A stretch of DNA of 64,000 bases, from positions 1 to 64,000 of the forward strand of contig CAKZUE010000007.1 of assembly GCA_937920635.1 (NCBI GenBank). Reading direction: 5' to 3'. Every line of letters begins with the position of its first letter. Position 1 is the first letter of the stretch. The translations under genes were made by a program, and so were the position numbers. This DNA is from an uncultured Bryobacteraceae bacterium (GTDB taxonomy: Bacteria; Acidobacteriota; Terriglobia; Bryobacterales; Bryobacteraceae). A model generated the notes under the pieces. The model was not told where the DNA came from, made no database searches, and was given only the letters and a program-made list of their open reading frames with translations. This document shows positions 1 to 64,000 of the stretch, piece after piece.

Positions 1-187
1 CGGCTCGGATGCGGGTCGGATGAGGGTCGGATGGGGGGCGGATGCGGGCGGGGGACCGCTTGGTCGCGCCGTTGGCGCTCCCGCGCGGCTCGGATGCGGC
101 TCGGATGCGGGTCGGATGCGGGTCGGATGGGGGGCGGATGCGGGCGGGGGACCGCTTGGTCGCGCCTGCGGCGCTCCCGCGCGGCTC
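1..187. repeat. GC-rich tandem repeat at window edge
   Basis: About two copies of a 96-bp unit. The block from the run of six G's through the segment GGGGGACCGCTTGGTCGCGCC recurs with a 96-bp offset and almost no change. Inside each unit there is a shorter 11-bp periodicity built on TCGGATGCGGG. It ends a few bases before the stop codon of the adjacent hemerythrin gene and is cut by the left edge of the window, so the copy number is a minimum. No plausible coding use is seen; reading frames through it give only Gly/Arg/Ala-rich low complexity. Confidence 0.85.
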
Positions 188-189
188 TT

Positions 190-600
190 TCATGCGGCCC
201 GGCTGCGCGCCTTGACGAACTCGGCGAATTCCCTGTCGGTGCCAAGAATGTGCCGGTTGAGCCAGTCTTTGAGGAACTGCAGGATGGTCAACGAGACCGT
301 GGCGCGGCCCTTGAGCACCTCGGCTGCATATTCCTCGACTTTCGCCGTCAGGGCCAGGTGTTTCTGCTTGTGCGATGGCAGCGCCGGATAGCTCGCCTCC
401 GCCATCAGCCGTTCCTCTGTGGCGAAGTGATACTTCGTGTAAAGAATCAGCTCCTCCATCACGCGCATCAGCTCGCGCGGCTGGCTGCCGGCGCGCATCG
501 CCTGATGCAGCTCGTTCAGGATCTTCACGAGTTGCCGGTGCTGGCGGTCCATCTGTTCCACGCCCAGCTCGAGAGTGGGGTTCCATTCAATGAGAGCCAT
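190..600 (-). CDS. bacteriohemerythrin
   Basis: A 136-residue single-domain hemerythrin, a di-iron protein that binds O2 reversibly and is used by microaerophiles for oxygen storage, delivery or sensing. All expected iron ligands are visible in order: H21 in DRQH, H58 and E62 in HFATEE, H77 and H81 in HKQKH, and H117 and D122 in HILGTD. The length is what the stand-alone family shows, and there is no signal peptide, so it is cytoplasmic. The reading frame stays open far upstream, but the domain begins exactly at the chosen ATG (MALIEWN), with a GAGGA motif a little upstream. It follows a small exported protein on the same strand 59 bp upstream, and its 3' end touches the tandem repeat. Confidence 0.93.
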   Translation of the reverse strand: MALIEWNPTLELGVEQMDRQHRQLVKILNELHQAMRAGSQPRELMRVMEELILYTKYHFATEERLMAEASYPALPSHKQKHLALTAKVEEYAAEVLKGRATVSLTILQFLKDWLNRHILGTDREFAEFVKARSRAA

Positions 601-659
601 GGGGGATTTCGGAGTCCTCGCTCTCTTATCGGGCGGCGCAGGCGGGGTTTGAGAGGGAA

Positions 660-1058
660 TTATTTCTGGTGTGCGAGCTGATGCTGGCGGCAGTAGCGCG
701 AGCCGGGCAGCGCCGGGCGCGTGCAGCGCTTGCCGCTGTTGGTGATGGCGGCGCATCGGACCACGGGCGGCTTGCGGTCGGGCGCGTCTGCCGCGGACTC
801 GGCTCCCTGTTTGAGGGCGTCGAAAGAAGGGCGGTTCTGGAGCGCCCCCCGCTGTTCGCTCAGCGCCCGCATCAGCTTTTCCAGGCGGGCTTCCGCTTCG
901 GCCAATTGGGTCTTGACCTGAGCCAGTTCTTCGATGAGGGCGGTGATCCGGTCCGCCTCGCCAGCGCACGGGGACGCCGGGGGCGGCTCGGCCGCGGCCT
1001 TGCCCGTCAGGCACCCGGCCAGCAGCGAGACGAGCCACTCCCTGCGAGGCACCTTCAC
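660..1058 (-). CDS. small exported coiled-coil protein with C-terminal Cys/His cluster
   Basis: 132 residues. An N-terminal hydrophobic segment after MKVPRREW looks like a signal peptide, with a Cys (LLAGCLTG) that could be a lipobox-like site. Residues of roughly 35-70 form a charged heptad-like helix (ITALIEELAQVKTQLAEAE). The C-terminus carries CAAITNSGKRCTRP...YCRQH, a C-x9-C...C-x2-H pattern seen in the small zinc-binding DUF5763-like family, in which the cluster probably binds one metal ion. Function is unknown. It lies 59 bp upstream of the hemerythrin gene on the same strand, so the two may be cotranscribed, but no shared pathway is evident. Confidence 0.6.
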   Translation of the reverse strand: MKVPRREWLVSLLAGCLTGKAAAEPPPASPCAGEADRITALIEELAQVKTQLAEAEARLEKLMRALSEQRGALQNRPSFDALKQGAESAADAPDRKPPVVRCAAITNSGKRCTRPALPGSRYCRQHQLAHQK

Positions 1059-1090
1059 ATGGAATTAGTGCCTGGCGGCGGCGATTCCTC

Positions 1091-2611
1091 TCACAGTTCG
1101 AACCGGATTCCCTGCGCCAGGGGCAGATCGCGCGACCAGTTGATGGTCACCGTCTGCCGCCGCATGTATGCCTTCCAGGCGTCGGAGCCGGCTTCGCGCC
1201 CGCCGCCGGTCTCCTTCTCGCCGCCGAACGCGCCGCCGATTTCGGCGCCGGAGGTGCCGATGTTGACGTTGGCGATGCCGCAGTCGGATCCGCGCGCCGA
1301 CAGGAACGTCTCCGCCGCGATCAGGTTGCGCGTGAAGATGGCCGAGGAGAGCCCTTGCGGCACATCATTGTGCCAGCCGATGGCCTCTTCGAGGTCTGAA
1401 TACTCGATCAGATAGAGAATCGGCGCGAAGATCTCTTCCTTCACGATCGGCATGTCGGCGCGCGCCCGCACGAGCGCCGGCTCGACGAACCAACCGGCGC
1501 GTTCCAGGCGGCGCCCCCCGCAGATCAGCTCGCCGCCCTGATCGCTGGCCCGCCGCAGCCCGTCCATCATCTCTTCCACCGCCGCGCCGTTGACCAGCGG
1601 CCCCATCACCGTGTGCGCATCCAGCGGATCGCCGATGCGGATCTGCGAGTAGGCGTGCTTCAGCCTTTCGATAAAGGCCGCCGCAATGTCGCGGTGCAGG
1701 AAGATGCGCCGGATGGTGGTGCAGCGCTGGCCCGCGGTGCCCACGGCCCCGAACAGCACGGCGCGCAAGGCGAGGTCGAGATCGGCGTCCGGCTCGATGA
1801 TGACGCCGTTGTTGCCGCCCAGCTCGAGAATGGTGCGGCCCAGCCGTTTGCCCACGACCTCCGCGACGCGGTAGCCCATCTGGCAGCTTCCCGTAGCGCT
1901 GACCAGCGGCACGCGCGGATCGGCCAGCAGTCGCTCGCCCACCGTCGAGCCGCGCCCGATGGCGAGCGTGAACACGCCGGGCCAGCCGTTGTCTTCGAGC
2001 ACCTTCTGGCAGATCCGCTGTACGGCGACGGCGCACAGCGGCGTCTCCGAGCTCGGCTTCCAGATCACCGTGTCGCCGCAGACCGCGGCGATGAAGGCGT
2101 TCCAGCTCCACACCGCCACCGGGAAATTGAAGGCCGAGATGACGCCCACCGCGCCCAGCGGGTGCCACTGCTCGTACATGCGGTGCTGCGGCCGCTCGCT
2201 CTGCATGGTGAGCCCGTAAAGCTGGCGCGAGAGGCCGACGGCGAAGTCGGCCATGTCGATCATCTCCTGCACCTCGCCCAGGCCCTCGGCCAGGATCTTG
2301 CCCATTTCGAGCGAGACCAGCGCGCCCAGCGCCTGCTTGTGCTCGCGCAGGGCGAGCCCGATCTGGCGGATCACCTCGCCGCGCTTCGGAGCGGGGTGCA
2401 TGCGCCAGCGCAGGAACGTCTCGTGCGCGGCGGCGGCCACGTGCTCGTAATCTTCCGCCGAAGCCATCGCCACGCGCGCCAGCGGCTCGCCCGTGGACGG
2501 GTTGTAACTGACAAGATCGCCTCCGCCGGGGTGATCGATCCACGCGGCGCCGCACGCGCCCGGATTCCATTCGCCAATGCCGAGCCTGGCCAGGATCTCT
2601 TGAGGATTCAT
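1091..2611 (-). CDS. ALDH7-type aldehyde dehydrogenase (alpha-aminoadipate semialdehyde dehydrogenase)
   Basis: 506 residues, the size of the ALDH7 (antiquitin/AmaB) subfamily. These NAD-dependent enzymes oxidise alpha-aminoadipate semialdehyde to aminoadipate in lysine breakdown and also act on other aldehydes. The fold motifs are present: catalytic-support N162 in AFNFPVAVW, K185 in WKPSS, E263 in LELGGNN and nucleophile C297 in TAGQRCTT. The phrases GNNGVIIEPDADLDLA and FGAVGTAGQRCTT are typical of ALDH7 rather than betaine-aldehyde or succinate-semialdehyde dehydrogenases. The start is an ATG giving MNPQEIL. It stands on the same strand 49 bp downstream of agmatine deiminase; both act in nitrogen or amine catabolism, which would fit a joint polyamine/lysine-derived amine role, but no other lysine-pathway gene is here. 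Confidence 0.88.
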   Translation of the reverse strand: MNPQEILARLGIGEWNPGACGAAWIDHPGGGDLVSYNPSTGEPLARVAMASAEDYEHVAAAAHETFLRWRMHPAPKRGEVIRQIGLALREHKQALGALVSLEMGKILAEGLGEVQEMIDMADFAVGLSRQLYGLTMQSERPQHRMYEQWHPLGAVGVISAFNFPVAVWSWNAFIAAVCGDTVIWKPSSETPLCAVAVQRICQKVLEDNGWPGVFTLAIGRGSTVGERLLADPRVPLVSATGSCQMGYRVAEVVGKRLGRTILELGGNNGVIIEPDADLDLALRAVLFGAVGTAGQRCTTIRRIFLHRDIAAAFIERLKHAYSQIRIGDPLDAHTVMGPLVNGAAVEEMMDGLRRASDQGGELICGGRRLERAGWFVEPALVRARADMPIVKEEIFAPILYLIEYSDLEEAIGWHNDVPQGLSSAIFTRNLIAAETFLSARGSDCGIANVNIGTSGAEIGGAFGGEKETGGGREAGSDAWKAYMRRQTVTINWSRDLPLAQGIRFEL

Positions 2612-2660
2612 GCCTGCCTCCGGCTCCCCATTCTACGACCCCGGGCGCCGGCGCGACGGC

Positions 2661-3740
2661 CTACGCCCGCGGCTCCTGCTGCGAGAGGCAGTGCAGCGTG
2701 CCCAGACCCCAGATGAGATCGAGCGCATGGATGCCGATCACGGGCCGGCCGCGGAACAGCTCGGACAAAACGCCCAGTGCGGCGCGGTCGTTGGGATCGT
2801 TGAAGGTGGGCACGAACACGGCGTGGTTGGCGATGTAGAAGTTGGCGTAGCTCGCCGGCAGGCGCTGCCCGTTGAAGATGACGGGCGCGGGCATGGGCAG
2901 GGCAATGACCTCCGGCTTGGAGCCGTCTTCCAGGCGCAGATCCGCGATGCGCTCCCAGTTTTCTTCCAGCGGGCGGTAGTTGGGGTCGCGCGGGTTCTGC
3001 TCGCGCACGAGGACCAGAGTGCGCGGCCCGGTGAAGCGGCAGAGATCGTCGATGTGGCCGTGGGTGTCGTCGCCGGCGATGCCGCGCGTGAGCCAGAAAA
3101 CGTTCGTGGCGCCGAGCCACGCGCGCCAGGCGGCTTCATAGTCGCGGCGCGTGAAGCCGGGGTTGCGCACCTGCGTCTTCGGATCGAGGTAGCACTCTTC
3201 GGTGGACAGCAGCGTGCCCGCGCCGTTGACTTCGATGCCGCCACCCTCGGTGACGAAAGGGCGGCCGTTCCAGCGGGCGTCGAAACGGGGCAAGCCGAGC
3301 TGCGCCGCGGCCATGGCGGGCACGCGGTGATCCCGGCGCCAGTCCGGGTATTTGGCCCAGCCGTTGAAGTGCAGGTCCACAATGGCGCGGCGGGGCGCGC
3401 CTTTCGACCGCGTGACGAACACGGGGCCGCAGTCGCGCATCCAGCCGCGGTCCGTGCGGTGGCGGATCCAGTCGATGCGGTGCAGAGCCGCGCCCGCGCG
3501 GGTCAGATAAGACCGCGCCTGCTGCCCGGCGCGCTCGCTGCCCGCCAGAAGGCGCACGCGCTCACCGCGGCTCAATTTGGCGATGAAGTCCGCCATCGCC
3601 CAGCGCACGGCATCGAGCTTGCCGGGGAAGTCGCTTTCGTTCTGCGGCCAGGTGAGCCAGGTGGCGGCATGGGGCGCCCACTCGGCGGGCATCGCAAAGC
3701 CGGCTTCGGCGGGCGTCACGCGCGTCGGATCCAGAGCCAT
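2661..3740 (-). CDS. aguA: agmatine deiminase (peptidyl-arginine deiminase family)
   Basis: 359 residues. This family hydrolyses agmatine to N-carbamoylputrescine and ammonia, a step from arginine to putrescine. Catalytic motifs are in place: an acidic residue in RGWMRDCGPVF, the EGGGIEVNG stretch, the His-Asp pair in GDDTHGHIDDLC, and the nucleophilic Cys close to the C-terminus in GTLHCLSQ (about residue 351). The cytoplasmic start at MALDPTRVTPAEAGF agrees with family N-termini. N-carbamoylputrescine amidase, the usual partner, is not in the window. The family is reliable; the exact substrate is by similarity. Confidence 0.9.
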   Translation of the reverse strand: MALDPTRVTPAEAGFAMPAEWAPHAATWLTWPQNESDFPGKLDAVRWAMADFIAKLSRGERVRLLAGSERAGQQARSYLTRAGAALHRIDWIRHRTDRGWMRDCGPVFVTRSKGAPRRAIVDLHFNGWAKYPDWRRDHRVPAMAAAQLGLPRFDARWNGRPFVTEGGGIEVNGAGTLLSTEECYLDPKTQVRNPGFTRRDYEAAWRAWLGATNVFWLTRGIAGDDTHGHIDDLCRFTGPRTLVLVREQNPRDPNYRPLEENWERIADLRLEDGSKPEVIALPMPAPVIFNGQRLPASYANFYIANHAVFVPTFNDPNDRAALGVLSELFRGRPVIGIHALDLIWGLGTLHCLSQQEPRA

Positions 3741-3803
3741 GCCTGTTATTGTGCGAAATCAGGGTGGTGGCGCGCGATTTCTGCTACAACGGGACTAAGC
3801 CAG

Positions 3804-4532
3804 ATGCGGGGTTTCAGTCTCATCCTCGCGGCCGCGGCGCTGAGCGTGGCCGCGGCGCGCGGCGACAGCCGGAAGCAGGAGTTTTCCGACTTCACCACGC
3901 CGCTGCCGGTGGAGCGCGGGGACCGGCTGGTCATCGGTGTGGTCGGCGGCTGGGAGCGGTGGGACAACCCCGTGCGCGCCGTCCGGCGCACGGCCATCGC
4001 CATCAAACGCAAGCGGCTGCCGGGCGTGCACGTGGAGACGGTGGAAAACCACAGCCTGGAACTGGCCGAAGAACTGGTGGCCAAGGCGTTCGACTTCAAC
4101 CGCAATGGAAAGCTGGAGCCGGACGAGGCGGCGCAGGGCTCGGTCATCCTGTATGGACAGAGCCTCGGCGGGCGGGCGGCCTTGCGGCTGGCGCGGAAGC
4201 TGGATGAGTGGGGCGTGGCGGTGCCGCTGTTGATCACGGTGGACAGCTTCGGGCGGGATTCTTACGAGGTGCCGCCGAACGTGCGGCGGGCCGCCAATTA
4301 TTACCAGCGGGAGCACCTCTACATCAAAGGCGCGCCGGAGCTGGTGGCGGCGGATCCGGCGAAGACGCAGATCCTGTTCAACCGGAAGCTGACGTTGAAG
4401 AAGCGCGGCGAGGTGGAGGCGGACGAGCATGGCTGGCTCCAGCGGTTCTTACTCGATGAGCACGCGCGGGTGGAATACCTGCCCGAGGTGTGGGAAGAGA
4501 TCGAGCGGATGATTGTCGAAGCGGCGCGGTGA
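3804..4532 (+). CDS. exported protein with alpha/beta-hydrolase-like nucleophile elbow
   Basis: 242 residues starting MRGFSLILAAAALSVAAARG, a clear signal peptide. A GQSLGG motif (G-x-S-x-G) near residue 118 follows an ILY strand and precedes a helix, as in the nucleophile elbow of alpha/beta hydrolases and lipases. Later residues include LITVDSFGRDSY, where the Asp may belong to a triad, and an EF-hand-like loop DFNRNGKLEPDEA comes just before the elbow. No specific family was recognised; a secreted esterase or lipase-like protein is the best guess. The frame is open to the left through the antisense of agmatine deiminase; the ATG with the signal peptide was chosen, which also avoids overlap with the divergent gene. 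Confidence 0.65.
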   Translation: MRGFSLILAAAALSVAAARGDSRKQEFSDFTTPLPVERGDRLVIGVVGGWERWDNPVRAVRRTAIAIKRKRLPGVHVETVENHSLELAEELVAKAFDFNRNGKLEPDEAAQGSVILYGQSLGGRAALRLARKLDEWGVAVPLLITVDSFGRDSYEVPPNVRRAANYYQREHLYIKGAPELVAADPAKTQILFNRKLTLKKRGEVEADEHGWLQRFLLDEHARVEYLPEVWEEIERMIVEAAR

Positions 4533-4943
4533 GGCACGCCGCGGGCCGTCGTTTCCGTCATGACTGGGGGGCCTGATCGCCTCCACGGAGTGGCCCCGAC
4601 AGTGGCTGGCCGGCCGCGAACGGGGGCGAAAGATTGGCGCCGGGCCGGCCTATCCCCACCTTTCGATCAGAACCGCGACTGAAGCGAGCTCCAGTCCCGC
4701 GGGAAGGAAAGGCCCCGGCCAGGATCGAAAAGCGGCGCCTGTCGCACCAGGCCGGTGTGTTGTTCCGCTTCTCTCCATGAGGCAGTCCGGGCAAGCCTCA
4801 CCTGGAAACCGGCAAAAGCCCCTTGACCGCCTTCGCCCCCATGCAGCCTGTCCCCCAACGCGGGTATCCGTCCAAGAACCCCGATCCCCACATGCCCCTC
4901 TCCCGCCCGCGCCCGCACCTCCCCCGCTATCCTGAAAAAGCCC
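4533..4943. other. 411-bp gap without a convincing gene
   Basis: No reading frame here has a credible start, signal or domain; the longest minus-strand frame is Arg/Gly/Pro-rich and unlike a gene. The gap holds one copy of a dispersed palindromic repeat (listed separately) and, further right, a short CCTGTCCCCC string that also occurs in the other copy at the right end of the window. It separates the exported hydrolase-like gene from anmK and should contain the anmK promoter, which I could not place. Confidence 0.6.
4611..4669. repeat. dispersed palindromic repeat, family P, copy 1
   Basis: A roughly 58-bp element beginning CGGCCGCG, followed by a G-run, a short A-rich bit, TGGCGCCGGGCCGGCCT, then CCCC and a T-rich end. 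The G-run and C-run can pair, giving an imperfect stem. The same order of blocks occurs at the extreme right of the window (63941-64000). Similar G-run/CCTGTCCCC palindromes are common between genes in many bacteria, some of them tied to REP-associated transposases. No such transposase is present here, so that link is only analogy. Confidence 0.6.
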
Positions 4944-6092
4944 ATGCCTCGAAAACCCCTCCTGGCCGGCGGCATCATGTCCGGCACCTCCCTCGACGGC
5001 ATCGACGCCGTCATCGTCGAGCTCAACGGCCCGCGCGTCAACACCCTCGCCTTCCACACGGCTCCTTACCCGAAGCAGGTGCGCCACGCCCTTCTTGCCG
5101 TTTCCAACTCCGATACCCACACCCGCGACATCGCCCGCCTCCACTTCCTCCTGCCGGAACTTTACGCCCAGGCTTTTCTCGAAGCCTGCCGCAAGGCGCG
5201 CGTCAAACCCGCGCAGGTCGCCGTCCTTGGCTGCCATGGCCAGACCATCTATCACGAAGGCCGCCCCGCGCCATTCCTCGGCCGCCGCATCGCCTCCACC
5301 CTCCAGATCGGCGACGGCAGCGTCCTCGCCGCCCGCACGGGCGTCCCCGTCGTCTGCGACTTCCGCCCCGCCGACATCGCCGCCGGCGGCCAGGGCGCTC
5401 CCCTGGTTCCCTATGTCGATTACCTCCTCTTCCGCGATCCCAAACTGCGCCGCGTCGCCCTCAACATCGGCGGCATCGCCAACGTCACCTGCCTCCCGCC
5501 TGCCTGCCGGCCGGAAGACGTCCTCGCCTTCGACACCGGCCCCGGCAACATGGTCATCGATCAGCTCATGGCCCGCTTCTCCCGCGGCCGCCAGACCTTC
5601 GACAGCGGCGGCGCCTTCGCCGCCTCCGGCCAGGTCCACCCCGCCGTTGTGGAGCAGCTTCTCGATGACGGCTACTTCCGCCTCCGTCCCCCGAAGTCCT
5701 GCGGCCGCGAACAGTTCGGCCCTGAATTCGTCCAGCGCCTGCTCGATCTCCGCCTCAGCCCGGAAGACACCGTCGCCACGGCCACTTATTTCACCGCAGC
5801 CGCCATCGCCGACGGACTCGCCCGCTTCGCCGGCGCCGAGGACCACCCTCCGGATCAGATCATCGTCAGCGGCGGCGGCGTCCACAACAAAACCCTGCTG
5901 CGCTTCCTGCGCGCCGAGCTGCCCGACTCCGACATCGCCCGCAGCGAGGTCTTCGGCATCGACCCCGACGCCAAAGAGGCCATCGCCTTCGCCATCCTCG
6001 CCCGCGAGACCCTCGATGGCCGCCCCGCCAACCTCCCCTCGGCCACCGGCGCCCGCCGCCCTGCCGTGCTCGGCAAGCTCTGCCGGCCCTGA
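4944..6092 (+). CDS. anmK: anhydro-N-acetylmuramic acid kinase
   Basis: 382 residues, normal for AnmK. The enzyme opens 1,6-anhydro-MurNAc and phosphorylates it with ATP to MurNAc-6-phosphate in cell-wall recycling. Motifs: SGTSLDGID near the N-terminus (ATP site), [26 protein letters not shown] (with the catalytic Asp region) and [11 protein letters not shown] near the C-terminus. No signal peptide; cytoplasmic. The start ATG gives [16 protein letters not shown], matching family N-termini. MurQ etherase is not adjacent. The next gene on the strand, a fucosidase, starts 56 bp on. Confidence 0.95.
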
Positions 6093-6148
6093 ATGGCGCT
6101 CCCGCCGCCGCCGCTGAGGATAAAATCAAGCTTGCGCTGTTTTGTTTT

Positions 6149-8641
6149 ATGCCCTCGCGCCGCGAATTCCTTCTCTCCGCCGCCGCCGGCCTCGCGCCAT
6201 CTGAAGGCGCCCGCCCGGATCCAGCCTTCCGCCTCTGGTTCGACGAGCCCGCCGCCCACTGGAACGAGGCCCTCCCCGTTGGCAACGGCCGCCTCGGCGC
6301 CATGGTCTTCTCTGGCATCGACCAGGAGCTCCTCCAGATCAACGACGACACGCTCGTCTCCGGCGCGCCCGGCATCGACGATCTCCCGCTCGACGTCACC
6401 CGCCGATTCGATGAGGTCCTCGCCCTCCTCAGGCGGCGCAGGTTCGCGGAAGCCTCCGACATCATCACCCGCAACTGGACCGGCCGCTCCTGGCAGTGCT
6501 ACCAGCCCGCCGGCGACGCGCTCTTCACCGTTTCCGGCGCCGGCGGGCCCTCGGACTATCTGCGCGAGCTCGATCTGAACACAGCCATCGTGCGCGCCTC
6601 TTACCAGCGCGGCGAAACCATTTTCACCCGGGAATGTTTCGCTTCGTTCCCGCACAAAGTCCTCGTCGTCCGCTTTCAGGCCTCTTCTTTTGCCGGCCTC
6701 TCCGTCCGCGCCCGCCTCCGCAGCCCGCACCCTTCCGCCCGCGTCGAACCCCTCGGCCGCAGCGCCATCCGCCTTCGCGGCCGCGTCCCCGGATTCGTCC
6801 TCCGGCGCGCGCTCGAATGGGTCGAAAAGCGCGGCGAACAGTGGAAATATCCTGAACTCTGGCTCCCTGACGGCTCGCGGCGCCCCGGCGCGGCGCAGGT
6901 CCTCTACGAAGGAGAAGCCGGCAGCCGCGGCACGGAGTTCGAACTCCGCCTCGCCCTGCTCTTCCACAACGGCATGGCCGGCGTCGACCGCGACGGGCTC
7001 GCCGTCGACGGCGCCTCGGAAGCCGTGTTCCTCATCGGATCCTCGTCCTCCGTCCGCAAGAACGACCTCGACGCCGAAATGCGCGAGGCGCTCCGCTGCT
7101 CTTTCGACACCCTCCTGCACCGCCACCTGGACGACTACCAGCCGCTCTTCCGCCGCTGCACCGTAAGCTTTGGAGCCACTGCCCAATCCAATTTGCCCAC
7201 CGATGAGCGCATCGAGAAGTTCTCCTCCGGCAGCGATCCCGCGCTGGCCGCTCTCTGTCTGCACTACGCCCGCTACCTGATGATCTCCGGCTCGCGCCCC
7301 GGCTCCGAGCCGCTCAACCTTCAGGGCATCTGGAACGCCGAAATCATCCCCCCCTGGGCCAGCGGCTACACCCTCAACATCAACACTGAGATGAACTACT
7401 GGCCCGCCACCGCCGGCAACCTTCTGGAGTGCGCCGAACCGCTCCTGCGCATGGTGCGGGAGCTCAGCGCCTCCGGCGCCCGCGTCGCCCGCTCCATGTA
7501 CAGCCGCCCCGGCTGGGTCGCCCATCACAACACCACCCTCTGGCGAGGAGCATACCCGGTGGACAACGACGCCATGCCCTCCTTCTGGCCCATGGCCGCC
7601 CCCTGGCTGTGCCGCAATTTGTGGGAGCTGTACGAATTCTCCCAGGACCGCGCGCTGCTGGCCGAAATCTACCCGGTCATGAAGGGAGCTGCCGAGTTTT
7701 TTTTGGCCTGGCTGGTCGAAAATGACGAAGGATTTCTCGTCACTCCTGCCGGAAATTCTCCTGAAAATCTCTTCGTCTATGTCGATCAGGACGGACAGAA
7801 ACGCGCCGCCGGCGTCTGCATGGCCCCCACCATGGATCTCGCTCTGGCCCGGGATCTCTTCGCCAACTGCATCGCCGCCGCCGGCGTCCTCGGCATTGAT
7901 GAGGATTTCCGCCGCCGCCTCGCCGCCGCCCGCGCCCGTCTCCTGCCTTACCGTACCGGCGCCCGAGGCCAGGTGCAGGAGTGGCCCGAAGACTTCGAAG
8001 AGCGCGAACCCCAGCACCGCCACATCTCGCATCTCTATCCTCTCCATCCCGGCGCTGAGTGGACACCCGAGGAGACGCCGGAATGGTGCGACGCCGCCCG
8101 CCGCACTCTCGAACTCCGCGGGGACGGCGGCGCCGGCTGGTCCCGCGCCTGGAAAGTCTGCCTCTGGGCGCGCCTCCACGACGGCGAACGCGCCTACCGG
8201 CTTCTCTCGCGTCTCTTTGAGCCCGCCCGCAACGCCCCCGGCCAATACCGCCGCGGCGGCGTCATGCCCAACCTGCTCTGCTCCCATCCGCCCTTCCAGA
8301 TCGACGGCAACTTCGGCGGCGCTGCCGGCATCCTTGAAATGCTGCTACAGTCCCGGTTCCGTGCCTCGGCTGGCCCATCCGAACCCGGCTCGCGGCCGCC
8401 CCAGCCGCTTCCGCTCATCCACCTCCTGCCCGCTCTGCCTTCCGCCTGGCCCGACGGCGAAGCCCGCGGTTTGCGCGCCCGTGGCGGCTTTGAAGTGGAC
8501 CTCTTCTGGCGCGAAGGCCGTCTTGCCGAGGCACGCATCCGCTCCCCGCGGCCGAGACCGTGCCTCGTCCGCTACCGCGGCCGCACCATTGAAGTCCAGG
8601 CTCCTGCCTCCGTCGGCGAGTCCGCCTTCTCCGGCGCCTGA
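6149..8641 (+). CDS. GH95 family alpha-L-fucosidase (exported)
   Basis: 830 residues. GH95 enzymes remove terminal alpha-1,2-linked L-fucose (some act on galactose) by inversion. The family opening [20 protein letters not shown] and [10 protein letters not shown] is at residues 27-54. Conserved active-site regions follow: [39 protein letters not shown] and [12 protein letters not shown], the last holding the general-base Asp region. The N-terminus [14 protein letters not shown] resembles a short Tat-type leader, suggesting export with its cofactor-free fold. The gene lacks an obvious Shine-Dalgarno before its ATG. It probably takes part in plant or algal polysaccharide breakdown; no other glycan genes are adjacent except AnmK. 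Confidence 0.9.
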
Positions 8642-8714
8642 GCGCGCCGCGCTTGCCTTGCGCCTGGCCGAACACCGACAATGGCAATGATCCCCGTCCG
8701 AGGAGCCGTCCGCC

Positions 8715-9308
8715 TTGCTGAAATCCCTCGCCGAATACGAAGAACTCGCCCGCCGGGCCCACGGCCACCTCTGCGCCGGCCAGGTCCTCGGCATCCGCAT
8801 GGCCCTTCACGGGCTTTCTCTGCTCGGCATCGACGACCCCACGGGCGTCCACCGCAAGCGTCTCGTCACCTTCGTCGAAATCGACCGCTGCGCCACCGAC
8901 GCCATCGGCGTCGTCACCGGCTGCCGCCTCGGAAAGCGCGCCCTGAAATTCCTGGATTACGGAAAAATGGCTGCGACATTTTGCGACCTGGAAACCGGGA
9001 AAGCCGTCCGCATTGCAGCCCTGGAATCCAGCAAAGACCGCGCCCGCGAGCTCTTCCCGCATCTTGAAAAACCCGGCCTCCAGCAGATGGAGGCCTACCG
9101 CGTCCTGCCTCCGGAGGAACTCTTCTCCGTCCAGTGGGTCGATGTCCGGATCCTGCCCCAGGACCTGCCCGGCTTCAAAGGACCGCGCGTCTTCTGCGAT
9201 GCCTGCGGCGAACGCATCAACTTCGGCCGCGAAGTCGTCCGCGACGGCCGCACCCTCTGCCGCTCCTGCGCGGGCGAGCGCTACTATGATCCGCTGCCAC
9301 ATCACTGA
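8715..9308 (+). CDS. FmdE-like protein with C-terminal zinc ribbon
   Basis: 197 residues, starting at a TTG preceded by GAGGAG. The N-terminal domain has the FmdE signature HGHLCAGQVLGIRMA and the metal-binding-type stretch CATDAIGVVTGCRLGKR. The C-terminus is a zinc ribbon, CDACGE...CRSCAG. In methanogens FmdE co-purifies with molybdenum formylmethanofuran dehydrogenase; bacterial homologues occur without that enzyme, and some are linked to molybdenum enzymes or metal handling. No molybdenum or formylmethanofuran gene is nearby. Its last 23 bases overlap thiE, so the two are translationally coupled, which is the only functional hint. Confidence 0.8.
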   Translation: MLKSLAEYEELARRAHGHLCAGQVLGIRMALHGLSLLGIDDPTGVHRKRLVTFVEIDRCATDAIGVVTGCRLGKRALKFLDYGKMAATFCDLETGKAVRIAALESSKDRARELFPHLEKPGLQQMEAYRVLPPEELFSVQWVDVRILPQDLPGFKGPRVFCDACGERINFGREVVRDGRTLCRSCAGERYYDPLPHH

Positions 9309-9870
9309 CCGCCGCGCCGCCGGCGGCATCGACGTCCTCCTGGCTCTCATCGAACGCAACGCCCGCGCAGGCGTCGACTGGATCCAGATCCGCGAGAAAG
9401 ATCTCGACGCCCGCTCCCTCGCCGCTCTCGTCCAGGAAGCCCTCCTCCGCTGCTCCGGGGCGAAAGTCATCGTCAACTCCCGCGCCGATGTCGCCCTCGC
9501 CTGCGGCGCTGCCGGTCTCCACCTGCCGGCCGATTCCCCGCCTCCCTCCGCCTGGCGCCCCATCTGTCCGCCCGGCTTCCTTATCGGCGTCTCCTGTCAT
9601 ACGGTCGAGGAACTCGTGGAAGCCGAACGGGGCGGCGCCGACTACGCCCTCTTCGCCCCAGTCTTCCGCCCGCTGTCCAAGGACGATCCCCGCGCCCCCC
9701 ACGGTCTCGAAGTCCTGCGCCGAGCCTGTTCCTCGGTCCGCATTCCTGTGCTCGCCCTCGGTGGCATCACCGCGGAGAATGCTGGCTCGTGCCTCGACGC
9801 CGGCGCCGCCGGCGTCGCCGGCATCACCCTGTTTCAATCAGCTCAAACTCCGTTTCATACGGTCGTTTGA
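9286..9870 (+). CDS. thiE: thiamine-phosphate synthase family protein (ThiE/TenI)
   Basis: 194 residues from an ATG inside the end of the FmdE-like gene. ThiE joins hydroxymethylpyrimidine pyrophosphate and thiazole phosphate to form thiamine phosphate. The TIM-barrel motifs are present: WIQIREKDLDARSL, VNSRADVAL, GLHLPADS, GVSCHTVEE, ADYALFAPVF and LALGGITAENA. The variant FAPVFRPLSKDDP in the phosphate loop and the short length leave open that it is a TenI-type thiazole tautomerase instead; the two are close relatives. The reading frame extends upstream but shows no domain there. Confidence 0.8.
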   Translation: MIRCHITDRRAAGGIDVLLALIERNARAGVDWIQIREKDLDARSLAALVQEALLRCSGAKVIVNSRADVALACGAAGLHLPADSPPPSAWRPICPPGFLIGVSCHTVEELVEAERGGADYALFAPVFRPLSKDDPRAPHGLEVLRRACSSVRIPVLALGGITAENAGSCLDAGAAGVAGITLFQSAQTPFHTVV

Positions 9871-9883
9871 AACGAACGTTCGT
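9863..9883. promoter_or_regulatory. two overlapping palindromes, possible repressor operator
   Basis: A 13-bp palindrome TCGTTTGAAACGA (single central base) overlaps a perfect 12-bp palindrome ACGAACGTTCGT. Together they fill the space between the end of thiE and the methyltransferase ATG, ten bases before it. The size and A/T-flanked GAACGTTC core resemble operators of TetR-family repressors. No TetR gene is in this window, so the binding protein is unknown. Position so close to the start would block transcription or initiation. Confidence 0.5.
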
Positions 9884-9892
9884 CTTAGTTTT

Positions 9893-10609
9893 ATGCACAC
9901 ACATCGCTTCACAGGCAGAGCGGAAAGTTACCGGAAAGGCCGGCCGCCTTATCCTGAGGCCGTCGTCGACGAGCTCGAACGCCAGGGGCTCGCGCCCGGC
10001 TCGCTCGTCGCCGACATCGGCGCCGGCGCCGGCGCCGCCGCGCTGCTGTTTCTCCGCCGCGGCTACCGTGTCATGGCCGTCGAACCCAACGCCGAGATGC
10101 GCGCTGCCGCTCTTAGCCTGGGCATCGACGCCCGCCCCGGCACGGGCGAAGATACCGGCCTGCCGGACTCATCCGTCGATCTCGTCCTCTGCGCCCAGGC
10201 CTTTCACTGGATGGACCAGCCCCGCGCCTGGGCCGAGTTCAACCGCATCGCCCGCCCCGGCGGCTTCATCGCCCTGCTGTGGAACAACCGCGTCCGCTCG
10301 GGCACGCCGTTCCTCGACGAACTCGAAGCTCTGCTCAACAGGCACTCCCTGGAGGATATCGCCTGGGCGGAACGCATGGAAAAGCGCCGCTGGCCCGGCA
10401 TGCACGAAGCCGTCTTCCCCCACGTCCATCGCCTCGATCTCGACGCCTTCCTCGCCCGCATCTCCTCGCTGTCCTGGATGCCCGCTCCCGGCGCGCCCGG
10501 ACACACGGAAATGATCGCCGCCCTGCGCGAGCTCTTCGCGAAGCATAACCACGGCGGCTTCGTCGAAATGCCCCACGAGTGCGCCCTCTATTGGACCCGC
10601 CGCGCCTGA
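9893..10609 (+). CDS. class I SAM-dependent methyltransferase
   Basis: 238 residues. The SAM-binding glycine motif is VADIGAGAGAAALLF, followed by an acidic end of strand 2 (VMAVEPNAEM), and the post-motif region LPDSSVDLVLCAQAFHWMD is typical of Methyltransf_11/25 enzymes related to ubiquinone/menaquinone and trans-aconitate methyltransferases. HTHRFTGRAESYRKGRP at the start is a common opening for this small-molecule group. The substrate cannot be read from sequence. It starts right after two overlapping palindromes and has no good Shine-Dalgarno. Confidence 0.85.
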   Translation: MHTHRFTGRAESYRKGRPPYPEAVVDELERQGLAPGSLVADIGAGAGAAALLFLRRGYRVMAVEPNAEMRAAALSLGIDARPGTGEDTGLPDSSVDLVLCAQAFHWMDQPRAWAEFNRIARPGGFIALLWNNRVRSGTPFLDELEALLNRHSLEDIAWAERMEKRRWPGMHEAVFPHVHRLDLDAFLARISSLSWMPAPGAPGHTEMIAALRELFAKHNHGGFVEMPHECALYWTRRA

Positions 10610-10624
10610 CCGCCCGGCCGCGTC

Positions 10625-11365
10625 TCAGCCGCGCGCGAGGTCCGGCCGCCACTCGGGCCGGCACATCTTTGCCAGGTAATGTTCTGGCAGCCGCCAGTAA
10701 GGCGGGCACGGCGCTTCCGGCAGTTCGTAGGCCAGCAGGCTGTTGGCCAGGATCTCTTCCGTCAGCGGCTTCACGTCCACCTGCCGCAGCTCCTGCTGCT
10801 GGAACTGGAAGCGTTGTTTGAGCTGTTGCATATAGTTGAGGTAATGCCGCTGCCAGCTCTCCGTCGTTTGCAGCGGCGGCACCAGCACGCGCACGCGCTT
10901 CTGCTCTTTCAGCCGGAACGCCGCCGCCGCCACCGCCGGGATCTGATCGGTGTCGCCGCTCAGCACATACGCCGTGTCGAAGTTGCCCGCCACGCCGTCC
11001 AGCAGCATCTCGACGGCGATGTTGACGTCGGTCTCTTTCTCCTGCCGCAGCGCTCCCGCCTCGGTGCGGTAGTAGCCGAACAGCGGCTTCAGACCCGGTA
11101 TCGTTGAAGCCGCGCGCAGCCATAACTCATACCGCTCATGTTCGTCCGGGCGCGCCTCCACGCCCTCTGTCACCGGCGCCGTGAAATAGCGGATCAGCAG
11201 CAGCCTCGTGTCCGGCTCGAGAAAATGGCGCTCGATCAGCGCCCGAAAATCGCACCACACCAGCCCGGACAGCGAAAACCCCCGCTGCGGCTCGCCCGCC
11301 TTGAAGTGATTGCGGACGCCGTAATAGAAGTTGAAGCCGTCGATGTAGAGCGCCGCCCGCCGCAT
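10625..11365 (-). CDS. NYN (PIN-like) domain protein
   Basis: 246 residues. NYN domains are PIN-fold, metal-dependent RNases. Acidic positions expected for metal binding are present: D9 in LYIDGFNFYYG, an acidic/hydrophilic centre in KETDVNIAVEML, and LSGDTDQIPAV. The C-terminal third (about residues 175-246) has Gln-rich and Trp/Pro-rich segments and no recognised domain. It follows two Gfo/Idh/MocA genes on the same strand with a 7-bp gap, so it is probably at the end of that operon, although a link between sugar dehydrogenases and an RNase is not obvious. Confidence 0.82.
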   Translation of the reverse strand: MRRAALYIDGFNFYYGVRNHFKAGEPQRGFSLSGLVWCDFRALIERHFLEPDTRLLLIRYFTAPVTEGVEARPDEHERYELWLRAASTIPGLKPLFGYYRTEAGALRQEKETDVNIAVEMLLDGVAGNFDTAYVLSGDTDQIPAVAAAAFRLKEQKRVRVLVPPLQTTESWQRHYLNYMQQLKQRFQFQQQELRQVDVKPLTEEILANSLLAYELPEAPCPPYWRLPEHYLAKMCRPEWRPDLARG

Positions 11366-11372
11366 CGCCGGC

Positions 11373-12629
11373 TCACCCCGCAGTCATCGACTCCGCATCC
11401 CACGTGCAGATGCGGCCTTCGGAATAGCTCGTGTTGCACAGCAGCGCCGGTCCGGCGGCGCGGAAGCCGAACACCGCGTCCTCGAAGTGCGGCTTGCGCG
11501 TGCGCACCGCCTGGATGAAATTCGCCATGTGGCGCCGGTGCGCGTCTTCGCCGGAGACGAACCGAGTCTCGCCCGCGGCATCCAGCGTCTGCGCCGTCAC
11601 CTTCACCGGCGGATACTTCTTGCGGTACTCGCGCAGGTACTGTTCCTGCACCGCTTTCGGGAACGTGTCGATGATGTAGCCCGGCTCGCGCTCTTTCGGA
11701 TGCCGCTGGAGCGTCACCGTGCGCACGTCGGTCGTCAGCGTGCCCTCGTTGCCGATGAAGCGGAAGCCGAAATCCTCCTGCGGCTTCGAGCTCTTGAAAT
11801 TCACCCGCAGCAGGAAGGTGAATTCAGGATGCGAAGCCGTCTTCGGATAATCGATCACGGCGTACTGCGCGTCCGGCGTCTCGCGTCCGTCGCGCCAGTA
11901 GCGGATGCCGCCCGTCGAGTAGATCCGCACCGGCCCCAGCGCGCCCGTCGCCGTGTGCAGCCCGGTCAGCAGGTGCACGTACAGGTCGCCCGCGATCGCG
12001 GTGCCGTAGTCGAGATAATTGCGCCACCGGAACAGCCGGATCGGCTCGAACGGACGCTTGGGCGCGTGCCCGAGGAAGCCGTCCCAGTCCACGTTCGCAG
12101 GCGACGCATCGGGCGGAATCGAGTACTGCCACGCGCCCATCGCCGTGTTGCGGTCGAGCCACGCCTCCACCATGTTCAGCTCGCCGATCGCGCCCGCGCG
12201 GATCATCTCGGCGATCTTGTGGAAGCTGAGCGCCGAGGCATACTGGCTTCCCACCTGGAAGATGCGCCCGCTCTTGCGGTGGGCTTCGACCACCTGCCTG
12301 CCTTCCTCGATCTTCTGTACCATCGGCTTCTCGCAGTAAACGTCCTTGCCCGCCGCCAGAGCGTCGATCGAGATGCGCGCGTGCCAGTGGTCCGGCGTCG
12401 CGATAATCACCGCGTCGACGTCCTGGCGCGACAGCACCTCGCGGTAATCGCGCGTGGTGAAGATGCCCGGATACGTCTCCTGCATCTTTTTCAGCCGCGC
12501 GTCGTAGATGTCGGCAGCCGCCACCACGCGCACGCCGTCGTTGAGCAGCGCATCGCGCACGTCGCCCTGCCCCATGCCGCCGGAGCCGATCAATGCGATC
12601 TGAATCGTGTCGTTCGCCGAGTATGCCAT
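11373..12629 (-). CDS. Gfo/Idh/MocA-family oxidoreductase, no signal peptide
   Basis: 418 residues. The N-terminal Rossmann domain opens IQIALIGSGGMGQGDVRDAL, and the family E-K-P motif is intact in VYCEKPMVQ, with the catalytic-type Lys. The C-terminal alpha/beta domain has GELNMVEAW and HLLTGLH (His in the usual place). Members oxidise or reduce sugars and sugar-like alcohols with NAD(P). It is a close tandem paralogue of the upstream gene (shared DYREV, DAVIIATPDHWHARI, WRNYLDYGT), but has lost the Tat leader and should be cytoplasmic. Nine bases separate the two genes. Confidence 0.9.
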   Translation of the reverse strand: MAYSANDTIQIALIGSGGMGQGDVRDALLNDGVRVVAAADIYDARLKKMQETYPGIFTTRDYREVLSRQDVDAVIIATPDHWHARISIDALAAGKDVYCEKPMVQKIEEGRQVVEAHRKSGRIFQVGSQYASALSFHKIAEMIRAGAIGELNMVEAWLDRNTAMGAWQYSIPPDASPANVDWDGFLGHAPKRPFEPIRLFRWRNYLDYGTAIAGDLYVHLLTGLHTATGALGPVRIYSTGGIRYWRDGRETPDAQYAVIDYPKTASHPEFTFLLRVNFKSSKPQEDFGFRFIGNEGTLTTDVRTVTLQRHPKEREPGYIIDTFPKAVQEQYLREYRKKYPPVKVTAQTLDAAGETRFVSGEDAHRRHMANFIQAVRTRKPHFEDAVFGFRAAGPALLCNTSYSEGRICTWDAESMTAG

Positions 12630-12638
12630 CGCCGCCTC

Positions 12639-13976
12639 CTACGCCTTCGCCTTCAGGTTCACCGGATCCCATTGCACGGTCTTGCCGCCGAAATAGCTCG
12701 TATTGCTGAGCACGGCGGGCGCCGCGGCGCGGAAGCCGAACACCGCGTCCTCAGTCAGCGGCTGCCGCGTGCGCACCGCCTGGAAGAAGTTGACATGGTG
12801 CTCGTATTGGTCGCTGTAGCCGCGCGGGGGCAGCCAGCGCTCTTCTTTCGCCGCGTCCATATTGGCCGTTGTCGCCTCGCGCGGCGGATATTTCTTGCGG
12901 TGCTCGGCGAGGATCTTTTTCTGCGTCTCGCTGTCGAACGCGCCCGCGCTCGTGCCCGGATCGCGCTCGGGCGGCGGCTGGATCAGGGTCACGCCGCGGT
13001 CAATGACCAGCACGCCCTCGCTGCCGGTGAAGCGGAAGCCCGAGCTTTCGCCCGCGCCGTTGACGAAGTTCACCCGCAGCGCCAGGTTGAACGCCGGGTG
13101 CGATTTCGCCTTCTCGTAGTCGTACAACCCCACCATCACGTCGGGCACGTCGCGCCCGTCTTTCCAGTACCGCAGCCCGCCAGCGGCGAAGATCCGCGCG
13201 GGTCCGAGCGAATCAAGCACAAAGTGCAGCCCGCTGAACAGGTGCACGAACAGGTCGCCCGCCACGCCCGTGCCGTAATCCTGATAATTGCGCCAGCGGA
13301 ACAAGCGCACCGCGTCAAACGGCCGCTTGGGCGCATGGCCGAGGAAGCGGTCCCAGTCCACCGTCTGCGGCGAGGCGTCCGGCGGAATCGGATACTGCCA
13401 CGCGCCGAGCGAGGAGTTGCGGTCCCACCAAGCCTCCACCATGTTCAGCTCGCCGATCGCGCCCGCCAGGTACAGCTCGCGCGCCTTGGCGTAGACGGCG
13501 CTGGAGACGCGCTGGCTGCCCACCTGCACGATGCGGCTGGTGCGGCGCGCGGCTTCGATCACCGGCAGCCCTTCTTCCACGCGCTGCACCATCGGCTTCT
13601 GGATGTAGACGTCCTTGCCCGCCTCCATCGCGTCGATGGCGATGCGCGCGTGCCAGTGATCGGGCGTGGCGATGATGACCGCGTCGACGTCCTTGCGCGC
13701 GATCACTTCGCGGTAGTCGCGTGTGACGAAAACGTCCTTGCCCCAGACTTCCTGCGCGCGCGTGAGACGCCCCTGGTAGATGTCGGCGACGGCCACCAGC
13801 TTCGTGCCGGGCACGCTGACGGCGGTCTGCGTATCGCCGTAGCCCATGATGCCGAGGCCGATCGTGGCAAACTGAATACGGTCATTCGGCGACCGGCCGG
13901 CCTGCTGCGCCGCCGCAGGCAGGGCCGACGCGGTGACTGCGGTTGTTTTCAGGAAATGACGCCGCGTGGATGGCAT
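12639..13976 (-). CDS. Gfo/Idh/MocA-family oxidoreductase, Tat-exported
   Basis: 445 residues with a Tat-type leader (STRRHFLKTTAVTASALPAAA), so it should be exported folded with bound NAD(P). Rossmann motif: FATIGLGIMGYGDT. The usual E-K-P triplet is changed to Q-K-P in VYIQKPMVQRVEE while the catalytic-type Lys remains. The C-terminal domain retains GELNMVEAWWDRN and HLFSGLH. Export of these dehydrogenases is common in acidobacteria and planctomycetes. First gene of a probable three-gene operon with its paralogue and the NYN protein; divergent from the PAP2-type gene. Confidence 0.9.
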   Translation of the reverse strand: MPSTRRHFLKTTAVTASALPAAAQQAGRSPNDRIQFATIGLGIMGYGDTQTAVSVPGTKLVAVADIYQGRLTRAQEVWGKDVFVTRDYREVIARKDVDAVIIATPDHWHARIAIDAMEAGKDVYIQKPMVQRVEEGLPVIEAARRTSRIVQVGSQRVSSAVYAKARELYLAGAIGELNMVEAWWDRNSSLGAWQYPIPPDASPQTVDWDRFLGHAPKRPFDAVRLFRWRNYQDYGTGVAGDLFVHLFSGLHFVLDSLGPARIFAAGGLRYWKDGRDVPDVMVGLYDYEKAKSHPAFNLALRVNFVNGAGESSGFRFTGSEGVLVIDRGVTLIQPPPERDPGTSAGAFDSETQKKILAEHRKKYPPREATTANMDAAKEERWLPPRGYSDQYEHHVNFFQAVRTRQPLTEDAVFGFRAAAPAVLSNTSYFGGKTVQWDPVNLKAKA

Positions 13977-14013
13977 GACTCCATTCTATCGGCGGCGGCA
14001 GGCAGCGGAACGG

Positions 14014-14859
14014 ATGCCGGAATTTCGCAGGAGCGAGTGGATCTGCCTCGCCTATTTCACCTACACGGCCATGGTGGCGGCGCTGCGGCCGCTCGCCACA
14101 GGCGTGCGGCTCGAGGTGTGGGCCGCCGACCTCGCCGTCTGGTCCGCGCTCTGGTTTCTCGCTTCGCGCCGCGCCGCGCAGAGCGAGCCGCTCCGTGTTC
14201 TGCGCGACTGGCTGCCGCTGGCTCTGATTTTGCTCGCCTACAGGCAGATGGGCTGGATGGCGCTGCCGCACGACAACCGGAATTTCGAAAATGCGTGGAT
14301 CGGTCTGGACCGAGTGCTGCTGCTGGAGTGGGGATTGAAGCGCGCCATCGAATCGCTGGGGCCGCTCTTGCCCAACGTGCTCGAGCTCTCCTATCTGCTC
14401 GTGTACGTCATGCCCGTGGCGGCTACGGCGGTGTTCTATGCTTTCGGTGCGCGCCAGCGGCTGGATGACGCCTATGGGATCATTTTGTCGGCCACGCTGA
14501 CCACATACGCGCTGTATCCATATTTCCCGAGCGAGCCGCCGCGCTCCGTGTTTCCGCTCGACGACCTGCCGGTGATGAGCGCGCTGCGCGCGTTCAATCT
14601 GAAAATTCTGGGCGCGTACGGCATCCACATGAGCGTCTTTCCCAGCGGCCATGCGGCGGCGGCTTTCGCCTGCGCCTTCGCCGTGCGGCGCCTGCTTCCC
14701 GAGCGCCGCGCGGCGGGACGCGTGTTTCTGCTGATGGCTGTGCTGATTGCGGTGGCGACGGTGTATGGGCGGTACCATTTCGCCATCGACACGATCGCCG
14801 GCCTGGGGATGGCGCTGGCGGCTTCGTGGGTGCATCGGGCTGCATTTCGATGGCCGTGA
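14014..14859 (+). CDS. PAP2-type membrane phosphatase
   Basis: 281 residues with about six hydrophobic segments. The PAP2 signature appears as VFPSGHAAAAF followed by YGRYHFAIDTIAG, giving the catalytic His pair and Asp. These enzymes dephosphorylate lipids such as phosphatidate or undecaprenyl pyrophosphate, or act as inositol-phosphoceramide-synthase-like transferases (the EPPRSVFP stretch resembles the latter group). The chosen ATG (MPEFRRSEW) has a GGCAGCGGAACGG leader. An in-frame ATG 48 bases upstream would overlap the divergent dehydrogenase start. A two-hairpin element lies 25 bases after its stop. Confidence 0.85.
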   Translation: MPEFRRSEWICLAYFTYTAMVAALRPLATGVRLEVWAADLAVWSALWFLASRRAAQSEPLRVLRDWLPLALILLAYRQMGWMALPHDNRNFENAWIGLDRVLLLEWGLKRAIESLGPLLPNVLELSYLLVYVMPVAATAVFYAFGARQRLDDAYGIILSATLTTYALYPYFPSEPPRSVFPLDDLPVMSALRAFNLKILGAYGIHMSVFPSGHAAAAFACAFAVRRLLPERRAAGRVFLLMAVLIAVATVYGRYHFAIDTIAGLGMALAASWVHRAAFRWP

Positions 14860-14884
14860 AGCGGCTCGAGGGCGTTCAACAGAG

Positions 14885-14934
14885 CTGTGGCTGAAGGGCG
14901 CCAGAGCGCCCGCAGAGAGCGGCCCCAAGGGGCG
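14885..14934 (+). repeat. two-hairpin dispersed element, family H, copy 1
   Basis: Fifty bases containing hairpin 1 (GGGCGC, 4-base loop CAGA, GCGCCC) and hairpin 2 (GCCCC, AA, GGGGC). The other copy is 63852-63901 and aligns without gaps at 39 of 50 positions. All differences sit in loops or linkers except one C-G to T-A exchange that preserves pairing in hairpin 2. It lies just after the stop codon of the PAP2-type gene. Confidence 0.75.
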
Positions 14935-14938
14935 TTTT
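14922..14938 (+). terminator. possible intrinsic terminator of the PAP2-type gene
   Basis: The second hairpin of the family-H element (GCCCC AA GGGGC) is followed by G and four T's. The stem is GC-rich but only five pairs and the T-run is short, so it would be a weak intrinsic terminator. The copy at the right end of the window lacks a T-run at this place, so termination is not clearly the element's shared role. Confidence 0.4.
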
Positions 14939-14973
14939 GACGCGCGCACGCCGCGCGGGCGACCGCTTACTCC

Positions 14974-15002
14974 GGCCGGAATTGCCGCCGGCAATTCCGG
15001 CC
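14974..15002. repeat. perfect 13-bp inverted repeat (strong stem-loop)
   Basis: The arms GGCCGGAATTGCC and GGCAATTCCGGCC pair perfectly around a three-base GCC loop. It is followed closely by two direct copies of CGTGCGCGGCAC. It sits in the 278-bp gap between the PAP2-type gene and the next exported protein, which has no gene of its own. No T-run follows on either strand, so it is not an ordinary terminator; a REP-like element or mRNA structure is possible. Confidence 0.7.
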
Positions 15003-15137
15003 TTCGTGCGCGGCACAGAACCAAACCTCGTGCGCGGCACGGAAGCACGCCCTGTGCGCAACGGGCGCGCACCGCACGCTGTATGCTGGGAATACTTCAG
15101 GAAGCCGAATGCCGATTGCGACGGGGGGACACCGCGC

Positions 15138-16514
15138 TTGTTGCTACTGGCTGCATTCACGATAATCCTGGCCTGGCCCGAGCCTTCGCCGGAAGCCGTG
15201 CGGCGTGCTGCGGAACTGGGCGCGGCGGTGCTCGTCGTGCCGCAAGCAGCGAAGGCGCCGGAAGTGCCGCAAGGCATCGAAGTGGTGGCCGCCGTGCCGT
15301 CGGATGCACGGGCCATTGGCGCCGCGAGAACCGCGGGCTTCCACGGCGTGATGATCGAGGCGCCGGAGACGGAAGCCGCGCTGCGCCCGCTGCTGCAGCA
15401 GCACGGCGCGTTTGTCCGCTTTGTGGCGCTCAAGCCCGCGCAGGCTCACTGGGATGTGAGCCCGGCGCTGGCGGCGGTGCGCGCCGGGCAGTGGCCGGGA
15501 CTGATGGCGCTGGGCGGCGAAGCGGGCGCGACCGAACAGCCATGGATCAACGCCAACCTGCACTTCTTCGCGTGGCTCGAGGGGTTCTTCCCGCAGCGCG
15601 CGCCGGTGCTCGACTACGAGCCGCCGGCGGAGAGCCTGCAATACGAAGGCGCCGAGATCGCGCTGGCGGAGGCGTGGGCGTTCGGCGGCGCGGTTGTGCT
15701 CAGGCTTCCGACGGCATACCGTGAAGGTCTCGCCAGAGACGACGCGCGGGCGCGCGCGGCGTGGGGGCGGCTGCGCGAGGTGGCGGCATTTCTCCGCCAA
15801 AGAGGGCAGGGCATGCGGCAATCCGCTTCTTCGCTGGCGGTGCTCGTCCCGCAGTGGGATGAAGAGTTCGAAGAAATCCTGAACTTGGCGTGGCGGCAGC
15901 AGCTCTCGCCGCGCGCCATTCCGTCCGACAGGTTTGCCGCGCCGCACGGGCTGCGCATGGCCGTTGCAGCCAACCACACGCCGCCGGAAAGCACGCAGCC
16001 GCGGCTGCGCGAGTTTGTCACCGCCGGCGGTCATGTGCTGGTCACGCCCGAGCCCGGTGAACCGCTAAAAGCGTGGTGGGGCGGCGTAAAGCCGCTTAGC
16101 AAAGAGGGCGGAATGGAGACGTACCGGATCGGGCGCGGCACGGTTCGCGTGATGGAAGAGCCGGCGCTCGATCCCTTCGTCTTTGCGCTCGATCTGAGGG
16201 AACAGCTTGGAATGGACAATCCGCTGGGGCGCGGGCTGCACGGGCTGGACGTGCGCCTGTGGAATGCGTCTGCGGTGTTGCCCGCGCTGCGGCGGCAGAA
16301 GGACGGCGAGCTCGCGGTAGTGCTGATCGGTTACGGGCGCTGGGTCGACCACGATTTTCTGGCCGGGGCGCGCGGGCAATTCCGTTCGGCTCGCCTGGAG
16401 CAGCCGGGATCGTCGGCGCCGGTGAAGCTGATGCCCCGCGGAGGCCGTGTAGAATGGGATCAGCCTGGGCTTCACCGGATCGCCGTCATCACGCTCGAGG
16501 AGGCTGTGCGATGA
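15138..16514 (+). CDS. exported protein of unknown function
   Basis: 458 residues from a TTG start preceded by a GGGGGGA ribosome site; the first residues LLLLAAFTIILAW make a signal peptide. The reading frame is open further upstream, but that part is the repeat-rich gap and looks non-coding. The middle of the protein has alternating strand/helix segments (EAPETEAALRPLLQQ, ALAEAWAFGGAVVLRLP) that would suit a TIM-barrel or glycosidase-like fold; the C-terminal third is beta-rich. No family was recognised. It overlaps the following DUF362 gene by four bases (ATGA), so the two products are probably made together. Confidence 0.7.
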   Translation: MLLLAAFTIILAWPEPSPEAVRRAAELGAAVLVVPQAAKAPEVPQGIEVVAAVPSDARAIGAARTAGFHGVMIEAPETEAALRPLLQQHGAFVRFVALKPAQAHWDVSPALAAVRAGQWPGLMALGGEAGATEQPWINANLHFFAWLEGFFPQRAPVLDYEPPAESLQYEGAEIALAEAWAFGGAVVLRLPTAYREGLARDDARARAAWGRLREVAAFLRQRGQGMRQSASSLAVLVPQWDEEFEEILNLAWRQQLSPRAIPSDRFAAPHGLRMAVAANHTPPESTQPRLREFVTAGGHVLVTPEPGEPLKAWWGGVKPLSKEGGMETYRIGRGTVRVMEEPALDPFVFALDLREQLGMDNPLGRGLHGLDVRLWNASAVLPALRRQKDGELAVVLIGYGRWVDHDFLAGARGQFRSARLEQPGSSAPVKLMPRGGRVEWDQPGLHRIAVITLEEAVR

Positions 16515-17764
16515 CTTTGTCCCGCCGCGAAATGCTGGGCGCGCTGGCCGCGGCGCCCGTTGCCGCCGCATCGACTCCTTACTTTGGCCTGCACGAATTC
16601 ATCGAAAAGCACCCGAAGGCGGTCTTCATCCGGCGCACGCAAGTGCCGCACAAGATGGACCGCGAGGCCAAGCTGCGCGAAGGGCTGGAGCTGGCGCGGC
16701 GGATCTTCGTGCGCAAGACCGAGCCCGGCGTTCCCATCACACACCGCATCATCCTGAAGCCGAACCTCACCAGCGTGCGCAGCCGCGGCCGCGCCGACGA
16801 GGAGAACTGGGGCACGGGCACGGATCCCGATTTTTACGAGGGAATGATCCTCGGGCTGAAGGAGCTGGGGCTGCGCAAATTCCACTCTGTCGAGACGAAC
16901 CTGTATCACGCCTGGCACTACCGCGGCTTCATGGACATTCATGAGCGGCACGGCGTGGAGATGAACGAGACGGAGCAGAACTACCGCCCGCCCCGCGCCG
17001 ATCGCGAGATCGTTTGGTCGAAGGTGCCGGACGGCGTGGTCTATGACCGCATCCCGCACCACTGGCCGGTGAACGGGCCGGACACGTGGCTGCTGAACAT
17101 CGCCAAGTGGAAGGGCCATTCGATGTGTCTCACGCAGTCGGTGAAGAACGAGCAGGGCCTCGTGTGCCTGCCGTTCATCCGGTTCTGCCAGGGCATGCGG
17201 ATGGTAGCGAATGTGCCGGACGTGATGAAGCCGCACATGTGCCGCGATGCCGCCGAGCGCGTGCAGCGCTACTTCGAAAACCACCGGAAAATGGGCTACC
17301 GGCGATACGAAGCGCCGGAAGAGGCGAACATAGTCAGCCCGCTGGCGCAGGAGATCTGGGCGCACAAGACGCTGGACAACCAGAGCGTGCTGAAGACGGG
17401 GCTGGCGATGATCGAGGGCATTTACGGGCGCGACGGCGACGGCTTCGGGCTGGGCAACGACTATCTCACGAACCTGGTGATGTTCTCGCGCGACAAATTC
17501 CGGCTCGACATCATCGGACTCTGGCTGGGCGGGCACGAGCCGGGCAACGTGTACCTGTACCGCATCGCCAAGGAGCGGGGCTTGAGCGACACGTTCAACC
17601 CGTGGGAAGTGGATCTGTATGAGTGGACCGACTCTGGCCCAGTGCCGCGCAAGCTGACCGATTTTCCCCGCCACGAACTGAAGAGCATTTACCTGACGAT
17701 GCCGGGCGAGCCGCTGCTGCACCTGGCTAATGAGCCGGTGGACTACGAGCGGCTCAGGTTCTGA
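16511..17764 (+). CDS. DUF362-domain protein with signal sequence
   Basis: 417 residues. The leader MTLSRREMLGALAAAPVAAAS is Tat-like. The body shows the DUF362 pattern: RIILKPNLTS near residue 80, then WLLNIAKWKGHSMCLTQSVKN and a C-terminal region including IDGIYG-like EGIYGRDGDGF. DUF362 proteins are of unknown biochemistry; some carry ferredoxin domains, but no Fe-S motif is seen here. Translation is coupled to the exported unknown gene upstream. Its stop abuts the convergent SDR gene with no gap. Confidence 0.82.
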   Translation: MTLSRREMLGALAAAPVAAASTPYFGLHEFIEKHPKAVFIRRTQVPHKMDREAKLREGLELARRIFVRKTEPGVPITHRIILKPNLTSVRSRGRADEENWGTGTDPDFYEGMILGLKELGLRKFHSVETNLYHAWHYRGFMDIHERHGVEMNETEQNYRPPRADREIVWSKVPDGVVYDRIPHHWPVNGPDTWLLNIAKWKGHSMCLTQSVKNEQGLVCLPFIRFCQGMRMVANVPDVMKPHMCRDAAERVQRYFENHRKMGYRRYEAPEEANIVSPLAQEIWAHKTLDNQSVLKTGLAMIEGIYGRDGDGFGLGNDYLTNLVMFSRDKFRLDIIGLWLGGHEPGNVYLYRIAKERGLSDTFNPWEVDLYEWTDSGPVPRKLTDFPRHELKSIYLTMPGEPLLHLANEPVDYERLRF

Positions 17765-18544
17765 TCAGCCCCGCTTGTGTGGGCTCTTGCGCTCGAAGTA
17801 GAGCCGCAGACCGAACGGCAGAAGCTCGCCCAGGGCGGCGCCGATGCGGTATTGCCAGCCGGGGATCACGAACAGTTTCCGGCTTTCCAGCCCGCGCAGG
17901 CTGGCTTCGACGACGGTGTCGGCGCTCAGCCAGAGCCATTTGGGGATCTTGTTGCGGTCGACGCCGAGCACGTCGTGGAACTCGGTGTAGGTGAAGCCGG
18001 GGCACAGCGCCTGGACGGTGACGGGGGAGCCGAGCAGGTCGAGTTCGATGCGCAGCCCTTCGGTGAAGTCGTTCATCCAGCCTTTGGTGGCGCAATAGCT
18101 CGTGTTGCCGCCGCTGCGCCAGAAGCCGGCGACGCTGCTGACGTTGATGATGGCGCCGCTGCCGCGGCGGATCATTGGAGCGAGCACGGCTCGGGTGAGG
18201 CGCATGGTGGCGAGCACGTGGAGATGGACCATCTCCACCTGGCGCGCGTAATCGGTCTCGTGGAAGAAGCCGAGCGTGCCGAATCCGGCGTTGTTGACGA
18301 GCAGGTCGGGCGTGGCGCCGGCTTCGATGCGGGCGGCCAGACCCTCGGCTTCAGCGGGTTTGGCCAGGTCGCAGGGAAAACATTCCACTTCTACTTTGTT
18401 TTTGCGCTCGAGTTCGATCTTCAGCGCCTCGAGCCGCTCGACGCGGCGGGCGGCAAGCAGCAGGGAGCAACCGCGGGCGGCGAGCTTGCGGGCGAAGGTC
18501 TCGCCGAGGCCGCTGGAAGCGCCGGTGACGACAGCGAATTTCAT
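17765..18544 (-). CDS. short-chain dehydrogenase/reductase
   Basis: 259 residues. Classical SDR: cofactor motif TGASSGLGET, NNAGFG, catalytic Ser in INVSSVAGF and the Tyr-Lys pair in YCATKGWMN. An Arg-containing ARRVERLE after strand 2 favours NADP(H). The C-terminus is basic (YFERKSPHKRG). Related to the DltE/YqjQ-like group of uncharacterised SDRs. Its 3' end abuts the DUF362 gene on the other strand; its start faces the CorA-like gene. Confidence 0.9.
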   Translation of the reverse strand: MKFAVVTGASSGLGETFARKLAARGCSLLLAARRVERLEALKIELERKNKVEVECFPCDLAKPAEAEGLAARIEAGATPDLLVNNAGFGTLGFFHETDYARQVEMVHLHVLATMRLTRAVLAPMIRRGSGAIINVSSVAGFWRSGGNTSYCATKGWMNDFTEGLRIELDLLGSPVTVQALCPGFTYTEFHDVLGVDRNKIPKWLWLSADTVVEASLRGLESRKLFVIPGWQYRIGAALGELLPFGLRLYFERKSPHKRG

Positions 18545-18603
18545 GGCGGATCATGGCCATCATCGCACGGCTCGAGGAGGCTGCGCGATACAATACGGGT
18601 TCT

Positions 18604-20322
18604 ATGGAAGCGCGCGCGCAGCACCTGCACACGTACTTTCTGTTCCCGTTCGCCGTGGACAAGGAAGCCGTGATGCAGGACCATCAGCGCGTGTGGGAGA
18701 AGCAGCGGCTGTGGACGGCGGGGCTGGACGAGTGGATCGGCGACCATGCGATGGGGGCGGGCTCGCCGGTGCCGGGCAAGCTGGGGCGGTGGCAGCGCGA
18801 CCCGTTCCGGCGCTTCGACATGGATTCGTTCGCCTACCAGGACATGGTCTTCTTCCACCCGTTCGTGCGGCGCGTGTTTTTCGACGTCGGCGAAGGGATT
18901 GCCGGAGAAGAAGGCGCGCCGGAGAACATGCTGCGCGTGTACACGATCCCGCTGGCGCACCTGGGCGAGACGGGGCGGAAGCTGATCTATTACGCCGAGG
19001 ACGCGCGCGGGCGCAGCGCATCGGTGCGGGTGACGGACCTGCGGCTGTTCATGTTCGCCAACGGCATCGGGATTCTGACGATCGGCGTGGAGGCGAACGA
19101 CATTCCGGTCCCGCAGGCGCTGTGGATCAACGAGATGATGCGGAAGGTGTACCCGTCGAGCGGGCGCCAGATCCGCGAGGGGCGCGTGCCGAACCGCATG
19201 GAGCTGCGGCTGGAGGGCGGGGGCGAGACGCAGGTGCTCGTGGAGGAGCGGTTCACCCGCTGCGCGATGCGCGGCTACCTGCCGCCGCTGAGCCGGCTCC
19301 TCACGGAGCTGCTCTATTTCCTGAATTATTCCGAACAGGAATTCGAACCGCTTCTGGATGAGCGCATGACGGTGTACTCCTACATGTCGGTGGATCCGGC
19401 GAGCGTGGAGCCGGACTTCGACCAGAGCGAGGAGTACGAAATGCTGATGGCGCGGTTCCTGTATGTGGACCGCTGGGGCGAGGGCTACCGTTACGACAGC
19501 GAATTCACGCGCGAGGCGATGCGGCGGCAGGTGTACCGGCGGTGGGCGCATCAGGGGACGCTGTACGGATTTTCCAGCTATTCGAACGTGACGCTGGTGA
19601 TGGGACGGTTCGACTGCGACGAGCATCAGTTGCGCGAGGGGTTCCTGGTGCACCGGATGTTCATGTCGCGCTATTACCTTCAGGCGGTGGTAGCGCTGTT
19701 TTACCGGGCGACGCTGCTGGATTTCAGCGAGCGCACGGCGCTGGTGTCGCGGCTGCTGAGCCGCAAATTCGGCTCCTACGACATCACGGATGAAGACACG
19801 CGGATGGTGACCCGGCTGATGGCGGAGGTGCAGCTTTTCTCCAATTACTGGTACTTCAGCGAGCTGGCGAACAAGGACGAGGAGATGGAGCATTTCCAGA
19901 TGCAGTGCGCCGAGTTCCGCGTGCCGCTGATGAAGGCGGAGATCGAGCAGGAGATCGAGAAGCTGAACAACGCGCTGGAGCGCATTTACCAACAGCGGAA
20001 CACCGAATCGATCAACCGCCTGGCCATGCTGAGCATGATTCTGGGCGGCGGGGCGATGATCACCGGGTATTTCGGAATGAACTTCGGGCGGGAATTCGAG
20101 AGAATGTTTTTTGCGGGCGAGCAGTTGCAGGGGATGCACTACACGGCGGTGATTGCGGTGACGCTGCTGGTGGTAGGGTCGATTCTGTTTGCCATTTTCC
20201 TGGTGGCATCGAACTGGAGCGATTACCGGAGGATTCTGCTGCCGGGGAGGGGCGACAAAATGGAGAGCCTGCGGCGGACAGCCGGGTTCGGGGAAGTTCC
20301 AGAAGAAGAAGAGCAGGAATAA
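18604..20322 (+). CDS. long CorA-like divalent metal ion transporter
   Basis: 572 residues. The last 100 residues match the CorA/Zrt pore: a long charged helix (MKAEIEQEIEKLNNALERIYQQR), TM1 (LAMLSMILGGGAMITG) ending in the selectivity motif GYFGMNFG, then TM2 (AVIAVTLLVVGSILFAIFLV). CorA channels carry Mg2+ or Co2+. Normal members have about 320-370 residues; here some 430 residues precede the stalk helix, with no recognised domain. An in-frame ATG 51 bases upstream exists; the later ATG (MEARAQHLHTYF) was preferred because the extra residues look untranslated. Stands alone. Confidence 0.75.
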   Translation: MEARAQHLHTYFLFPFAVDKEAVMQDHQRVWEKQRLWTAGLDEWIGDHAMGAGSPVPGKLGRWQRDPFRRFDMDSFAYQDMVFFHPFVRRVFFDVGEGIAGEEGAPENMLRVYTIPLAHLGETGRKLIYYAEDARGRSASVRVTDLRLFMFANGIGILTIGVEANDIPVPQALWINEMMRKVYPSSGRQIREGRVPNRMELRLEGGGETQVLVEERFTRCAMRGYLPPLSRLLTELLYFLNYSEQEFEPLLDERMTVYSYMSVDPASVEPDFDQSEEYEMLMARFLYVDRWGEGYRYDSEFTREAMRRQVYRRWAHQGTLYGFSSYSNVTLVMGRFDCDEHQLREGFLVHRMFMSRYYLQAVVALFYRATLLDFSERTALVSRLLSRKFGSYDITDEDTRMVTRLMAEVQLFSNYWYFSELANKDEEMEHFQMQCAEFRVPLMKAEIEQEIEKLNNALERIYQQRNTESINRLAMLSMILGGGAMITGYFGMNFGREFERMFFAGEQLQGMHYTAVIAVTLLVVGSILFAIFLVASNWSDYRRILLPGRGDKMESLRRTAGFGEVPEEEEQE

Positions 20323-20383
20323 AGGATCCTTTACCGGCCATGCCTGCGGGATTTTCCATCCCGATACGGTTGTTTGCCGGGAT

Positions 20384-22069
20384 TCAGGCGCCTTCTCCGA
20401 CGTAGCGCTCCTTGATCTGAAGAATGATCTCTTCGGCGCGTCCGGGATCGATGCCGCTGCGGAGCATCGCCTGGCGGGCCATTTCCATGCCGCCTTCAAA
20501 CTCGGGCAGGATGGCGGAAGCGGCGCCGAGCCGGCGGAGCTCGTCGATCAGAGGAACGCGGGCGGCGCGGGCGATGACGGGGACGTGCGGGGCGAGCTTG
20601 CGGGCGCGCTGGGTGGCGAGGCCGACGATATCGCCGTCGGGCACGGTGAGGATGAGGAGGCGGGCGTTTTTCAGGCCGGCGGCGCGGAGGATCTCTTCGC
20701 TGGAGACGTCGCCCCAGAGGGCGGGGACGCCGTCGGCGCGGATGTCGTTGAACAGGGCGTGGTTCAGCTCGATGATGACGACCGGCAGGCCGGCGGCGCG
20801 GAGCACGCCGGCGACGGCGCGCCCGGTGCGGCCGTAGCCGGCGACGAGGATGTGATCGCGGAGCAGCTCGCGCGGGGCCTCGAAGTGCCGGACATTTTTC
20901 GGAGGCGGAAAGCGCCTGCGCCACCAGCGGCCGAGGGGCAGCGCCAGGGAGGCGACAGCGGGGGCGAGAGCGATGGAGAGGATGGTGCAGGTGAGGGCGA
21001 AGTCGTAAGTCTCTTTGGAAATAAAGCCGCCGCGGATGCCCGTGCGGGCCAGCACGAAGGAGAATTCGCCAATGCTCGCCATGCCCAGGCCGATCACCCA
21101 GGGGGCCATGTAAATATATCCAAAAGACCGGGCCAGCAGGCCGATAAAGACGGATTTCATCAGGAAAATAAACACGACGCCGGCAAAGATTTTCCCGGGA
21201 TGAGAGAGAACGTATTGCGGCTCGAAGAGCATGCCGACGGATACGAAAAAGAGCAGTCCGAAGATGTCGCGTAGCGGCGCCAGCTCGCTGAGCGCCTGGT
21301 GGCTGAATTCGCTCTCGCTGAGGATCAGGCCGGCGATGAAGGCGCCGAGAGCGAAGCTGAGGCCGGCGTGGCTGACGGCGAAACCGACGCCGACGCTGAC
21401 GGCGACGACAGCGACCAGGAACATTTCGCGCGATCCCCAGCGCAGGATGCGGCGCAGAACCCACGGCAGCAACCGCGTTCCCAGCAGCACGACAAGCCCG
21501 AGGAACAGAGCGGCGACACCGAGGGAGCGCAGGATTCTCTCCGCCGCGCCAGACCAGGTGCCTGCCTGGGGCAAGAGGATCAGCAGGGGGATCACGGCGA
21601 GGTCCTGCAATACGGTCATGCCCACCATCACGCGGCTGGCGAGGGTGCGGGAGACGCCGCGCTCATCGATCATCTTGACGATCACCATGGTGCTGGACAT
21701 GGCCACCATGGCGCCGAACCACAGCGCTTCAGCGGGATTCATGGCGAAGAAGCGGTGGCCGGCGATCCAGCCGAGAGCGCCGCAACCGAGGATCTGGATG
21801 GGTCCGCCGATGAGAGCGACGCGGCGGACGGCGAGCATGTCGCGGATGGAGATTTCGAGACCGAGGCTGAACAGCAGGAGGGCGACGCCGATTTCAGCCA
21901 GCAATTCGATGTCCTGGATGGACTGGACGGTCGGGCCAGCGGTGTTCGGGCCGACGATGACGCCGGCGGCGATGTAGCCGACCAGCAGGGGCAGTCGCAG
22001 CAGGCGGGCGAGGACGGCCCCAGCGAGGCCGGCCACGACAATGAGCACGAAATCGGCGGCGATGCCCAT
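20384..22069 (-). CDS. CPA2-family cation:proton antiporter with RCK domain
   Basis: 561 residues. About 12 membrane helices (residues 5-375) of the KefB/YbaL type, with the characteristic opening RLPLLVGYIAAGVIVGPNT and helix-loop FSLGLEIS. A Rossmann RCK-N domain follows, HILVAGYGRTGRAVAGVL, ending the nucleotide strand with IIELNH, as in TrkA-N domains that bind NAD(H). Such proteins export K+ or Na+ in exchange for H+. No ancillary KefF-like gene is adjacent. It lies 3' of and convergent to the CorA-like gene. Confidence 0.92.
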   Translation of the reverse strand: MGIAADFVLIVVAGLAGAVLARLLRLPLLVGYIAAGVIVGPNTAGPTVQSIQDIELLAEIGVALLLFSLGLEISIRDMLAVRRVALIGGPIQILGCGALGWIAGHRFFAMNPAEALWFGAMVAMSSTMVIVKMIDERGVSRTLASRVMVGMTVLQDLAVIPLLILLPQAGTWSGAAERILRSLGVAALFLGLVVLLGTRLLPWVLRRILRWGSREMFLVAVVAVSVGVGFAVSHAGLSFALGAFIAGLILSESEFSHQALSELAPLRDIFGLLFFVSVGMLFEPQYVLSHPGKIFAGVVFIFLMKSVFIGLLARSFGYIYMAPWVIGLGMASIGEFSFVLARTGIRGGFISKETYDFALTCTILSIALAPAVASLALPLGRWWRRRFPPPKNVRHFEAPRELLRDHILVAGYGRTGRAVAGVLRAAGLPVVIIELNHALFNDIRADGVPALWGDVSSEEILRAAGLKNARLLILTVPDGDIVGLATQRARKLAPHVPVIARAARVPLIDELRRLGAASAILPEFEGGMEMARQAMLRSGIDPGRAEEIILQIKERYVGEGA

Positions 22070-22101
22070 ACGCTCGCTCTATTGTTACAGGGCGGAGCGG
22101 A

Positions 22102-22767
22102 TCATTTCAGGCCGTGGCGAAGGAGGAGTTCTTCGTCGTTCAGCAAGATCTCGGCAGGGCCGTCGGCGGCGAGGCAGGACTCGTCGAGGATCAACAGCCG
22201 CGAGGCGGTCCGGCGCAGGAAGGCGAGATCGTGGCTGGCGATCAGTTTGGCGCAGGAGAGGCGGTTGAGATGAGCGGCGAGAAGGCGCGCGGCGCGGGGA
22301 TCGAGTTCGCTGGTGGGTTCGTCGAGCAGCAGCAGGCCGGGGGAAAGAGCAAGGGCGCAGGCGAGGGCGGCGCGTTTGCGCTCGCCGGCGCTGAGCGCAT
22401 GGCCGGGGCGGCTGGCGGCGTGTTCGAGACCGACGGCGGCGAGCGCTTCGAGAGCCTTTTCGCGGGCCTCATGGCGCGTGGCGCCGCGGTTTTCGAGCGG
22501 CATGGCGGCGTCTTCCAATATCGACGGCATGAAGAGCTGGTCATCCGGATTCTGGAAGACGGCGCCGAAGGGGACGCGGACTTCGACGCGGCCGGCGTGC
22601 GGGCGCAGGAGGCCCATGAGACACCACAGAAGCGTGCTCTTGCCCGCGCCGTTGGGACCGGCGAGGCCGGCGCTCTCGCCGGCAGCGATGGCGAAGGAGA
22701 GGTTGCGGAACACGGTGCGGGCGCCGTAGCGGAATTCCAGCGACTCGGCCAGGAGGACGTGCGTCAT
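22102..22767 (-). CDS. ECF transporter ATP-binding protein (A component, CbiO-like)
   Basis: 221 residues. Walker A GPNGAGKST, Q-loop FQNPDDQLF (the NPDDQ is typical of ECF/CbiO ATPases), signature LSAGERKR, Walker B LLLLDEPTSELD and switch His in ASHDLAF. It energises vitamin or metal uptake together with the T and S proteins encoded just upstream. The frame is open upstream through the neighbours, but the ATG at MTHVLLAESLEFRYG begins the domain, and it overlaps the T-component stop by four bases. Confidence 0.92.
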   Translation of the reverse strand: MTHVLLAESLEFRYGARTVFRNLSFAIAAGESAGLAGPNGAGKSTLLWCLMGLLRPHAGRVEVRVPFGAVFQNPDDQLFMPSILEDAAMPLENRGATRHEAREKALEALAAVGLEHAASRPGHALSAGERKRAALACALALSPGLLLLDEPTSELDPRAARLLAAHLNRLSCAKLIASHDLAFLRRTASRLLILDESCLAADGPAEILLNDEELLLRHGLK

Positions 22768-23177
22768 TGCGCGAGGCCCTTGACGAGCAGCGCGGCGTAG
22801 AAGCGCTCGGCGCGGCGGAGGGTGCGGGGAAACAGCGAGGCGGCGGCGCGGGCCAGCGAGCCCCACCAGCGGGCGCGCCAGCGGTGCGGAGCGGCCAGGC
22901 GCCAGGCGCGGAAAAGAGAGAGGATTTCTTCCAGAAAGATGCGCAAGAAGTGAGCAATAAACAAAAAATACAGAGCAATATTGCGGAGATGTTTGCGCCG
23001 CAAAGACCAGCGGGCGATCCGCAGCCAGGGGAAAGCGCGGAAGAGCAGGAGACCGGCCGCGGCGGCCAGAATCATGCGGATGGCAAGCAGCGGCGGCCGG
23101 CGGGAGAGCAGGAATTCGGCGGCCGCGAGAACGGCGGCGAAGATCAGAATCCCCATCCAGGCTGCGGGCAATTTCAA
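22764..23177 (-). CDS. short ECF transmembrane (T) component, CbiQ-like
   Basis: 137 residues, roughly half the usual 220-260 of CbiQ/EcfT. Hydrophobic segments at about 6-25 and 33-50 precede the family's long cytoplasmic coupling helices: LFLEEILSLFRAW region and the C-terminal RAERFYAALLVKGL, which resembles the A-R-G type coupling motif that docks on the ATPases. Family assignment rests on this motif and on its position between the S and A genes. The small size may mean a reduced membrane domain. Four-base overlaps on both sides. Confidence 0.7.
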   Translation of the reverse strand: MKLPAAWMGILIFAAVLAAAEFLLSRRPPLLAIRMILAAAAGLLLFRAFPWLRIARWSLRRKHLRNIALYFLFIAHFLRIFLEEILSLFRAWRLAAPHRWRARWWGSLARAAASLFPRTLRRAERFYAALLVKGLAQ

Positions 23178-23773
23178 GCGGATTTCTCCACGAGAACGGT
23201 GTATTCTTCCGGAGTTTCTTCGGCCAGCAGGACCCGGGCGCCGAGAGATCCGAACAGCGCTGCCAGTTCGGGGGCGCGGGGCAGGCGGTCATGGGCTACG
23301 GCGCCGCCGATGGAGGCGTGCAGGGCGTTGAGGGCTTCGCTGGACATCAGGTGGCCAACGGCGAGGCGCCCGCCGGGGCGGAGGAGGGCAAGGAGCGCGG
23401 CGAGCGCGGCGGGCGGGTTTTCCACGTGGGGTAGGGCGCTGAAGAGAACGATGCAGTCGAAGCTGGATGCGGGAAACGGAGGCAAGGAGAGGTCGGCGCA
23501 AACATACCGCACGGCGCGGCGCTCTGCGTGCTTGCGGCGGTTTTCGGCGAGCATGGCGGGTGCGAAATCGAGTTCTACAATGGAGGCGGGCGGATGGGGC
23601 AGGCGGAGGAGGGGTTCGACAAGAACGCCGGTGCCGGCGCCGGCGTCGAGGAGGCGGCCGCAGCGGGAATCGACAACTTTCCGCAAAAATGTTTCGGCGC
23701 GGGCGGCCGTTTCGGACTGGCCGGGAAGCGAATCCCAGGCCGGGGCGAGCTGGTCAAACCAGGTTCGTTTCAT
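23174..23773 (-). CDS. class I SAM-dependent methyltransferase inside the ECF operon
   Basis: 199 residues. SAM-binding motif LLDAGAGTGVLVEPL, acidic strand-2 end IVELDFAPAM, CADLSLPPF and the post-motif FDCIVLFSALPHVENP. Similar to small-molecule Methyltransf_11 enzymes. It overlaps the S component by 20 bases and the T component by four, so it is part of the uptake operon. A role in modifying the imported ligand or its product is an inference from this context alone. Confidence 0.87.
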   Translation of the reverse strand: MKRTWFDQLAPAWDSLPGQSETAARAETFLRKVVDSRCGRLLDAGAGTGVLVEPLLRLPHPPASIVELDFAPAMLAENRRKHAERRAVRYVCADLSLPPFPASSFDCIVLFSALPHVENPPAALAALLALLRPGGRLAVGHLMSSEALNALHASIGGAVAHDRLPRAPELAALFGSLGARVLLAEETPEEYTVLVEKSA

Positions 23774-24287
23774 GGATCAGAAGGCCGCCCCGCCGGCGCA
23801 GGGCGGCGACGGCAAGCGGAGTCACTATCCATTGCAGCACAACGCCGGGCAGGCCCTGCACGAGAAGAGCGAGGGAGGCGAAGCCGGGCGGCAGGTCGAG
23901 CCAATAGGCGGCGGCGTATGTGGCGGCGAGCGCGGTGGCGCGTCCGGCGGCGATGGCGAGGGCGGCGGAGACCGGAAGAGGAAGGCGCGAGGTGGCGGCG
24001 GCAGCGGCGGCTAGCACGGCGCCCTCCAAGCTCATGATGGCGGCGATGGGTGGAAACAGCGGGGGCATGCCCGTGGCCAAGGCGGAGATCCACGGGATGA
24101 GCAGACCGGTGGCGACAGCCCAGGGCCAGCGGCTCAGGTAGCCGTTGATGAGAAGCGGCAGGAGCATGGGGAGAAAGCGCGAACCGAGGCCGACGGCGTG
24201 AAAGGCCACGGGCAGCGCGAGGGCAAGCGCGCCCATGGCGGCGCTGATGACCATGGAGCGAAGCGTGGCGCGGGAGAGGGGGCGCAT
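23754..24287 (-). CDS. ECF transporter substrate-binding (S) component
   Basis: 177 residues, about six hydrophobic helices and no large soluble domain, the size and shape of ECF S proteins. The segment GSRFLPMLLPLLINGYLS followed by ALATGMPPLFPPIA and a conserved Glu (MSLEGAV) is typical of a group of S components of unassigned or corrinoid-like substrate. It lies between a TonB-dependent receptor gene (3-bp gap) and the methyltransferase, T and A genes. The ligand is not known; corrinoid or another vitamin-like molecule large enough to need TonB uptake is likely. Confidence 0.82.
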   Translation of the reverse strand: MRPLSRATLRSMVISAAMGALALALPVAFHAVGLGSRFLPMLLPLLINGYLSRWPWAVATGLLIPWISALATGMPPLFPPIAAIMSLEGAVLAAAAAATSRLPLPVSAALAIAAGRATALAATYAAAYWLDLPPGFASLALLVQGLPGVVLQWIVTPLAVAALRRRGGLLIHETNLV

Positions 24288-24290
24288 GGG

Positions 24291-26246
24291 CTAAAAGTGC
24301 AGCGTGAGGCCGCCGGCGGCGTTGATGCGTGGCATCAGATAGCCGGGCAGCACTTCGTAACGGTGATCGAGGAGATTGTCGGCGAGAGCGAAGACGGAGA
24401 CGCGGCGGCTGAGCTTCCATCCGGTCTGGAGCGTGAGCAGGGGATAGCCGCCGAGAGTGGCGGTGCGGGCGGCGTTGGCATAGCGGCGGCCGACAATCAT
24501 GGCGGAGAGGCTGGCCGTGAAACGGCTTTGGCTGTAGTGGATGGCGCCGTTAAATTTGTTGGCGGGCAACAGCGGCGCGAGCTGCCCGGAGCGCAGCACG
24601 CCTGTGCCGGCGCTGAGCATCCACGAGCGGGAGGGGCGCCACTGGGAGTGGATGTCGACACCGCGTAGGATGGCGCGGCCGGAGTTTTCCAGGCGCAGGT
24701 TGGGGAAGCGGCCGAAGGTGAGGATCTGATTGGAGAGAGACGAGTAGTAGCCCGTGGCCCAGGCGGTGAAGGAGCGGTGAGGCTGCACGTGGAGAGTGGA
24801 TTGGGAATTCCGGAGCCGCTCCGGGAGCAGATTCGGATTGGGGGCGGGGAAGAGGTAGAGCTCGCGGATGGTGGGGTTGCGGAAGCCGCGGCTCACCGCG
24901 GCTGACCAGGAGACGCGGGGCGAGAGACGGACGGTGGCGGCGGCCTCGGGGACAGAGAGTCCGCCGTAGACGGAATGGCGGTGGTAACGATAGCCGCCGG
25001 AGAAAGAAAGACGCGGGGATACGAGCCACTGCGCGCGTGAAAATCCGGCGCCTTCTTTGATGTGATGCTCGCCGTAATTCAGGGATCTGGTGACATTCCT
25101 GGCCGCGCCGCCGAAATGATTGAAATCGCCGCCGGCGTCAATCGTGAGCGAAGGGCTTAGGAGAAAGGTCTGCATGGCGCGCAGGCCCTGGAGAGAGTCG
25201 GTCGAGCGGAAGCCGTCGGTGATGAAGTGGCGGCCCCAGGCGCCGTACTGGCGGATATAGCCGTGGGAGCGGCCGTAGGCGTTGTTCAGATTCAGGCTGT
25301 AGCCGCCGCGGCCGACGCGGGCGTAGCTGCCCTGGAGCGGGGCGAAAACGGTTCCGGGGTCTTCGACGTGGAAGAAGCCGTAGCGGCTCTCCAGCGAGAA
25401 TCTCCATTGTTCTGTGAGATCCCTGCCGAGAGTAAAAGTGCCATCCGGGTTGCGGAAATCCGAGGACGGACGCTCGCCGGAAGTGCCGGAATAGCCGGCG
25501 TTCAAGGAATAAAAACCGCGCGTAAATGCAGCGGCATGATTCAGGCGGTGCTGGGTGGTCCACCAGGAGCCCAACGAAGAGGTAACGCGGGTCTGGAAGC
25601 CGGATTCCGGGCGGGAGGGGATGATCTCGACGGCGCCGCCCATGGCGTTGGAGCCGTACAGGACGGAGGCAGGACCGAGGGTGACACGCAAGGAGGAGGC
25701 GTCGGAAAGGGTGTAGAGGTCAGGCAAAGGGTGGCCCATCAGACCCTGAAAATCGGGTCTTCCATCGATGACGATCAGGACGCCGGTGTTGGGGGAGCCG
25801 CCGATGCCGCGGAGGCTCACGGCGCCGGTGCCGTTGGTGGCGATGCCGTAGCCCATGACGCCGCGCCGCGTCACAAATGCGCCAGGGGCGAGGCGGTCTA
25901 TGGCGTCGAGCACGGTGCGGGCGCCGGTGCTTTCGATTTCCAGTGCTGTGGTGGCGATGGTCTGCGCGGTGTCGGCGCCGGCGGCGCGGACTACGACGTC
26001 CACGGTGGTTTGAAGAGGAGCAGGATCGAGAGTGACCTTGACTTCGGATTGATCGGAAGGCAGGGCGACGGTCTTGGGCGAAAAGCCAGGCGCGTTGACG
26101 CGGGCGCTGGAGCCGAGGCGTTCGACGGTGGCATGCGGGATGACTGCTCCGGAGGGATCGAGGACGATGATATCGGCGGTAGCGAACAAGGGAGCAGCCA
26201 GGAACAAAGACAAAGAGACCCGAAGAACACGGATTGGCGATGCCAT
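24291..26246 (-). CDS. TonB-dependent outer-membrane receptor of the ECF operon
   Basis: 651 residues. Signal peptide VLRVSLSLFLAAPLFA, a short carboxypeptidase-regulatory-like segment (DIIVLDPSGAVIPHATVE), then a plug domain with VSLRGIGGSPNTGVLIVIDG and GPASVLYGSNAMGGAVEII, and a beta-barrel ending in Phe (GGLTLHF). The plug resembles BtuB/FepA-type receptors for small ligands. First gene of the five-gene uptake operon. The open frame upstream of the chosen ATG is not supported by a domain. No cobalamin-riboswitch motif was found before it. Confidence 0.9.
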   Translation of the reverse strand: MASPIRVLRVSLSLFLAAPLFATADIIVLDPSGAVIPHATVERLGSSARVNAPGFSPKTVALPSDQSEVKVTLDPAPLQTTVDVVVRAAGADTAQTIATTALEIESTGARTVLDAIDRLAPGAFVTRRGVMGYGIATNGTGAVSLRGIGGSPNTGVLIVIDGRPDFQGLMGHPLPDLYTLSDASSLRVTLGPASVLYGSNAMGGAVEIIPSRPESGFQTRVTSSLGSWWTTQHRLNHAAAFTRGFYSLNAGYSGTSGERPSSDFRNPDGTFTLGRDLTEQWRFSLESRYGFFHVEDPGTVFAPLQGSYARVGRGGYSLNLNNAYGRSHGYIRQYGAWGRHFITDGFRSTDSLQGLRAMQTFLLSPSLTIDAGGDFNHFGGAARNVTRSLNYGEHHIKEGAGFSRAQWLVSPRLSFSGGYRYHRHSVYGGLSVPEAAATVRLSPRVSWSAAVSRGFRNPTIRELYLFPAPNPNLLPERLRNSQSTLHVQPHRSFTAWATGYYSSLSNQILTFGRFPNLRLENSGRAILRGVDIHSQWRPSRSWMLSAGTGVLRSGQLAPLLPANKFNGAIHYSQSRFTASLSAMIVGRRYANAARTATLGGYPLLTLQTGWKLSRRVSVFALADNLLDHRYEVLPGYLMPRINAAGGLTLHF

Positions 26247-26322
26247 GCAGACAGAGTAGCACGATCTGTACAGAAGTGCTACCAATAACCAGGGCACCGA
26301 CCTGTCGCCAGCCGGCCCCGGC

Positions 26323-26352
26323 AAAAGGGGAATTGTGTTCCTGTCCCCTTTT
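26323..26352 (-). terminator. intrinsic-terminator-like hairpin after the S9 peptidase gene
   Basis: Arms AAAAGGGG and CCCCTTTT pair around a 14-base loop, one base beyond the stop codon of the minus-strand peptidase. Read on the minus strand the stem ends in a T-run, as in intrinsic terminators. The loop contains TTCCTGT before the C-run, a string shared by many intergenic palindromes, so this may instead be, or derive from, a mobile REP-like element. Confidence 0.6.
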
Positions 26353-26353
26353 T

Positions 26354-29005
26354 CTAGCGGACGATGCGGAAGCCGATGTAGTCGGGCCGGGAGGTGACGG
26401 GGGCTTTGGCGTCGGCGGGCATGTCGGCGCTGCCGCCGAGGACTTTGGGCTTGCCGTCTTTGCCGATGACCCATTCGGCGGCATTGCCGCCGAGATCGAA
26501 AACGGGGTCGTCACCGGCGCCGGGGAATGAGCCTACGGGTTTCAATAAAGCGCCGGGGCCGGCGTCGCGGACGAGGGGCTCGAGGCGGGCGGCGTCGTCG
26601 TAATTCACCGCGTAGCCGGCCCAGAAGTCGAGGGTGTTTTCATTGCGGCTGCGGGTGAGCAGGCTGCCGAGTTCATCCTCTGTGCCGAGGCGATATTTCT
26701 GCCCTGTTTTTTTCGAAAGCCAATCGCAATACTGCTGGGCTTTCTCGAAGGTGATGTTGGTGGCGGGGTAGTTATCCGTGCCCGGAGGGACAGGGTAAGA
26801 GGGATCGAAGGCGCGGAACTGGGCGCGGGTGACCTCGAAGCGGCCAATGAAGATGCCACCACGCTCCACCGTCTCAGGGACATCGGAAGCCTGCTTCAGG
26901 CGGGCGAGCGCGGCTAGCGGGGAGTCGGGCTTGAGCGCGGGATGGGCGGGCTGAGCCGTCCTGAACAGGTGCTGGTCAAACCACGCGAGTTCTTCCTCGA
27001 CCTTGCGCTTCTGGTGGACGTATTTGCGAAGGCTGTGAGCTTCACCGGGGAAGAGAATAAAACGCACCGGCGTCTTGCCGTAATGCTGGAGGGCGCGGTA
27101 GTGCTGCCAGCCCTGTTCGGTGGGCACCTGGCGGTCCTCGGTGCCGAAGAAAATGATGGTAGGGCTGGTTACTTTGCTCATCTGAAAGAGGGGCGACTTT
27201 TTGACGTAAAAATCGGGATCGTCCATCGGGGTTTTGCCGAGATAATACTGCTCGAAGGAATCGCCGAAGACGGCGTTGCCCCAGTCGCTGGTCCAGTTGA
27301 CATCGCCGGCGCCGGCGCCGACCGCCTTGTAGCGGTTGGTGCGGACGGAGAGCTCGATGCTGATGATGGAGCCGTTGGACCAGCCGAGCACGCCGAGCTG
27401 GTCCGGATCGACGAGCCCCTGGGCGATGAGATGGTCGACGCCCTTCTCGACATCGATCCACTCGAGGTCATTGTATTTGCCGCCGGAGATGGATTCGCCG
27501 AACTTGAGGCCGTAGTTGGACGAGCCGTGGTAGTTGGGCTTGAGGATGAAGGCGCCGCGTTGGGCGTAGAGCTGATGCGGGTAGGCCCAGCTTTCGCGGA
27601 AGGCATCTGCGTCGTGGCCGTGCGGTCCGCCGTGGATCATGACGACGAGCGGATATTTCCGGCCGGCCTGGTAGTTGTGCGGGTAATATAGGATGCCTTC
27701 GATTTCTTCGTCGAGAGCGCCTTTCCAGCGGATGACCTCGGTTTTGGCAATGGTCTTTTTGCGGAAATTCTCGTTGGGCTCGATGACGGGTTTCGCCTCT
27801 TCGAGACGGTTTGCAGCGGGGCGGGCGGCCATGTAGACAACCGGAGAAGAGGCGTTGGAGCGGGCATAGACGACGCGGCTGCCGTCGAGCGAGGAGACAA
27901 TCTGGTGAACGTCCGGCGTATCGATCCACTCGCGGCGCCATGCGTTGCCGGATTCGTAGTACCGGGCGAAGCGGTTGCGGGCGCCGCTGGCGAGAAGGGC
28001 GAGAAAGCCGTCCGGCAGGGTGGCGGGGGACGCGGCAAGGCCGTTTTCCCAATCCAGCGCGACTTCGGCGGGACGGGCCTTGGCGGCGGCGTCGAAGGAC
28101 TCGGCCAGAGTCAGAGGGAAGTGATAAAGCCGGGTGACGCTGGCGTTATAGAGGTAAGGATGTGTTGTGTAAGGGGCCGTAAAATAGAAAGATTTCGAGT
28201 CAGCTTTCCAGTGAAAAGAGCGCGGATAGAGCTTCTGGCCGGCGAACAATTCGACGCTGCGGCCTGTGGGCAGGTGATGGAGAAAAGTCACAGGCTTGAT
28301 TTTTTGGTTGTAGATTTCGGCCAGGCTGCGGTTGTGGATGGTGAGCGCCCACTGGCCATCGGGGGAGACATCGATGCTGGTGATGCGGTCAGAGTTGGCA
28401 GTGAGCCGGGTGACTTTGCCGCCTTTGATCTCGATACGGAAGAGGCGCACCGGCGGCTCGTTTTCTTCGTCATCCACGACGTTGGAGGTGTCCTTGGCTT
28501 CTTTGATTCTCTGGTGGTAGAGGGAGGGGTCTTCCTGAGCGGCAGCGGCGATCGCGTCGTCGGAGATCCAATCGAAAGCGCGGACGCCCCGCTCGAGGCG
28601 GGTAAGCTGCCAGGGCTCGCCGCCGGAGGTGTTCATCAGCCAGATCTGCTGTCCGGAGGGCTCAGGGGCTGATGCAGCGGGCGCGCTGGGGGCGGAGGAA
28701 GCGGCGGCGCGGCGGCTGGTGAGGAAAGCGATGAGCTTGCCGGAGGGCGAGATTTTCGGGCTGGAGGCGCTGTCCTGTCCGCGGGTGAGCTGGATGGGCT
28801 CGGATTCGTCGAAACGGCGGAGCCAGATGTGCGAGACGGATTCGCCCTTGTCTTTGTCTATGCGGGATTTGGTGTAGACAATGAAGCGTCCGTCGCGGGA
28901 CAGTTCGATGGCGCCGACCTGCTCCTGAAGAAGGATGTCATCGGGGGTCCACTTTTCGGCGGCGGCGAGAGAGAGGCAGAGGAAGGCGGAAGCGAGCCAC
29001 TTCAT
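26354..29005 (-). CDS. exported S9 peptidase fused to a formylglycine-enzyme-like domain
   Basis: 883 residues. Signal peptide (residues 1-16), a beta-propeller region with repeated SPDG/SRDG-type turns (20-410), then the prolyl-oligopeptidase alpha/beta-hydrolase domain with HGGPHGHD, nucleophile S543 in GWSNGS, D624 in GTEDRQVP and H657 in GEAHSLRKY. After residue 710 comes a FGE/SUMF1-type domain: [36 protein letters not shown] and a final YIGFRIVR. The catalytic Cys pair of true formylglycine enzymes is not evident, so the added domain is probably a binding module. It should act in the periplasm on peptides. Confidence 0.88.
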
Positions 29006-29076
29006 ACCCTCTCATTATGCCCACGGCGGTGGGGCTCGCCGCAGGCAGACAAACCGATATGCTGAGGGAGAACGCC

Positions 29077-30597
29077 ATGCCTTTGTACAAGCGATACCTG
29101 GAATACCTGGTGACCGTGCCGGCGGTGGAGTTGAGCCTGGACGTGTCGCGGATGAACTTCTCCAGCGCGTGGCTGGATTCGATGGAGCCGCGGATGCAGC
29201 GGGCATACGCGGAGATGGCCGAGCTGGAGCGGGGCGCGATCGCCAACCCGGACGAGAACCGGATGGTGGGGCATTACTGGCTGCGCGCGCCGCAACTGGC
29301 GCCGCGGGCTGAGCTGCGGATCGAAATCGAGCAGACGCGCCAACGGGTGCAAGAGTTCGCGGCGAGGATCCACGAATCCTCGGCGTTCACGGAGGTGTTG
29401 AGCATCGGCATAGGGGGCTCGGCGCTGGGACCGATGTTTCTTTCCGATGCTTTGGGGCATCCGAAGCGCGACAGGATGCGGCTGCATTTTTTCGACAATA
29501 CGGACCCGGACGGCATAGAGCGGGTGATGGCAGGGCTGGAGGGGAAGCTGGACCGGACGCTGGTGCTGGTGATTTCGAAGAGCGGGGGCACGCCGGAGAC
29601 GCACAACGGAATGAAGCTGGCGGAGGCCGCATTTGCAAGGGCTGGCGTAGCGTTCGGACCGCGGGCGGTGGCGGTGACGATGCCGGGATCGAAACTGGAC
29701 GCTTACGCGCAAGGGAACGGCTGGCTGGAGCGGTTTCCGATGTTCGACTGGGTGGGCGGGCGGACGTCGGTGATGTCGGCGGTGGGGCTGCTGCCGGCGG
29801 CATTGCAGGGACTGGACACGGACGCGCTGCTGGAGGGCGCGGCGCGGATGGACGAGGCGACGCGGGTGCGGCTGACGCGGCGGAATCCGGCGGCGCTGCT
29901 GGCTCTGATGTGGCACTACGCAACGGGCGGGGCGGGGCGGAAGGACATGGTGATCCTGCCGTACAAGGACCGGCTGCTGCTGTTTTCGCGGTATTTGCAG
30001 CAGTTGATCATGGAATCGCTGGGCAAGCAGTACGATCTGGACGGGCGCGTGGTGGAGCAGGGCATCACCGTGTACGGCAACAAGGGTTCGACCGACCAGC
30101 ATGCCTACGTGCAGCAGTTGCGGGAGGGCGTGAACAACTTTTTTGCGACCTTCATCCGCGTGCTGGAAGACGGCGGGGACGAGACGGAACTGGCGCCGGG
30201 CGTACGCACCGGAGATTACCTGGACGGTTTCCTGCTGGGAACGCGGGCGGCGCTGAGCGAGAACGGGCGGGAGTCGATGATGATCACGATCCGGCGTGTG
30301 GATGCGCGGAGCGTGGGGGCGCTGATCGCGCTGTATGAGCGGGCGGTGGGCCTGTACGCATCGCTGGTGCGGATCAACGCCTATCATCAGCCGGGCGTGG
30401 AGGCGGGCAAGAAGGCGGCGGCGGCGATTCTCGATCTGCAAAAGAGAATTCTCGCCGTGCTGACAGGCGCGTCCAAGCCGGTGGATCAGATTGCGGCTGA
30501 GAGCGGTGCGGACAGCGAAGAAACGGCGGCGCACATCCTGGAGCATCTGGCGGCGAACGGGCGGGTGAAGGCGTCGAAGGCGGGTTACAGCGTGTGA
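29077..30597 (+). CDS. pgi: glucose-6-phosphate isomerase with C-terminal helical extension
   Basis: 506 residues. PGI interconverts glucose-6-phosphate and fructose-6-phosphate. Motifs: [37 protein letters not shown] (with the catalytic Arg), [12 protein letters not shown], and the late Gln/Lys in [13 protein letters not shown]. After about residue 450 there is an additional 50-odd residues, [16 protein letters not shown] and [14 protein letters not shown], with the rhythm of a winged-helix domain. Of several in-frame starts the ATG at [10 protein letters not shown] is preceded by GAGGGAG at good distance. Upstream neighbour is divergent. Confidence 0.93.
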
Positions 30598-30631
30598 GGC
30601 TGCGGACAGGGGGCGGCTATGATGGTAGAGG

Positions 30632-31591
30632 ATGACCGCCTCTGAGGCAGTAGCCACCGCATCGGCAAAGCTGCACGCATTAGAAGCCGCGCTCAACGGC
30701 GTGGTGCGCGGCAAGGCGGACGTGGTGCGGATGTCGGTGGTGTGCCTGCTGTCGCGGGGGCACCTGCTGATTGAAGACGTGCCCGGGGTGGGCAAGACGA
30801 CGCTGGCGCACGCGCTGGCGCGGAGCGTGGATTGCAGCTTCCACCGGCTTCAATGCACGTCGGACATGCTGCCGGGCGACATCCTGGGCGTGACGGTGTT
30901 CAACGCGCGCACGGGGGAGTTCGAGTTCAAGCGCGGGCCGATCTTCACCAACCTCCTGCTGGCGGACGAGATCAACCGGACGACGCCAAAGACGCAGTCG
31001 GCGCTGCTGGAGGCGATGAACGAGCATCAGATCACGATCGACGGCGTGACGTACCCGATGGCGGAGCCGTTCATGGTGATTGCGACGCAGAATCCGGTGG
31101 AGCATCACGGAACGTATCCGCTGCCGGAATCGCAGATGGACCGGTTCCTGATGCGGATCCGGGTGGGGTATCCGGACACGGCGAGCGAGCGGGAGATTGT
31201 GAGGTCGGCGACAGCGGCGACCGCGCCCGACGTCAAGCCGGTGATCGGTCCGGCGGAACTCGTCGACATACAGAGGGCGGTGGAGCGGATCCGCGTCGAC
31301 GATTCGCTGGTGGACTACATCCTGGCGATCGCCGAACAGACGCGGCGGCACGAGCAGCTCGCGCTGGGGGTGAGTCCGCGCGGAGCGCAGGGGCTGTACC
31401 GGGCTGCCCAGGCGATGGCGCTGATGGAAGGCCGGGACTACGTGCTGCCGGACGACATCAAGCGGCTGGCATTGCCGGTGTTCGCGCACCGGGTGGTGCT
31501 GAACCAGCGGACGACGCTGATCACGCGCTCGAGCGAGGTGAGCGAGCGCATTCTGAACGAGATTCTCAAACTCGTGGAAGTTCCTCTGTAA
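30632..31591 (+). CDS. MoxR-family AAA+ ATPase
   Basis: 319 residues. Walker A GVGKTTLAHALA, the MoxR-specific LQCTSDMLPGDILGV, Walker B LLLADEINRTTPKTQSALLEAM, sensor 1 ATQNPVEHHGTYPLPESQMDRF and a lid domain. MoxR ATPases act as chaperones that install cofactors or mature partner proteins, usually with VWA-domain and DUF58 proteins encoded next to them. None of those partners is present; the next gene is ychF 17 bases downstream. A GAGG ribosome site precedes the ATG. Confidence 0.93.
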   Translation: MTASEAVATASAKLHALEAALNGVVRGKADVVRMSVVCLLSRGHLLIEDVPGVGKTTLAHALARSVDCSFHRLQCTSDMLPGDILGVTVFNARTGEFEFKRGPIFTNLLLADEINRTTPKTQSALLEAMNEHQITIDGVTYPMAEPFMVIATQNPVEHHGTYPLPESQMDRFLMRIRVGYPDTASEREIVRSATAATAPDVKPVIGPAELVDIQRAVERIRVDDSLVDYILAIAEQTRRHEQLALGVSPRGAQGLYRAAQAMALMEGRDYVLPDDIKRLALPVFAHRVVLNQRTTLITRSSEVSERILNEILKLVEVPL

Positions 31592-31608
31592 TCACGGTAA
31601 TTCCAGAC

Positions 31609-32682
31609 ATGAAGACAGCGATTATCGGGCTGCCGATGACGGGCAAGACGAGCCTGTTCACGATTCTGACGGGCGTGCACGAGACGGCGCGCACGGGTTC
31701 GATGGAGACGCGCGTGGGGGTGACGCGCGTGCCGGACGAGCGCGTGGAGGCGCTGGCCAAGGTGTTCCTGCCGGAGAAAGTGACGCACGCCACGATCGAG
31801 TTCATCGACTTTCCCTCGATTTCGAAGGAGTCGCTGCGCGATCCTTCTTATCTGGCGAGCCTGCGGGTGGCGGACGCGATGGCGCACGTGGTGCGGCTGT
31901 TCGAAAGCGATCTGGTGCCGCATGAGAAGGGCTCGGTGGACCCGCTGCGGGACATCGGCGACGTGGATACCGAGCTGGTGCTGAGCGATCTGGCCGTGGT
32001 GGAAAAGCGCCTGGAGCGGCTGGAGAAGGACCGGAAAAAGATCAAAGATCCCGGGCTGGACCGGGAATTCGAGCTGCTCCAGAAGGCGAAAGAGATGCTG
32101 GAGAACGGCGAGCCCTTGCGCGCATGGGCGCTGGAGGGCGAGGACGAAAAACGGCTGCGCGGATTCCAGTTTCTTTCACAAAAGCCGATACTGTATGTGC
32201 TCAACGTTGGGGAAAATGACGCCGCCAGAATGCAGGAAATCGAAGCCGAATACCGGCAGAGGCTGGTGAAAGAAGGAAGCCATTGCGAGGTAACGGCGGT
32301 GTGCGGCAAGATCGAGGCGGAGCTGGCGGAGCTGGATCCGCAGGAGCAGCGGGAGTATCTGGCATCTTACGGGCTGCCGGGTTCGAGCCTGGACCGGCTG
32401 GTGGGCGCGATGTACCGGCTGCTGGGGCTGATGAGCTTTCTCACGGCGGGCGAGACGGAGGTGCGGGCGTGGACGGTGCCGGTGAACTCGACGGCGGTGA
32501 AGGCGGCAGGGGCGATCCACTCGGACTTCGAGAAGAAGTTCATCCGCGCGGAGGTGGTTCCGTGGCAGGCGCTGGTGGAACACGGCGGGTATGCCGGCGT
32601 GCGCGAGAAGGGGCTGTTGCGGCTGGAAGGGAAGGATTACATCGTCAAGGACGGCGATGTGCTGGTGATCCGGCACGGATGA
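31609..32682 (+). CDS. ychF: YchF-type Obg-family GTPase/ATPase
   Basis: 357 residues, near the family's 363. P-loop GLPMTGKTS (residues 7-15); YchF normally has GLPNVGKS, so the Asn-Val pair is replaced by Met-Thr while the Lys and Ser/Thr remain. The NxxE specificity motif, which gives ATP preference in YchF, is present as LYVLNVGEND. The coiled-coil insertion (VVEKRLERLEKDRKK) and C-terminal TGS domain (VRAWTVPVNSTA ... YIVKDGDVLVIRHG) are complete. It binds ribosomes and is implicated in stress and translation quality. Probably cotranscribed with the MoxR gene. Confidence 0.93.
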   Translation: MKTAIIGLPMTGKTSLFTILTGVHETARTGSMETRVGVTRVPDERVEALAKVFLPEKVTHATIEFIDFPSISKESLRDPSYLASLRVADAMAHVVRLFESDLVPHEKGSVDPLRDIGDVDTELVLSDLAVVEKRLERLEKDRKKIKDPGLDREFELLQKAKEMLENGEPLRAWALEGEDEKRLRGFQFLSQKPILYVLNVGENDAARMQEIEAEYRQRLVKEGSHCEVTAVCGKIEAELAELDPQEQREYLASYGLPGSSLDRLVGAMYRLLGLMSFLTAGETEVRAWTVPVNSTAVKAAGAIHSDFEKKFIRAEVVPWQALVEHGGYAGVREKGLLRLEGKDYIVKDGDVLVIRHG

Positions 32683-32692
32683 GCGGCGCGGC

Positions 32693-33745
32693 TCAGTCCA
32701 TGCGGCGAAGCTCCTGGAATAATTCGCGGAAGCAGAGCACGGCTTCGGCGGCCTGAGGGCGCGGGTTTTTGTCTTCGCCGAAATAAGCGCGGACGAAGGG
32801 ACCGAAGCCGGTCCAGGTGGTCTGCAACATGCCGAGCATGCGTTCGGCGACGGGACGGGCGGCGGTGGCGCGCGTGCGGCGCATGATGTGGAGCTGCTCG
32901 AGGGCGACCGAAGGCTTGCGCCACGGGGAGCTGACGACGGAAAGACCCTGAAGGGCGAAGAAGGGCGCGGTGGGGTGCGGCGCTTCGTAGTGCCAGTCGC
33001 AGATGACGACATCGCGGGGGATGAGGTGGATGGCGCGGGCGGTCGAGTTCGCCGAGGCTTCCCACTTGCCGATGCCGGTGAGGTCGGCGTCGAGGAGGCG
33101 GTCGCCCCAGATCCAGAGGCGGGCGTTGCGGCGCGCGAGAAAATCCCGGATCGTTTTCACTTCGCCGGCGAACAATTCAGCGCGGTCCCGGCCGCGGCAG
33201 CGCGGGCAATCGTCTTCTCCCAGGAGGAAGACCTCATCCATTCCGGCGTGAAAATCGGAAGCGCCGGTGGCTTCCATCAGCTCCGTGATCAGATCGAATA
33301 TGACATTGTGGACGTCTGGATGAAGCGGGCAATAACTGCGGCAGTATATGCCCGTATTGTCCGGATATTTGCCGGGCGTTTCGTCAAATTCCGGATGGGC
33401 GCGCAGGAGGCCGAAAGTGGTTTTCGCCCAGGACTGGTGGCCGAGGAGGTTGATCATGGGGATGAGGCGCACGTTGGCCTCGCGGCAGGCGGCGGCGAGG
33501 CGCTCGAGGTCCTGGCGGGAGAGGGCCGGCTCGTCGGCCACTTCAGGATGGGATGAAAAGCGGTAGCGGTAGTTGAATTCGAGGACAAGCGTATTGACGC
33601 CCTCTTTGGGCAGAGCTTCGCGAATGAAACGGAGGGCGAGGTTGATCTCATCGGGCTGCGGGGCGGCGAGGTGGATGCCGCGCACGGGGAGGGGTTCGGC
33701 GGCGGCAGCGAAGGCGAGCACCGTGATCCAGAGCAGGCGCATCAT
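32693..33745 (-). CDS. GH20-like exported glycoside hydrolase (hexosaminidase type)
   Basis: 350 residues with a signal peptide (LLWITVLAFAAAAEP). A TIM-barrel with the GH20 catalytic Asp-Glu pair D170-E171 in FHAGMDEVFLLG, preceded by the barrel motif RLIPMINLLGHQSW. GH20 enzymes remove beta-linked N-acetylhexosamines by substrate-assisted catalysis. There is no separate N-terminal GH20b domain, and the family match is by motif rather than over the full length. Follows Lnt on the same strand with a 9-bp gap. Substrate uncertain. Confidence 0.7.
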   Translation of the reverse strand: MMRLLWITVLAFAAAAEPLPVRGIHLAAPQPDEINLALRFIREALPKEGVNTLVLEFNYRYRFSSHPEVADEPALSRQDLERLAAACREANVRLIPMINLLGHQSWAKTTFGLLRAHPEFDETPGKYPDNTGIYCRSYCPLHPDVHNVIFDLITELMEATGASDFHAGMDEVFLLGEDDCPRCRGRDRAELFAGEVKTIRDFLARRNARLWIWGDRLLDADLTGIGKWEASANSTARAIHLIPRDVVICDWHYEAPHPTAPFFALQGLSVVSSPWRKPSVALEQLHIMRRTRATAARPVAERMLGMLQTTWTGFGPFVRAYFGEDKNPRPQAAEAVLCFRELFQELRRMD

Positions 33746-33754
33746 GGCGCCATT

Positions 33755-35239
33755 CTAATCGAGCGGGCGGTAAATGGGGATCTGGGTGGCGAGAAAGGCG
33801 GCGAGTCCGGCGGCGAGGGCCAGCCAGGCGAACCAGTCGCCGTGGCGCGTGTAAAAGGTGCGCTCGTCGAGATACCGGAAGGGAAGCCTGCCGGCGTGAA
33901 GCTGGTGCTCGGGCAACGGGCTCCAGATCTGCCCCGACGGATCGATGGAGGCGGTGATGCCGTTGTTGGAGGGGCGGAGGAGCCAGCGGCGGTTTTCGAC
34001 GGCGCGCATGCGGGCCAGCAGCAGGTGCTGGGCGCGGGCGGCGCTGCGGCCGAAGTAGCCGTCGTTGGTGAGGTTGACGAGCACGCGGGCGCCCTGATCG
34101 GCGAACTGGCGGACGTAGTCGGGGAAGGCGGACTCGTAGCAGATGAAGACGCCGAGGCTGTGATCGCCAGAGAGGAGAACGCGCGCGCCTTCACCGGCGG
34201 CGTAGTCGCCGGCTTCGGAGGAGATCTTCTGAATCCAGCGGAAGCCCGGCGGGATGAACTCGCCGAACGGGACGAGGCGGGCCTTGTCGTAGCGGCCGGC
34301 GAGGCGGCCTGAACGATCGAGCAGGACAGCGGAATTCAGCGGGGCTCGTTCAGCAGTATAGGAGACAGTGCCGAGGAGAAAGGGGGTGCGGGCGAGGCGG
34401 GCGGTTTCCGTGACCTCGCGGCGGAACTGCGGGTCGTCGTAGTAGTAAAAGGGCGCGGGAACCTCGGGCCAGAGCAGGAGGGAAGCGGGGGGCCGGGAGG
34501 GATCGAGGGCGGTTTGGAGAGTGAGGAAAGAAAGGCGGCGGGTGGAGGCGCGCAAGGAAGGCTCGTCCCAGCGGGCATCGCCGGCGACGTTGGGCTGGAC
34601 GGCGACGGCCTCGCGGTCGAAGACACTGCGGCGCTCGAGCGGCGGCAGGATCCAGAGGAAGAGAAGCGGCAGGAGCCAGGCGAGCTCGGCGCGGCGGCGG
34701 CGGAGGGCCAGCGCCGCGGCAGCAGCGCCGATCAAGGCGAAGACGAAGGAGAGGCCGTAGACGCCGGTCCAGGGGGCGAGGCGGAGCGGCACGGCCATGG
34801 AGATGCCGGCGTTGCCGAGCGCGAGCCAGGCAAAGCCGAGAGGGCCGTGGGTGCGCTCGATGCCGGTCCATAGAGCGGCGATGGCCGGGACGGCCCACCA
34901 GCGGCGCATGATGGGGCCGGCGAGAGTCGAGAAGACGGCCAGGTGGAGCCCTTTGGCCAGCGCGAACAGCAGGAGAGCGAGCCAGGCGAGGGGGCGGTTG
35001 AGTCCGCCGTAGGCGGCGAGCACATCGCCGATCCAGTGGCAGACCGCGAGCCAGAACAGCGCGCCGCAGAGCCAGCCGGCGAGGAAGCGGCGGAGCGGGC
35101 GGGGCTCATGAGCGAGCGCATACAAAAGCGGCGTGAGAGCGATGGGCGCGAGCAGCGTCCAGCCGGCGGGGGGGAACAGCGCGGCCAGCAGCAGGGCGGT
35201 GAGCAGAGCGCCGCCGGTGGAGAGCCAGGCCAGCCTCAT
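33755..35239 (-). CDS. lnt: apolipoprotein N-acyltransferase
   Basis: 494 residues. Lnt adds the third acyl chain to the N-terminal Cys of lipoproteins in the inner membrane. Six or more hydrophobic helices occupy the first 190 residues; the nitrilase-type periplasmic domain has the triad Glu in LLWPEVPAPF, Lys in RYDKARLVPFGEF and Cys in GVFICYESAFPD. One more helix closes the C-terminus. It sits in a run with the SPOR protein upstream (45-bp gap) and the GH20-like gene downstream, all on one strand. Confidence 0.94.
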   Translation of the reverse strand: MRLAWLSTGGALLTALLLAALFPPAGWTLLAPIALTPLLYALAHEPRPLRRFLAGWLCGALFWLAVCHWIGDVLAAYGGLNRPLAWLALLLFALAKGLHLAVFSTLAGPIMRRWWAVPAIAALWTGIERTHGPLGFAWLALGNAGISMAVPLRLAPWTGVYGLSFVFALIGAAAAALALRRRRAELAWLLPLLFLWILPPLERRSVFDREAVAVQPNVAGDARWDEPSLRASTRRLSFLTLQTALDPSRPPASLLLWPEVPAPFYYYDDPQFRREVTETARLARTPFLLGTVSYTAERAPLNSAVLLDRSGRLAGRYDKARLVPFGEFIPPGFRWIQKISSEAGDYAAGEGARVLLSGDHSLGVFICYESAFPDYVRQFADQGARVLVNLTNDGYFGRSAARAQHLLLARMRAVENRRWLLRPSNNGITASIDPSGQIWSPLPEHQLHAGRLPFRYLDERTFYTRHGDWFAWLALAAGLAAFLATQIPIYRPLD

Positions 35240-35284
35240 GCACGGATCCTTGCCGGCGGCAGGCGGAGCGAGAAGGGTGACGCG

Positions 35285-35878
35285 TCAATATTTGACGGGA
35301 AAAGCATTGGTGACGCCGAGCGATGTGAGTTTGGCGCGGGCATCGGCCATCTGCTCATTGCCGGAGAAGGGACCGATGAGGACGCGGCAGAGTTCGGGGG
35401 ACTTCGGCGAGGGCGTGACGTAGCCGGAGAGGCCCGTCTTGCCGATGATGTAGCTGAGCATGGTTTCGGCGTCGGCGCGCTGGGTGGCGGCGGCCTGGAG
35501 ATACGTGCCCGCGGGCGGCTGGTCGACGAAGAGGCGCGAGGGGACCTGCTGCTGCGGCTTGGAGTCCTGGGGTTGCTGCTGCGGCTGGGGAGGCTCCGGC
35601 GCGGCAGTGGCGGCGGTGTTCGACAGGCTTTCGGATTGCTGCTGAGCGGGGGCGGGCTCGGCGGCGGGCGGCTGCTGTTTGGTGGCGTCGACGGTGATGG
35701 GGATGTTGGCGGGAGCTTTGCCAGCGGTTTCCACCGCGCCCGCGGACCGCCTGCCGGCGAGGAAGCCGATGGAGAAGAACAGCCCCATCAGCAGCAGGAC
35801 GATGACGAAGACAGCGATGATCTGCTTGTTGCCGAGGATCAGTTCGAACTCGCCTTCATCTTTCACAGGCATCGACAT
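35285..35878 (-). CDS. membrane-anchored SPOR-domain protein
   Basis: 197 residues. One transmembrane helix (IIAVFVIVLLLMGLFFSIGF), a Pro/Gln-rich linker (about residues 60-130) and a C-terminal SPOR-like domain (YLQAAATQRADAETM ... RVLIGPFSGNEQMADARAKL ... PVKY). SPOR domains bind denuded peptidoglycan at the division site. The start was put at MSMPVKDEGE because a GGAAGGGGGG ribosome site precedes it; the open frame farther up lacks one. It lies between the helicase/nuclease and lnt genes. Confidence 0.87.
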   Translation of the reverse strand: MSMPVKDEGEFELILGNKQIIAVFVIVLLLMGLFFSIGFLAGRRSAGAVETAGKAPANIPITVDATKQQPPAAEPAPAQQQSESLSNTAATAAPEPPQPQQQPQDSKPQQQVPSRLFVDQPPAGTYLQAAATQRADAETMLSYIIGKTGLSGYVTPSPKSPELCRVLIGPFSGNEQMADARAKLTSLGVTNAFPVKY

Positions 35879-35968
35879 GCGGAATCCCCCCTTCCGAGGA
35901 CCGGGCGGCGCAGCGGCCGGGCCGCGCACAAGGCCCAACAGATGAGAATAATCCGCCGGGGCAGGGCG

Positions 35969-38900
35969 CTACAAGCCGCGATCCGGCGGGCGGGGCACGG
36001 GGCAAGGGCCGGAAGCGAAGGGACACCACCGGCAATCCTGCGATTCCAGCGTGGGAAACGAGCCGGACTGCTCGGCGGCGCGCCACTGGCCGAGGATGTC
36101 CAGGGCTGCGCGCAGGGACGGCCCGGAGATGTCCACAGAGTGGGGCTCGGTTTCCCGCAAAGGGAAGAGCCAGGCTTCGCGGACGGGCGTCCCAGTGAGC
36201 TTTTCCAGAGCGACGGCGTAGAGGCGCATCTGAAGCTCGTAGCCGCGGAGGCGCGCCTCGCCGAGATAGCGGTCGGTCTTGTAGTCGACGAGCACGGTGC
36301 CGTGGCCTTCGTCGAACCAGAGGTCGATCTGACCGCGGAGCAGCGTGCCATCGATTTCGACGAGGAAGTCCATCTCGCGTTGCTGCGAGCGGGCGCGGGC
36401 GGCGCGGCGGGCGAGTTCGCTCTGCTCGAATGTCTGCGCGAGCTGGCGGGCTTCGTCAGAGACATCGGCGCGCAAACCGGCGAGGTATTCGTGCACTTCC
36501 GTGCCGAGGCCGAGGGCGCCGCCGCCGCCCTCGTGAGGCAGAGGCCAGTGCAGCGTGCTTTCGAGCAGATAGCGGCGAGGGCATTGGACATAGGTGGCGA
36601 GAGCGGTGACGGCGATTTCAGAGGGCGGTTCGCGGGGCGGGGAGAGAGGTTCGAGTTCAGGCTGAGGAGCCGGAGCGTGGAGGTCCGGTGCAGGAGGGAC
36701 TTCGGGGACGCCGGACACATGGGTGAGGACGGCGAGATCCGATGCAGCTTGACCGCCGGGCTCGGCAGGGATCTGGAGGCCGAGGCCTCTGAGGATCAGA
36801 CCGGGCCATGGGCCCGGACGAGGGGTTTGGGTGAAGGCGAGGATCAGGCGTTCCATGGCGCGGGTGAGGGCGACGTAGAGCAAGCGGTTGCGCTCATGGT
36901 CGTTCTTGTCTTTGAGCAACGCCTTGGCTCTCGCCATGAACAGGTCCTCGGCCTTGCCGCCGTCCTCGAGCAGCCAGCGGAAACCGAGGCCGGCTTCGGG
37001 ATGGTAAAGGGCGGCATCGGTCTGGTTGCGCTCGCCTTTTTCGAGCGCAGCAACGGCGACGATGGGGAATTCCAGGCCTTTGGCCTTGTGGATGGTCATC
37101 AGGCGGACGGCGTCGCCGGCTTCGAGCGCCGGCGCCTGGGCTTCGGCGGAGGCCTGCTGGAGCTCTTCGATGTGCTCGAGGATGGCCGGGATGTCATGGC
37201 CGAGGCGGCGTTCGGCCTGATCGATGAGCGAGAGGAGCTTTTCGACGTTGGCTGGCTCGGAAGCAGAGAGCCGGGCGAGGTAGCCGGTTTCATCGAGCAG
37301 GCGGCTAAGGACGAGCGAGACGGGCAGAGCGTTGAGCGCCTCGCGCAGGCTTGTGAGAAATGCGGCGTCCTCCCCGGAGGCGAGCGATCTCATGCGGACG
37401 CGGTTCAGCAGGAGCTCTTCATCGCTGCGGCCGAAGAAAGGAGAGCGGAGCAGCGCGAACAGGGCGATCTCGTCTTCCGGGCGGGCGAGGACGCGCAGGG
37501 CGTTCAGCAGATCCACGACCTCGATCGAGTCGAAGTATGACTTGCCTCCGGCAACCACATACGGGATGGAAAAGCGGCGCAGGGCGGCTTCGACAGCGGC
37601 GAAAGAGGAACTGTTGCGGACAAAGACGGCCATTTGGTCAAAGCGGGCGGGTTTTCCATCGGCGAGAGGCGTGCCATAGAGTCCGCGCAGGCGGGCGGCC
37701 AGGTGGAGCATGACGTCGGTGTCGGGATCGATGGTGCGGTCCGAGCACAGGATTTCAACGTATGGCCCGCCCGTGTTCTGGAAGGAAGAGGCGGCTTCCA
37801 GGGTATGCGGTTCGATGCCCGGCTGAGGGGCGGCTACGAGGATCCGCGATACGGCATCGAGGACTTCCTTGCGCGAGCGGTAGTTTTCCCTGAGCCGGTC
37901 GACGGTCCAGCCGCCGGCTGAGACGGATTGTTCGTACTGTTTGAACAGCGCCGGCTCGGCGTGCCGGAAGCTGTAGATGGACTGATTTACATCGCCGACG
38001 GCGAAGAATCGGCCGGGGCGGCGGACGAGGGAGAGAATCTGCCACTGGACAGGGTTGGTGTCCTGGAGCTCGTCCATCAAAATGTGCTCATAGCGGTCAG
38101 AAACGGCGCGGCGGATGTCCTGATCCCTGTGGAGCAACTCGAGGGTGTATTCTTCGAGGTCTGAAAAATCGAGCAAGCCGGCGGATCTGCGCTTTTGGCG
38201 GGAGATTTCGTGAAAACGGCGGAGGATTTCGAGCAGGAGCTGGCGCTGGGGGAGGAACTTCTGAAAAATCCAGGCCGGCATCATCTCTTTCATGAGGGTC
38301 CGGGCGGCTTCGATCGACGCCTTGAGCGCGTCATTATGCTCGCCTCTCATGTCGATTTCTGCCATCTTTGCGCGAATTTGAGGCACGGAAAGCTGGTCCA
38401 GGCGCTGCGTCAGGTACTGAATCACAGCCAGCCTGCGTCTCCGTGCATCCGTCGTCGGCTCATTGAGTCTCTCGGCGTCCTGAAGCCTCTGGCGAAGCTG
38501 ATCGCGGAGATTTTGGAGGATATCAGCCGTATCGACGCGGGTGGCAAGGACCTCCTCGAACTTTCCGGCAGCCCGCATGGCTTCAGCGACGGCGAGGAGC
38601 GAATCGTCCATGCGCGCGGCGGGCCAGACTTCGGCGAGCCGAAGGAATTCCTGCTGCCGCTCGCGGGCGATTTCGTCGAGCGCCTCCTGCATAGCTTCTT
38701 TGCGGAGGGAGGCGGCTTCGAGGTCGTCGAGAAGCTCGAAGCGGGGGTCGAGACCGGCGGCGAGGGCGTGTTCGCGCAGAATGGCGTGGCAGAAGCCGTG
38801 GATGGTGGAGATCTGGGCGCGCTCGATTTGGCGGCGTTTTTCCGGCTTGGACTCGAAGCGGGCTGCAAGGCGCTGCTTGAGTTCGGTAGCCGCTTTTTCG

Positions 38901-39091
38901 GTGAAAGTAATGGCGAGAATCCGCTCCGGATCGACGCCTCTTTTCACGAGGTGTGCGAACCGCTCGACGAGGACGCGGGTCTTGCCGGACCCGGGTCCGG
39001 CAACGACGCAGATGTCCTGGTTTTCGCGCTCGACGGCGGCTTTTTGGGAATCGTTCAGTTTCGGGGCGTCGGTCTCTGCTGCGGGCATCAC
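35969..39091 (-). CDS. UvrD-type helicase with C-terminal Fe-S RecB-family nuclease (AddA-like)
   Basis: 1040 residues. Superfamily 1 helicase: Q-region KLNDSQKAAV, Walker A GPGSGKTRVL, DEXX-like LMDELQDTNPVQW, motif III QSIYSFRHA, and the later MTIHKAKGLEFP. A RecB-like nuclease follows: LGTEVHEYL, GQIDLWFD, VDYKTDRY and LQMRLYA, carrying the Asp/Lys cluster. A Cys in TYVQCPRRYLL plus C-x2-C-x6-C (CRWCPFASGPC) at the C-terminus give the four-Cys pattern of an Fe-S nuclease, as in AddB or Cas4. It is shorter than classical AddA (about 1200). No AddB is adjacent. Likely role is double-strand break end processing. Confidence 0.88.
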   Translation of the reverse strand: MMPAAETDAPKLNDSQKAAVERENQDICVVAGPGSGKTRVLVERFAHLVKRGVDPERILAITFTEKAATELKQRLAARFESKPEKRRQIERAQISTIHGFCHAILREHALAAGLDPRFELLDDLEAASLRKEAMQEALDEIARERQQEFLRLAEVWPAARMDDSLLAVAEAMRAAGKFEEVLATRVDTADILQNLRDQLRQRLQDAERLNEPTTDARRRRLAVIQYLTQRLDQLSVPQIRAKMAEIDMRGEHNDALKASIEAARTLMKEMMPAWIFQKFLPQRQLLLEILRRFHEISRQKRRSAGLLDFSDLEEYTLELLHRDQDIRRAVSDRYEHILMDELQDTNPVQWQILSLVRRPGRFFAVGDVNQSIYSFRHAEPALFKQYEQSVSAGGWTVDRLRENYRSRKEVLDAVSRILVAAPQPGIEPHTLEAASSFQNTGGPYVEILCSDRTIDPDTDVMLHLAARLRGLYGTPLADGKPARFDQMAVFVRNSSSFAAVEAALRRFSIPYVVAGGKSYFDSIEVVDLLNALRVLARPEDEIALFALLRSPFFGRSDEELLLNRVRMRSLASGEDAAFLTSLREALNALPVSLVLSRLLDETGYLARLSASEPANVEKLLSLIDQAERRLGHDIPAILEHIEELQQASAEAQAPALEAGDAVRLMTIHKAKGLEFPIVAVAALEKGERNQTDAALYHPEAGLGFRWLLEDGGKAEDLFMARAKALLKDKNDHERNRLLYVALTRAMERLILAFTQTPRPGPWPGLILRGLGLQIPAEPGGQAASDLAVLTHVSGVPEVPPAPDLHAPAPQPELEPLSPPREPPSEIAVTALATYVQCPRRYLLESTLHWPLPHEGGGGALGLGTEVHEYLAGLRADVSDEARQLAQTFEQSELARRAARARSQQREMDFLVEIDGTLLRGQIDLWFDEGHGTVLVDYKTDRYLGEARLRGYELQMRLYAVALEKLTGTPVREAWLFPLRETEPHSVDISGPSLRAALDILGQWRAAEQSGSFPTLESQDCRWCPFASGPCPVPRPPDRGL

Positions 39092-39145
39092 TGCCCGTAT
39101 TATCGCCGAGCCCGAGCCGGGAAAAACGGGACCGGCTCGCGCGTT

Positions 39146-39478
39146 TCAGACCTGGCCCGCGCCGCGGAACATGACGAGGAGCATGACGACCTCGGTGCGG
39201 GCGCGGATAGCGTGTTCCAGCCGCGGCGTCATGTAAGCGAGAGAGCCTGCGCGCGCGTCCATGCGGTCTTCGCCGAGCTGAAGTTCGGCTTCGCCGCGGA
39301 CGAAGCACAGCAGCGCCGGAACAGGGGCGGTGTGGGCGGAGAGCTCGGTGCCGGGGGCGAAACAGAACTGGAGGATTTTGGTTTTGTCATCGGCATGCAG
39401 CGTGCGGCTGAGAATGCCGTTAGGCGGCAATTCGGCGTGCTCGGCGAGATTTTCGAGAAAGAGGTAAGGCTGGGTCAT
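39146..39478 (-). CDS. single-domain cupin
   Basis: 110 residues. Beta-barrel motifs of a cupin: LQFCFAPGTELSAHTAPVPALL and GSLAYMTPRLEHAIRA, giving His ligands for a metal, though the first motif is degenerate (one clear His). The frame is open upstream but the ATG at MTQPYLFLENL overlaps the ferredoxin stop by four bases and is preferred. Cotranscribed with the ferredoxin. Its role is unknown; small cupins in redox operons often bind a metal or a small effector. Confidence 0.8.
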   Translation of the reverse strand: MTQPYLFLENLAEHAELPPNGILSRTLHADDKTKILQFCFAPGTELSAHTAPVPALLCFVRGEAELQLGEDRMDARAGSLAYMTPRLEHAIRARTEVVMLLVMFRGAGQV

Positions 39479-39693
39479 GGTTTTGGCTCCAATTGCGGAT
39501 TTCGTGCTGGTTCCGGTTCCGGCCGGATGGCGCCGGAAGGGCAGGCGGTGACGCAGGCTGGCGTGTCTGAGCAGGATTGGCAGCGGGACGCTTCCAGCAC
39601 AATGCGCCGGCGGAGGCGCGTGATGGGGCCGCCGGGGCAGATTGCCGCGCAGAGGCCGCAATGGGTACATTGAAGGCTGATCCGCAGTTTCAC
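39475..39693 (-). CDS. small 2x[4Fe-4S] ferredoxin-like protein
   Basis: 72 residues from a GTG start. Motif 1 CTHCGLCAAICP and motif 2 CQSCSDTPACVTACPSGA, together eight Cys, as in bacterial 8-Fe ferredoxins, with the second motif having a longer Cys spacing. The C-terminal tail is Pro/Glu-rich. It is divergent from a Crp/Fnr regulator with only 11 bp between the start codons. Likely an electron carrier for a neighbouring enzyme such as the radical SAM protein or HdrD-like oxidoreductase. Confidence 0.85.
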   Translation of the reverse strand: MKLRISLQCTHCGLCAAICPGGPITRLRRRIVLEASRCQSCSDTPACVTACPSGAIRPEPEPARNPQLEPKP

Positions 39694-39704
39694 CGGGATT
39701 CCCC

Positions 39705-40379
39705 ATGGCTGTGCGCCGAGAAGAAGTGTTTCGCGCGACCCCGCTGTTCCGCACTCTGCCGGAGGAGCTGCGCCGGGAGCTGGCGGAGCTGGCGGTGGAG
39801 AAGCACTACGGGACAGGGGAGGTGATCTTCTACGAAGGCGATCCCTGCGAAGGGCTGTTCGTGCTGGGAGAGGGGACCGTAAAAATCTGCAAGACGAGTG
39901 CGACGGGGCGCGAGATCATGCTCGCGATGGAGAGCGCGCCGTCGTCGGTGGCGGAAGTACCCCTGTTCGACGAAGGCGACTACCCGGCGACGGTGCGGGC
40001 GCTGACGCCGGTGGCTGCCTTCCTGATTCGCAGGGAGGATTTCCGGCGTTACTGCCTGGCGCATCCGGAAGTGGCGCTGCGAGTGTTCGCGATTCTGGGG
40101 CGGCGCCTGCGGCAGTTGGTGGGGCTGATCGAAGCGATCACGTTCGGCAGCGTGCGGCAACGGCTGGCGCGGCTGCTGCTGGAGTCGTACGAGCGCCGGG
40201 AAATGGAGAGCGCGCCGCTGACGCACGAAGAACTGGCCATGCGGCTGGGGACGGTGCGCGAGGTGGTGAGCCGGAACCTGGCGCGGTTCCAGGCCGAGGG
40301 GATGGTGAAGATCGAGCGGCGGCAGATTCTGATCACCGACGCCGAGGCGCTGCGAGCCGAGGCGGAGACGGAATTCTGA
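39705..40379 (+). CDS. Crp/Fnr-family transcriptional regulator
   Basis: 224 residues. A cyclic-nucleotide-binding-type beta-roll (EVIFYEGDPCEGLFVLGEGTV, about 38-60) with the dimer helix, then a Crp-type winged helix with THEELAMRLGTVREVVSRNL as the recognition region. There is one Cys in the sensing part after the glycine-rich motif (YEGDPCEG) and no four-Cys Fnr cluster, so it probably senses a ligand such as haem/NO or a nucleotide rather than O2 through Fe-S. The ATG has no ribosome site and begins 11 bp from the divergent ferredoxin start. Confidence 0.9.
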   Translation: MAVRREEVFRATPLFRTLPEELRRELAELAVEKHYGTGEVIFYEGDPCEGLFVLGEGTVKICKTSATGREIMLAMESAPSSVAEVPLFDEGDYPATVRALTPVAAFLIRREDFRRYCLAHPEVALRVFAILGRRLRQLVGLIEAITFGSVRQRLARLLLESYERREMESAPLTHEELAMRLGTVREVVSRNLARFQAEGMVKIERRQILITDAEALRAEAETEF

Positions 40380-40493
40380 CCTGCCGGACATCCCAGCCTC
40401 ATTGTCAGGCCAACAGGCGGCGGAGTCGGTGATCGGAGTCACGGCGGGCGCGCGGTTTCGCACGCACTCTGAAGAGAGAAAGGCAGTCCCGCG

Positions 40494-41597
40494 ATGCGCG
40501 ATTTCTCAGAAGCCCCGTTTCTCGTCATCTGGGAGGTGACTCAGGCGTGCGATCTGGCGTGCCGGCACTGCCGCGCGTCGGCGCAGCCTGAGCGGCATCC
40601 GGCGGAATTGAGCCGGGAAGAAGGCTTTGCCCTGATCCGGCAGATCCGTGAGTTCGGCGACCCGCTGCTCGTGTTCACGGGCGGCGATCCGCTCAAGCGC
40701 GCGGATCTGTTCGATCTGCTGGAAGCAAGCGTCAGCGCGGGATTGAGGACCACAATCACGCCGAGTGCGACGCCACTGCTGACGGCGGAGGCTGTCAGGC
40801 GGTTCCGGAAGACCGGCGTGGCGAGGATGGCGGTGAGCCTGGACGGGGCGGACGCGGCGCAGCACGATGGATTCCGCGGCGTGGAAGGCAGCTTCCGGAT
40901 CACGCTGGCGGCGCTGCGCGCAGCGCGGGACTGCGGGCTGGAGACACAGGTGAACACGACAGTGACGCGGCGGAATTTCGATTCGCTCAACCGTATTGCG
41001 GCGCTGGTTCGGGACTCGGAAGCCCGGTTGTGGAGCGTATTTTTCCTGGTATTGACGGGCCGGGCGCAGCTTGAAGACGACCTGTCGGCGGAGGAATACG
41101 AGCAGGTGTTCGAACACTTATACCGGATTTCTCTGACTGCTCCGTTTGACATCAAGACAACCGAGGCACAGCACTACCGCCGGTATGTGGCCCAGCGCCG
41201 GAAGGCGGGCGGCGCGACTCCGGCCGGCGGGGGAAGAGGCGTGATCGCTCGGCGCGCGGGAATCAACGATGGGAAGGGGCTGCTCTTCATATCCCATACA
41301 GGGGAGATTTACCCGTCTGGATTTCTGGAGATTTCCGCCGGGAATGTACGGTCTGTATCTTTGATGGAAGCATACCGGAATTCCCGGGTGTTCCGGGTGT
41401 TGCGCAACGGAGACGCTCTGGGCGGCAAGTGCGGAGCGTGCGAGTACCGCAACCTCTGCGGCGGGTCGCGTTCGCGCGCCTGGGCGATCACGGGAGACTT
41501 TCTGGCGCCGGATCCCAGGTGCTCTTACGTTCCGGCCGGTTTTGCAGAGGCGGGGGCGGCGCCATCCCCGTCGGGCAGCCGTTCCGCCGCGATTTGA
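40494..41597 (+). CDS. radical SAM/SPASM protein (NirJ/AhbD-like group)
   Basis: 367 residues. The [4Fe-4S]-SAM motif is CDLACRHC at residues 20-27, followed by the GGDP variant of GGEP and a Ser-Leu-Asp strand (AVSLDGAD). The C-terminal SPASM region has several Cys, CGACEYRNLCGGSRSRAW. Related proteins act on haem side chains (AhbC/AhbD/NirJ) or modify peptides. No precursor peptide was seen. Start ATG is preceded by AGAGAGAAAGG. The 3' end overlaps the convergent HdrD-like gene by 73 bases. Confidence 0.87.
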   Translation: MRDFSEAPFLVIWEVTQACDLACRHCRASAQPERHPAELSREEGFALIRQIREFGDPLLVFTGGDPLKRADLFDLLEASVSAGLRTTITPSATPLLTAEAVRRFRKTGVARMAVSLDGADAAQHDGFRGVEGSFRITLAALRAARDCGLETQVNTTVTRRNFDSLNRIAALVRDSEARLWSVFFLVLTGRAQLEDDLSAEEYEQVFEHLYRISLTAPFDIKTTEAQHYRRYVAQRRKAGGATPAGGGRGVIARRAGINDGKGLLFISHTGEIYPSGFLEISAGNVRSVSLMEAYRNSRVFRVLRNGDALGGKCGACEYRNLCGGSRSRAWAITGDFLAPDPRCSYVPAGFAEAGAAPSPSGSRSAAI

Positions 41598-43402
41598 GCG
41601 ATGTCGGACAGGCGCGGCGCCGCGGCGCCGCCGAGCGAGGTCATCGCGTCTTCCAGCATGGTGCGGCAGAAGGGGCAGGCGACGGCGATGCGGTCCGCCC
41701 CGGTTGCCTTCAGCTCGGCGGCGCGCGCATGGCTGACTCTCGTGCCCTGTTCCTCGCCGAGAAACGCCAAGCCCCCGCCGGCGCCGCAGCAGAAGCCGCG
41801 ATCCCGGCTTCTGGAAGGCTCCACGAGCCGCCCTGCCAGCGCGGCCACACGCCGCGGCTCCTCGTAAACGCCGCGGTAGCGGCCGAGATAGCAGGGATCG
41901 TGATAGACGACGCTTTCTCCATCCCGCGCGGCGCCGCCGGGCAAGTGGCGGGCGAGCCATTCGGAGTGATGAACCACTTCAAAAGAGGCGCCGAATTCTT
42001 TCCAATCTTCCCCTATTGTTCGGATGCAATGGGGGCAAATCGAGAGGATTTTGCGCACGCCGGCGGCCTGCAATTGTCCCATATTGAACTCGGCGAGCTG
42101 CTGGAAAAGCAGGTCGTTTCCCAGCCTCCGGGCCGCGTCTCCGGAGCATTTTTCCTTGCGCAGCACGCCGAATGTGGTTCCGCGAGCTTTCAGCACGCGC
42201 GCCAGCGCCAGCACGGTTTCCCTGCCGCGAGGATCGTACGCGCCCATGCAGCCCAGCCACAGGCAGTATTCCTGCGAGCCGTCGAACCATGGGAGGCCGT
42301 TTTTCTGAACGAAACGGTCGCGCTCGAAAGCCGCCAGCCCGAGCGGATTGCCCTGCCGCTCGAGGCGGACGAAGAGCTGGGAGCCGTGCTCGTCCTCCCA
42401 GCGTCCGGTATTCACCGCGCCCCGGCGCAGGCCGAGGATCAGCGGGAGGTGCTCGACGCCGACGGGGCACTGATATTCGCAGGCGCCGCAGGTGGTGCAT
42501 TGGAAGGCGGCCGCTTCGCTCAGATGAGGCCCAATGAGGGGCGCTTCCGCCCCCGGCCCGTGCTTGCGCAGATAGGCGCGCAGGCCCAGCGCCATCTGTT
42601 TCGGGTTGAGCTCCTTGCCGGTGTTGTGTGCGGGGCAGTGCTCCTGGCAGCGGCCGCACTCGACGCAGGAGAAAGCCTGCAAGGCCATGCGCCGCGTCAC
42701 GTCCTTTCCGGCGACGAGGCCGAAATCGTCTTCGCCTTCCAGCGGCGGGATCTGCCCGAGGGGCTCGCGGCTCAGAAACACAGTGAGCGGAGACAGCATC
42801 AGGTGCAGATGCTTGGTGTGCGGGATCAGCGGAAGGAAGACGAACAGCGCCAGCGTGTGCGCCCACCACAGCGCCCGCTCCGCGATCCCGCCCGGCACGG
42901 GACGGCCGAAATAGTCAGCCAGATACGTGATCATCAGCAGCAGAATCAGCAGCGCGATAACGCCTGATTCGAGAGAAATCTCCTCGCCCAGCCATCTGGG
43001 GCGCACCACGAAGCGGCGGACCGCCAGCCCGGTGATTGCCACGGAAACGGCGATGGCGAACAGCGCCGCCACCAGCGCGTAAGCCGGGCCGAAATACCCC
43101 TGGTGCAGATCGAACAGCCGGAAGCCCAGCCCCTGTGCCAGATGGTTGATTGTCACCAGCGCAAACGCGCAGAAACCCCAGAACACCAGCGCATGCGCCA
43201 CTCCGGCCCACGGGCGGTGGCGAATCACCTTTGCCTGACAGAGCACCTCCCAGACGAAGCGGCGGATGCGGGGGCCTAACGGCCGCAGGCGGAATGCCGG
43301 GTCCGGCTTCGAACGCAGAACGGCCCGCGCCACCACGCGGAAGCGCAGCCAGAACAGCAGGGCCGATAACAGGGCGGCGATGAGGAACAGAAGGGTCTCC
43401 AT
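41525..43402 (-). CDS. membrane HdrD/GlpC-like Fe-S oxidoreductase
   Basis: 625 residues. The N-terminal 215 residues are a cytochrome-b-like membrane domain with several helices; then two [4Fe-4S] ferredoxin motifs, [12 protein letters not shown] and [12 protein letters not shown]; then the heterodisulfide-reductase CCG pair, with CPHC and [10 protein letters not shown] ... GFCCGAGGG. Such proteins pass electrons between quinone or cytochrome pools and a disulfide or other acceptor. An in-frame TTG lies nine bases upstream of the chosen ATG. Its C-terminal Ala/Pro-rich tail is in the antisense overlap with the radical SAM gene. Confidence 0.9.
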
Positions 43403-43489
43403 AGGAAGCAACGCCCGGTGCAGGGCGCTGTGTTGCCACTCTACCCGATCCGCTCCCTACAATGGAACTTTCACCGGTTGGAGGAGTCC

Positions 43490-44434
43490 ATGCGCATCTT
43501 GATTGCCGGAGCCGGCGGATTCATCGGATCGCATGTGTGCGACCGGCTGCTGGGCGAAGGCCATGAGGTCATCGGCGCCGACAACTTCCTGACAGGCTCG
43601 CCGCGCAATATTGCCCACCTGCAAGGCCACGCCCGCTTCTCGCTGATCCGCCATGACATCATCGAGCCGCTTGACGTGGCGGGACCTCTCGATGTCATTT
43701 TCAATCTGGCCTCTCCCGCCAGTCCCAAGGATTACCTGGCGCACCCCATCGAGACGCTCCGCACCGGCGCCGAGGGCAGCCGCAACCTTCTCGAACTGGC
43801 CTTGAGGAATGGGGCGCGCTATCTGCTGGCCTCGACCTCGGAGTGCTACGGCGATCCGCTGGAGCACCCGCAGAAAGAGACCTACTGGGGCCATGTGAAC
43901 CCGGTCGGGCCGCGCTCCTGTTACGACGAAAGCAAGCGGTATGCGGAAGCCCTGACCATGGCCTACCACCGCCGCCACGGGTTGCGCACGCACATCGCGC
44001 GCATCTTCAATACCTACGGGCCGCGCATGCAACACGACGACGGCCGCATCGTGCCGAACTTCATCCGCCAGGCTTTGCGCGGCGAACCCATGACCGTCTA
44101 TGGAGACGGCAGCCAGACCCGTTCCTTCTGCTATGTCGACGATCTGGTGGAAGGGCTGGTGCGGCTGAGCCGTTCGGAGGAGCCCTGGCCGGTCAATCTC
44201 GGCAACCCGGAAGAGATGACCGTGCTCGAATTCGCCCGCATGATCCGTGATTTGGCCGGCAGCCGGTCCGCGATTGTTTTCGAGCCGCTGCCGGAAGACG
44301 ATCCCCAGCGGCGCCGCCCGGACATCGGCAAGGCGCGCGCCGTGCTGGGCTGGAGCCCGCGGATCGGGGTTGAAGAAGGCTTGCGGCGCACGATGGAGTG
44401 GTTCCGCAAAGAACTGGAAACGCCGGGCGCGTGA
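43490..44434 (+). CDS. UDP-glucuronate decarboxylase (UDP-xylose synthase)-type SDR
   Basis: 314 residues. Extended SDR: NAD motif [14 protein letters not shown], catalytic Ser/Thr in [11 protein letters not shown], Tyr-Lys in [11 protein letters not shown], and [19 protein letters not shown] typical of the decarboxylase. It converts UDP-glucuronate to UDP-xylose for extracellular or surface polysaccharide. GGAGGAG precedes the ATG; the frame upstream is open but has no domain. Divergent from the HdrD-like gene and facing PilZ, with an intrinsic terminator hairpin at its 3' side. Confidence 0.93.
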
Positions 44435-44454
44435 GCCGCTCCAGTGAGAGAAAA

Positions 44455-44479
44455 GAAGCGGGCCCGGCGGGCCCGCTTC
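44455..44479 (-). terminator. strong hairpin, intrinsic terminator of the PilZ gene
   Basis: A perfect 12-base-pair stem (GAAGCGGGCCCG and its complement) with a one-base gap. On the minus strand it is followed by TTTTCTCTC, a usable T-run, and it lies 32 bases after the PilZ stop. On the plus strand, after the decarboxylase gene, no T-run follows, so it would be weak there. Confidence 0.8.
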
Positions 44480-44511
44480 AGTGGGTGCAAGGAGAAGAGA
44501 GAGATTCGAAC

Positions 44512-44898
44512 TTACAGCGACAGGCCGTGCTTGCCCATCGTGCGGAACTCGTACTGCTGGATGGCGACCGCCGCCTGATTGCCATTGGAGCGCACCACGC
44601 GGCCGCGCGCGATCAGCTTCAGGCTGCACCGGTTGTCGAGTTGCGCCGGCCAACTGATGGCCATCTCGATGCGCTTGCCCGGCACCAGTGGCCGGTCGCA
44701 GCGGAACAGCACGCCGCCGCTGCTCATGTCGATGGTGGCGCCGACGCCCTGTTCATGCGCCAGGCGCTTGCCGCTCATGCGGTAAACAAGCTCGCACTGG
44801 AGCGGGAACCGGTCCGTGCGGCGGCGGTCCGCTCTCTGGACCTCATTCGGCGTGGTATCGAACTCGAAGGGCATCATGGCGTTTGTCTCTAATGGCAT
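44512..44898 (-). CDS. PilZ-domain protein
   Basis: 128 residues, a single PilZ domain. The c-di-GMP motifs are recognisable: R-x-x-x-R in RRRTDRFPL and D-x-S-x-x-G in IDMSSGGVLFR, with later GRVVRSNGNQAAVAIQ. PilZ proteins bind c-di-GMP to control motility, attachment or polysaccharide. The start is uncertain: ATG at MPLETNAMM or the Met pair seven residues later. Faces the UDP-xylose gene through a shared terminator; a 20-bp inverted repeat lies upstream. Confidence 0.85.
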   Translation of the reverse strand: MPLETNAMMPFEFDTTPNEVQRADRRRTDRFPLQCELVYRMSGKRLAHEQGVGATIDMSSGGVLFRCDRPLVPGKRIEMAISWPAQLDNRCSLKLIARGRVVRSNGNQAAVAIQQYEFRTMGKHGLSL

Positions 44899-44947
44899 GA
44901 TCGGGTCGACAGTAGGTGAGATCAATAGCGCGGAAGTCCCGAAATTG

Positions 44948-44967
44948 CGTAGTACGGCGGTACTACG
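44948..44967. promoter_or_regulatory. perfect inverted repeat between PilZ and trpE-G genes
   Basis: CGTAGTAC and its complement GTACTACG are separated by GGCG. It lies 50 bases before the PilZ start and 88 before the anthranilate synthase start. The shape (TAGTAC...GTACTA) is like operators of BlaI/MecI-type winged-helix repressors, which are abundant in acidobacteria, but no such gene is in the window and the identity is unproven. Confidence 0.45.
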
Positions 44968-45054
44968 GGTTCGGGCTGCCTCGCCCTGCGGCTCCCCGGA
45001 TCTGCCGGCGCACGCCCCCGCCGTCCCCGCGGATGCTACGCTTGATACTTCCGG

Positions 45055-47232
45055 ATGGCCATCCTTCGCTACACGACCCCGCACGGCGTGACAGTCACAC
45101 GCACGCGATCGCGGCGGCCCTTCCGCAAGGGACTCGACGACCTGATGCGGGAGCTGGACCGCCGCCGCGGCATCTATCTTTCGTCAGGCTACGAGTACCC
45201 GGAGCGCTATTCCCGGTGGGATGTGGCCAGCGTCAACCCGCCGCTGGAGATCTCCGGCGCGGGGCGCGTCATCGAATTCCGCCCGCTCAACCTGCGCGGA
45301 CAAATGCTGGCGGAAATGTTTTTTCACATCCTCCGGGACCACCCCCACTGGGAGTCCTTCGAGCTGGCGGCGGGCGCCCTGCGCGGCCGCCTGAAACCGC
45401 TGCCGGAGCTGTTCCCGGAAGAGGAGCGCTCCAAGCAGCCGTCGTTCTTCTCCATCCTGCGCGCGCTGGTGGAAGAGTTCCGCCACCCTCGCGACGGGCG
45501 CCTGGCGCTGATTGGCGCCTTCGGCTACGACCTGCTGTTCCAGTTCGATCCCATCCGCTTCCGGCTGCCGCGGCCAGCCGAGCAGAAGGACCTCCGGCTG
45601 TTCCTCTGCGACGACATCAGCTTCATGGACCGCAAGAAGGAGATCATCGAGCGGTTCGAGTATGACTTCGACTACGAAAGCCTGTCCACGCTGGGCCTGC
45701 CCCGCGCCGGCGAAGACATCCCGCCGGCGGTGAAATCGGGCCCGCCGGAAATCACCAGCGACCACGAGCCCGAAGAGTACATGGCCAAGGTGGAGCGCGT
45801 GCGCGAGGGCATGAAGCGCGGCGACTACTACGAGGTGGTTCTGCGGCAAACGTTCTCGGCGGGCTTCGAAGGCAGCGTCTCCGAGCTGTTCCGGCGCATT
45901 CAGAAGGGCAGCCCCAGCCCGTACGAGTTCCTGCTCCAGTTCGGCGACGAGCAACTGGCTGGCGCCTCGCCGGAAATGTTCGTCCGCGTGGAAGGGCGCC
46001 GCGTGGAGACGTGCCCCATCTCCGGCACGGCGCGCCGCACGGGCGACCCGCTGCGCGACCATGACCTGATCCGCGAGCTGCTCAACTCGCCCAAGGAGGA
46101 GAGCGAGCTGACGATGTGCACGGACGTGGACCGCAACGACAAGTCGCGCGTCTGCAAGCCGGGGTCGGTGCGGGTGATCGGCCGGCGCCTCATCGAGCGC
46201 TATGTGGGACTCTTCCATACGGTGGATCACGTCGAGGGGCAGCTCGACGAGGGCTACGACTCCCTCGATGCGTTCCTGTCCCATATGTGGGCGGTCACCG
46301 TGATCGGCGCTCCGAAAAAGGCCGCCGCGCAGGCGATCGAGGATCTGGAAAAGGACGCGCGCGGCTGGTACGGTGGCGCCGTCGGCCTGCTGTCGCTCAA
46401 CGGCAACATCAACACCGGCATCCTGATCCGCACCGTCCATCTCCGCGGCGGACTGGCGCGTTACGGAGCGGGCGCCACCATCCTGTACGACTCCGATCCG
46501 GCGGCCGAGGAGCGCGAGACGCGGCTCAAGGCCACCGGCTTTTTCCGCTCGCTCGAGCCGCGGTCCGAGGACCGCAGGCACGCGCGGCGTCGGCAGCCGG
46601 GCCGCGGCCTGCGCCTGCTGCTGGTGGACAACGACGACTGCTTCATCCAGACGCTGGCCAACTACGTGCGGCAGACCGGCGCTGAGGTGACCACCTACCG
46701 GGCCGGCTTTCCGCTGGAGCTGCTCGATGAGGTGAAGCCCGACATCGTGCTGATCTCGCCCGGGCCGGGGCGGCCCTCCGATTTTGGCGTCCCTCAGGTG
46801 GTGCGCGCCAGCGCCGGGCGCGGCCTGCCGGTGTTCGGCGTCTGCCTGGGCTTGCAGGGCGTGGTGGAGGCGTTCGGCGGCGAGCTCGGCGTGCTGCCCT
46901 ATCCGATGCACGGGAAACCCTCGCGGGTGCGCCACGACGGCCGCGGCGTCTTCCGCGGGCTTCCCCAGGATCTGAAGGTCGGCCGTTATCACTCGCTGTT
47001 CGCGATCCGGGAGAAACTGCCGGCGGAACTGGAGATCACGGCGGAGAGCGACGACGGCGTCATTATGGGCGTGCGGCACCGCTGGCTGCCGGTCGAGGCC
47101 GTGCAGTTCCATCCGGAGAGCCTGTTGTCGCAGGACGGCGATCACGGCCTGATGATGATTGAGAACATGGTGCGCGAGTTCGGCCGGAAGCCCGCCGCCG
47201 GGGCCGGCACGTCCGGCTATGGCCGCGCCTGA
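45055..47232 (+). CDS. trpE(G): anthranilate synthase, fused TrpE and TrpG
   Basis: 725 residues, one polypeptide: a TrpE-type chorismate-binding domain (about 1-510) and a class I glutamine amidotransferase domain (about 520-725). TrpE part: SPEMFVRVEGRRVETCPISG, DVDRNDKSRVC, AVTVIGAPKKAA and GGAVGLL. The amidotransferase has nucleophile Cys in FGVCLGLQGVVEAFGG and His-Glu in FHPESLLSQDG. It makes anthranilate from chorismate and glutamine for tryptophan. A fused TrpE-G also occurs in rhizobia. No other trp gene is in this window, so regulation may be local; no attenuator was found. Confidence 0.94.
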   Translation: MAILRYTTPHGVTVTRTRSRRPFRKGLDDLMRELDRRRGIYLSSGYEYPERYSRWDVASVNPPLEISGAGRVIEFRPLNLRGQMLAEMFFHILRDHPHWESFELAAGALRGRLKPLPELFPEEERSKQPSFFSILRALVEEFRHPRDGRLALIGAFGYDLLFQFDPIRFRLPRPAEQKDLRLFLCDDISFMDRKKEIIERFEYDFDYESLSTLGLPRAGEDIPPAVKSGPPEITSDHEPEEYMAKVERVREGMKRGDYYEVVLRQTFSAGFEGSVSELFRRIQKGSPSPYEFLLQFGDEQLAGASPEMFVRVEGRRVETCPISGTARRTGDPLRDHDLIRELLNSPKEESELTMCTDVDRNDKSRVCKPGSVRVIGRRLIERYVGLFHTVDHVEGQLDEGYDSLDAFLSHMWAVTVIGAPKKAAAQAIEDLEKDARGWYGGAVGLLSLNGNINTGILIRTVHLRGGLARYGAGATILYDSDPAAEERETRLKATGFFRSLEPRSEDRRHARRRQPGRGLRLLLVDNDDCFIQTLANYVRQTGAEVTTYRAGFPLELLDEVKPDIVLISPGPGRPSDFGVPQVVRASAGRGLPVFGVCLGLQGVVEAFGGELGVLPYPMHGKPSRVRHDGRGVFRGLPQDLKVGRYHSLFAIREKLPAELEITAESDDGVIMGVRHRWLPVEAVQFHPESLLSQDGDHGLMMIENMVREFGRKPAAGAGTSGYGRA

Positions 47233-47341
47233 GAGGGAATTGGGGCAAGTCACGGCCGCTTCTTGGGCAACTTGCTTCCGGTACTGGTACGGCACGGCCG
47301 TTGTGCGGCCGGGCCTCGTCAGGCAGACTGGAATCAGACGC

Positions 47342-47458
47342 ATGACACTTTCCGACGCCATTTACGTCCTGTTCCTGCTGATCTGCGCCTGGCTGGCCCT
47401 GGCCTGGGACTCGGAGGGCGGCGGCGGAAAGCGGGCGCGCCTGCCGCTGCGTTTCTGA
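47342..47458 (+). CDS. small single-pass membrane protein upstream of hpnE
   Basis: 38 residues, MTLSDAIYVLFLLICAW with one hydrophobic helix (residues 7-21), then an acidic/Gly stretch and a basic end (GKRARLPLRF). The TGA is followed immediately by the hpnE ATG with no spacer, so translation would be coupled. It is too short for ordinary gene callers. Support is the hydrophobic profile and the abutting position; homology is not established. Confidence 0.45.
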   Translation: MTLSDAIYVLFLLICAWLALAWDSEGGGGKRARLPLRF

Positions 47459-48778
47459 ATGCGCACGGTGGCCATCGCCGGCGGAGGCGTGGCCGGCATC
47501 GCCGCTGCGGCGGCCCTGGCCCAGACGGGCTGCCGTGTGATTCTGCTCGAATCCCGCCCTTACTCCGGCGGCCGCGCCGCCTCTTATGCGCTGCCCGGCG
47601 GGGATGGAGAAATCATTGATAATTGCCAGCATATTCTGCTGAAATGCTGCGTAAATCTGCTGGATCTTTACCGCCGTCTGGGCGTCGATTCTCAAGTCGA
47701 TTTCCATCGGGAATTTCATTATCTCGAACCGGGCGGCCGCCGCTCCGTCTTCCGTGCCGGCCTTCTGCCCGCTCCCGCCCACTTCGCGGGCAGCTTCGCC
47801 GCGCTGCATTTTCTTTCCGCCGCTGAGAAGCTCCAGGCCGCGCAGGCGCTGCTGGCGTTGCGCCGCGAGCACGGCCGGCGCGCGGATCTGGACTCGATCA
47901 CCATGCGGCAGTGGCTGGAAGAGAAGCGCCAAAGCCCGCGCGCCATCGCCCGCTTCTGGGCGCCCGTGCTCGTCAGCGCCGTCAACGAAGACCTGGACCG
48001 CATGGCCGCCACGCACGGCTTCCAGGTTTTTCATCTTGCCTTTCTGTCCTCGAAGGACGCTTATCAGATGGGCGTGCCGCGCCTGCCGCTGGGCGAAATG
48101 CATTCGGCGCATCGGCTCGCGGCGCGCACAGGCGCCGAAGTGCTGCTGCGGCGCAAAGTGACGGGCGTGCGCACGGAGGGCAGCCGCGTGCGGGCCTTTG
48201 AAACGGAACAAGGCGATGTGGAAGCCGACGCTTTCATCTCCGCTCTGCCGTTTGAGCCGCTGCGGCGCCTGCTGCCGGATCTGCTCGACGACTGGTCCGC
48301 CTTCGATTACTCCCCCATCGCAGGCATCCACCTCTGGTTCGACCGCCCGGTGACGGAACTGCCGCACGCGGTGCTGCTCGACTCGCCCTTCCAGTGGTTT
48401 TTCAACAAGCAGCAAGGCCGCTACCTCCAGCTTGTCGTCAGCGCCTCGCGGTTCCTGGAAACCTGGCCGCGCCAGCAGGCCGCCGCCCGGGCGGTGGAAG
48501 ACCTGAGCCGGTACCTGCCGGAGGTGCGCCGGGCGAAGCTCGAACGCTTCCATGTGGTCAAAGAAGTCCGCGCCACCTTCTCCGCGCGCCCGGGACTCTC
48601 GGCCCTGAGGCCCCACCCGGAGACGCGGTTCGAAAACCTCTTCCTGGCCGGCGACTGGACGCAGACCGGCTGGCCGTCCACCATGGAGGGGGCCGCCCGC
48701 AGCGGCTACCGCGCCGCGGAGGCCGTCTGCCGGCTGTTTGGCGATCCCCGACCGTTGCTGCTGCCTGACATTGCCTGA
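47459..48778 (+). CDS. hpnE: hydroxysqualene dehydroxylase
   Basis: 439 residues. FAD-dependent amine-oxidase-like fold: dinucleotide motif AIAGGGVAGIAAAAAL and ESRPYSGGRAASY at the N-terminus, the HpnE-typical NCQHILLKCC near residue 55, and the C-terminal FAD-binding LFLAGDWTQTGWPSTMEGA. HpnE converts hydroxysqualene to squalene, the last of three steps (HpnD, HpnC, HpnE) to hopanoid precursors. HpnC and HpnD are not here. The 3' end overlaps the convergent exported protein by 73 bases. Confidence 0.9.
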   Translation: MRTVAIAGGGVAGIAAAAALAQTGCRVILLESRPYSGGRAASYALPGGDGEIIDNCQHILLKCCVNLLDLYRRLGVDSQVDFHREFHYLEPGGRRSVFRAGLLPAPAHFAGSFAALHFLSAAEKLQAAQALLALRREHGRRADLDSITMRQWLEEKRQSPRAIARFWAPVLVSAVNEDLDRMAATHGFQVFHLAFLSSKDAYQMGVPRLPLGEMHSAHRLAARTGAEVLLRRKVTGVRTEGSRVRAFETEQGDVEADAFISALPFEPLRRLLPDLLDDWSAFDYSPIAGIHLWFDRPVTELPHAVLLDSPFQWFFNKQQGRYLQLVVSASRFLETWPRQQAAARAVEDLSRYLPEVRRAKLERFHVVKEVRATFSARPGLSALRPHPETRFENLFLAGDWTQTGWPSTMEGAARSGYRAAEAVCRLFGDPRPLLLPDIA

Positions 48779-49653
48779 TGCTGCGGCGGAGAGGGGAGGG
48801 AACAGGAGCCCCCGTCGGGGCAGAACCAGTCGCGCAGGAGGCGCGCCGCTCCGGGCTTGCCCGGACCGATGTAGCGCTCGCGCCTTTCCCGGTACTCCAG
48901 AAGCGCCGCTTCCACCGACTGGCGCAGGCGGACATCCTCCGGCGTCTCGGCCGCGTTCTCCGCAACCGCGTAGACAACCCCCCGCTCCGCCCTGGCGAAC
49001 GTGGGCAGCGACACGAACCGCCGTTTCACGAACTCTCCCGTTCTCTGCTGATGCTCGCCCGCACGGACGAAAAAGTTCACGGCTGCGGGCGGAAATCCAA
49101 AGATCCGGCCATAGCCCCGCCACCGCTGCAGTTCATCGGCGTGTTCGACCGCCATGAGAACTTCCACCGGATGGGAGTGGGGACTGACACCGAGACTGGC
49201 GAACTCCGCCTCGTGCGCGCGCACCAGGCGCCGGAGCGGTTCGACGGCGATCACGATGCCCTCGTAGTGCCGCTCCCGTCTGCCCGTTTTGGGATGGCCG
49301 TAGATCTTGCGGAAGTGATGGACCGTCGCCAGCACGGAGTCCGCGCAACGGAATCTCTCCAGCAGCCGGCGCGCGCGGTCGACGGGGTCGAGCGCCGGGG
49401 CGTCGGCATCCAGCACAAACCGGACGAACCCGCTGCTGGCAGGCTTGACGCCTCCGGCGACCGTATACAGCGCTTCCGAGTCCAGGATCTTCGTGAACAG
49501 TTCCTCCGCCTGCGCCTGTTCGTCCGGCGGCAGGTCCTCCACCGGAAAACAGGAGGCGGCGGCGGGCGTCCGGTCAGCCGTCCCAGCGGCGTTCTGCTGC
49601 CCCGCAGAGGGGAAGGGCGCCGCCAGCAGGACCAGGAGAAGAATGGCCGGCAT
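48706..49653 (-). CDS. exported protein of unknown function
   Basis: 315 residues with signal peptide AILLLVLLAAPFPSAG. No family was recognised. Conserved-looking stretches: DSEALYTVAGGVKPASSGF, HHFRKIYGHPKTG, and HSHPVEVLMAVEHADE, the last two with His clusters that could bind metal. The start ATG overlaps the stop of the upstream WG-repeat gene by one base (TGATG), so both exported proteins are made together. The first 80 residues of the long open frame before this ATG are antisense to that neighbour and not real. Confidence 0.65.
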   Translation of the reverse strand: MPAILLLVLLAAPFPSAGQQNAAGTADRTPAAASCFPVEDLPPDEQAQAEELFTKILDSEALYTVAGGVKPASSGFVRFVLDADAPALDPVDRARRLLERFRCADSVLATVHHFRKIYGHPKTGRRERHYEGIVIAVEPLRRLVRAHEAEFASLGVSPHSHPVEVLMAVEHADELQRWRGYGRIFGFPPAAVNFFVRAGEHQQRTGEFVKRRFVSLPTFARAERGVVYAVAENAAETPEDVRLRQSVEAALLEYRERRERYIGPGKPGAARLLRDWFCPDGGSCSLPSPPQHQAMSGSSNGRGSPNSRQTASAAR

Positions 49654-50204
49654 CAGTCGAGCACCCGGATGACCCGCCCGTCGGCGGCGATCCAGACGTG
49701 CTTCCCGCGATGGTGCACCTGGGTGGCGCCGCCCGAAAACGGAGCGGCTTTTTCGTACTGGTGGGGAATGATCAGCTTCCCGGTCTTGTCGATGTAACCA
49801 TAGAGGCCGTTCCTTTTCACCGCGGCCAATCCCTCGCTGAACCGCTCCGCCGCCTCGAACCTCGGTTCGACGACAACTTTTCCTGCCGTGTCGATGTAGC
49901 CCCACAGTTTGCCGGAGCGGAACGGAGCCATCCCTTCGTCGAAGCGCCAGGCGAAATCAAACTGCGGAGGAATCACAATTTTGCCGGTTGTGTCAATGAA
50001 GCCGTACTTCCCGTCCACTGCGACAGCGGCGTATCCGTTGTGAAAGCCCGATGTGTTATCGAAGTGCGGCGGAATGACCACCTCGTTTTTCAGGTTGATG
50101 TAGCCGTACTTTTTGTTGTCTCCCAGGAAAAACAGCAATGTTTCCTGGCCGTAGGCGCACGCGCCAGCCAACCAAAGAGCCATTGCCATTGTGCGGCGGA
50201 TCAT
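49653..50204 (-). CDS. exported WG-repeat protein
   Basis: 183 residues with a signal peptide ending near AGACAYG. Four WG-type repeats of about 33 residues, each with Y/W-G-[YF]-I-[DN] ... K-x-V-I-P-P-x-F ([KYGYINLKNEVVIPPHFDN], [KYGFIDTTGKIVIPPQFDF], [LWGYIDTAGKVVVEPRFEA], [LYGYIDKTGKLIIPHQYEK]). Such repeats form beta-structures in surface or exported proteins and are thought to bind other proteins or ligands. Translationally coupled to the next exported protein; divergent-facing to the Oar-like receptor on the same strand 40 bases upstream. Confidence 0.85.
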   Translation of the reverse strand: MIRRTMAMALWLAGACAYGQETLLFFLGDNKKYGYINLKNEVVIPPHFDNTSGFHNGYAAVAVDGKYGFIDTTGKIVIPPQFDFAWRFDEGMAPFRSGKLWGYIDTAGKVVVEPRFEAAERFSEGLAAVKRNGLYGYIDKTGKLIIPHQYEKAAPFSGGATQVHHRGKHVWIAADGRVIRVLD

Positions 50205-50244
50205 CGAAACGTCCTCCTCTTTCTTGTTTTCTACCGAGCGGGGT

Positions 50245-53200
50245 TCAGAACTGTATCCGCAGGCTGAGCTGAATGCTGCGGGGGCCGCCCACCTGGTACA
50301 GCGGACTCAATCCTCCGGAAGTGCCGCCTGCGCCCAGGCTGCGTCCCAGCATCTGCGTCGGCTGGCCGAAGAAGGGATCCGGGAACGGATTCAGGGCGCG
50401 GTTCGGCAGGCCGAAGTTGGGGAAATTGGCGATGTTGAATGCCTCGGCTTTGAACTGGAGCTCGGAGCTTTCCGTCATGTGGAAGGCCCGTCGCACGGCC
50501 AAATCCCACTGCTGCACGCCGAAGCCGCGCAGCGAGTTCCGTCCCAGCGTGCCGAGCCGCCCGCTCTCCGGGGGGATGCGGAACGCCGCGGGATTCAGCT
50601 TCCGCCCGCGGGGCGCTGCGGGGTCGTCGATCCAGTTCGGTCCGCCGAGATAGTCGACCCTCCGGTTGGAGCCGAAGTTGAGCGGATCGACGACCTGCGT
50701 CGTCACATGGAAGGGAAAGCCGGTGCGGGCGCGGACGATGCCCTGCAGGCTCCAACCTCCGGCCAGCGGGCGCAGCGCCCGGCTGGAGGGCGAGGGCAGC
50801 TTCCAGGTGAAGCCGGTGGTGAAGGTGTGGCGCACGTCGAAATCCGCGGCGGCGAACTCGCGGTCCAGGTCGAGGTTGAAGGATCCGATGCCGAGCACGG
50901 GCAAACCGTAGGTGCTCTCGTCCGACATGTTGTCGATCGCCTTCGACCAGGTGTAGCTGGCGAGGAGGTCCAGTCCGCCGGAGGTGCGCCGCTGCCATTG
51001 CGCCTGCAACGAGTGGTAGCGCTGGCTGGCTTCATTGCGGGTGATGTACACCGTGCTGGTGGGCGCGAAGAGGTTGGGGTTGATCACCGGATTGACGGGC
51101 TGGCCGAAGGCGGATAGGTTGCGCAGCAGTTCGGTGCGCAACAGGCGCTCGCCGCGCGAGCCCACATAGGCGAGCGAGGCGATCTGGTTGCCGCCAAACG
51201 CCTTCTCCAGGGTGACGTTCCACTGCACCGTGTACGGCAGGCGGATGTGAGGATCCATGACGCGGAAGGTGGCTGCATAGGGCGGGTTCTGGTTGAAAGG
51301 GGCAGGCTGGATTTTTTCCAGCGGCACGGGCCAGGCTTCGCCGGGGAGGTTGCGGATCGAGTTGTAGGGGTAACTGGTGTAGCCCTGCAACGCGGGCCCG
51401 TTGCCCAGGTCGTAAAAGACGCCGCCGCCGGCGCGAAGCACGAGGCCGGCGCGGTCGTCCAGTTGCACCGCCAGTCCGGCGCGCGGGGCGAAGTTGAGCC
51501 ACTGGGTCTCGTACAGGCGCGTGTTCGGCGGCGCCAGTTGCGCCGTCAGGGGATCGCGGACCTGGTCGAGACGGTAGGGCAGCAGCTTGCCGGCGGGAGA
51601 CGGGTTCAGCTCGTAGCGCATGCCATAGTTCAGCGTCAGGCGCGGCCGGACTCGCCAGGTGTCCTGGAGGAAGCCGGAAAAATTGTGAATGCGGAATCCC
51701 GTCACCGGGGCCAGCGCCTGGATGGAGACGTTCACGCGGCCCGTTTCCAGAAGGTCCGTCACTCCATTGGAGCCCTGGCGGGTGGTGAACGCATGGGTGA
51801 CGCCGATGGAACGGGCCTTGACGGCGGGCGCCAGACGGCGGTAGTCGAGGCCGAATTTGATCTGGTGCCCGGCACGGTAGTAGCTCAGGGTCTCGACGAT
51901 GTTCCACTGGCGCTGGTCGTTGCCCAGCGTGCGCCCCTGGCTGAGGCTGAGGGTGTTAGGGGATGGCAGCAGGTTCAGGGTCACGGACGAGGTCTGCCGC
52001 GGCACGCCCGGACCGAACAGAAGCGAGTCCGGCGGCAGTTTCGCGCCATCGATCTCCCGGCCTACAAAATTGAACCGCCCGTCGCTGCCGCTCCAGTTCA
52101 CCCGGAGGTCCGAAGCCAGGGCTGCCGTCGCCGTCCAGGTGAGGCCGGCGGTCACCGTGGCGAGATTCAGCTCGTTCTGGTTGTTCTGGTTGGCGAACAC
52201 CCACGATTTGGTTTCCGATGGCGCCGTGTTCCAGCGGGCGAAGGAATGGAGCCTGCTGGAGAAGCGGTGATCGACGCGGATGCTGATGCCCGCCGAGGAG
52301 CTGGGATTGGAGGATCCGGCGATATAGCGGCCGAGGTTCGGATCCTGACGGTCGGTGGGCAGCAGGGGCGCGTTCGGCAGAGGGAAGGCTTCGAAAACCG
52401 CCTTCACCGCTCCCTGGGCTTTCTGCCGGGCGGCTTCGGAAGGAACCAGGTAATTTCGCAGAGCAGCCTGCGGCTGCCGCAGGTTCAATCCCTCGTATGA
52501 GAAGAAAAAGAAAGTCCTGTCTTTCCCTGAATACAGCTTGGGTATCGTCAACGGACCGCCAAAAACGCCGCCGTAATTGTTCTGGCGGACGGGCTGCCTG
52601 GCGATATTGTTCCGATTGGCGAACCAGTCGTTGGCATCCAGCTTTTCATTGCGGAAGTAATTATAAAGAGAGCCGGAATACCGGTTGGTTCCGCTGCGCG
52701 TGACCAGCATGATCTGCCCGCCCGGGGTCCGGCCGTATTCGGCGGAATAGCTCGACGTGGTGACCCGGAATTCCTGGAGCGCATCGATGGAGACCAGTCC
52801 GCTCGAGGTGCCCAGGATCGTCAGCGCCGGCAGCGTGCCCGCCGCCTGCTGGGTGAAGGTGGCCGAGGCGCTGGCAGCCACGTTGGCGCTGACGCCGTCC
52901 ACCATGAAATAGTTGGCGTTGGTGCGCTGTCCGTTCACCGCAAACTGGCCCGGATTGCTGATGCTGGCCGGAGCCAGCACCACGCCGGGAGTGAGTTCAA
53001 GCAGGGTCTGGAAGCTTCTTCCGTTCAGCGGCAGGCTCTGCACCAGTTCGCGGGTGAACAGGGTCGAGACAGCCGCGTTTTCGCGGTTCACCATCAACGC
53101 GGTGTCGCGGACCTCCACGGCTGCGCTCTGCTCAGCCAGCGGCAGTTCGAAATCGGCCAGCAGGCGGTCGCCCACTGTCACCGTGATCATCCGCTCCAAG

Positions 53201-53457
53201 GGCTGGAATCGTTCGTACTCAGCCCGGACCCGGTACCGCCCCACGCGCAGTCCAGAGAAGCTGTAGGCGCCGTTCAGGTCCGTCTGCCGCTGCTGGGTCC
53301 ACCCCGTGTCTTCCTGCGCAGCCGTCACGCGCGCGCCGGGCACCGCCCGCCCGCTTGGATCGGTGACCCGCCCCGAAAGGCTTGCTTCCTGGGCGGAAAG
53401 AGCTGCCAGGAAGAGAATCCAGCCGCAAAAGAGGCTGTTGCGGAGCGCGTTTGTCAT
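50245..53457 (-). CDS. Oar-like TonB-dependent outer-membrane receptor
   Basis: 1070 residues. Signal peptide (MTNALRNSLFCGWILFLAALSAQ), an Ig-like carboxypeptidase-regulatory domain (SLSGRVTDPSGRAVPGARV, about 26-105), a plug domain (SLPLNGRSFQTLLELTPGV, DGVSANVAASASA), and a large barrel ending in Phe (LSLRIQF). Oar/SusC-like members take up glycans or peptides or transport signals. GGAGGC stands before the ATG. The open frame upstream of the chosen start, some 110 codons, lacks features. Adjacent genes encode two more exported proteins with a regulatory-like domain. Confidence 0.92.
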   Translation of the reverse strand: MTNALRNSLFCGWILFLAALSAQEASLSGRVTDPSGRAVPGARVTAAQEDTGWTQQRQTDLNGAYSFSGLRVGRYRVRAEYERFQPLERMITVTVGDRLLADFELPLAEQSAAVEVRDTALMVNRENAAVSTLFTRELVQSLPLNGRSFQTLLELTPGVVLAPASISNPGQFAVNGQRTNANYFMVDGVSANVAASASATFTQQAAGTLPALTILGTSSGLVSIDALQEFRVTTSSYSAEYGRTPGGQIMLVTRSGTNRYSGSLYNYFRNEKLDANDWFANRNNIARQPVRQNNYGGVFGGPLTIPKLYSGKDRTFFFFSYEGLNLRQPQAALRNYLVPSEAARQKAQGAVKAVFEAFPLPNAPLLPTDRQDPNLGRYIAGSSNPSSSAGISIRVDHRFSSRLHSFARWNTAPSETKSWVFANQNNQNELNLATVTAGLTWTATAALASDLRVNWSGSDGRFNFVGREIDGAKLPPDSLLFGPGVPRQTSSVTLNLLPSPNTLSLSQGRTLGNDQRQWNIVETLSYYRAGHQIKFGLDYRRLAPAVKARSIGVTHAFTTRQGSNGVTDLLETGRVNVSIQALAPVTGFRIHNFSGFLQDTWRVRPRLTLNYGMRYELNPSPAGKLLPYRLDQVRDPLTAQLAPPNTRLYETQWLNFAPRAGLAVQLDDRAGLVLRAGGGVFYDLGNGPALQGYTSYPYNSIRNLPGEAWPVPLEKIQPAPFNQNPPYAATFRVMDPHIRLPYTVQWNVTLEKAFGGNQIASLAYVGSRGERLLRTELLRNLSAFGQPVNPVINPNLFAPTSTVYITRNEASQRYHSLQAQWQRRTSGGLDLLASYTWSKAIDNMSDESTYGLPVLGIGSFNLDLDREFAAADFDVRHTFTTGFTWKLPSPSSRALRPLAGGWSLQGIVRARTGFPFHVTTQVVDPLNFGSNRRVDYLGGPNWIDDPAAPRGRKLNPAAFRIPPESGRLGTLGRNSLRGFGVQQWDLAVRRAFHMTESSELQFKAEAFNIANFPNFGLPNRALNPFPDPFFGQPTQMLGRSLGAGGTSGGLSPLYQVGGPRSIQLSLRIQF

Positions 53458-53635
53458 GCCTCCGAAGTTGCCATAGTTGAGAGGCTGTTCCCATTTGCTG
53501 GCCTTCACCGGTCCGATTTCTGGTATGAGCGGGCCGTTTTCGACCATGAATGGACCGCGGACGGTGCTGATGCCACCAGGCCGCGTCTCCGCCGGCCGGC
53601 GCGATTCAGGCGCGCAGGCATCGTAAAATAAAGGC

Positions 53636-54013
53636 ATGGGCGCACGAATCCGGCTGCTGCTGTTGGCCTCGCTGCTCGTGATCCCCCTGCGGGCGGATCC
53701 GCCCATGACCACGCTGCGCGTGGAGGTAAAGAGCCACACGGGGCGGCCCATCGCCCAGGCGAGCGTGGTGGTGAAGTTCGTGCGGGGGCGCAACTACGTC
53801 AAACTGGGCAAGAAGGTGTACACAAGCTGGCAGACCCGCACCAACCAGGACGGCGTGGCCAAGATCCCGCCGCTGCCGCAGGGCGACATTCTTGTTCAGG
53901 TGATCGCCAAGGGCTACCAGACCTTTGGCCAGACCTTTGAGATCAACGAAGAAGAGCGGACGATTGAAGTCAGGCTGAATCCGCCGCAGCCCCCGGTCAG
54001 CGTGTATCAGTGA
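53636..54013 (+). CDS. small exported carboxypeptidase-regulatory-like domain protein
   Basis: 125 residues with a signal peptide (IRLLLLASLLVIPLRA) and a single beta-sandwich domain: LRVEVKSHTGRPIAQASVVVKF, QTRTNQDGVAKIPPLPQGDILVQVIAKGYQTF. These CarboxypepD_reg-like domains are often fused to receptors or peptidases; here one stands alone. It is divergent from the Oar-like receptor, which begins with the same kind of domain. A probable partner in the surface or periplasm. Confidence 0.8.
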   Translation: MGARIRLLLLASLLVIPLRADPPMTTLRVEVKSHTGRPIAQASVVVKFVRGRNYVKLGKKVYTSWQTRTNQDGVAKIPPLPQGDILVQVIAKGYQTFGQTFEINEEERTIEVRLNPPQPPVSVYQ

Positions 54014-54039
54014 TCCGGGGCTAATCTTCTGGAGGCCGA

Positions 54040-54990
54040 GTGCCGATGATACCGATCATGAGGCGCTCACTCGCCGTGTGGCTCGCCTGCGCCGGCCTCT
54101 TTGGCCAGCAGCGGGAATCCAGGACCTACGTTTTCGATCCGAACGGTCACCGCACGGAGTGGTCCGTGTCCACGCGCGAAGGCAATTCCAGCTCGGAGAC
54201 CATCCGGAACCTCAACGGCCGCCAGGTCCCCGTGGAGCGCACCGAAGAGCGGGTGACCAAACGGCCCGACGGGACCGTGGTGACGGAGCGTCTGATCCGG
54301 CGCTTTGACTCGAACGGCGCGCCTCTCCCGCCGGAAAAGGTGGTGATTGAGACCACCCAAAGGCCCGACGGCTCGCTGTTCGAGGTCTCGACCGTCTACC
54401 GCGGCGACATCAATGGCAGCCTGCGGCCCGCGGAAAAGGCCGTGCGCGAGGCTCGCAAACAGGGCGATCAGACGGTGATCCATACCAGCATCGAGAGGCC
54501 GTCCATCAATGGCAGCTTCGAGGTGCTCGAAAAACGCGCCGCCACGCAAACCGTCCGCGAGTCGGAAAAAGCCAGCGAGCACGACGAGACGGTATATGTG
54601 CGCGACGCCAACGGCGCCTTTTTCCCGGCCCAGCGCCGCGTCACCCGCGCCCGGGAGTCGGATGGAACCCTTCAGGAGCAGGTGGAGGAATACGAAGCCG
54701 CCACCTCCGGGGCTCTGCGGCTCAGCCGCCAGCTCTCCAGCGTCACCCGCAAGAACCCGGACGGCACGGAAGACACCGTGGTTGACGTTTATGGAGTGAG
54801 CGCCCCGGGCCGCGCCATCGAGCCCGGCTCGCCGGCGCAATTGCGGGAGCGGCAGATCTTCACTTCGCGCCAGAGCCCGGATGGCACGGTGGTGACGGTG
54901 TTTTCCGTCCAGCGTCCCAGCCTGAATAGCCCGAAGGAGCTCGGCCGCCCGGAAACGGTGAGCGAGACCGTCACCCGCGTCAGGAAGTGA
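54040..54990 (+). CDS. exported protein with seven ~33-residue repeats
   Basis: 316 residues. A hydrophobic leader (LAVWLACAGLFGQQ) then seven repeats of about 33 residues, each with a polar turn like PDG or SDG followed by T-V-V-type strands and a second N/S-G turn: PDG or its equivalent near 76, 109, 141, 175, 207, 240, 280, and NG/SG near 60, 93, 126, 158, 192, 224. No known repeat family was recognised; a beta-solenoid or stacked hairpins is likely. Start is GTG after GGAGG, with ATG two codons later possible. Follows the small regulatory-like gene. Confidence 0.7.
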   Translation: MPMIPIMRRSLAVWLACAGLFGQQRESRTYVFDPNGHRTEWSVSTREGNSSSETIRNLNGRQVPVERTEERVTKRPDGTVVTERLIRRFDSNGAPLPPEKVVIETTQRPDGSLFEVSTVYRGDINGSLRPAEKAVREARKQGDQTVIHTSIERPSINGSFEVLEKRAATQTVRESEKASEHDETVYVRDANGAFFPAQRRVTRARESDGTLQEQVEEYEAATSGALRLSRQLSSVTRKNPDGTEDTVVDVYGVSAPGRAIEPGSPAQLRERQIFTSRQSPDGTVVTVFSVQRPSLNSPKELGRPETVSETVTRVRK

Positions 54991-54997
54991 GCTGCGC

Positions 54998-55180
54998 TCA
55001 GCGGTGGCCGAGATACATCAGCCAGGCCAGCCCGAAGACCGTGACGAAAAACCACCCCAGCGACCGCATCCCGTAGCGGAAGCGCTCCTCGTCGGTCTTC
55101 TTCGTCACCACCGCCAGCACCGCGGAGATGAAGACCGCCAGGATCAGCGTCGCCTCGAAGTGAGTGAGTGTCATCTTCAT
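54998..55180 (-). CDS. small two-helix membrane protein
   Basis: 60 residues: one helix LILAVFISAVLAVV, a charged loop KKTDEERFRYG, second helix WFFVTVFGLAWLMYLG. No family recognised. It ends a tight minus-strand operon (3-bp gap to the DUF6677-type gene). The stop is 8 bases past the convergent repeat-protein gene. Confidence 0.7.
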   Translation of the reverse strand: MKMTLTHFEATLILAVFISAVLAVVTKKTDEERFRYGMRSLGWFFVTVFGLAWLMYLGHR

Positions 55181-55183
55181 GGC

Positions 55184-55603
55184 TCAGTCCTTACGCCCGG
55201 CGGCGATCTCGAAGGCATCCACCATCGCCAGAATGTTGAACAGCCCGGCGATCACCAGGAACTTTGTTCCATAGTCGATCGAATGACCCGCCACGTCGGG
55301 CGCATTGTAACCGAAGATTTTCGCCAGCAGGTACAGCAGCCCGGTGGCGCGGTCGGCGATGGCGCCGCCGACGTAAATGATTGTGGTCAGCAGATCTCCG
55401 GTCATCGGCTCGAACAGGTAGCCGCGCATCAGCAGCCCGAGTATGAAAAGAACCGCCGTGCATCCGCCCAGGATCGCCCCGCGGTAATAGCGCTTCAGAT
55501 AAAAATGCCCCCCGCCCGGAACCAGCCAGGCGATCACCAGCGGCGGCAGCCACTGGCGCACCGGCGGCAAAGGCGGCAGCGGCGCTGTCAGCTTCTCGCT
55601 CAT
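55184..55603 (-). CDS. DUF6677-like membrane protein
   Basis: 139 residues with four hydrophobic segments. The stretch AWLVPGGGHFYLKRYYRGA is a TM2-like signature found in small membrane proteins of acidobacteria (DUF6677). Function unknown. Part of a five-gene run: pyrE, truA, nucleoside hydrolase, this gene and a two-helix membrane protein, with gaps of a few bases or overlaps. Confidence 0.75.
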   Translation of the reverse strand: MSEKLTAPLPPLPPVRQWLPPLVIAWLVPGGGHFYLKRYYRGAILGGCTAVLFILGLLMRGYLFEPMTGDLLTTIIYVGGAIADRATGLLYLLAKIFGYNAPDVAGHSIDYGTKFLVIAGLFNILAMVDAFEIAAGRKD

Positions 55604-55611
55604 GCTATTCC

Positions 55612-56559
55612 CTAGTTTCGCACGCCGCCGCGCGCCGGTTGCGAAGCCAGCCAGATCATCGCCTCCAGAGCCCGCGCCCGCTGCACGTCATCCACTTTCA
55701 GATACCGGTGCCGTCCCGCAGGGTCCGGCTCGAACCGCGTCATGCCCCGCTCGTCCACCACCACGCGCCCCGGTTCGGAGAGCGTGAAATAGCCGTCATC
55801 GGGGAAGACCGCGTAGAGCACGGCGGTCAGGTCCCACGTCTCGCGGTCGTAGGGAAACTTCATGTAATTCCTGTAGCCTTCGGCCACTGGATGGCGTGGC
55901 GCCCAGCCGAAATCCCGCTCGACCGACCGAGCCGGGAACTGGATGGCGCGCCCGACTTCGAAACCGCTCCACACCATGGGCCCAGGCCAATCGGCGGCCA
56001 GTTTCCGCGCCGACGCGATGTCTTCCTTCACGTTATATTCAGGGCCTTTTCCGGTAAAATCACCGGCCATTAACGACAGAAATTTCACTTTTTTCGCAGC
56101 CAGATCCCGCCCGCCGGGCGTCTCCAGAAGCCGCGCCAGGTTCGTGGAAAACCCCACCTGGATCACGATCGCGCTGCCGCCGGCCTCCGCCTCCAGCGTG
56201 CGCCGCAACAGATCCACGGCATCGGGAAATCCGGTGTCATGCGGCCAGCGGCCTTCCTCCACCGTGCGGCGCACATACCTGCCCTCGTCTTTTGTCACGC
56301 CGTCCCTGACAATCCCGATGGGGATGTCGCCGCGCCCGTAGAAGCGGTTCACCGCGCTCACGTAGCGCGCCGCCCAGGGGTTGTCCTTGGTCACCGTCAC
56401 CGCGCGGAGGCGGATCTGGCCGCGCGCGTCCAGCGCGTGCAGCATGGCCAGAGCCAGCGCATCGTCGATGTCGTTGCCCATGTCGGTGTCGTAGATCACC
56501 GGCGGCGGCGCCGCCGCGCAGACCGCCGCCAGACACAGCAGAAGCAAACAGGTCTTCAT
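55612..56559 (-). CDS. exported nucleoside hydrolase
   Basis: 315 residues. Signal peptide LLLLCLAAVCAAA, then the Ca2+-site Asp cluster VIYDTDMGNDIDDALAL that defines inosine-uridine nucleoside N-ribohydrolases. The central TNLARLL and late DLTAVLYAVFP carry other family positions. The enzyme splits nucleosides to base and ribose; export suggests salvage of external nucleosides. It overlaps truA by four bases, and pyrE is next up, so a nucleotide theme runs through the operon. Confidence 0.9.
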   Translation of the reverse strand: MKTCLLLLCLAAVCAAAPPPVIYDTDMGNDIDDALALAMLHALDARGQIRLRAVTVTKDNPWAARYVSAVNRFYGRGDIPIGIVRDGVTKDEGRYVRRTVEEGRWPHDTGFPDAVDLLRRTLEAEAGGSAIVIQVGFSTNLARLLETPGGRDLAAKKVKFLSLMAGDFTGKGPEYNVKEDIASARKLAADWPGPMVWSGFEVGRAIQFPARSVERDFGWAPRHPVAEGYRNYMKFPYDRETWDLTAVLYAVFPDDGYFTLSEPGRVVVDERGMTRFEPDPAGRHRYLKVDDVQRARALEAMIWLASQPARGGVRN

Positions 56560-57305
56560 GGTTCGTACTCCACACTGACCAGAAACAGCCCGGAAGCCGG
56601 CATCGCCGGCCCGGCTTTGCCGGGGAAGCCCGGCTCGAGCCGCGCCTGGAAGTCCCCGCGCCCGAGATTTCCTTTGCCGGCTTCGACCAGCGTGCCGGCC
56701 ATCATCCGCACCATGTGCTTGAGAAATCCCGAGCCGCGCACCCGGTACACCAGTTCCGCCCCCTCGCGCCACATCCTCGATTCAAAGATCCGGCGCACCT
56801 TGCTGCCGCCCAGCTCGTCGCGCTCGTCGGCGGCGGCGAAGGCCGAAAAATCGTGCTCGCCCTCAAACAGCGGCGCCAGATTCATCATGCGCTCTTCGTC
56901 GAGCGGATAGGGGAAGTGGCACAGATACAGCCGCCGGTGCGGCGGGCAGACCTCCTCGCGCCAGATGCGGTACTCGTAAGTCTTGCTGCGCGCTTCATAG
57001 CGCGGGTGGAAATCCTCGCGCGCCTCGGCCGCCTCCAGCACGCGGATCGCCCGCGGCAGCAGGCGGTTCATCGCCTTGCGCAGGTTGGGGCAGGGGATCG
57101 GATTGCGGATGGAGAAGGCCGCCACCTGTCCCAGCGCGTGGACGCCCGCATCGGTGCGCCCGCTGCCATGCACTTTCACCGGCGCGCCTTCGATCTCGCC
57201 GATCACTGTTTCCAGCCACCCCTGAACCGTCGGCAGGCCCGGCTGCACCTGCCAGCCGTGGAACTCCGTGCCGTCATAGGCCACGACGATGCGGATGCGG
57301 CGCAT
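56556..57305 (-). CDS. truA: tRNA pseudouridine synthase A
   Basis: 249 residues. TruA makes pseudouridine at positions 38-40 of tRNA anticodon arms. Catalytic Asp is D52 in GSGRTDAGVHALGQ; the N-terminal YDGTEFHGWQVQ and C-terminal FLKHMVRMMAGTL are family signatures. Complete length for bacterial TruA. Follows pyrE (6-bp gap) and overlaps the nucleoside hydrolase. Confidence 0.95.
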   Translation of the reverse strand: MRRIRIVVAYDGTEFHGWQVQPGLPTVQGWLETVIGEIEGAPVKVHGSGRTDAGVHALGQVAAFSIRNPIPCPNLRKAMNRLLPRAIRVLEAAEAREDFHPRYEARSKTYEYRIWREEVCPPHRRLYLCHFPYPLDEERMMNLAPLFEGEHDFSAFAAADERDELGGSKVRRIFESRMWREGAELVYRVRGSGFLKHMVRMMAGTLVEAGKGNLGRGDFQARLEPGFPGKAGPAMPASGLFLVSVEYEP

Positions 57306-57311
57306 GGCCCG

Positions 57312-57890
57312 TCACAGCGAGCGCGAACCCGGTTTCACCACCGCCGCCCCGCTCCGGCACAGCGGGCAGTCTTCCGGCGGCCAGGCCTCCACCGTCAGCG
57401 TCGCCAGCGCCACGCGCGGCACGCCGAGGTCCGCTGCGCCCCCGCTGCGGTCGATGATCGACGCCGCCGCCACCACCTCCGCGCCCAGCCCGCGCAGCAG
57501 TCCGGCCACTTCCATCGTGCTGCCGCCGGTGGTGATGACGTCCTCCACGATCAGCGCCCGCTCGCCCGGGCGCACCGCAAAGCCGCGCCGCAACGTCATG
57601 CGCCGCTGCGCGTCGCGCTCGGCGAAGATGTGCCGCACCCCTAGCGCGCGCGCCACCTCATGGCCGATGATCAGCCCGCCCAGAGCCGGGCTGGCCACCA
57701 GGTCCACCTCGGCCGCCACAGAACCGGCCAGGGCCCGCCCCAGCGTTTCGGCGTGCCGCGGGTGCTGCAAAACGAGCGCGCATTGCAGATACTTGGGCGA
57801 GTGCAGGCCGCTGGACAGTTGGAAGTGGCCCTCCAGAAACGCGCCCGTCTGCCGGAACAGATCGAGGACCTGGTCTGCTGCTAGTGACAT
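57312..57890 (-). CDS. pyrE: orotate phosphoribosyltransferase
   Basis: 192 residues. Transfers phosphoribose from PRPP to orotate to give OMP in pyrimidine synthesis. The PRPP loop is ALIVEDVITTGGSTMEV; the N-terminal GHFQLSSGLHSPKYLQ binds orotate and the phosphate loop is in SPALGGLIIGHEVA. First gene in the five-gene minus-strand operon. No other pyr gene lies here. Confidence 0.94.
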   Translation of the reverse strand: MSLAADQVLDLFRQTGAFLEGHFQLSSGLHSPKYLQCALVLQHPRHAETLGRALAGSVAAEVDLVASPALGGLIIGHEVARALGVRHIFAERDAQRRMTLRRGFAVRPGERALIVEDVITTGGSTMEVAGLLRGLGAEVVAAASIIDRSGGAADLGVPRVALATLTVEAWPPEDCPLCRSGAAVVKPGSRSL

Positions 57891-57927
57891 TGCTGCTTCG
57901 CGTTGAGTGTAACAGACCGGCGCCCCG

Positions 57928-60243
57928 CTATTCGCTGCGCGCCCCTGCCGTCCGCAGGGCGGCTTTCTCCAGCGCGGCGCGCAGGCTTTCCAGGCTCACC
58001 GGCTTGGTGACGTAGTCGCTCATGCCTGCCTGCAGACAGCGCTGGCGGTCGCTTTCCAGCGCGTGCGCCGTCAATGCCACGATTGGCGCCTGCCGCATCG
58101 GCCCCTCCGTTTGCCGGATGCACCGCGCCGCCTCATAGCCGTCCATCCGCGGCATCTGGCAGTCCATGAAGATCACGTCGAAAGTCTCCCGCTGCGCCGC
58201 CTCCACAGCCTCTGCCCCGTCCTGTGCGATGGAAACGCGGCAGCCCAGCCGCTCGAGCAGCCGCGCAAGCACTTTCTGGTTGATCGGGTTGTCCTCGGCC
58301 ACCAGCACGGAGATGCTGGCGGGCGGCTGCTCCCGCGCCGGCGCCGCAGAAGACGGCCCACTTTGGGGAGATTCGCACGCCGGCAGCGGCACTTCAAACC
58401 AGAACAGGCTGCCTTCACCGATGCGGCTCTCGCATCCCATCTGCCCCTTCATCAACTGCACCAGCCGGCGGCTGATCGCCAGTCCCAGGCCCGTCCCTTC
58501 GGCCTGCCGGCCCGGCCGGCTGGACTGATAGTAGGGCTCGAAAAGCTTCGCCAGGTCGTCAGGCGAGATGCCCGGCCCGCTGTCCCGCACCTCGAACCGC
58601 ACCAGCTCCTCCCCTTTCGCCGCCACCCGCAGCTCCACCCCGCCCTGTTCAGTGAACTTCACTGCGTTGCTCAACAGATTCCAGATGACCTGCCGCAGCC
58701 GCGTCACGTCGCCCAGCACCCACTCGGGCAAGCCGCCGTCCGCCGCCACGCGGAGTTTCAGCCCCTTCTGCTCCGCCGCCGGCTGGAAAATCCGCTCGCA
58801 TTCCCGCAGCAGCCCGGCCAGTTCGAACGGCTCCCTTTGCAGCGCCAGCTTGCCGGCCTCGATCTTCGACAGGTCCAGGGTGTCGTTCAGCACCGCCAGC
58901 AGATGCCTGCCGGCGCTGAGGATCACCTGCACGGACTCGCGCTGCGCGGCGTTCAGTTCCTGGTCCAGGAGCAGATGTGTCATGCCGATAATGCCGTTCA
59001 GCGGCGTCCGGATCTCGTGGCTCATTTTGGCGAGGAAGCGGCTTTTGGCCTCCGAGCCCTGCCGCGCCAGCCGCATGGCCCGCCGCAGTTGGCGGGTGCG
59101 CCGGCGGACTTCCTCCCGCACCCGCGCGTTTTGCCGTTGCAGGCTGAGGATCAGCAGCACAACCGCGGCCGTGATCAGCAGGCTCGTGGCCAGCAGCAGC
59201 CACGCCGGCCAGGTTCTGGACCACGGCAAGGGGTAGGTTCCGCTACAGACCACGTGCCAGCTCCGGTCCGCCACCCGGATCACCGTCTCCACCGGCGGCG
59301 CCTGCACCAGCCGCCACGCGCCTTCTCCATGGGGCCGCCCTTCTCTCTCCGCCAGCAACACCCGCTGGTCTCCGCGGATGCCTTCATCGAAAATCTGCAC
59401 GGAGAACTCGCTGCGCGCCACCGGGGCCCGTGCCTGCGCCGCCTCCAGCAGCGCGCGCACGCTCAGCCCTACCGCCGCCAGCCCGAGCGGCGCCTCGCAT
59501 CCCGCCACCCGGAAAAGAGATCCGCCTTCCTGGCAGACCGGCGCATAGACGATCACACTCACCCGTCCCGGTTCGTCCTGCGCCAGCTTGAACCCCGCCG
59601 TCGCCGCCATCCGTCCCGCGCGCCGCGCCTGCCAGATGCCCCGCTGCGTGGCCTCCGCGTGGCCCGAATCCAGCCCCCGCACCGCGCCATGCTCTTCAGC
59701 CGGCTCGATCATCTCCACCACGTGATATCTTGGCCGTCCGCTCGCCCGGCGCCTGCCGCGCACCGGGTCCGGCTGCCACACCCGGAACCCGGGATCGCCC
59801 AGCCGTTCCCGCATCTTCTTTTCGTAGCCCGCCAGCTCCGGCGCCGGCACCTCCCGCAGCCACTCCACCAGCCGCACCGCCGTGCGCGGCTGCACCCGCT
59901 CCACCATCACTTCATGAAACGCCCGGAAGGCCTGCGGCCCCAGCCCCGGCTCGAACTGCATTAGTCCCTGCAGGGCCCTCAGCACGTGCAGGCTTGCCGA
60001 TATCTCCCCCTCCAGCGCAGCGATCTGCGCCTGAGCCATCCGCTGATGCTCGCGCACAATGAGCGACTCCTCCCGCTCGATCATCAGCACAAACAGCTGC
60101 ACCCCCAGCGCCGCCCCCGCCACGGTGCACAGGACAACCGGTGCAAAGCTGCGGCTGCGCAGCGCCCACCACCGCAGCGCCGCCAGACGCTTCCGTCCTG
60201 GTGCGGCGGGAAACCTTCCTGCCTGACCCGTTGTCGCCGGCAT
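57928..60243 (-). CDS. CHASE-domain hybrid histidine kinase
   Basis: 771 residues. TM1 (about 35-55), a periplasmic CHASE domain (60-335, with YEKKMRERLGDPGF and GFKLAQDEPGRVSVIVYAPV), TM2 (344-368), then HisKA with H409 in KMSHEIRTPLNG, HATPase_c (NLLSNAVKF, DSGPGIS, EGTGLGLAISRRL) and a receiver domain with the phospho-Asp in DVIFMDCQMPRMDG. The product passes phosphate inside itself and onward. CHASE domains sense small molecules such as cytokinin-like compounds in some kinases. No dedicated response regulator adjoins; the next gene is a membrane HTH protein. Confidence 0.92.
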   Translation of the reverse strand: MPATTGQAGRFPAAPGRKRLAALRWWALRSRSFAPVVLCTVAGAALGVQLFVLMIEREESLIVREHQRMAQAQIAALEGEISASLHVLRALQGLMQFEPGLGPQAFRAFHEVMVERVQPRTAVRLVEWLREVPAPELAGYEKKMRERLGDPGFRVWQPDPVRGRRRASGRPRYHVVEMIEPAEEHGAVRGLDSGHAEATQRGIWQARRAGRMAATAGFKLAQDEPGRVSVIVYAPVCQEGGSLFRVAGCEAPLGLAAVGLSVRALLEAAQARAPVARSEFSVQIFDEGIRGDQRVLLAEREGRPHGEGAWRLVQAPPVETVIRVADRSWHVVCSGTYPLPWSRTWPAWLLLATSLLITAAVVLLILSLQRQNARVREEVRRRTRQLRRAMRLARQGSEAKSRFLAKMSHEIRTPLNGIIGMTHLLLDQELNAAQRESVQVILSAGRHLLAVLNDTLDLSKIEAGKLALQREPFELAGLLRECERIFQPAAEQKGLKLRVAADGGLPEWVLGDVTRLRQVIWNLLSNAVKFTEQGGVELRVAAKGEELVRFEVRDSGPGISPDDLAKLFEPYYQSSRPGRQAEGTGLGLAISRRLVQLMKGQMGCESRIGEGSLFWFEVPLPACESPQSGPSSAAPAREQPPASISVLVAEDNPINQKVLARLLERLGCRVSIAQDGAEAVEAAQRETFDVIFMDCQMPRMDGYEAARCIRQTEGPMRQAPIVALTAHALESDRQRCLQAGMSDYVTKPVSLESLRAALEKAALRTAGARSE

Positions 60244-60395
60244 GCCGGACAGTACCCCTCCGCTTCCTTATCGGCTGTGTTCATGCCAGTCAGCAAGACT
60301 CCGTTACAAGGGGCCCCTCCCCTGGCATCGCTCGGCCCGGTCGGCCCGTGCGGCGCTGCTCTACAGGATACCTCCGGGTCCAGCCCCGTTCCCGA

Positions 60396-61727
60396 TCACA
60401 GGACATTGGCCATCGTCGCCAGCGGCACCTTCTCCTCCGTCCAGCCTTCGCGCGGAGTCCAGCGCTTCAGCCGGATCGGATCCTGAAAGTAAGGGCAACG
60501 CTCAAAGCTGTGGCGCAGCAATCCCTGCTGCTCGTATTGCCGGTGGATCAACGCGCACTGCGCGGTGGTCCGCGCCACGCGCAGCCGCAGCGGCAGGTCG
60601 AACTCCAGATACACCCTGCACGCGGCGCCGATTTCTACGCGCGCCAACCCTCCTGCTTCCTCCACCTGGATCGAGTAGACATGGTTGACGTCCGATGCGG
60701 AAGCCTCGGTCAGATCCGTCCCTGGCAGCAGATAGTACGCCTCCGGCTCGCTCTCGTTCCGCACCTGCATCCGGTACCGCGCCGGCCCGCCCTCGGGTGC
60801 CTTCGCGAGCCCCCGGTCCGCGTCCAGCAGCGCCAGGAATCCGCCCCGCAGCGCGTTGGTCGCTCCGCCGGCGATCAGCCATCTCCTGCCCCCGTGCTGC
60901 AATGCCGCGAGCGAGTTCACATGGCCGTGATTGGCGAACACCGGCTTCAGCGATCCGTCCGGCTCGAGCTCCGCCACCACGCCCGGAAACCGCAGCACAT
61001 GGCCCAAACCCAGCCAGACGCGGTCCTGCCTCCCGTCCTTCGCCGCCGTCATGGCGAGTACAAGCCAGCGGTCCGGAAAGGGCGCTCCCGTGGCGTCCGG
61101 AATCCGGCAGGACACATTTCTCGACCACCGCAGCCGTCCGTCCTCCTCCACCACCACGAGCTCGTACCGCTCCCCCTCCCAGCCTTCCGACAGTGTCTCT
61201 GGCTTGTGGACCGCCACAACCAGGAACTCCCGCCTGCCGTCTCCGTCCACATCCAGGTGCAAGGACTTCGATTTCTCCGTGTTCAGCCCCAGCCCGGACT
61301 TCACTGCCGGCAGAGGCAGTTGCCAGCAGACCCTTCCCGCGCCGTCCAGACCGATCAGTCCTTCGGCCTCCACCCGCAATCCGGCCGCCCGGGGCGGTTT
61401 CCTCGACCAGGCCAGCAACAACAGCGCCCCCAGCAGCACCAGCGCGCCTGCGCCTTGGAGCACCCGCCTCCTCCGCAGCTCCTGCTTCCGGTCCAGCCTG
61501 CCCTCCTTCAGCAGGATGCTTTCCGGACGCGCCCACGCATCCAGTTCCTCCCGGAACGCATAGACCCTGCCCCGCTGCCCCGGAGTCCGCCGCACCGGCA
61601 GCCCCTGCGTTTTCTCCCAGTGCTGCGCCGTGCGGACGCTCACGCCCAGGTGCTGGCTGATGGCCTTCCAGCCGTAAATTCTTTTCGGTTCAGGCGCCTT
61701 CGGCGCCTTGCTCGAATCGCCATCCAT
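60396..61727 (-). CDS. membrane-tethered HTH regulator with large extracytoplasmic domain
   Basis: 443 residues. Residues 16-65 are an excisionase/MerR-like HTH: YGWKAISQHLGVSVRTAQHW ... RRTPG.RGRVYAFREELDAW. A basic segment and one TM (88-107) follow, then about 335 extracytoplasmic residues rich in beta-strands, including DVDGDGRREFLVVAV, which is FG-GAP-like. ToxR-type one-component regulators have this topology; here the HTH is of a different type. The ligand is unknown. It lies between the hybrid kinase and a divergent TolC-family gene, a likely target. Confidence 0.8.
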   Translation of the reverse strand: MDGDSSKAPKAPEPKRIYGWKAISQHLGVSVRTAQHWEKTQGLPVRRTPGQRGRVYAFREELDAWARPESILLKEGRLDRKQELRRRRVLQGAGALVLLGALLLLAWSRKPPRAAGLRVEAEGLIGLDGAGRVCWQLPLPAVKSGLGLNTEKSKSLHLDVDGDGRREFLVVAVHKPETLSEGWEGERYELVVVEEDGRLRWSRNVSCRIPDATGAPFPDRWLVLAMTAAKDGRQDRVWLGLGHVLRFPGVVAELEPDGSLKPVFANHGHVNSLAALQHGGRRWLIAGGATNALRGGFLALLDADRGLAKAPEGGPARYRMQVRNESEPEAYYLLPGTDLTEASASDVNHVYSIQVEEAGGLARVEIGAACRVYLEFDLPLRLRVARTTAQCALIHRQYEQQGLLRHSFERCPYFQDPIRLKRWTPREGWTEEKVPLATMANVL

Positions 61728-61879
61728 GCTGTGAAATTACCGCTCCCGCTCAGGGAACTGCAATCCCGCCTCCGGCCGCCCGTGAAGCCCGTTGCGTTAC
61801 GATGATAGTTCCCGCCGGTAACTTCGCCGCTCTCAGGCGCGCTACTTCCTGTTTGAGCCTGAATTTCCGGGTCTTCGTC

Positions 61880-63832
61880 ATGCGGAAACAAAACTTACTG
61901 GATTTGATTCGGCAGGCCGTGGCTGCCGGACTGTGTCTGGCCCTCGCCCTGCCTGCTTCGCCCGCCGAGCTGCCCCCTCCCTCGGACGCTCCGCTCGGGA
62001 GCCGGTTCGAGCTGCCCCACCCCCGCGGCCCGCGCTTCCTGCGCCCCTACCAGCGACCGGACGTGCCGCCAGCACGGCTGGAAAACTCCAACCGCCTCGA
62101 ATCGCTCCTCCGCGCCGGCATCCTCTATCTGAGCCTCGCCGACACCATCGCCATCGCTCTGGAAAACAATCTCGATCTCGAGCTGTCCCGCTACACGCCG
62201 ATGATCGCCCAGGCCGATCTGCTCCGCGCCCGCGCCGGCGGCCTGCTGCGCGGCGTGCCCACCACCGTGCGGGCCACCGCCCAGAGCGTGCAGGCCCAGG
62301 TCGCCGGCGGCGCCACCGGCGGAGCGGGCATCACCAGCGCGCAGGCGGCAGCCGCGGGCGGCGACTCCGGCGGCGTCGGCGGCGCCGTGATCACGCAAAC
62401 CGGCGTCGCTGTGCCCACCCTCGATCCCTTCTTCTTCTCCAGCACCACCATCGGCCACCGCTCCTCCCCCCAGTCCAACACAATCACTACTGGCACCACG
62501 GCTCTCGTCTTCGATACCCGCCAGTTCAACTTCGGCTACCAGCAGAACTTCCTCTCCGGCACCAGCCTCACCTTCGCCTGGAACAACAGCTTCTTCGAAT
62601 CCAACAACCGCAACTCCGTCATCAACCCGGGCTGGAACCCTGCCGCGCAGCTCCAGATCACGCAGCGCCTGCTCCAGGGCTTCGGCCTTGCCGTCAACAA
62701 CCGCAACATCCGCGTCGCCCGCAACAACCTGCGCGTCAGCGACCTGACCTTCAAGCAGCAGGTCATGGTCACCGTCGCCGGCGTGGTCAACCTCTACTGG
62801 GATCTCGTCAGCCTGAATGAAGACGTCAAGGTCCGCCGCAAGGCCCTCGAAGTGGCCCGCAAGTTTTACGAAGACAACAAGGCGCAGGTCGCCATCGGGA
62901 CCCTCGCGCCCATCGAGATCGTCCGCGCCGAGGCGCGCGTCGCCCAGGCCGAGCAGGACCTCACCAACGCCGAGACAGCGCTGCTCCAGCAGGAGACCAT
63001 TCTGAAAAACGCCCTCAGCCGCACCGGCGTGGCCAGTCCCGCCATCGCCGATGCCCGCATCGTCCCCACCGACCGTCTGGGCGAGCCCGAGCCGGAACGG
63101 CTCGACCGCTTGCAGGAGCTGGTCGATCTCGCCCTCCGCTCCCGCCCCGACGTCGAGCAGACGCGCATCGGCCTGGAGAACAACCGCATCCAGATCGCCG
63201 GCTCCCGCAGCCAGCTTCTGCCCTCGCTGGACCTGACCGCCACGCTGCAAAACAATTCGCTGGCCGGCAGCCGCAACGCCCTGCTCCCGCCCGGCAGCCC
63301 GCTCGCGCCCGACCCCTTCTTCATCGGCGGCTATGGCACGGCCCTCAGCCAGCTCTTCCGCCGCAACTTCCCCGACTACTCCATCGGATTCAACCTCAGC
63401 ATCCCCATCCGGAACCGCACCGCGCAGGCCGACTACGTCCGCGACCAGATCTCGCTGCGGCAGGCCGAGCTCAATCAGCAGCGCCTCCACAACGACATCC
63501 GCGTCAACGTGCAGAATGCGCTCATCGCCGTCATCCAGGCCCGCGCCCGCTACGAGTCCGCCGTCAAGGAGCGCCGCCTCCAGGAGCAGACCCTGGACGC
63601 CGAGAACAAGAAGTACGCGCTCGGCGCCTCCACCGCCTTTCAGGTCGTGCAGACGCAGCGCGATCTCGCCCAGGCCCAGGCCGGAGAGGTGGCCGCGCTG
63701 GCCGCCTACAACCGCGCCCGCGTCCAGCTTGATCTGCAAACCGCCCAGATCCTGGACAAATACGGTGTCACCATTGAAGAAGCCCGCCAGGCGCGCAGCA
63801 GCCGCCCCATCCAGACGCCGCCCGCGCCCTGA
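61880..63832 (+). CDS. TolC-family outer-membrane efflux protein
   Basis: 650 residues with signal peptide AVAAGLCLALALPASPA. Two outer-membrane-efflux repeats: LADTIAIALENNLDLE near the N-terminus, VVNLYWDLVSLNEDVKVRRKALEVA and the second with LFNPD-like segments and long helices ENNRIQIAGSRSQLLPSLDLTA. A Gly/Ala-rich insert (about residues 125-170: QVAGGATGGAGITSAQAAAAGG) and a beta-rich part (DTRQFNFGYQQNFLSGTSLTF) follow. The ATG at MRKQNLLDL was preferred to one 78 bases up. No inner-membrane pump or adaptor is next to it in the window. Confidence 0.9.
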   Translation: MRKQNLLDLIRQAVAAGLCLALALPASPAELPPPSDAPLGSRFELPHPRGPRFLRPYQRPDVPPARLENSNRLESLLRAGILYLSLADTIAIALENNLDLELSRYTPMIAQADLLRARAGGLLRGVPTTVRATAQSVQAQVAGGATGGAGITSAQAAAAGGDSGGVGGAVITQTGVAVPTLDPFFFSSTTIGHRSSPQSNTITTGTTALVFDTRQFNFGYQQNFLSGTSLTFAWNNSFFESNNRNSVINPGWNPAAQLQITQRLLQGFGLAVNNRNIRVARNNLRVSDLTFKQQVMVTVAGVVNLYWDLVSLNEDVKVRRKALEVARKFYEDNKAQVAIGTLAPIEIVRAEARVAQAEQDLTNAETALLQQETILKNALSRTGVASPAIADARIVPTDRLGEPEPERLDRLQELVDLALRSRPDVEQTRIGLENNRIQIAGSRSQLLPSLDLTATLQNNSLAGSRNALLPPGSPLAPDPFFIGGYGTALSQLFRRNFPDYSIGFNLSIPIRNRTAQADYVRDQISLRQAELNQQRLHNDIRVNVQNALIAVIQARARYESAVKERRLQEQTLDAENKKYALGASTAFQVVQTQRDLAQAQAGEVAALAAYNRARVQLDLQTAQILDKYGVTIEEARQARSSRPIQTPPAP

Positions 63833-63851
63833 GCTTCAACAGGCAGGAGAA

Positions 63852-63901
63852 CTGCGGCTGGAGGGCGCAGGAGCGCCCGAAGGAAGCGGCTCCTCGGAGC
63901 G
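63852..63901 (+). repeat. two-hairpin dispersed element, family H, copy 2
   Basis: Starts 20 bases after the TolC stop. Hairpin 1 is GGGCGC, loop AGGA, GCGCCC; hairpin 2 is GCTCC, TC, GGAGC. Against copy 1 (14885-14934) eleven of fifty bases differ: nine in loops or linkers and two at one paired position (C-G to T-A). A further short hairpin, GGCCC..GGGCC, lies at 63901-63915 before a CCTTT, which may act as a weak terminator. Confidence 0.75.
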
Positions 63902-63940
63902 GCCCGCATAGGGCCCCTTTGCTGCGGCTGTCGGCGTGAA

Positions 63941-64000
63941 CGGCCGCGGGCGGGGGGGGCGGAAAACTGGTGCCAGGCGGGCCTGTCCCCCGTTTTCACA
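63941..64000. repeat. dispersed palindromic repeat, family P, copy 2
   Basis: Matches copy 1 at 4611-4669 block by block: CGGCCGCG, a long G-run, GGAAAA, TGGTGCCAGGCGGGCCTGT, CCCCC, then T-rich end. The copy reaches the edge of the window, so its right end is not seen. The G- and C-runs can form an imperfect stem. Located in the gap after tolC beside family-H copy 2. Confidence 0.6.

Follow-up and report, generated by a model that had tools for sequence, protein, structure and literature searches.

Short self-pairing intergenic repeats in a Bryobacteraceae genus and their probable relation to class 3 TnpA transposases

Two similar sequences in the window, which is the whole stretch of 64,000 nucleotides analysed here, belong to a large dispersed family of short self-pairing intergenic DNA repeats; the family is real, with 101 distinct copies of at least 29 bits in the window's genome, 99 of them intergenic. 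The 43-nt unit is an imperfect palindrome that, as single-stranded DNA, would adopt a three-tier hairpin structure preceded by a short 5' foot, which is CNG[AT] in most cases. Judging from sequence comparisons, the units are probably REP-like non-autonomous single-stranded DNA hairpins moved by class 3 TnpA, and the mobile form is probably an inverted pair with the feet outside. This reading accounts for repeats of the genus that otherwise resemble candidate RNAs.

A dispersed family of three-tier hairpins

The initial annotation had described positions 14885-14934 and 63852-63901 as two copies of a two-hairpin intergenic element, and re-alignment reproduces its ungapped match of 39 out of 50 bases. 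As a chance control, 5 of 400 random 50-mers from the window had a best match of at least 39 elsewhere in it. Each copy comes after a same-strand stop codon, as that annotation had stated: the first lies after a PAP2-family ORF (13966-14859), and the second after an outer-membrane efflux (OEP) ORF ending at 63832, whose stop is 16 nt from the unit. When the two hairpins are drawn, the 11 differences also fall where they had been placed, with one compensated pair. The claim of two copies in 64 kb, on the other hand, was an undercount, given that the window alone holds at least five units.

A first covariance model, built from the two copies as had been proposed, gave 33 matches at E<0.01 in the window's own genome (83 at E<=10), and the flanks of these matches showed common unit limits, with a start of G[TA]GCCGCG and a finish of AGCGG[TC]C. 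A second model, R2, was built from 43 hand-bounded units, a set that omits the long-stem partner found in the window and one match without a clear 3' end (L072). Over 79 own-genome loci, R2 gave 123 matches, which became 101 after removing repeats from overlapping loci and rows below 29 bits; the 43 model units are among these 101 and match by construction. Many intergenic copies with several compensated pairs are the outcome that the initial annotation had named as supportive. The features of the window are the following, with positions on the forward strand.

14882-14924, plus strand: unit 1 (first copy of the initial annotation), a three-tier hairpin; R2 54.4 bits, E=2e-8; among the units used to build R2
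14880-14883: foot of unit 1, CAGA, read from the sequence
14961-15016, minus strand: unit paired with unit 1 in inverted orientation; inner stem of 13 bp, foot CTGT outside; R2 38.0 bits, outside the model set; DNA fold z -4.57
14882-15016: inverted pair formed by unit 1 and its partner, 135 bp, from the list of pairs
14925-14960, plus strand: spacer of the pair, 36 nt, containing most of the former hairpin 2 (14922-14933; not conserved in the family)
63849-63891, plus strand: unit 2 (second copy of the initial annotation); R2 53.2 bits; among the units used to build R2
152-187, minus strand: unit of a sister sub-type, GAGCCGCG-CGGGA-GCGCC..GGCGC-GACCA-AGCGG; weak R2 match of 19.5 bits at 150-187
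56-91, minus strand: another unit of the sister sub-type; over 36 letters it does not differ from one adjoining the transposase gene on contig C69; absent from the R2 list
4670-4714, plus strand: probable degenerate unit; R2 26.3 bits, E=0.0058

No inverted partner was found for unit 2. Tandem 11-mers like CGGATGCGGGT surround the two sister-type units at window positions 1-200.

The fold of the family is one three-tier hairpin, composed of an outer GCCGC:GCGGY stem, a 2-bp middle stem and an inner stem of 5-7 bp. The two-hairpin RNA reading was dropped: hairpin 2 is not conserved and lies mostly outside the unit, and a downstream stem of at least 4 is found in 60 of the 101 units against 60.2 expected when the downstream 19 nt are shuffled. 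The single covarying pair that had been offered as evidence finds no support either, and the real covariation sits in the inner and middle stems. In the 43 units, standard pairs occupy 90.9% of the cells, two-sided changes number 28 against 11.2 +/- 2.6 in shuffled alignments, and covariation is 0.256 against 0.133; two further measures, how many pairs show a two-sided change and how many pair types occur, were not above the shuffles.

Because the 43 units came from a model that holds structure, the test was repeated on units defined by their outer letters only, for which all 34 units taken from 37 outer-letter matches were used, including one or two that look like chance matches. In this set, covariation was 0.240, compared with 0.121 in shuffled alignments and no more than 0.083 in slid ones. 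The middle stem had 54 of 68 Watson-Crick pairs against 27.5 with partners shuffled (0 of 5000 shuffles reached 54), and the longest interior stem was at least 5 in 23 of the 34 units against 15% of shuffles. The two type-counting measures were again not above shuffles, and the inner helix was paired in only 69.1% of the cells because stems of unequal length are out of register with one another. In the hypervariable head formed by the inner hairpin, the letters vary and the pairing persists, with the inner-stem variants GGGCGC, GGCCGC, GGCGGC, GCGGCC, GCGGGC and GCGCC and the middle-pair variants CT:AG, AC:GT, GC:GC, GT:AC and CC:GG. Compared with its complement, the unit strand gives the better fold in 88 of the 101 units with DNA parameters and in 87 with RNA parameters; with the latter, the fold energy has a mean z of -2.3 and lies below -1 in 86 units.

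At E<=0.1, R2 matches number 105 in the window's genome (G000), 55 in G004 and 27 in G003; G002 has 14 weak matches and G001 has none. Three of the five genomes of the genus carry the units clearly. With a threshold of E<=0.001 and stricter filters, 3 of 150 genomes of the family were matched, all of them in the window's genus, and none of the 145 family genomes outside the genus had a match at E<=0.001. The outer-letter pattern GTGCCGCG-N(23-34)-AGCGGYC occurs at 37 places in the window's genome against 5 for the reversed pattern; the corresponding numbers are 18 against 6 in G003, 14 against 8 in G004, 2 against 5 in G001, and 3 against 3 in G002, which is control level. A looser first regular expression was discarded, with 1769 matches against 1892 on the reversed sequence. 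A strict pattern run over 84,980 species genomes, a collection from which this genome and its near relatives are possibly left out, returned three stretches in unrelated organisms, which are probably due to chance. On six contigs of G003 (C28, C43, C157, C143, C36 and C112), units lie within about 100 bases of the contig ends; therefore, these repeats probably break assemblies, and counts from draft genomes may be too low.

Arrangement, gene context and comparison between species

A neighbour within 250 nt is present for 45 of the 101 units and absent for the other 56. These neighbours form 17 +/- pairs, 4 -/+ pairs, 3 +/+ pairs and no -/- pair; in the +/- pairs the feet are outside, the spacer measures 21-22 nt in 6 of 17, and a pair length of 106-109 bp is found in 6 of 17. 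G004 has tandem arrays of two kinds, in which either pairs recur every 136 bp or single units recur every 145 or about 273 bp. Around the unit, conservation covers only the preceding four bases, TTC[TA], and one or two following C. The two units that are not intergenic lie in one long ORF.

Gene context was assigned with a simple codon-usage finder, whose calls are rough and missed the PAP2 ORF of the window. With these calls, the context is co-directional for 40 units, convergent for 34 and divergent for 15, and 10 units are at an edge; over the same loci, the gaps of the first three kinds add up to 16.7 kb, 12.5 kb and 12.1 kb. Gene 3' ends are closer to the units than gene starts: a distance of at most 60 nt was measured for 20 of 113 3' ends and for 4 of 75 starts. 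Both the distribution among contexts and the nearness to 3' ends speak for a 3'-UTR RNA element, be it a terminator, an mRNA-stabilising hairpin or a cis-regulator, kept by selection at gene ends, which was the leaning of the initial annotation; the strength of the hairpins and the 34 G-U pairs against 18 A-C cells on the unit strand of the 43-unit alignment point the same way. We nevertheless consider such an element an unlikely explanation. In co-directional gaps, 23 units run along the genes and 17 against them, which is no clear strand preference, and neither the inverted pairs and tandem arrays, nor the matching loci of G003 and G001 that are devoid of the element, nor the hairpins flanking a transposase gene in G004 agree with it. 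The Rfam scan of the window also gave no match above the gathering cut-off of any family.

The initial annotation had left the choice between a folded RNA and a structured DNA element. Its folded, structure-preserving element stands, its two-hairpin anatomy does not, and the evidence favours structured DNA because of the inverted pairs, the tandem arrays, the lack of a clear strand preference and the HUH transposase gene flanked by units in a congener. A role as RNA is also possible, and effects on mRNA 3' ends might be a by-product of the DNA element.

The pairs could also suggest a MITE of an ordinary DDE insertion sequence with TTCTGTGCCGCG as its terminal inverted repeat, as many of them have terminal inverted repeats of about 12 bp and the length of 106-109 bp recurs. 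We regard this origin as very improbable, since the internal stems covary, which a plain terminal inverted repeat does not need, more than half of the units are single, and the gene that the units flank is of the HUH type.

At the PAP2 locus, the alignment has 30 bases in G003 where the window's genome has 187, and the corresponding locus of G001 has no unit. At the efflux locus of G003, a unit lies about 300 bases downstream on the opposite strand (L133, 34.0 bits). Some unit-bearing intergenic sites seem common to several species; when 82 own loci were compared with 32 others, 7 locus pairs turned out to be related, a number too small to yield a rate. The presence of units is patchy but not wholly unshared, because the PAP2 locus differs while some sites seem common. 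Alignment of the window locus to G003, G001 and G002 revealed no target site or duplication, the extra sequence being clear and its edges not. From the copy number and the patchy presence, we infer that the units move.

Class 3 TnpA genes and their hairpins

Class 3 TnpA_Y1 proteins, according to Quentin et al. (2018, PMC6006769), have the motifs HxH and Y----Q, and their genes are flanked by several "atypical secondary structures" with a CNGA foot, of which about 600 genomic copies are present in Solibacter usitatus; the authors proposed that the class may be intermediate between IS200-type transposases and those of REPs. A literature search that reached few subscription papers found no later work on it.

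When the motif-bearing Y1_Tnp protein L065 of G004 was used as query, one gene was found in the window's genome (L179, on contig C69) and two more in G004 (L180 and L181), and all four proteins share HxH and Y----Q. Against the Pfam Y1_Tnp cut-off of 23, L065 scores above (28.1 bits) and L179, L180 and L181 score below (19.2, 18.6 and 13.0 bits); all four are below the NCBIfam cut-offs, and a PDB search with the class 3 protein profile found no chain at E<=1.

Units of both sub-types lie beside class 3 TnpA genes. For the main sub-type, L181 (ORF 1492-1986, minus strand) lies between inverted pairs of units, three of them on one flank and a single one on the other, with 38.6-49.3 bits. For the sister sub-type, L179 has four units downstream, which R2 scores at only 19.5-20.5 bits, a weakness that slightly lowers our confidence in the reading; their two forms are identical over 36 nt to the window units at 152-187 (36 of 36 letters) and 56-91. 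The contig of L179 begins 163 bases before the gene, and its start, AGCGGTCCC, looks like the end of another unit upstream. Units of similar form, read in the sequence, are on both sides of L180. R2 found no unit near L065 and, consequently, not every class 3 gene uses the unit hairpin. The cognate gene for the main sub-type of the window was found only in the sister species and not in G000, and G003 has 27 R2 matches, yet the profile and query search found no class 3 gene in it.

When the 150 family genomes were searched with a profile built on the four proteins, 57 gave matches, some by fragments only. Outside the genus, 28 loci were returned, and HxH and Y----Q are present in every one of them. 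We scanned these loci for hairpins with the same outer stem, allowing one change per arm and requiring five pairs. Within 400 nt of the gene, such a hairpin is present on both sides in 12 of the 28 loci, on one side in 6 (two of which, L187 and L200, look doubtful) and on neither in 10; the control gave matches in 8 of 173 windows of 400 nt, taken from 25 loci around weak R1 matches in genomes of the family, order and class, and thus not random. A plus-strand hairpin on the left faces a minus-strand hairpin on the right in 10 of the 12 two-sided loci, and in 7 of these the feet start 30-50 nt to the left and 43-68 nt to the right of the match. A strict short form, consisting of a CNGA foot and GC[CT]G[CT] and GCGGY arms with 9-16 bases between them, occurs 27 times in the 100,434 bases of 31 class 3 loci, three of which are from the genus, and 0 times in 75,504 bases of controls.

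The typical hairpin outside the genus, CCGA-GCCGCG-ACC-GTGA-GGG-AGCGGT, shares its outer stem with the units and continues with a middle stem and a GNNA-like loop. Unlike it, the units described here have an extra inner hairpin in place of the short loop, which suggests that in the window's genus the GNNA-like loop became an internal loop bearing a further hairpin, a derived state.

The feet differ as well. Among the 101 units, the foot is CNGA in 11, CNGT in 53 and neither in 37, with CTGT (30), CAGT (12) and CCGT (10) as the commonest, whereas CNG[AT] is found at 3.5% of random places. At class 3 loci outside the genus, CNGA is the foot in 34 of the 35 hits printed, with a pattern that permitted A or T.

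Our units resemble the class 3 TnpA_Y1 system of PMC6006769 in the HxH and Y----Q motifs, the several flanking hairpins and the high copy number. They differ from it in their foot, which is mostly CNGT, the published hairpin being compared by its description in the text and not by its letters; the gene-less inverted pairs and the tandem arrays are described here. With REPINs and BIMEs (PLoS Genet. 2011, PMC3116915), the units share the arrangement in inverted doublets, which are the likely moving unit, and in tandem clusters of these, the extragenic location, and singlets interpreted as remnants; the difference is that REPINs and BIMEs go with RAYTs and other REP sequences, and the units with class 3 TnpA. 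The GTAG and CGTC REPs (Di Nocera et al. 2013, PMC3733652) likewise combine a foot with a stem-loop, have sub-families with complementary stem changes, form head-to-head dimers and are located mostly downstream of genes, but the commonest feet of our units are neither GTAG nor CGTC. Neither the GTRG foot beside the stem that defines GTAG REPs nor the CGTC foot of CGTC REPs is among the commonest feet of the 101 units. The best reading is that the units are REP-like and represent a new variant to which a hypervariable inner hairpin has been added.

That they could be classical GTAG REPs moved by a RAYT, encoded by the Y1_Tnp genes on contigs C48 and C17 of the window's genome, is the least credible of the explanations and most improbable: these genes do code for REP-type tyrosine transposases (PF01797, 53.9 and 49.1 bits; NCBIfam REP_Tyr_transpos, 60.8 and 78.2 bits, under the cut-off of 80), but their flanks carry other repeats, GGGGACAGGCCCGCC... 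and AAAAGGGGACAGGAACACAATTCCCC..., R2 reaches at most 12.7 bits near them, and the commonest unit feet are not GTRG. The RAYT of the same genome was dropped as the mover on account of those other repeats, and no unit was found beside any of the RAYT-like genes L062 and L064 of the window's genome or L063 of G004.

In the mechanism that we consider probable, the units would be the non-autonomous partners of class 3 TnpA_Y1 HUH transposases, whose genes lie between or beside such hairpins. The hairpin would form on exposed single-stranded DNA, and class 3 TnpA would recognise its foot and stem and then cut and join through its tyrosine, as suggested by the HUH and Y----Q motifs and the kinship with IS200 and REP transposases. 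The unit or the pair would thus be copied to other intergenic places, which is consistent with the copy number and the patchy presence. The genomes offer candidate stages of this process, in the form of inverted hairpins with a gene between them, inverted pairs lacking a gene, single units and arrays; these are spread over five species with 105, 55, 27, 14 weak and 0 matches, and therefore the recognition of the hairpin and its spread are testable.

A more tentative extension, to which we give rather little credence, is that the inner hairpin is an exchangeable recognition head, that each sub-type would be read by its own class 3 TnpA paralogue, and that heads would be swapped as blocks. The sub-types would be those with the inner stems GGGCGC, GGCCGC, GGCGGC, GCGGCC and GCGCC and their matching middle stems. 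Two hints point to it: the heads of the units beside L179 and L180 differ from those beside L181, and in the 136-bp tandem array at L171 the fourth copy differs at 7 places of the dimer, 4 of which make up two whole inner-stem pairs and 1 is a loop base. If this were true, DNA hairpins and transposases would be matched in a small code that evolves within the genus.

Other repeats

A second dispersed repeat, GGGGACAGGCCCGCCTGGCACC, lies at window positions 63961-63997 and near 4657 on the minus strand, and was found at 28 places in the own-genome loci examined together with the window. The copy after unit 2 sits in a tandem duplication that extends past the end of the window. The repeat fits the GGGGWSAS terminal inverted repeat motif of TIRYT transposases (PMC3733652), flanks the Y1_Tnp gene on C48, and is unrelated in sequence to the 43-nt unit.

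A longer form of about 170 nt begins with a unit-like hairpin, which is followed by a conserved CGGGACATCAGC-TGGATGAAAATC domain and the end GAGGGAGCGG. Nine copies were examined (L007, L023, L024, L066, L073, L078, L084, L153 and L165); in L007, the end runs into a GGGGACAGG repeat. When eight of the nine copies were aligned, with L007 omitted, this form with its internal GGGACATCAGC domain had little covariation (term 0.2), and for that reason we make no claim on its structure. In L084, Rfam ar14 gave a weak match off the units, with 40.1 bits against a cut-off of 58.8, and was set aside.

On C17 (L064) and in G004 (L063), a Y1_Tnp gene lies between inverted AAAAGGGGACAGGAACACAATTCCCCTTTT repeats, with the same upstream ORF in both species, which we take to encode a sugar-isomerase-like protein. 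Lastly, the window region 11415-13737 contains direct repeats 1269 bp apart with 78-81% identity, which are probably two tandem paralogous genes.
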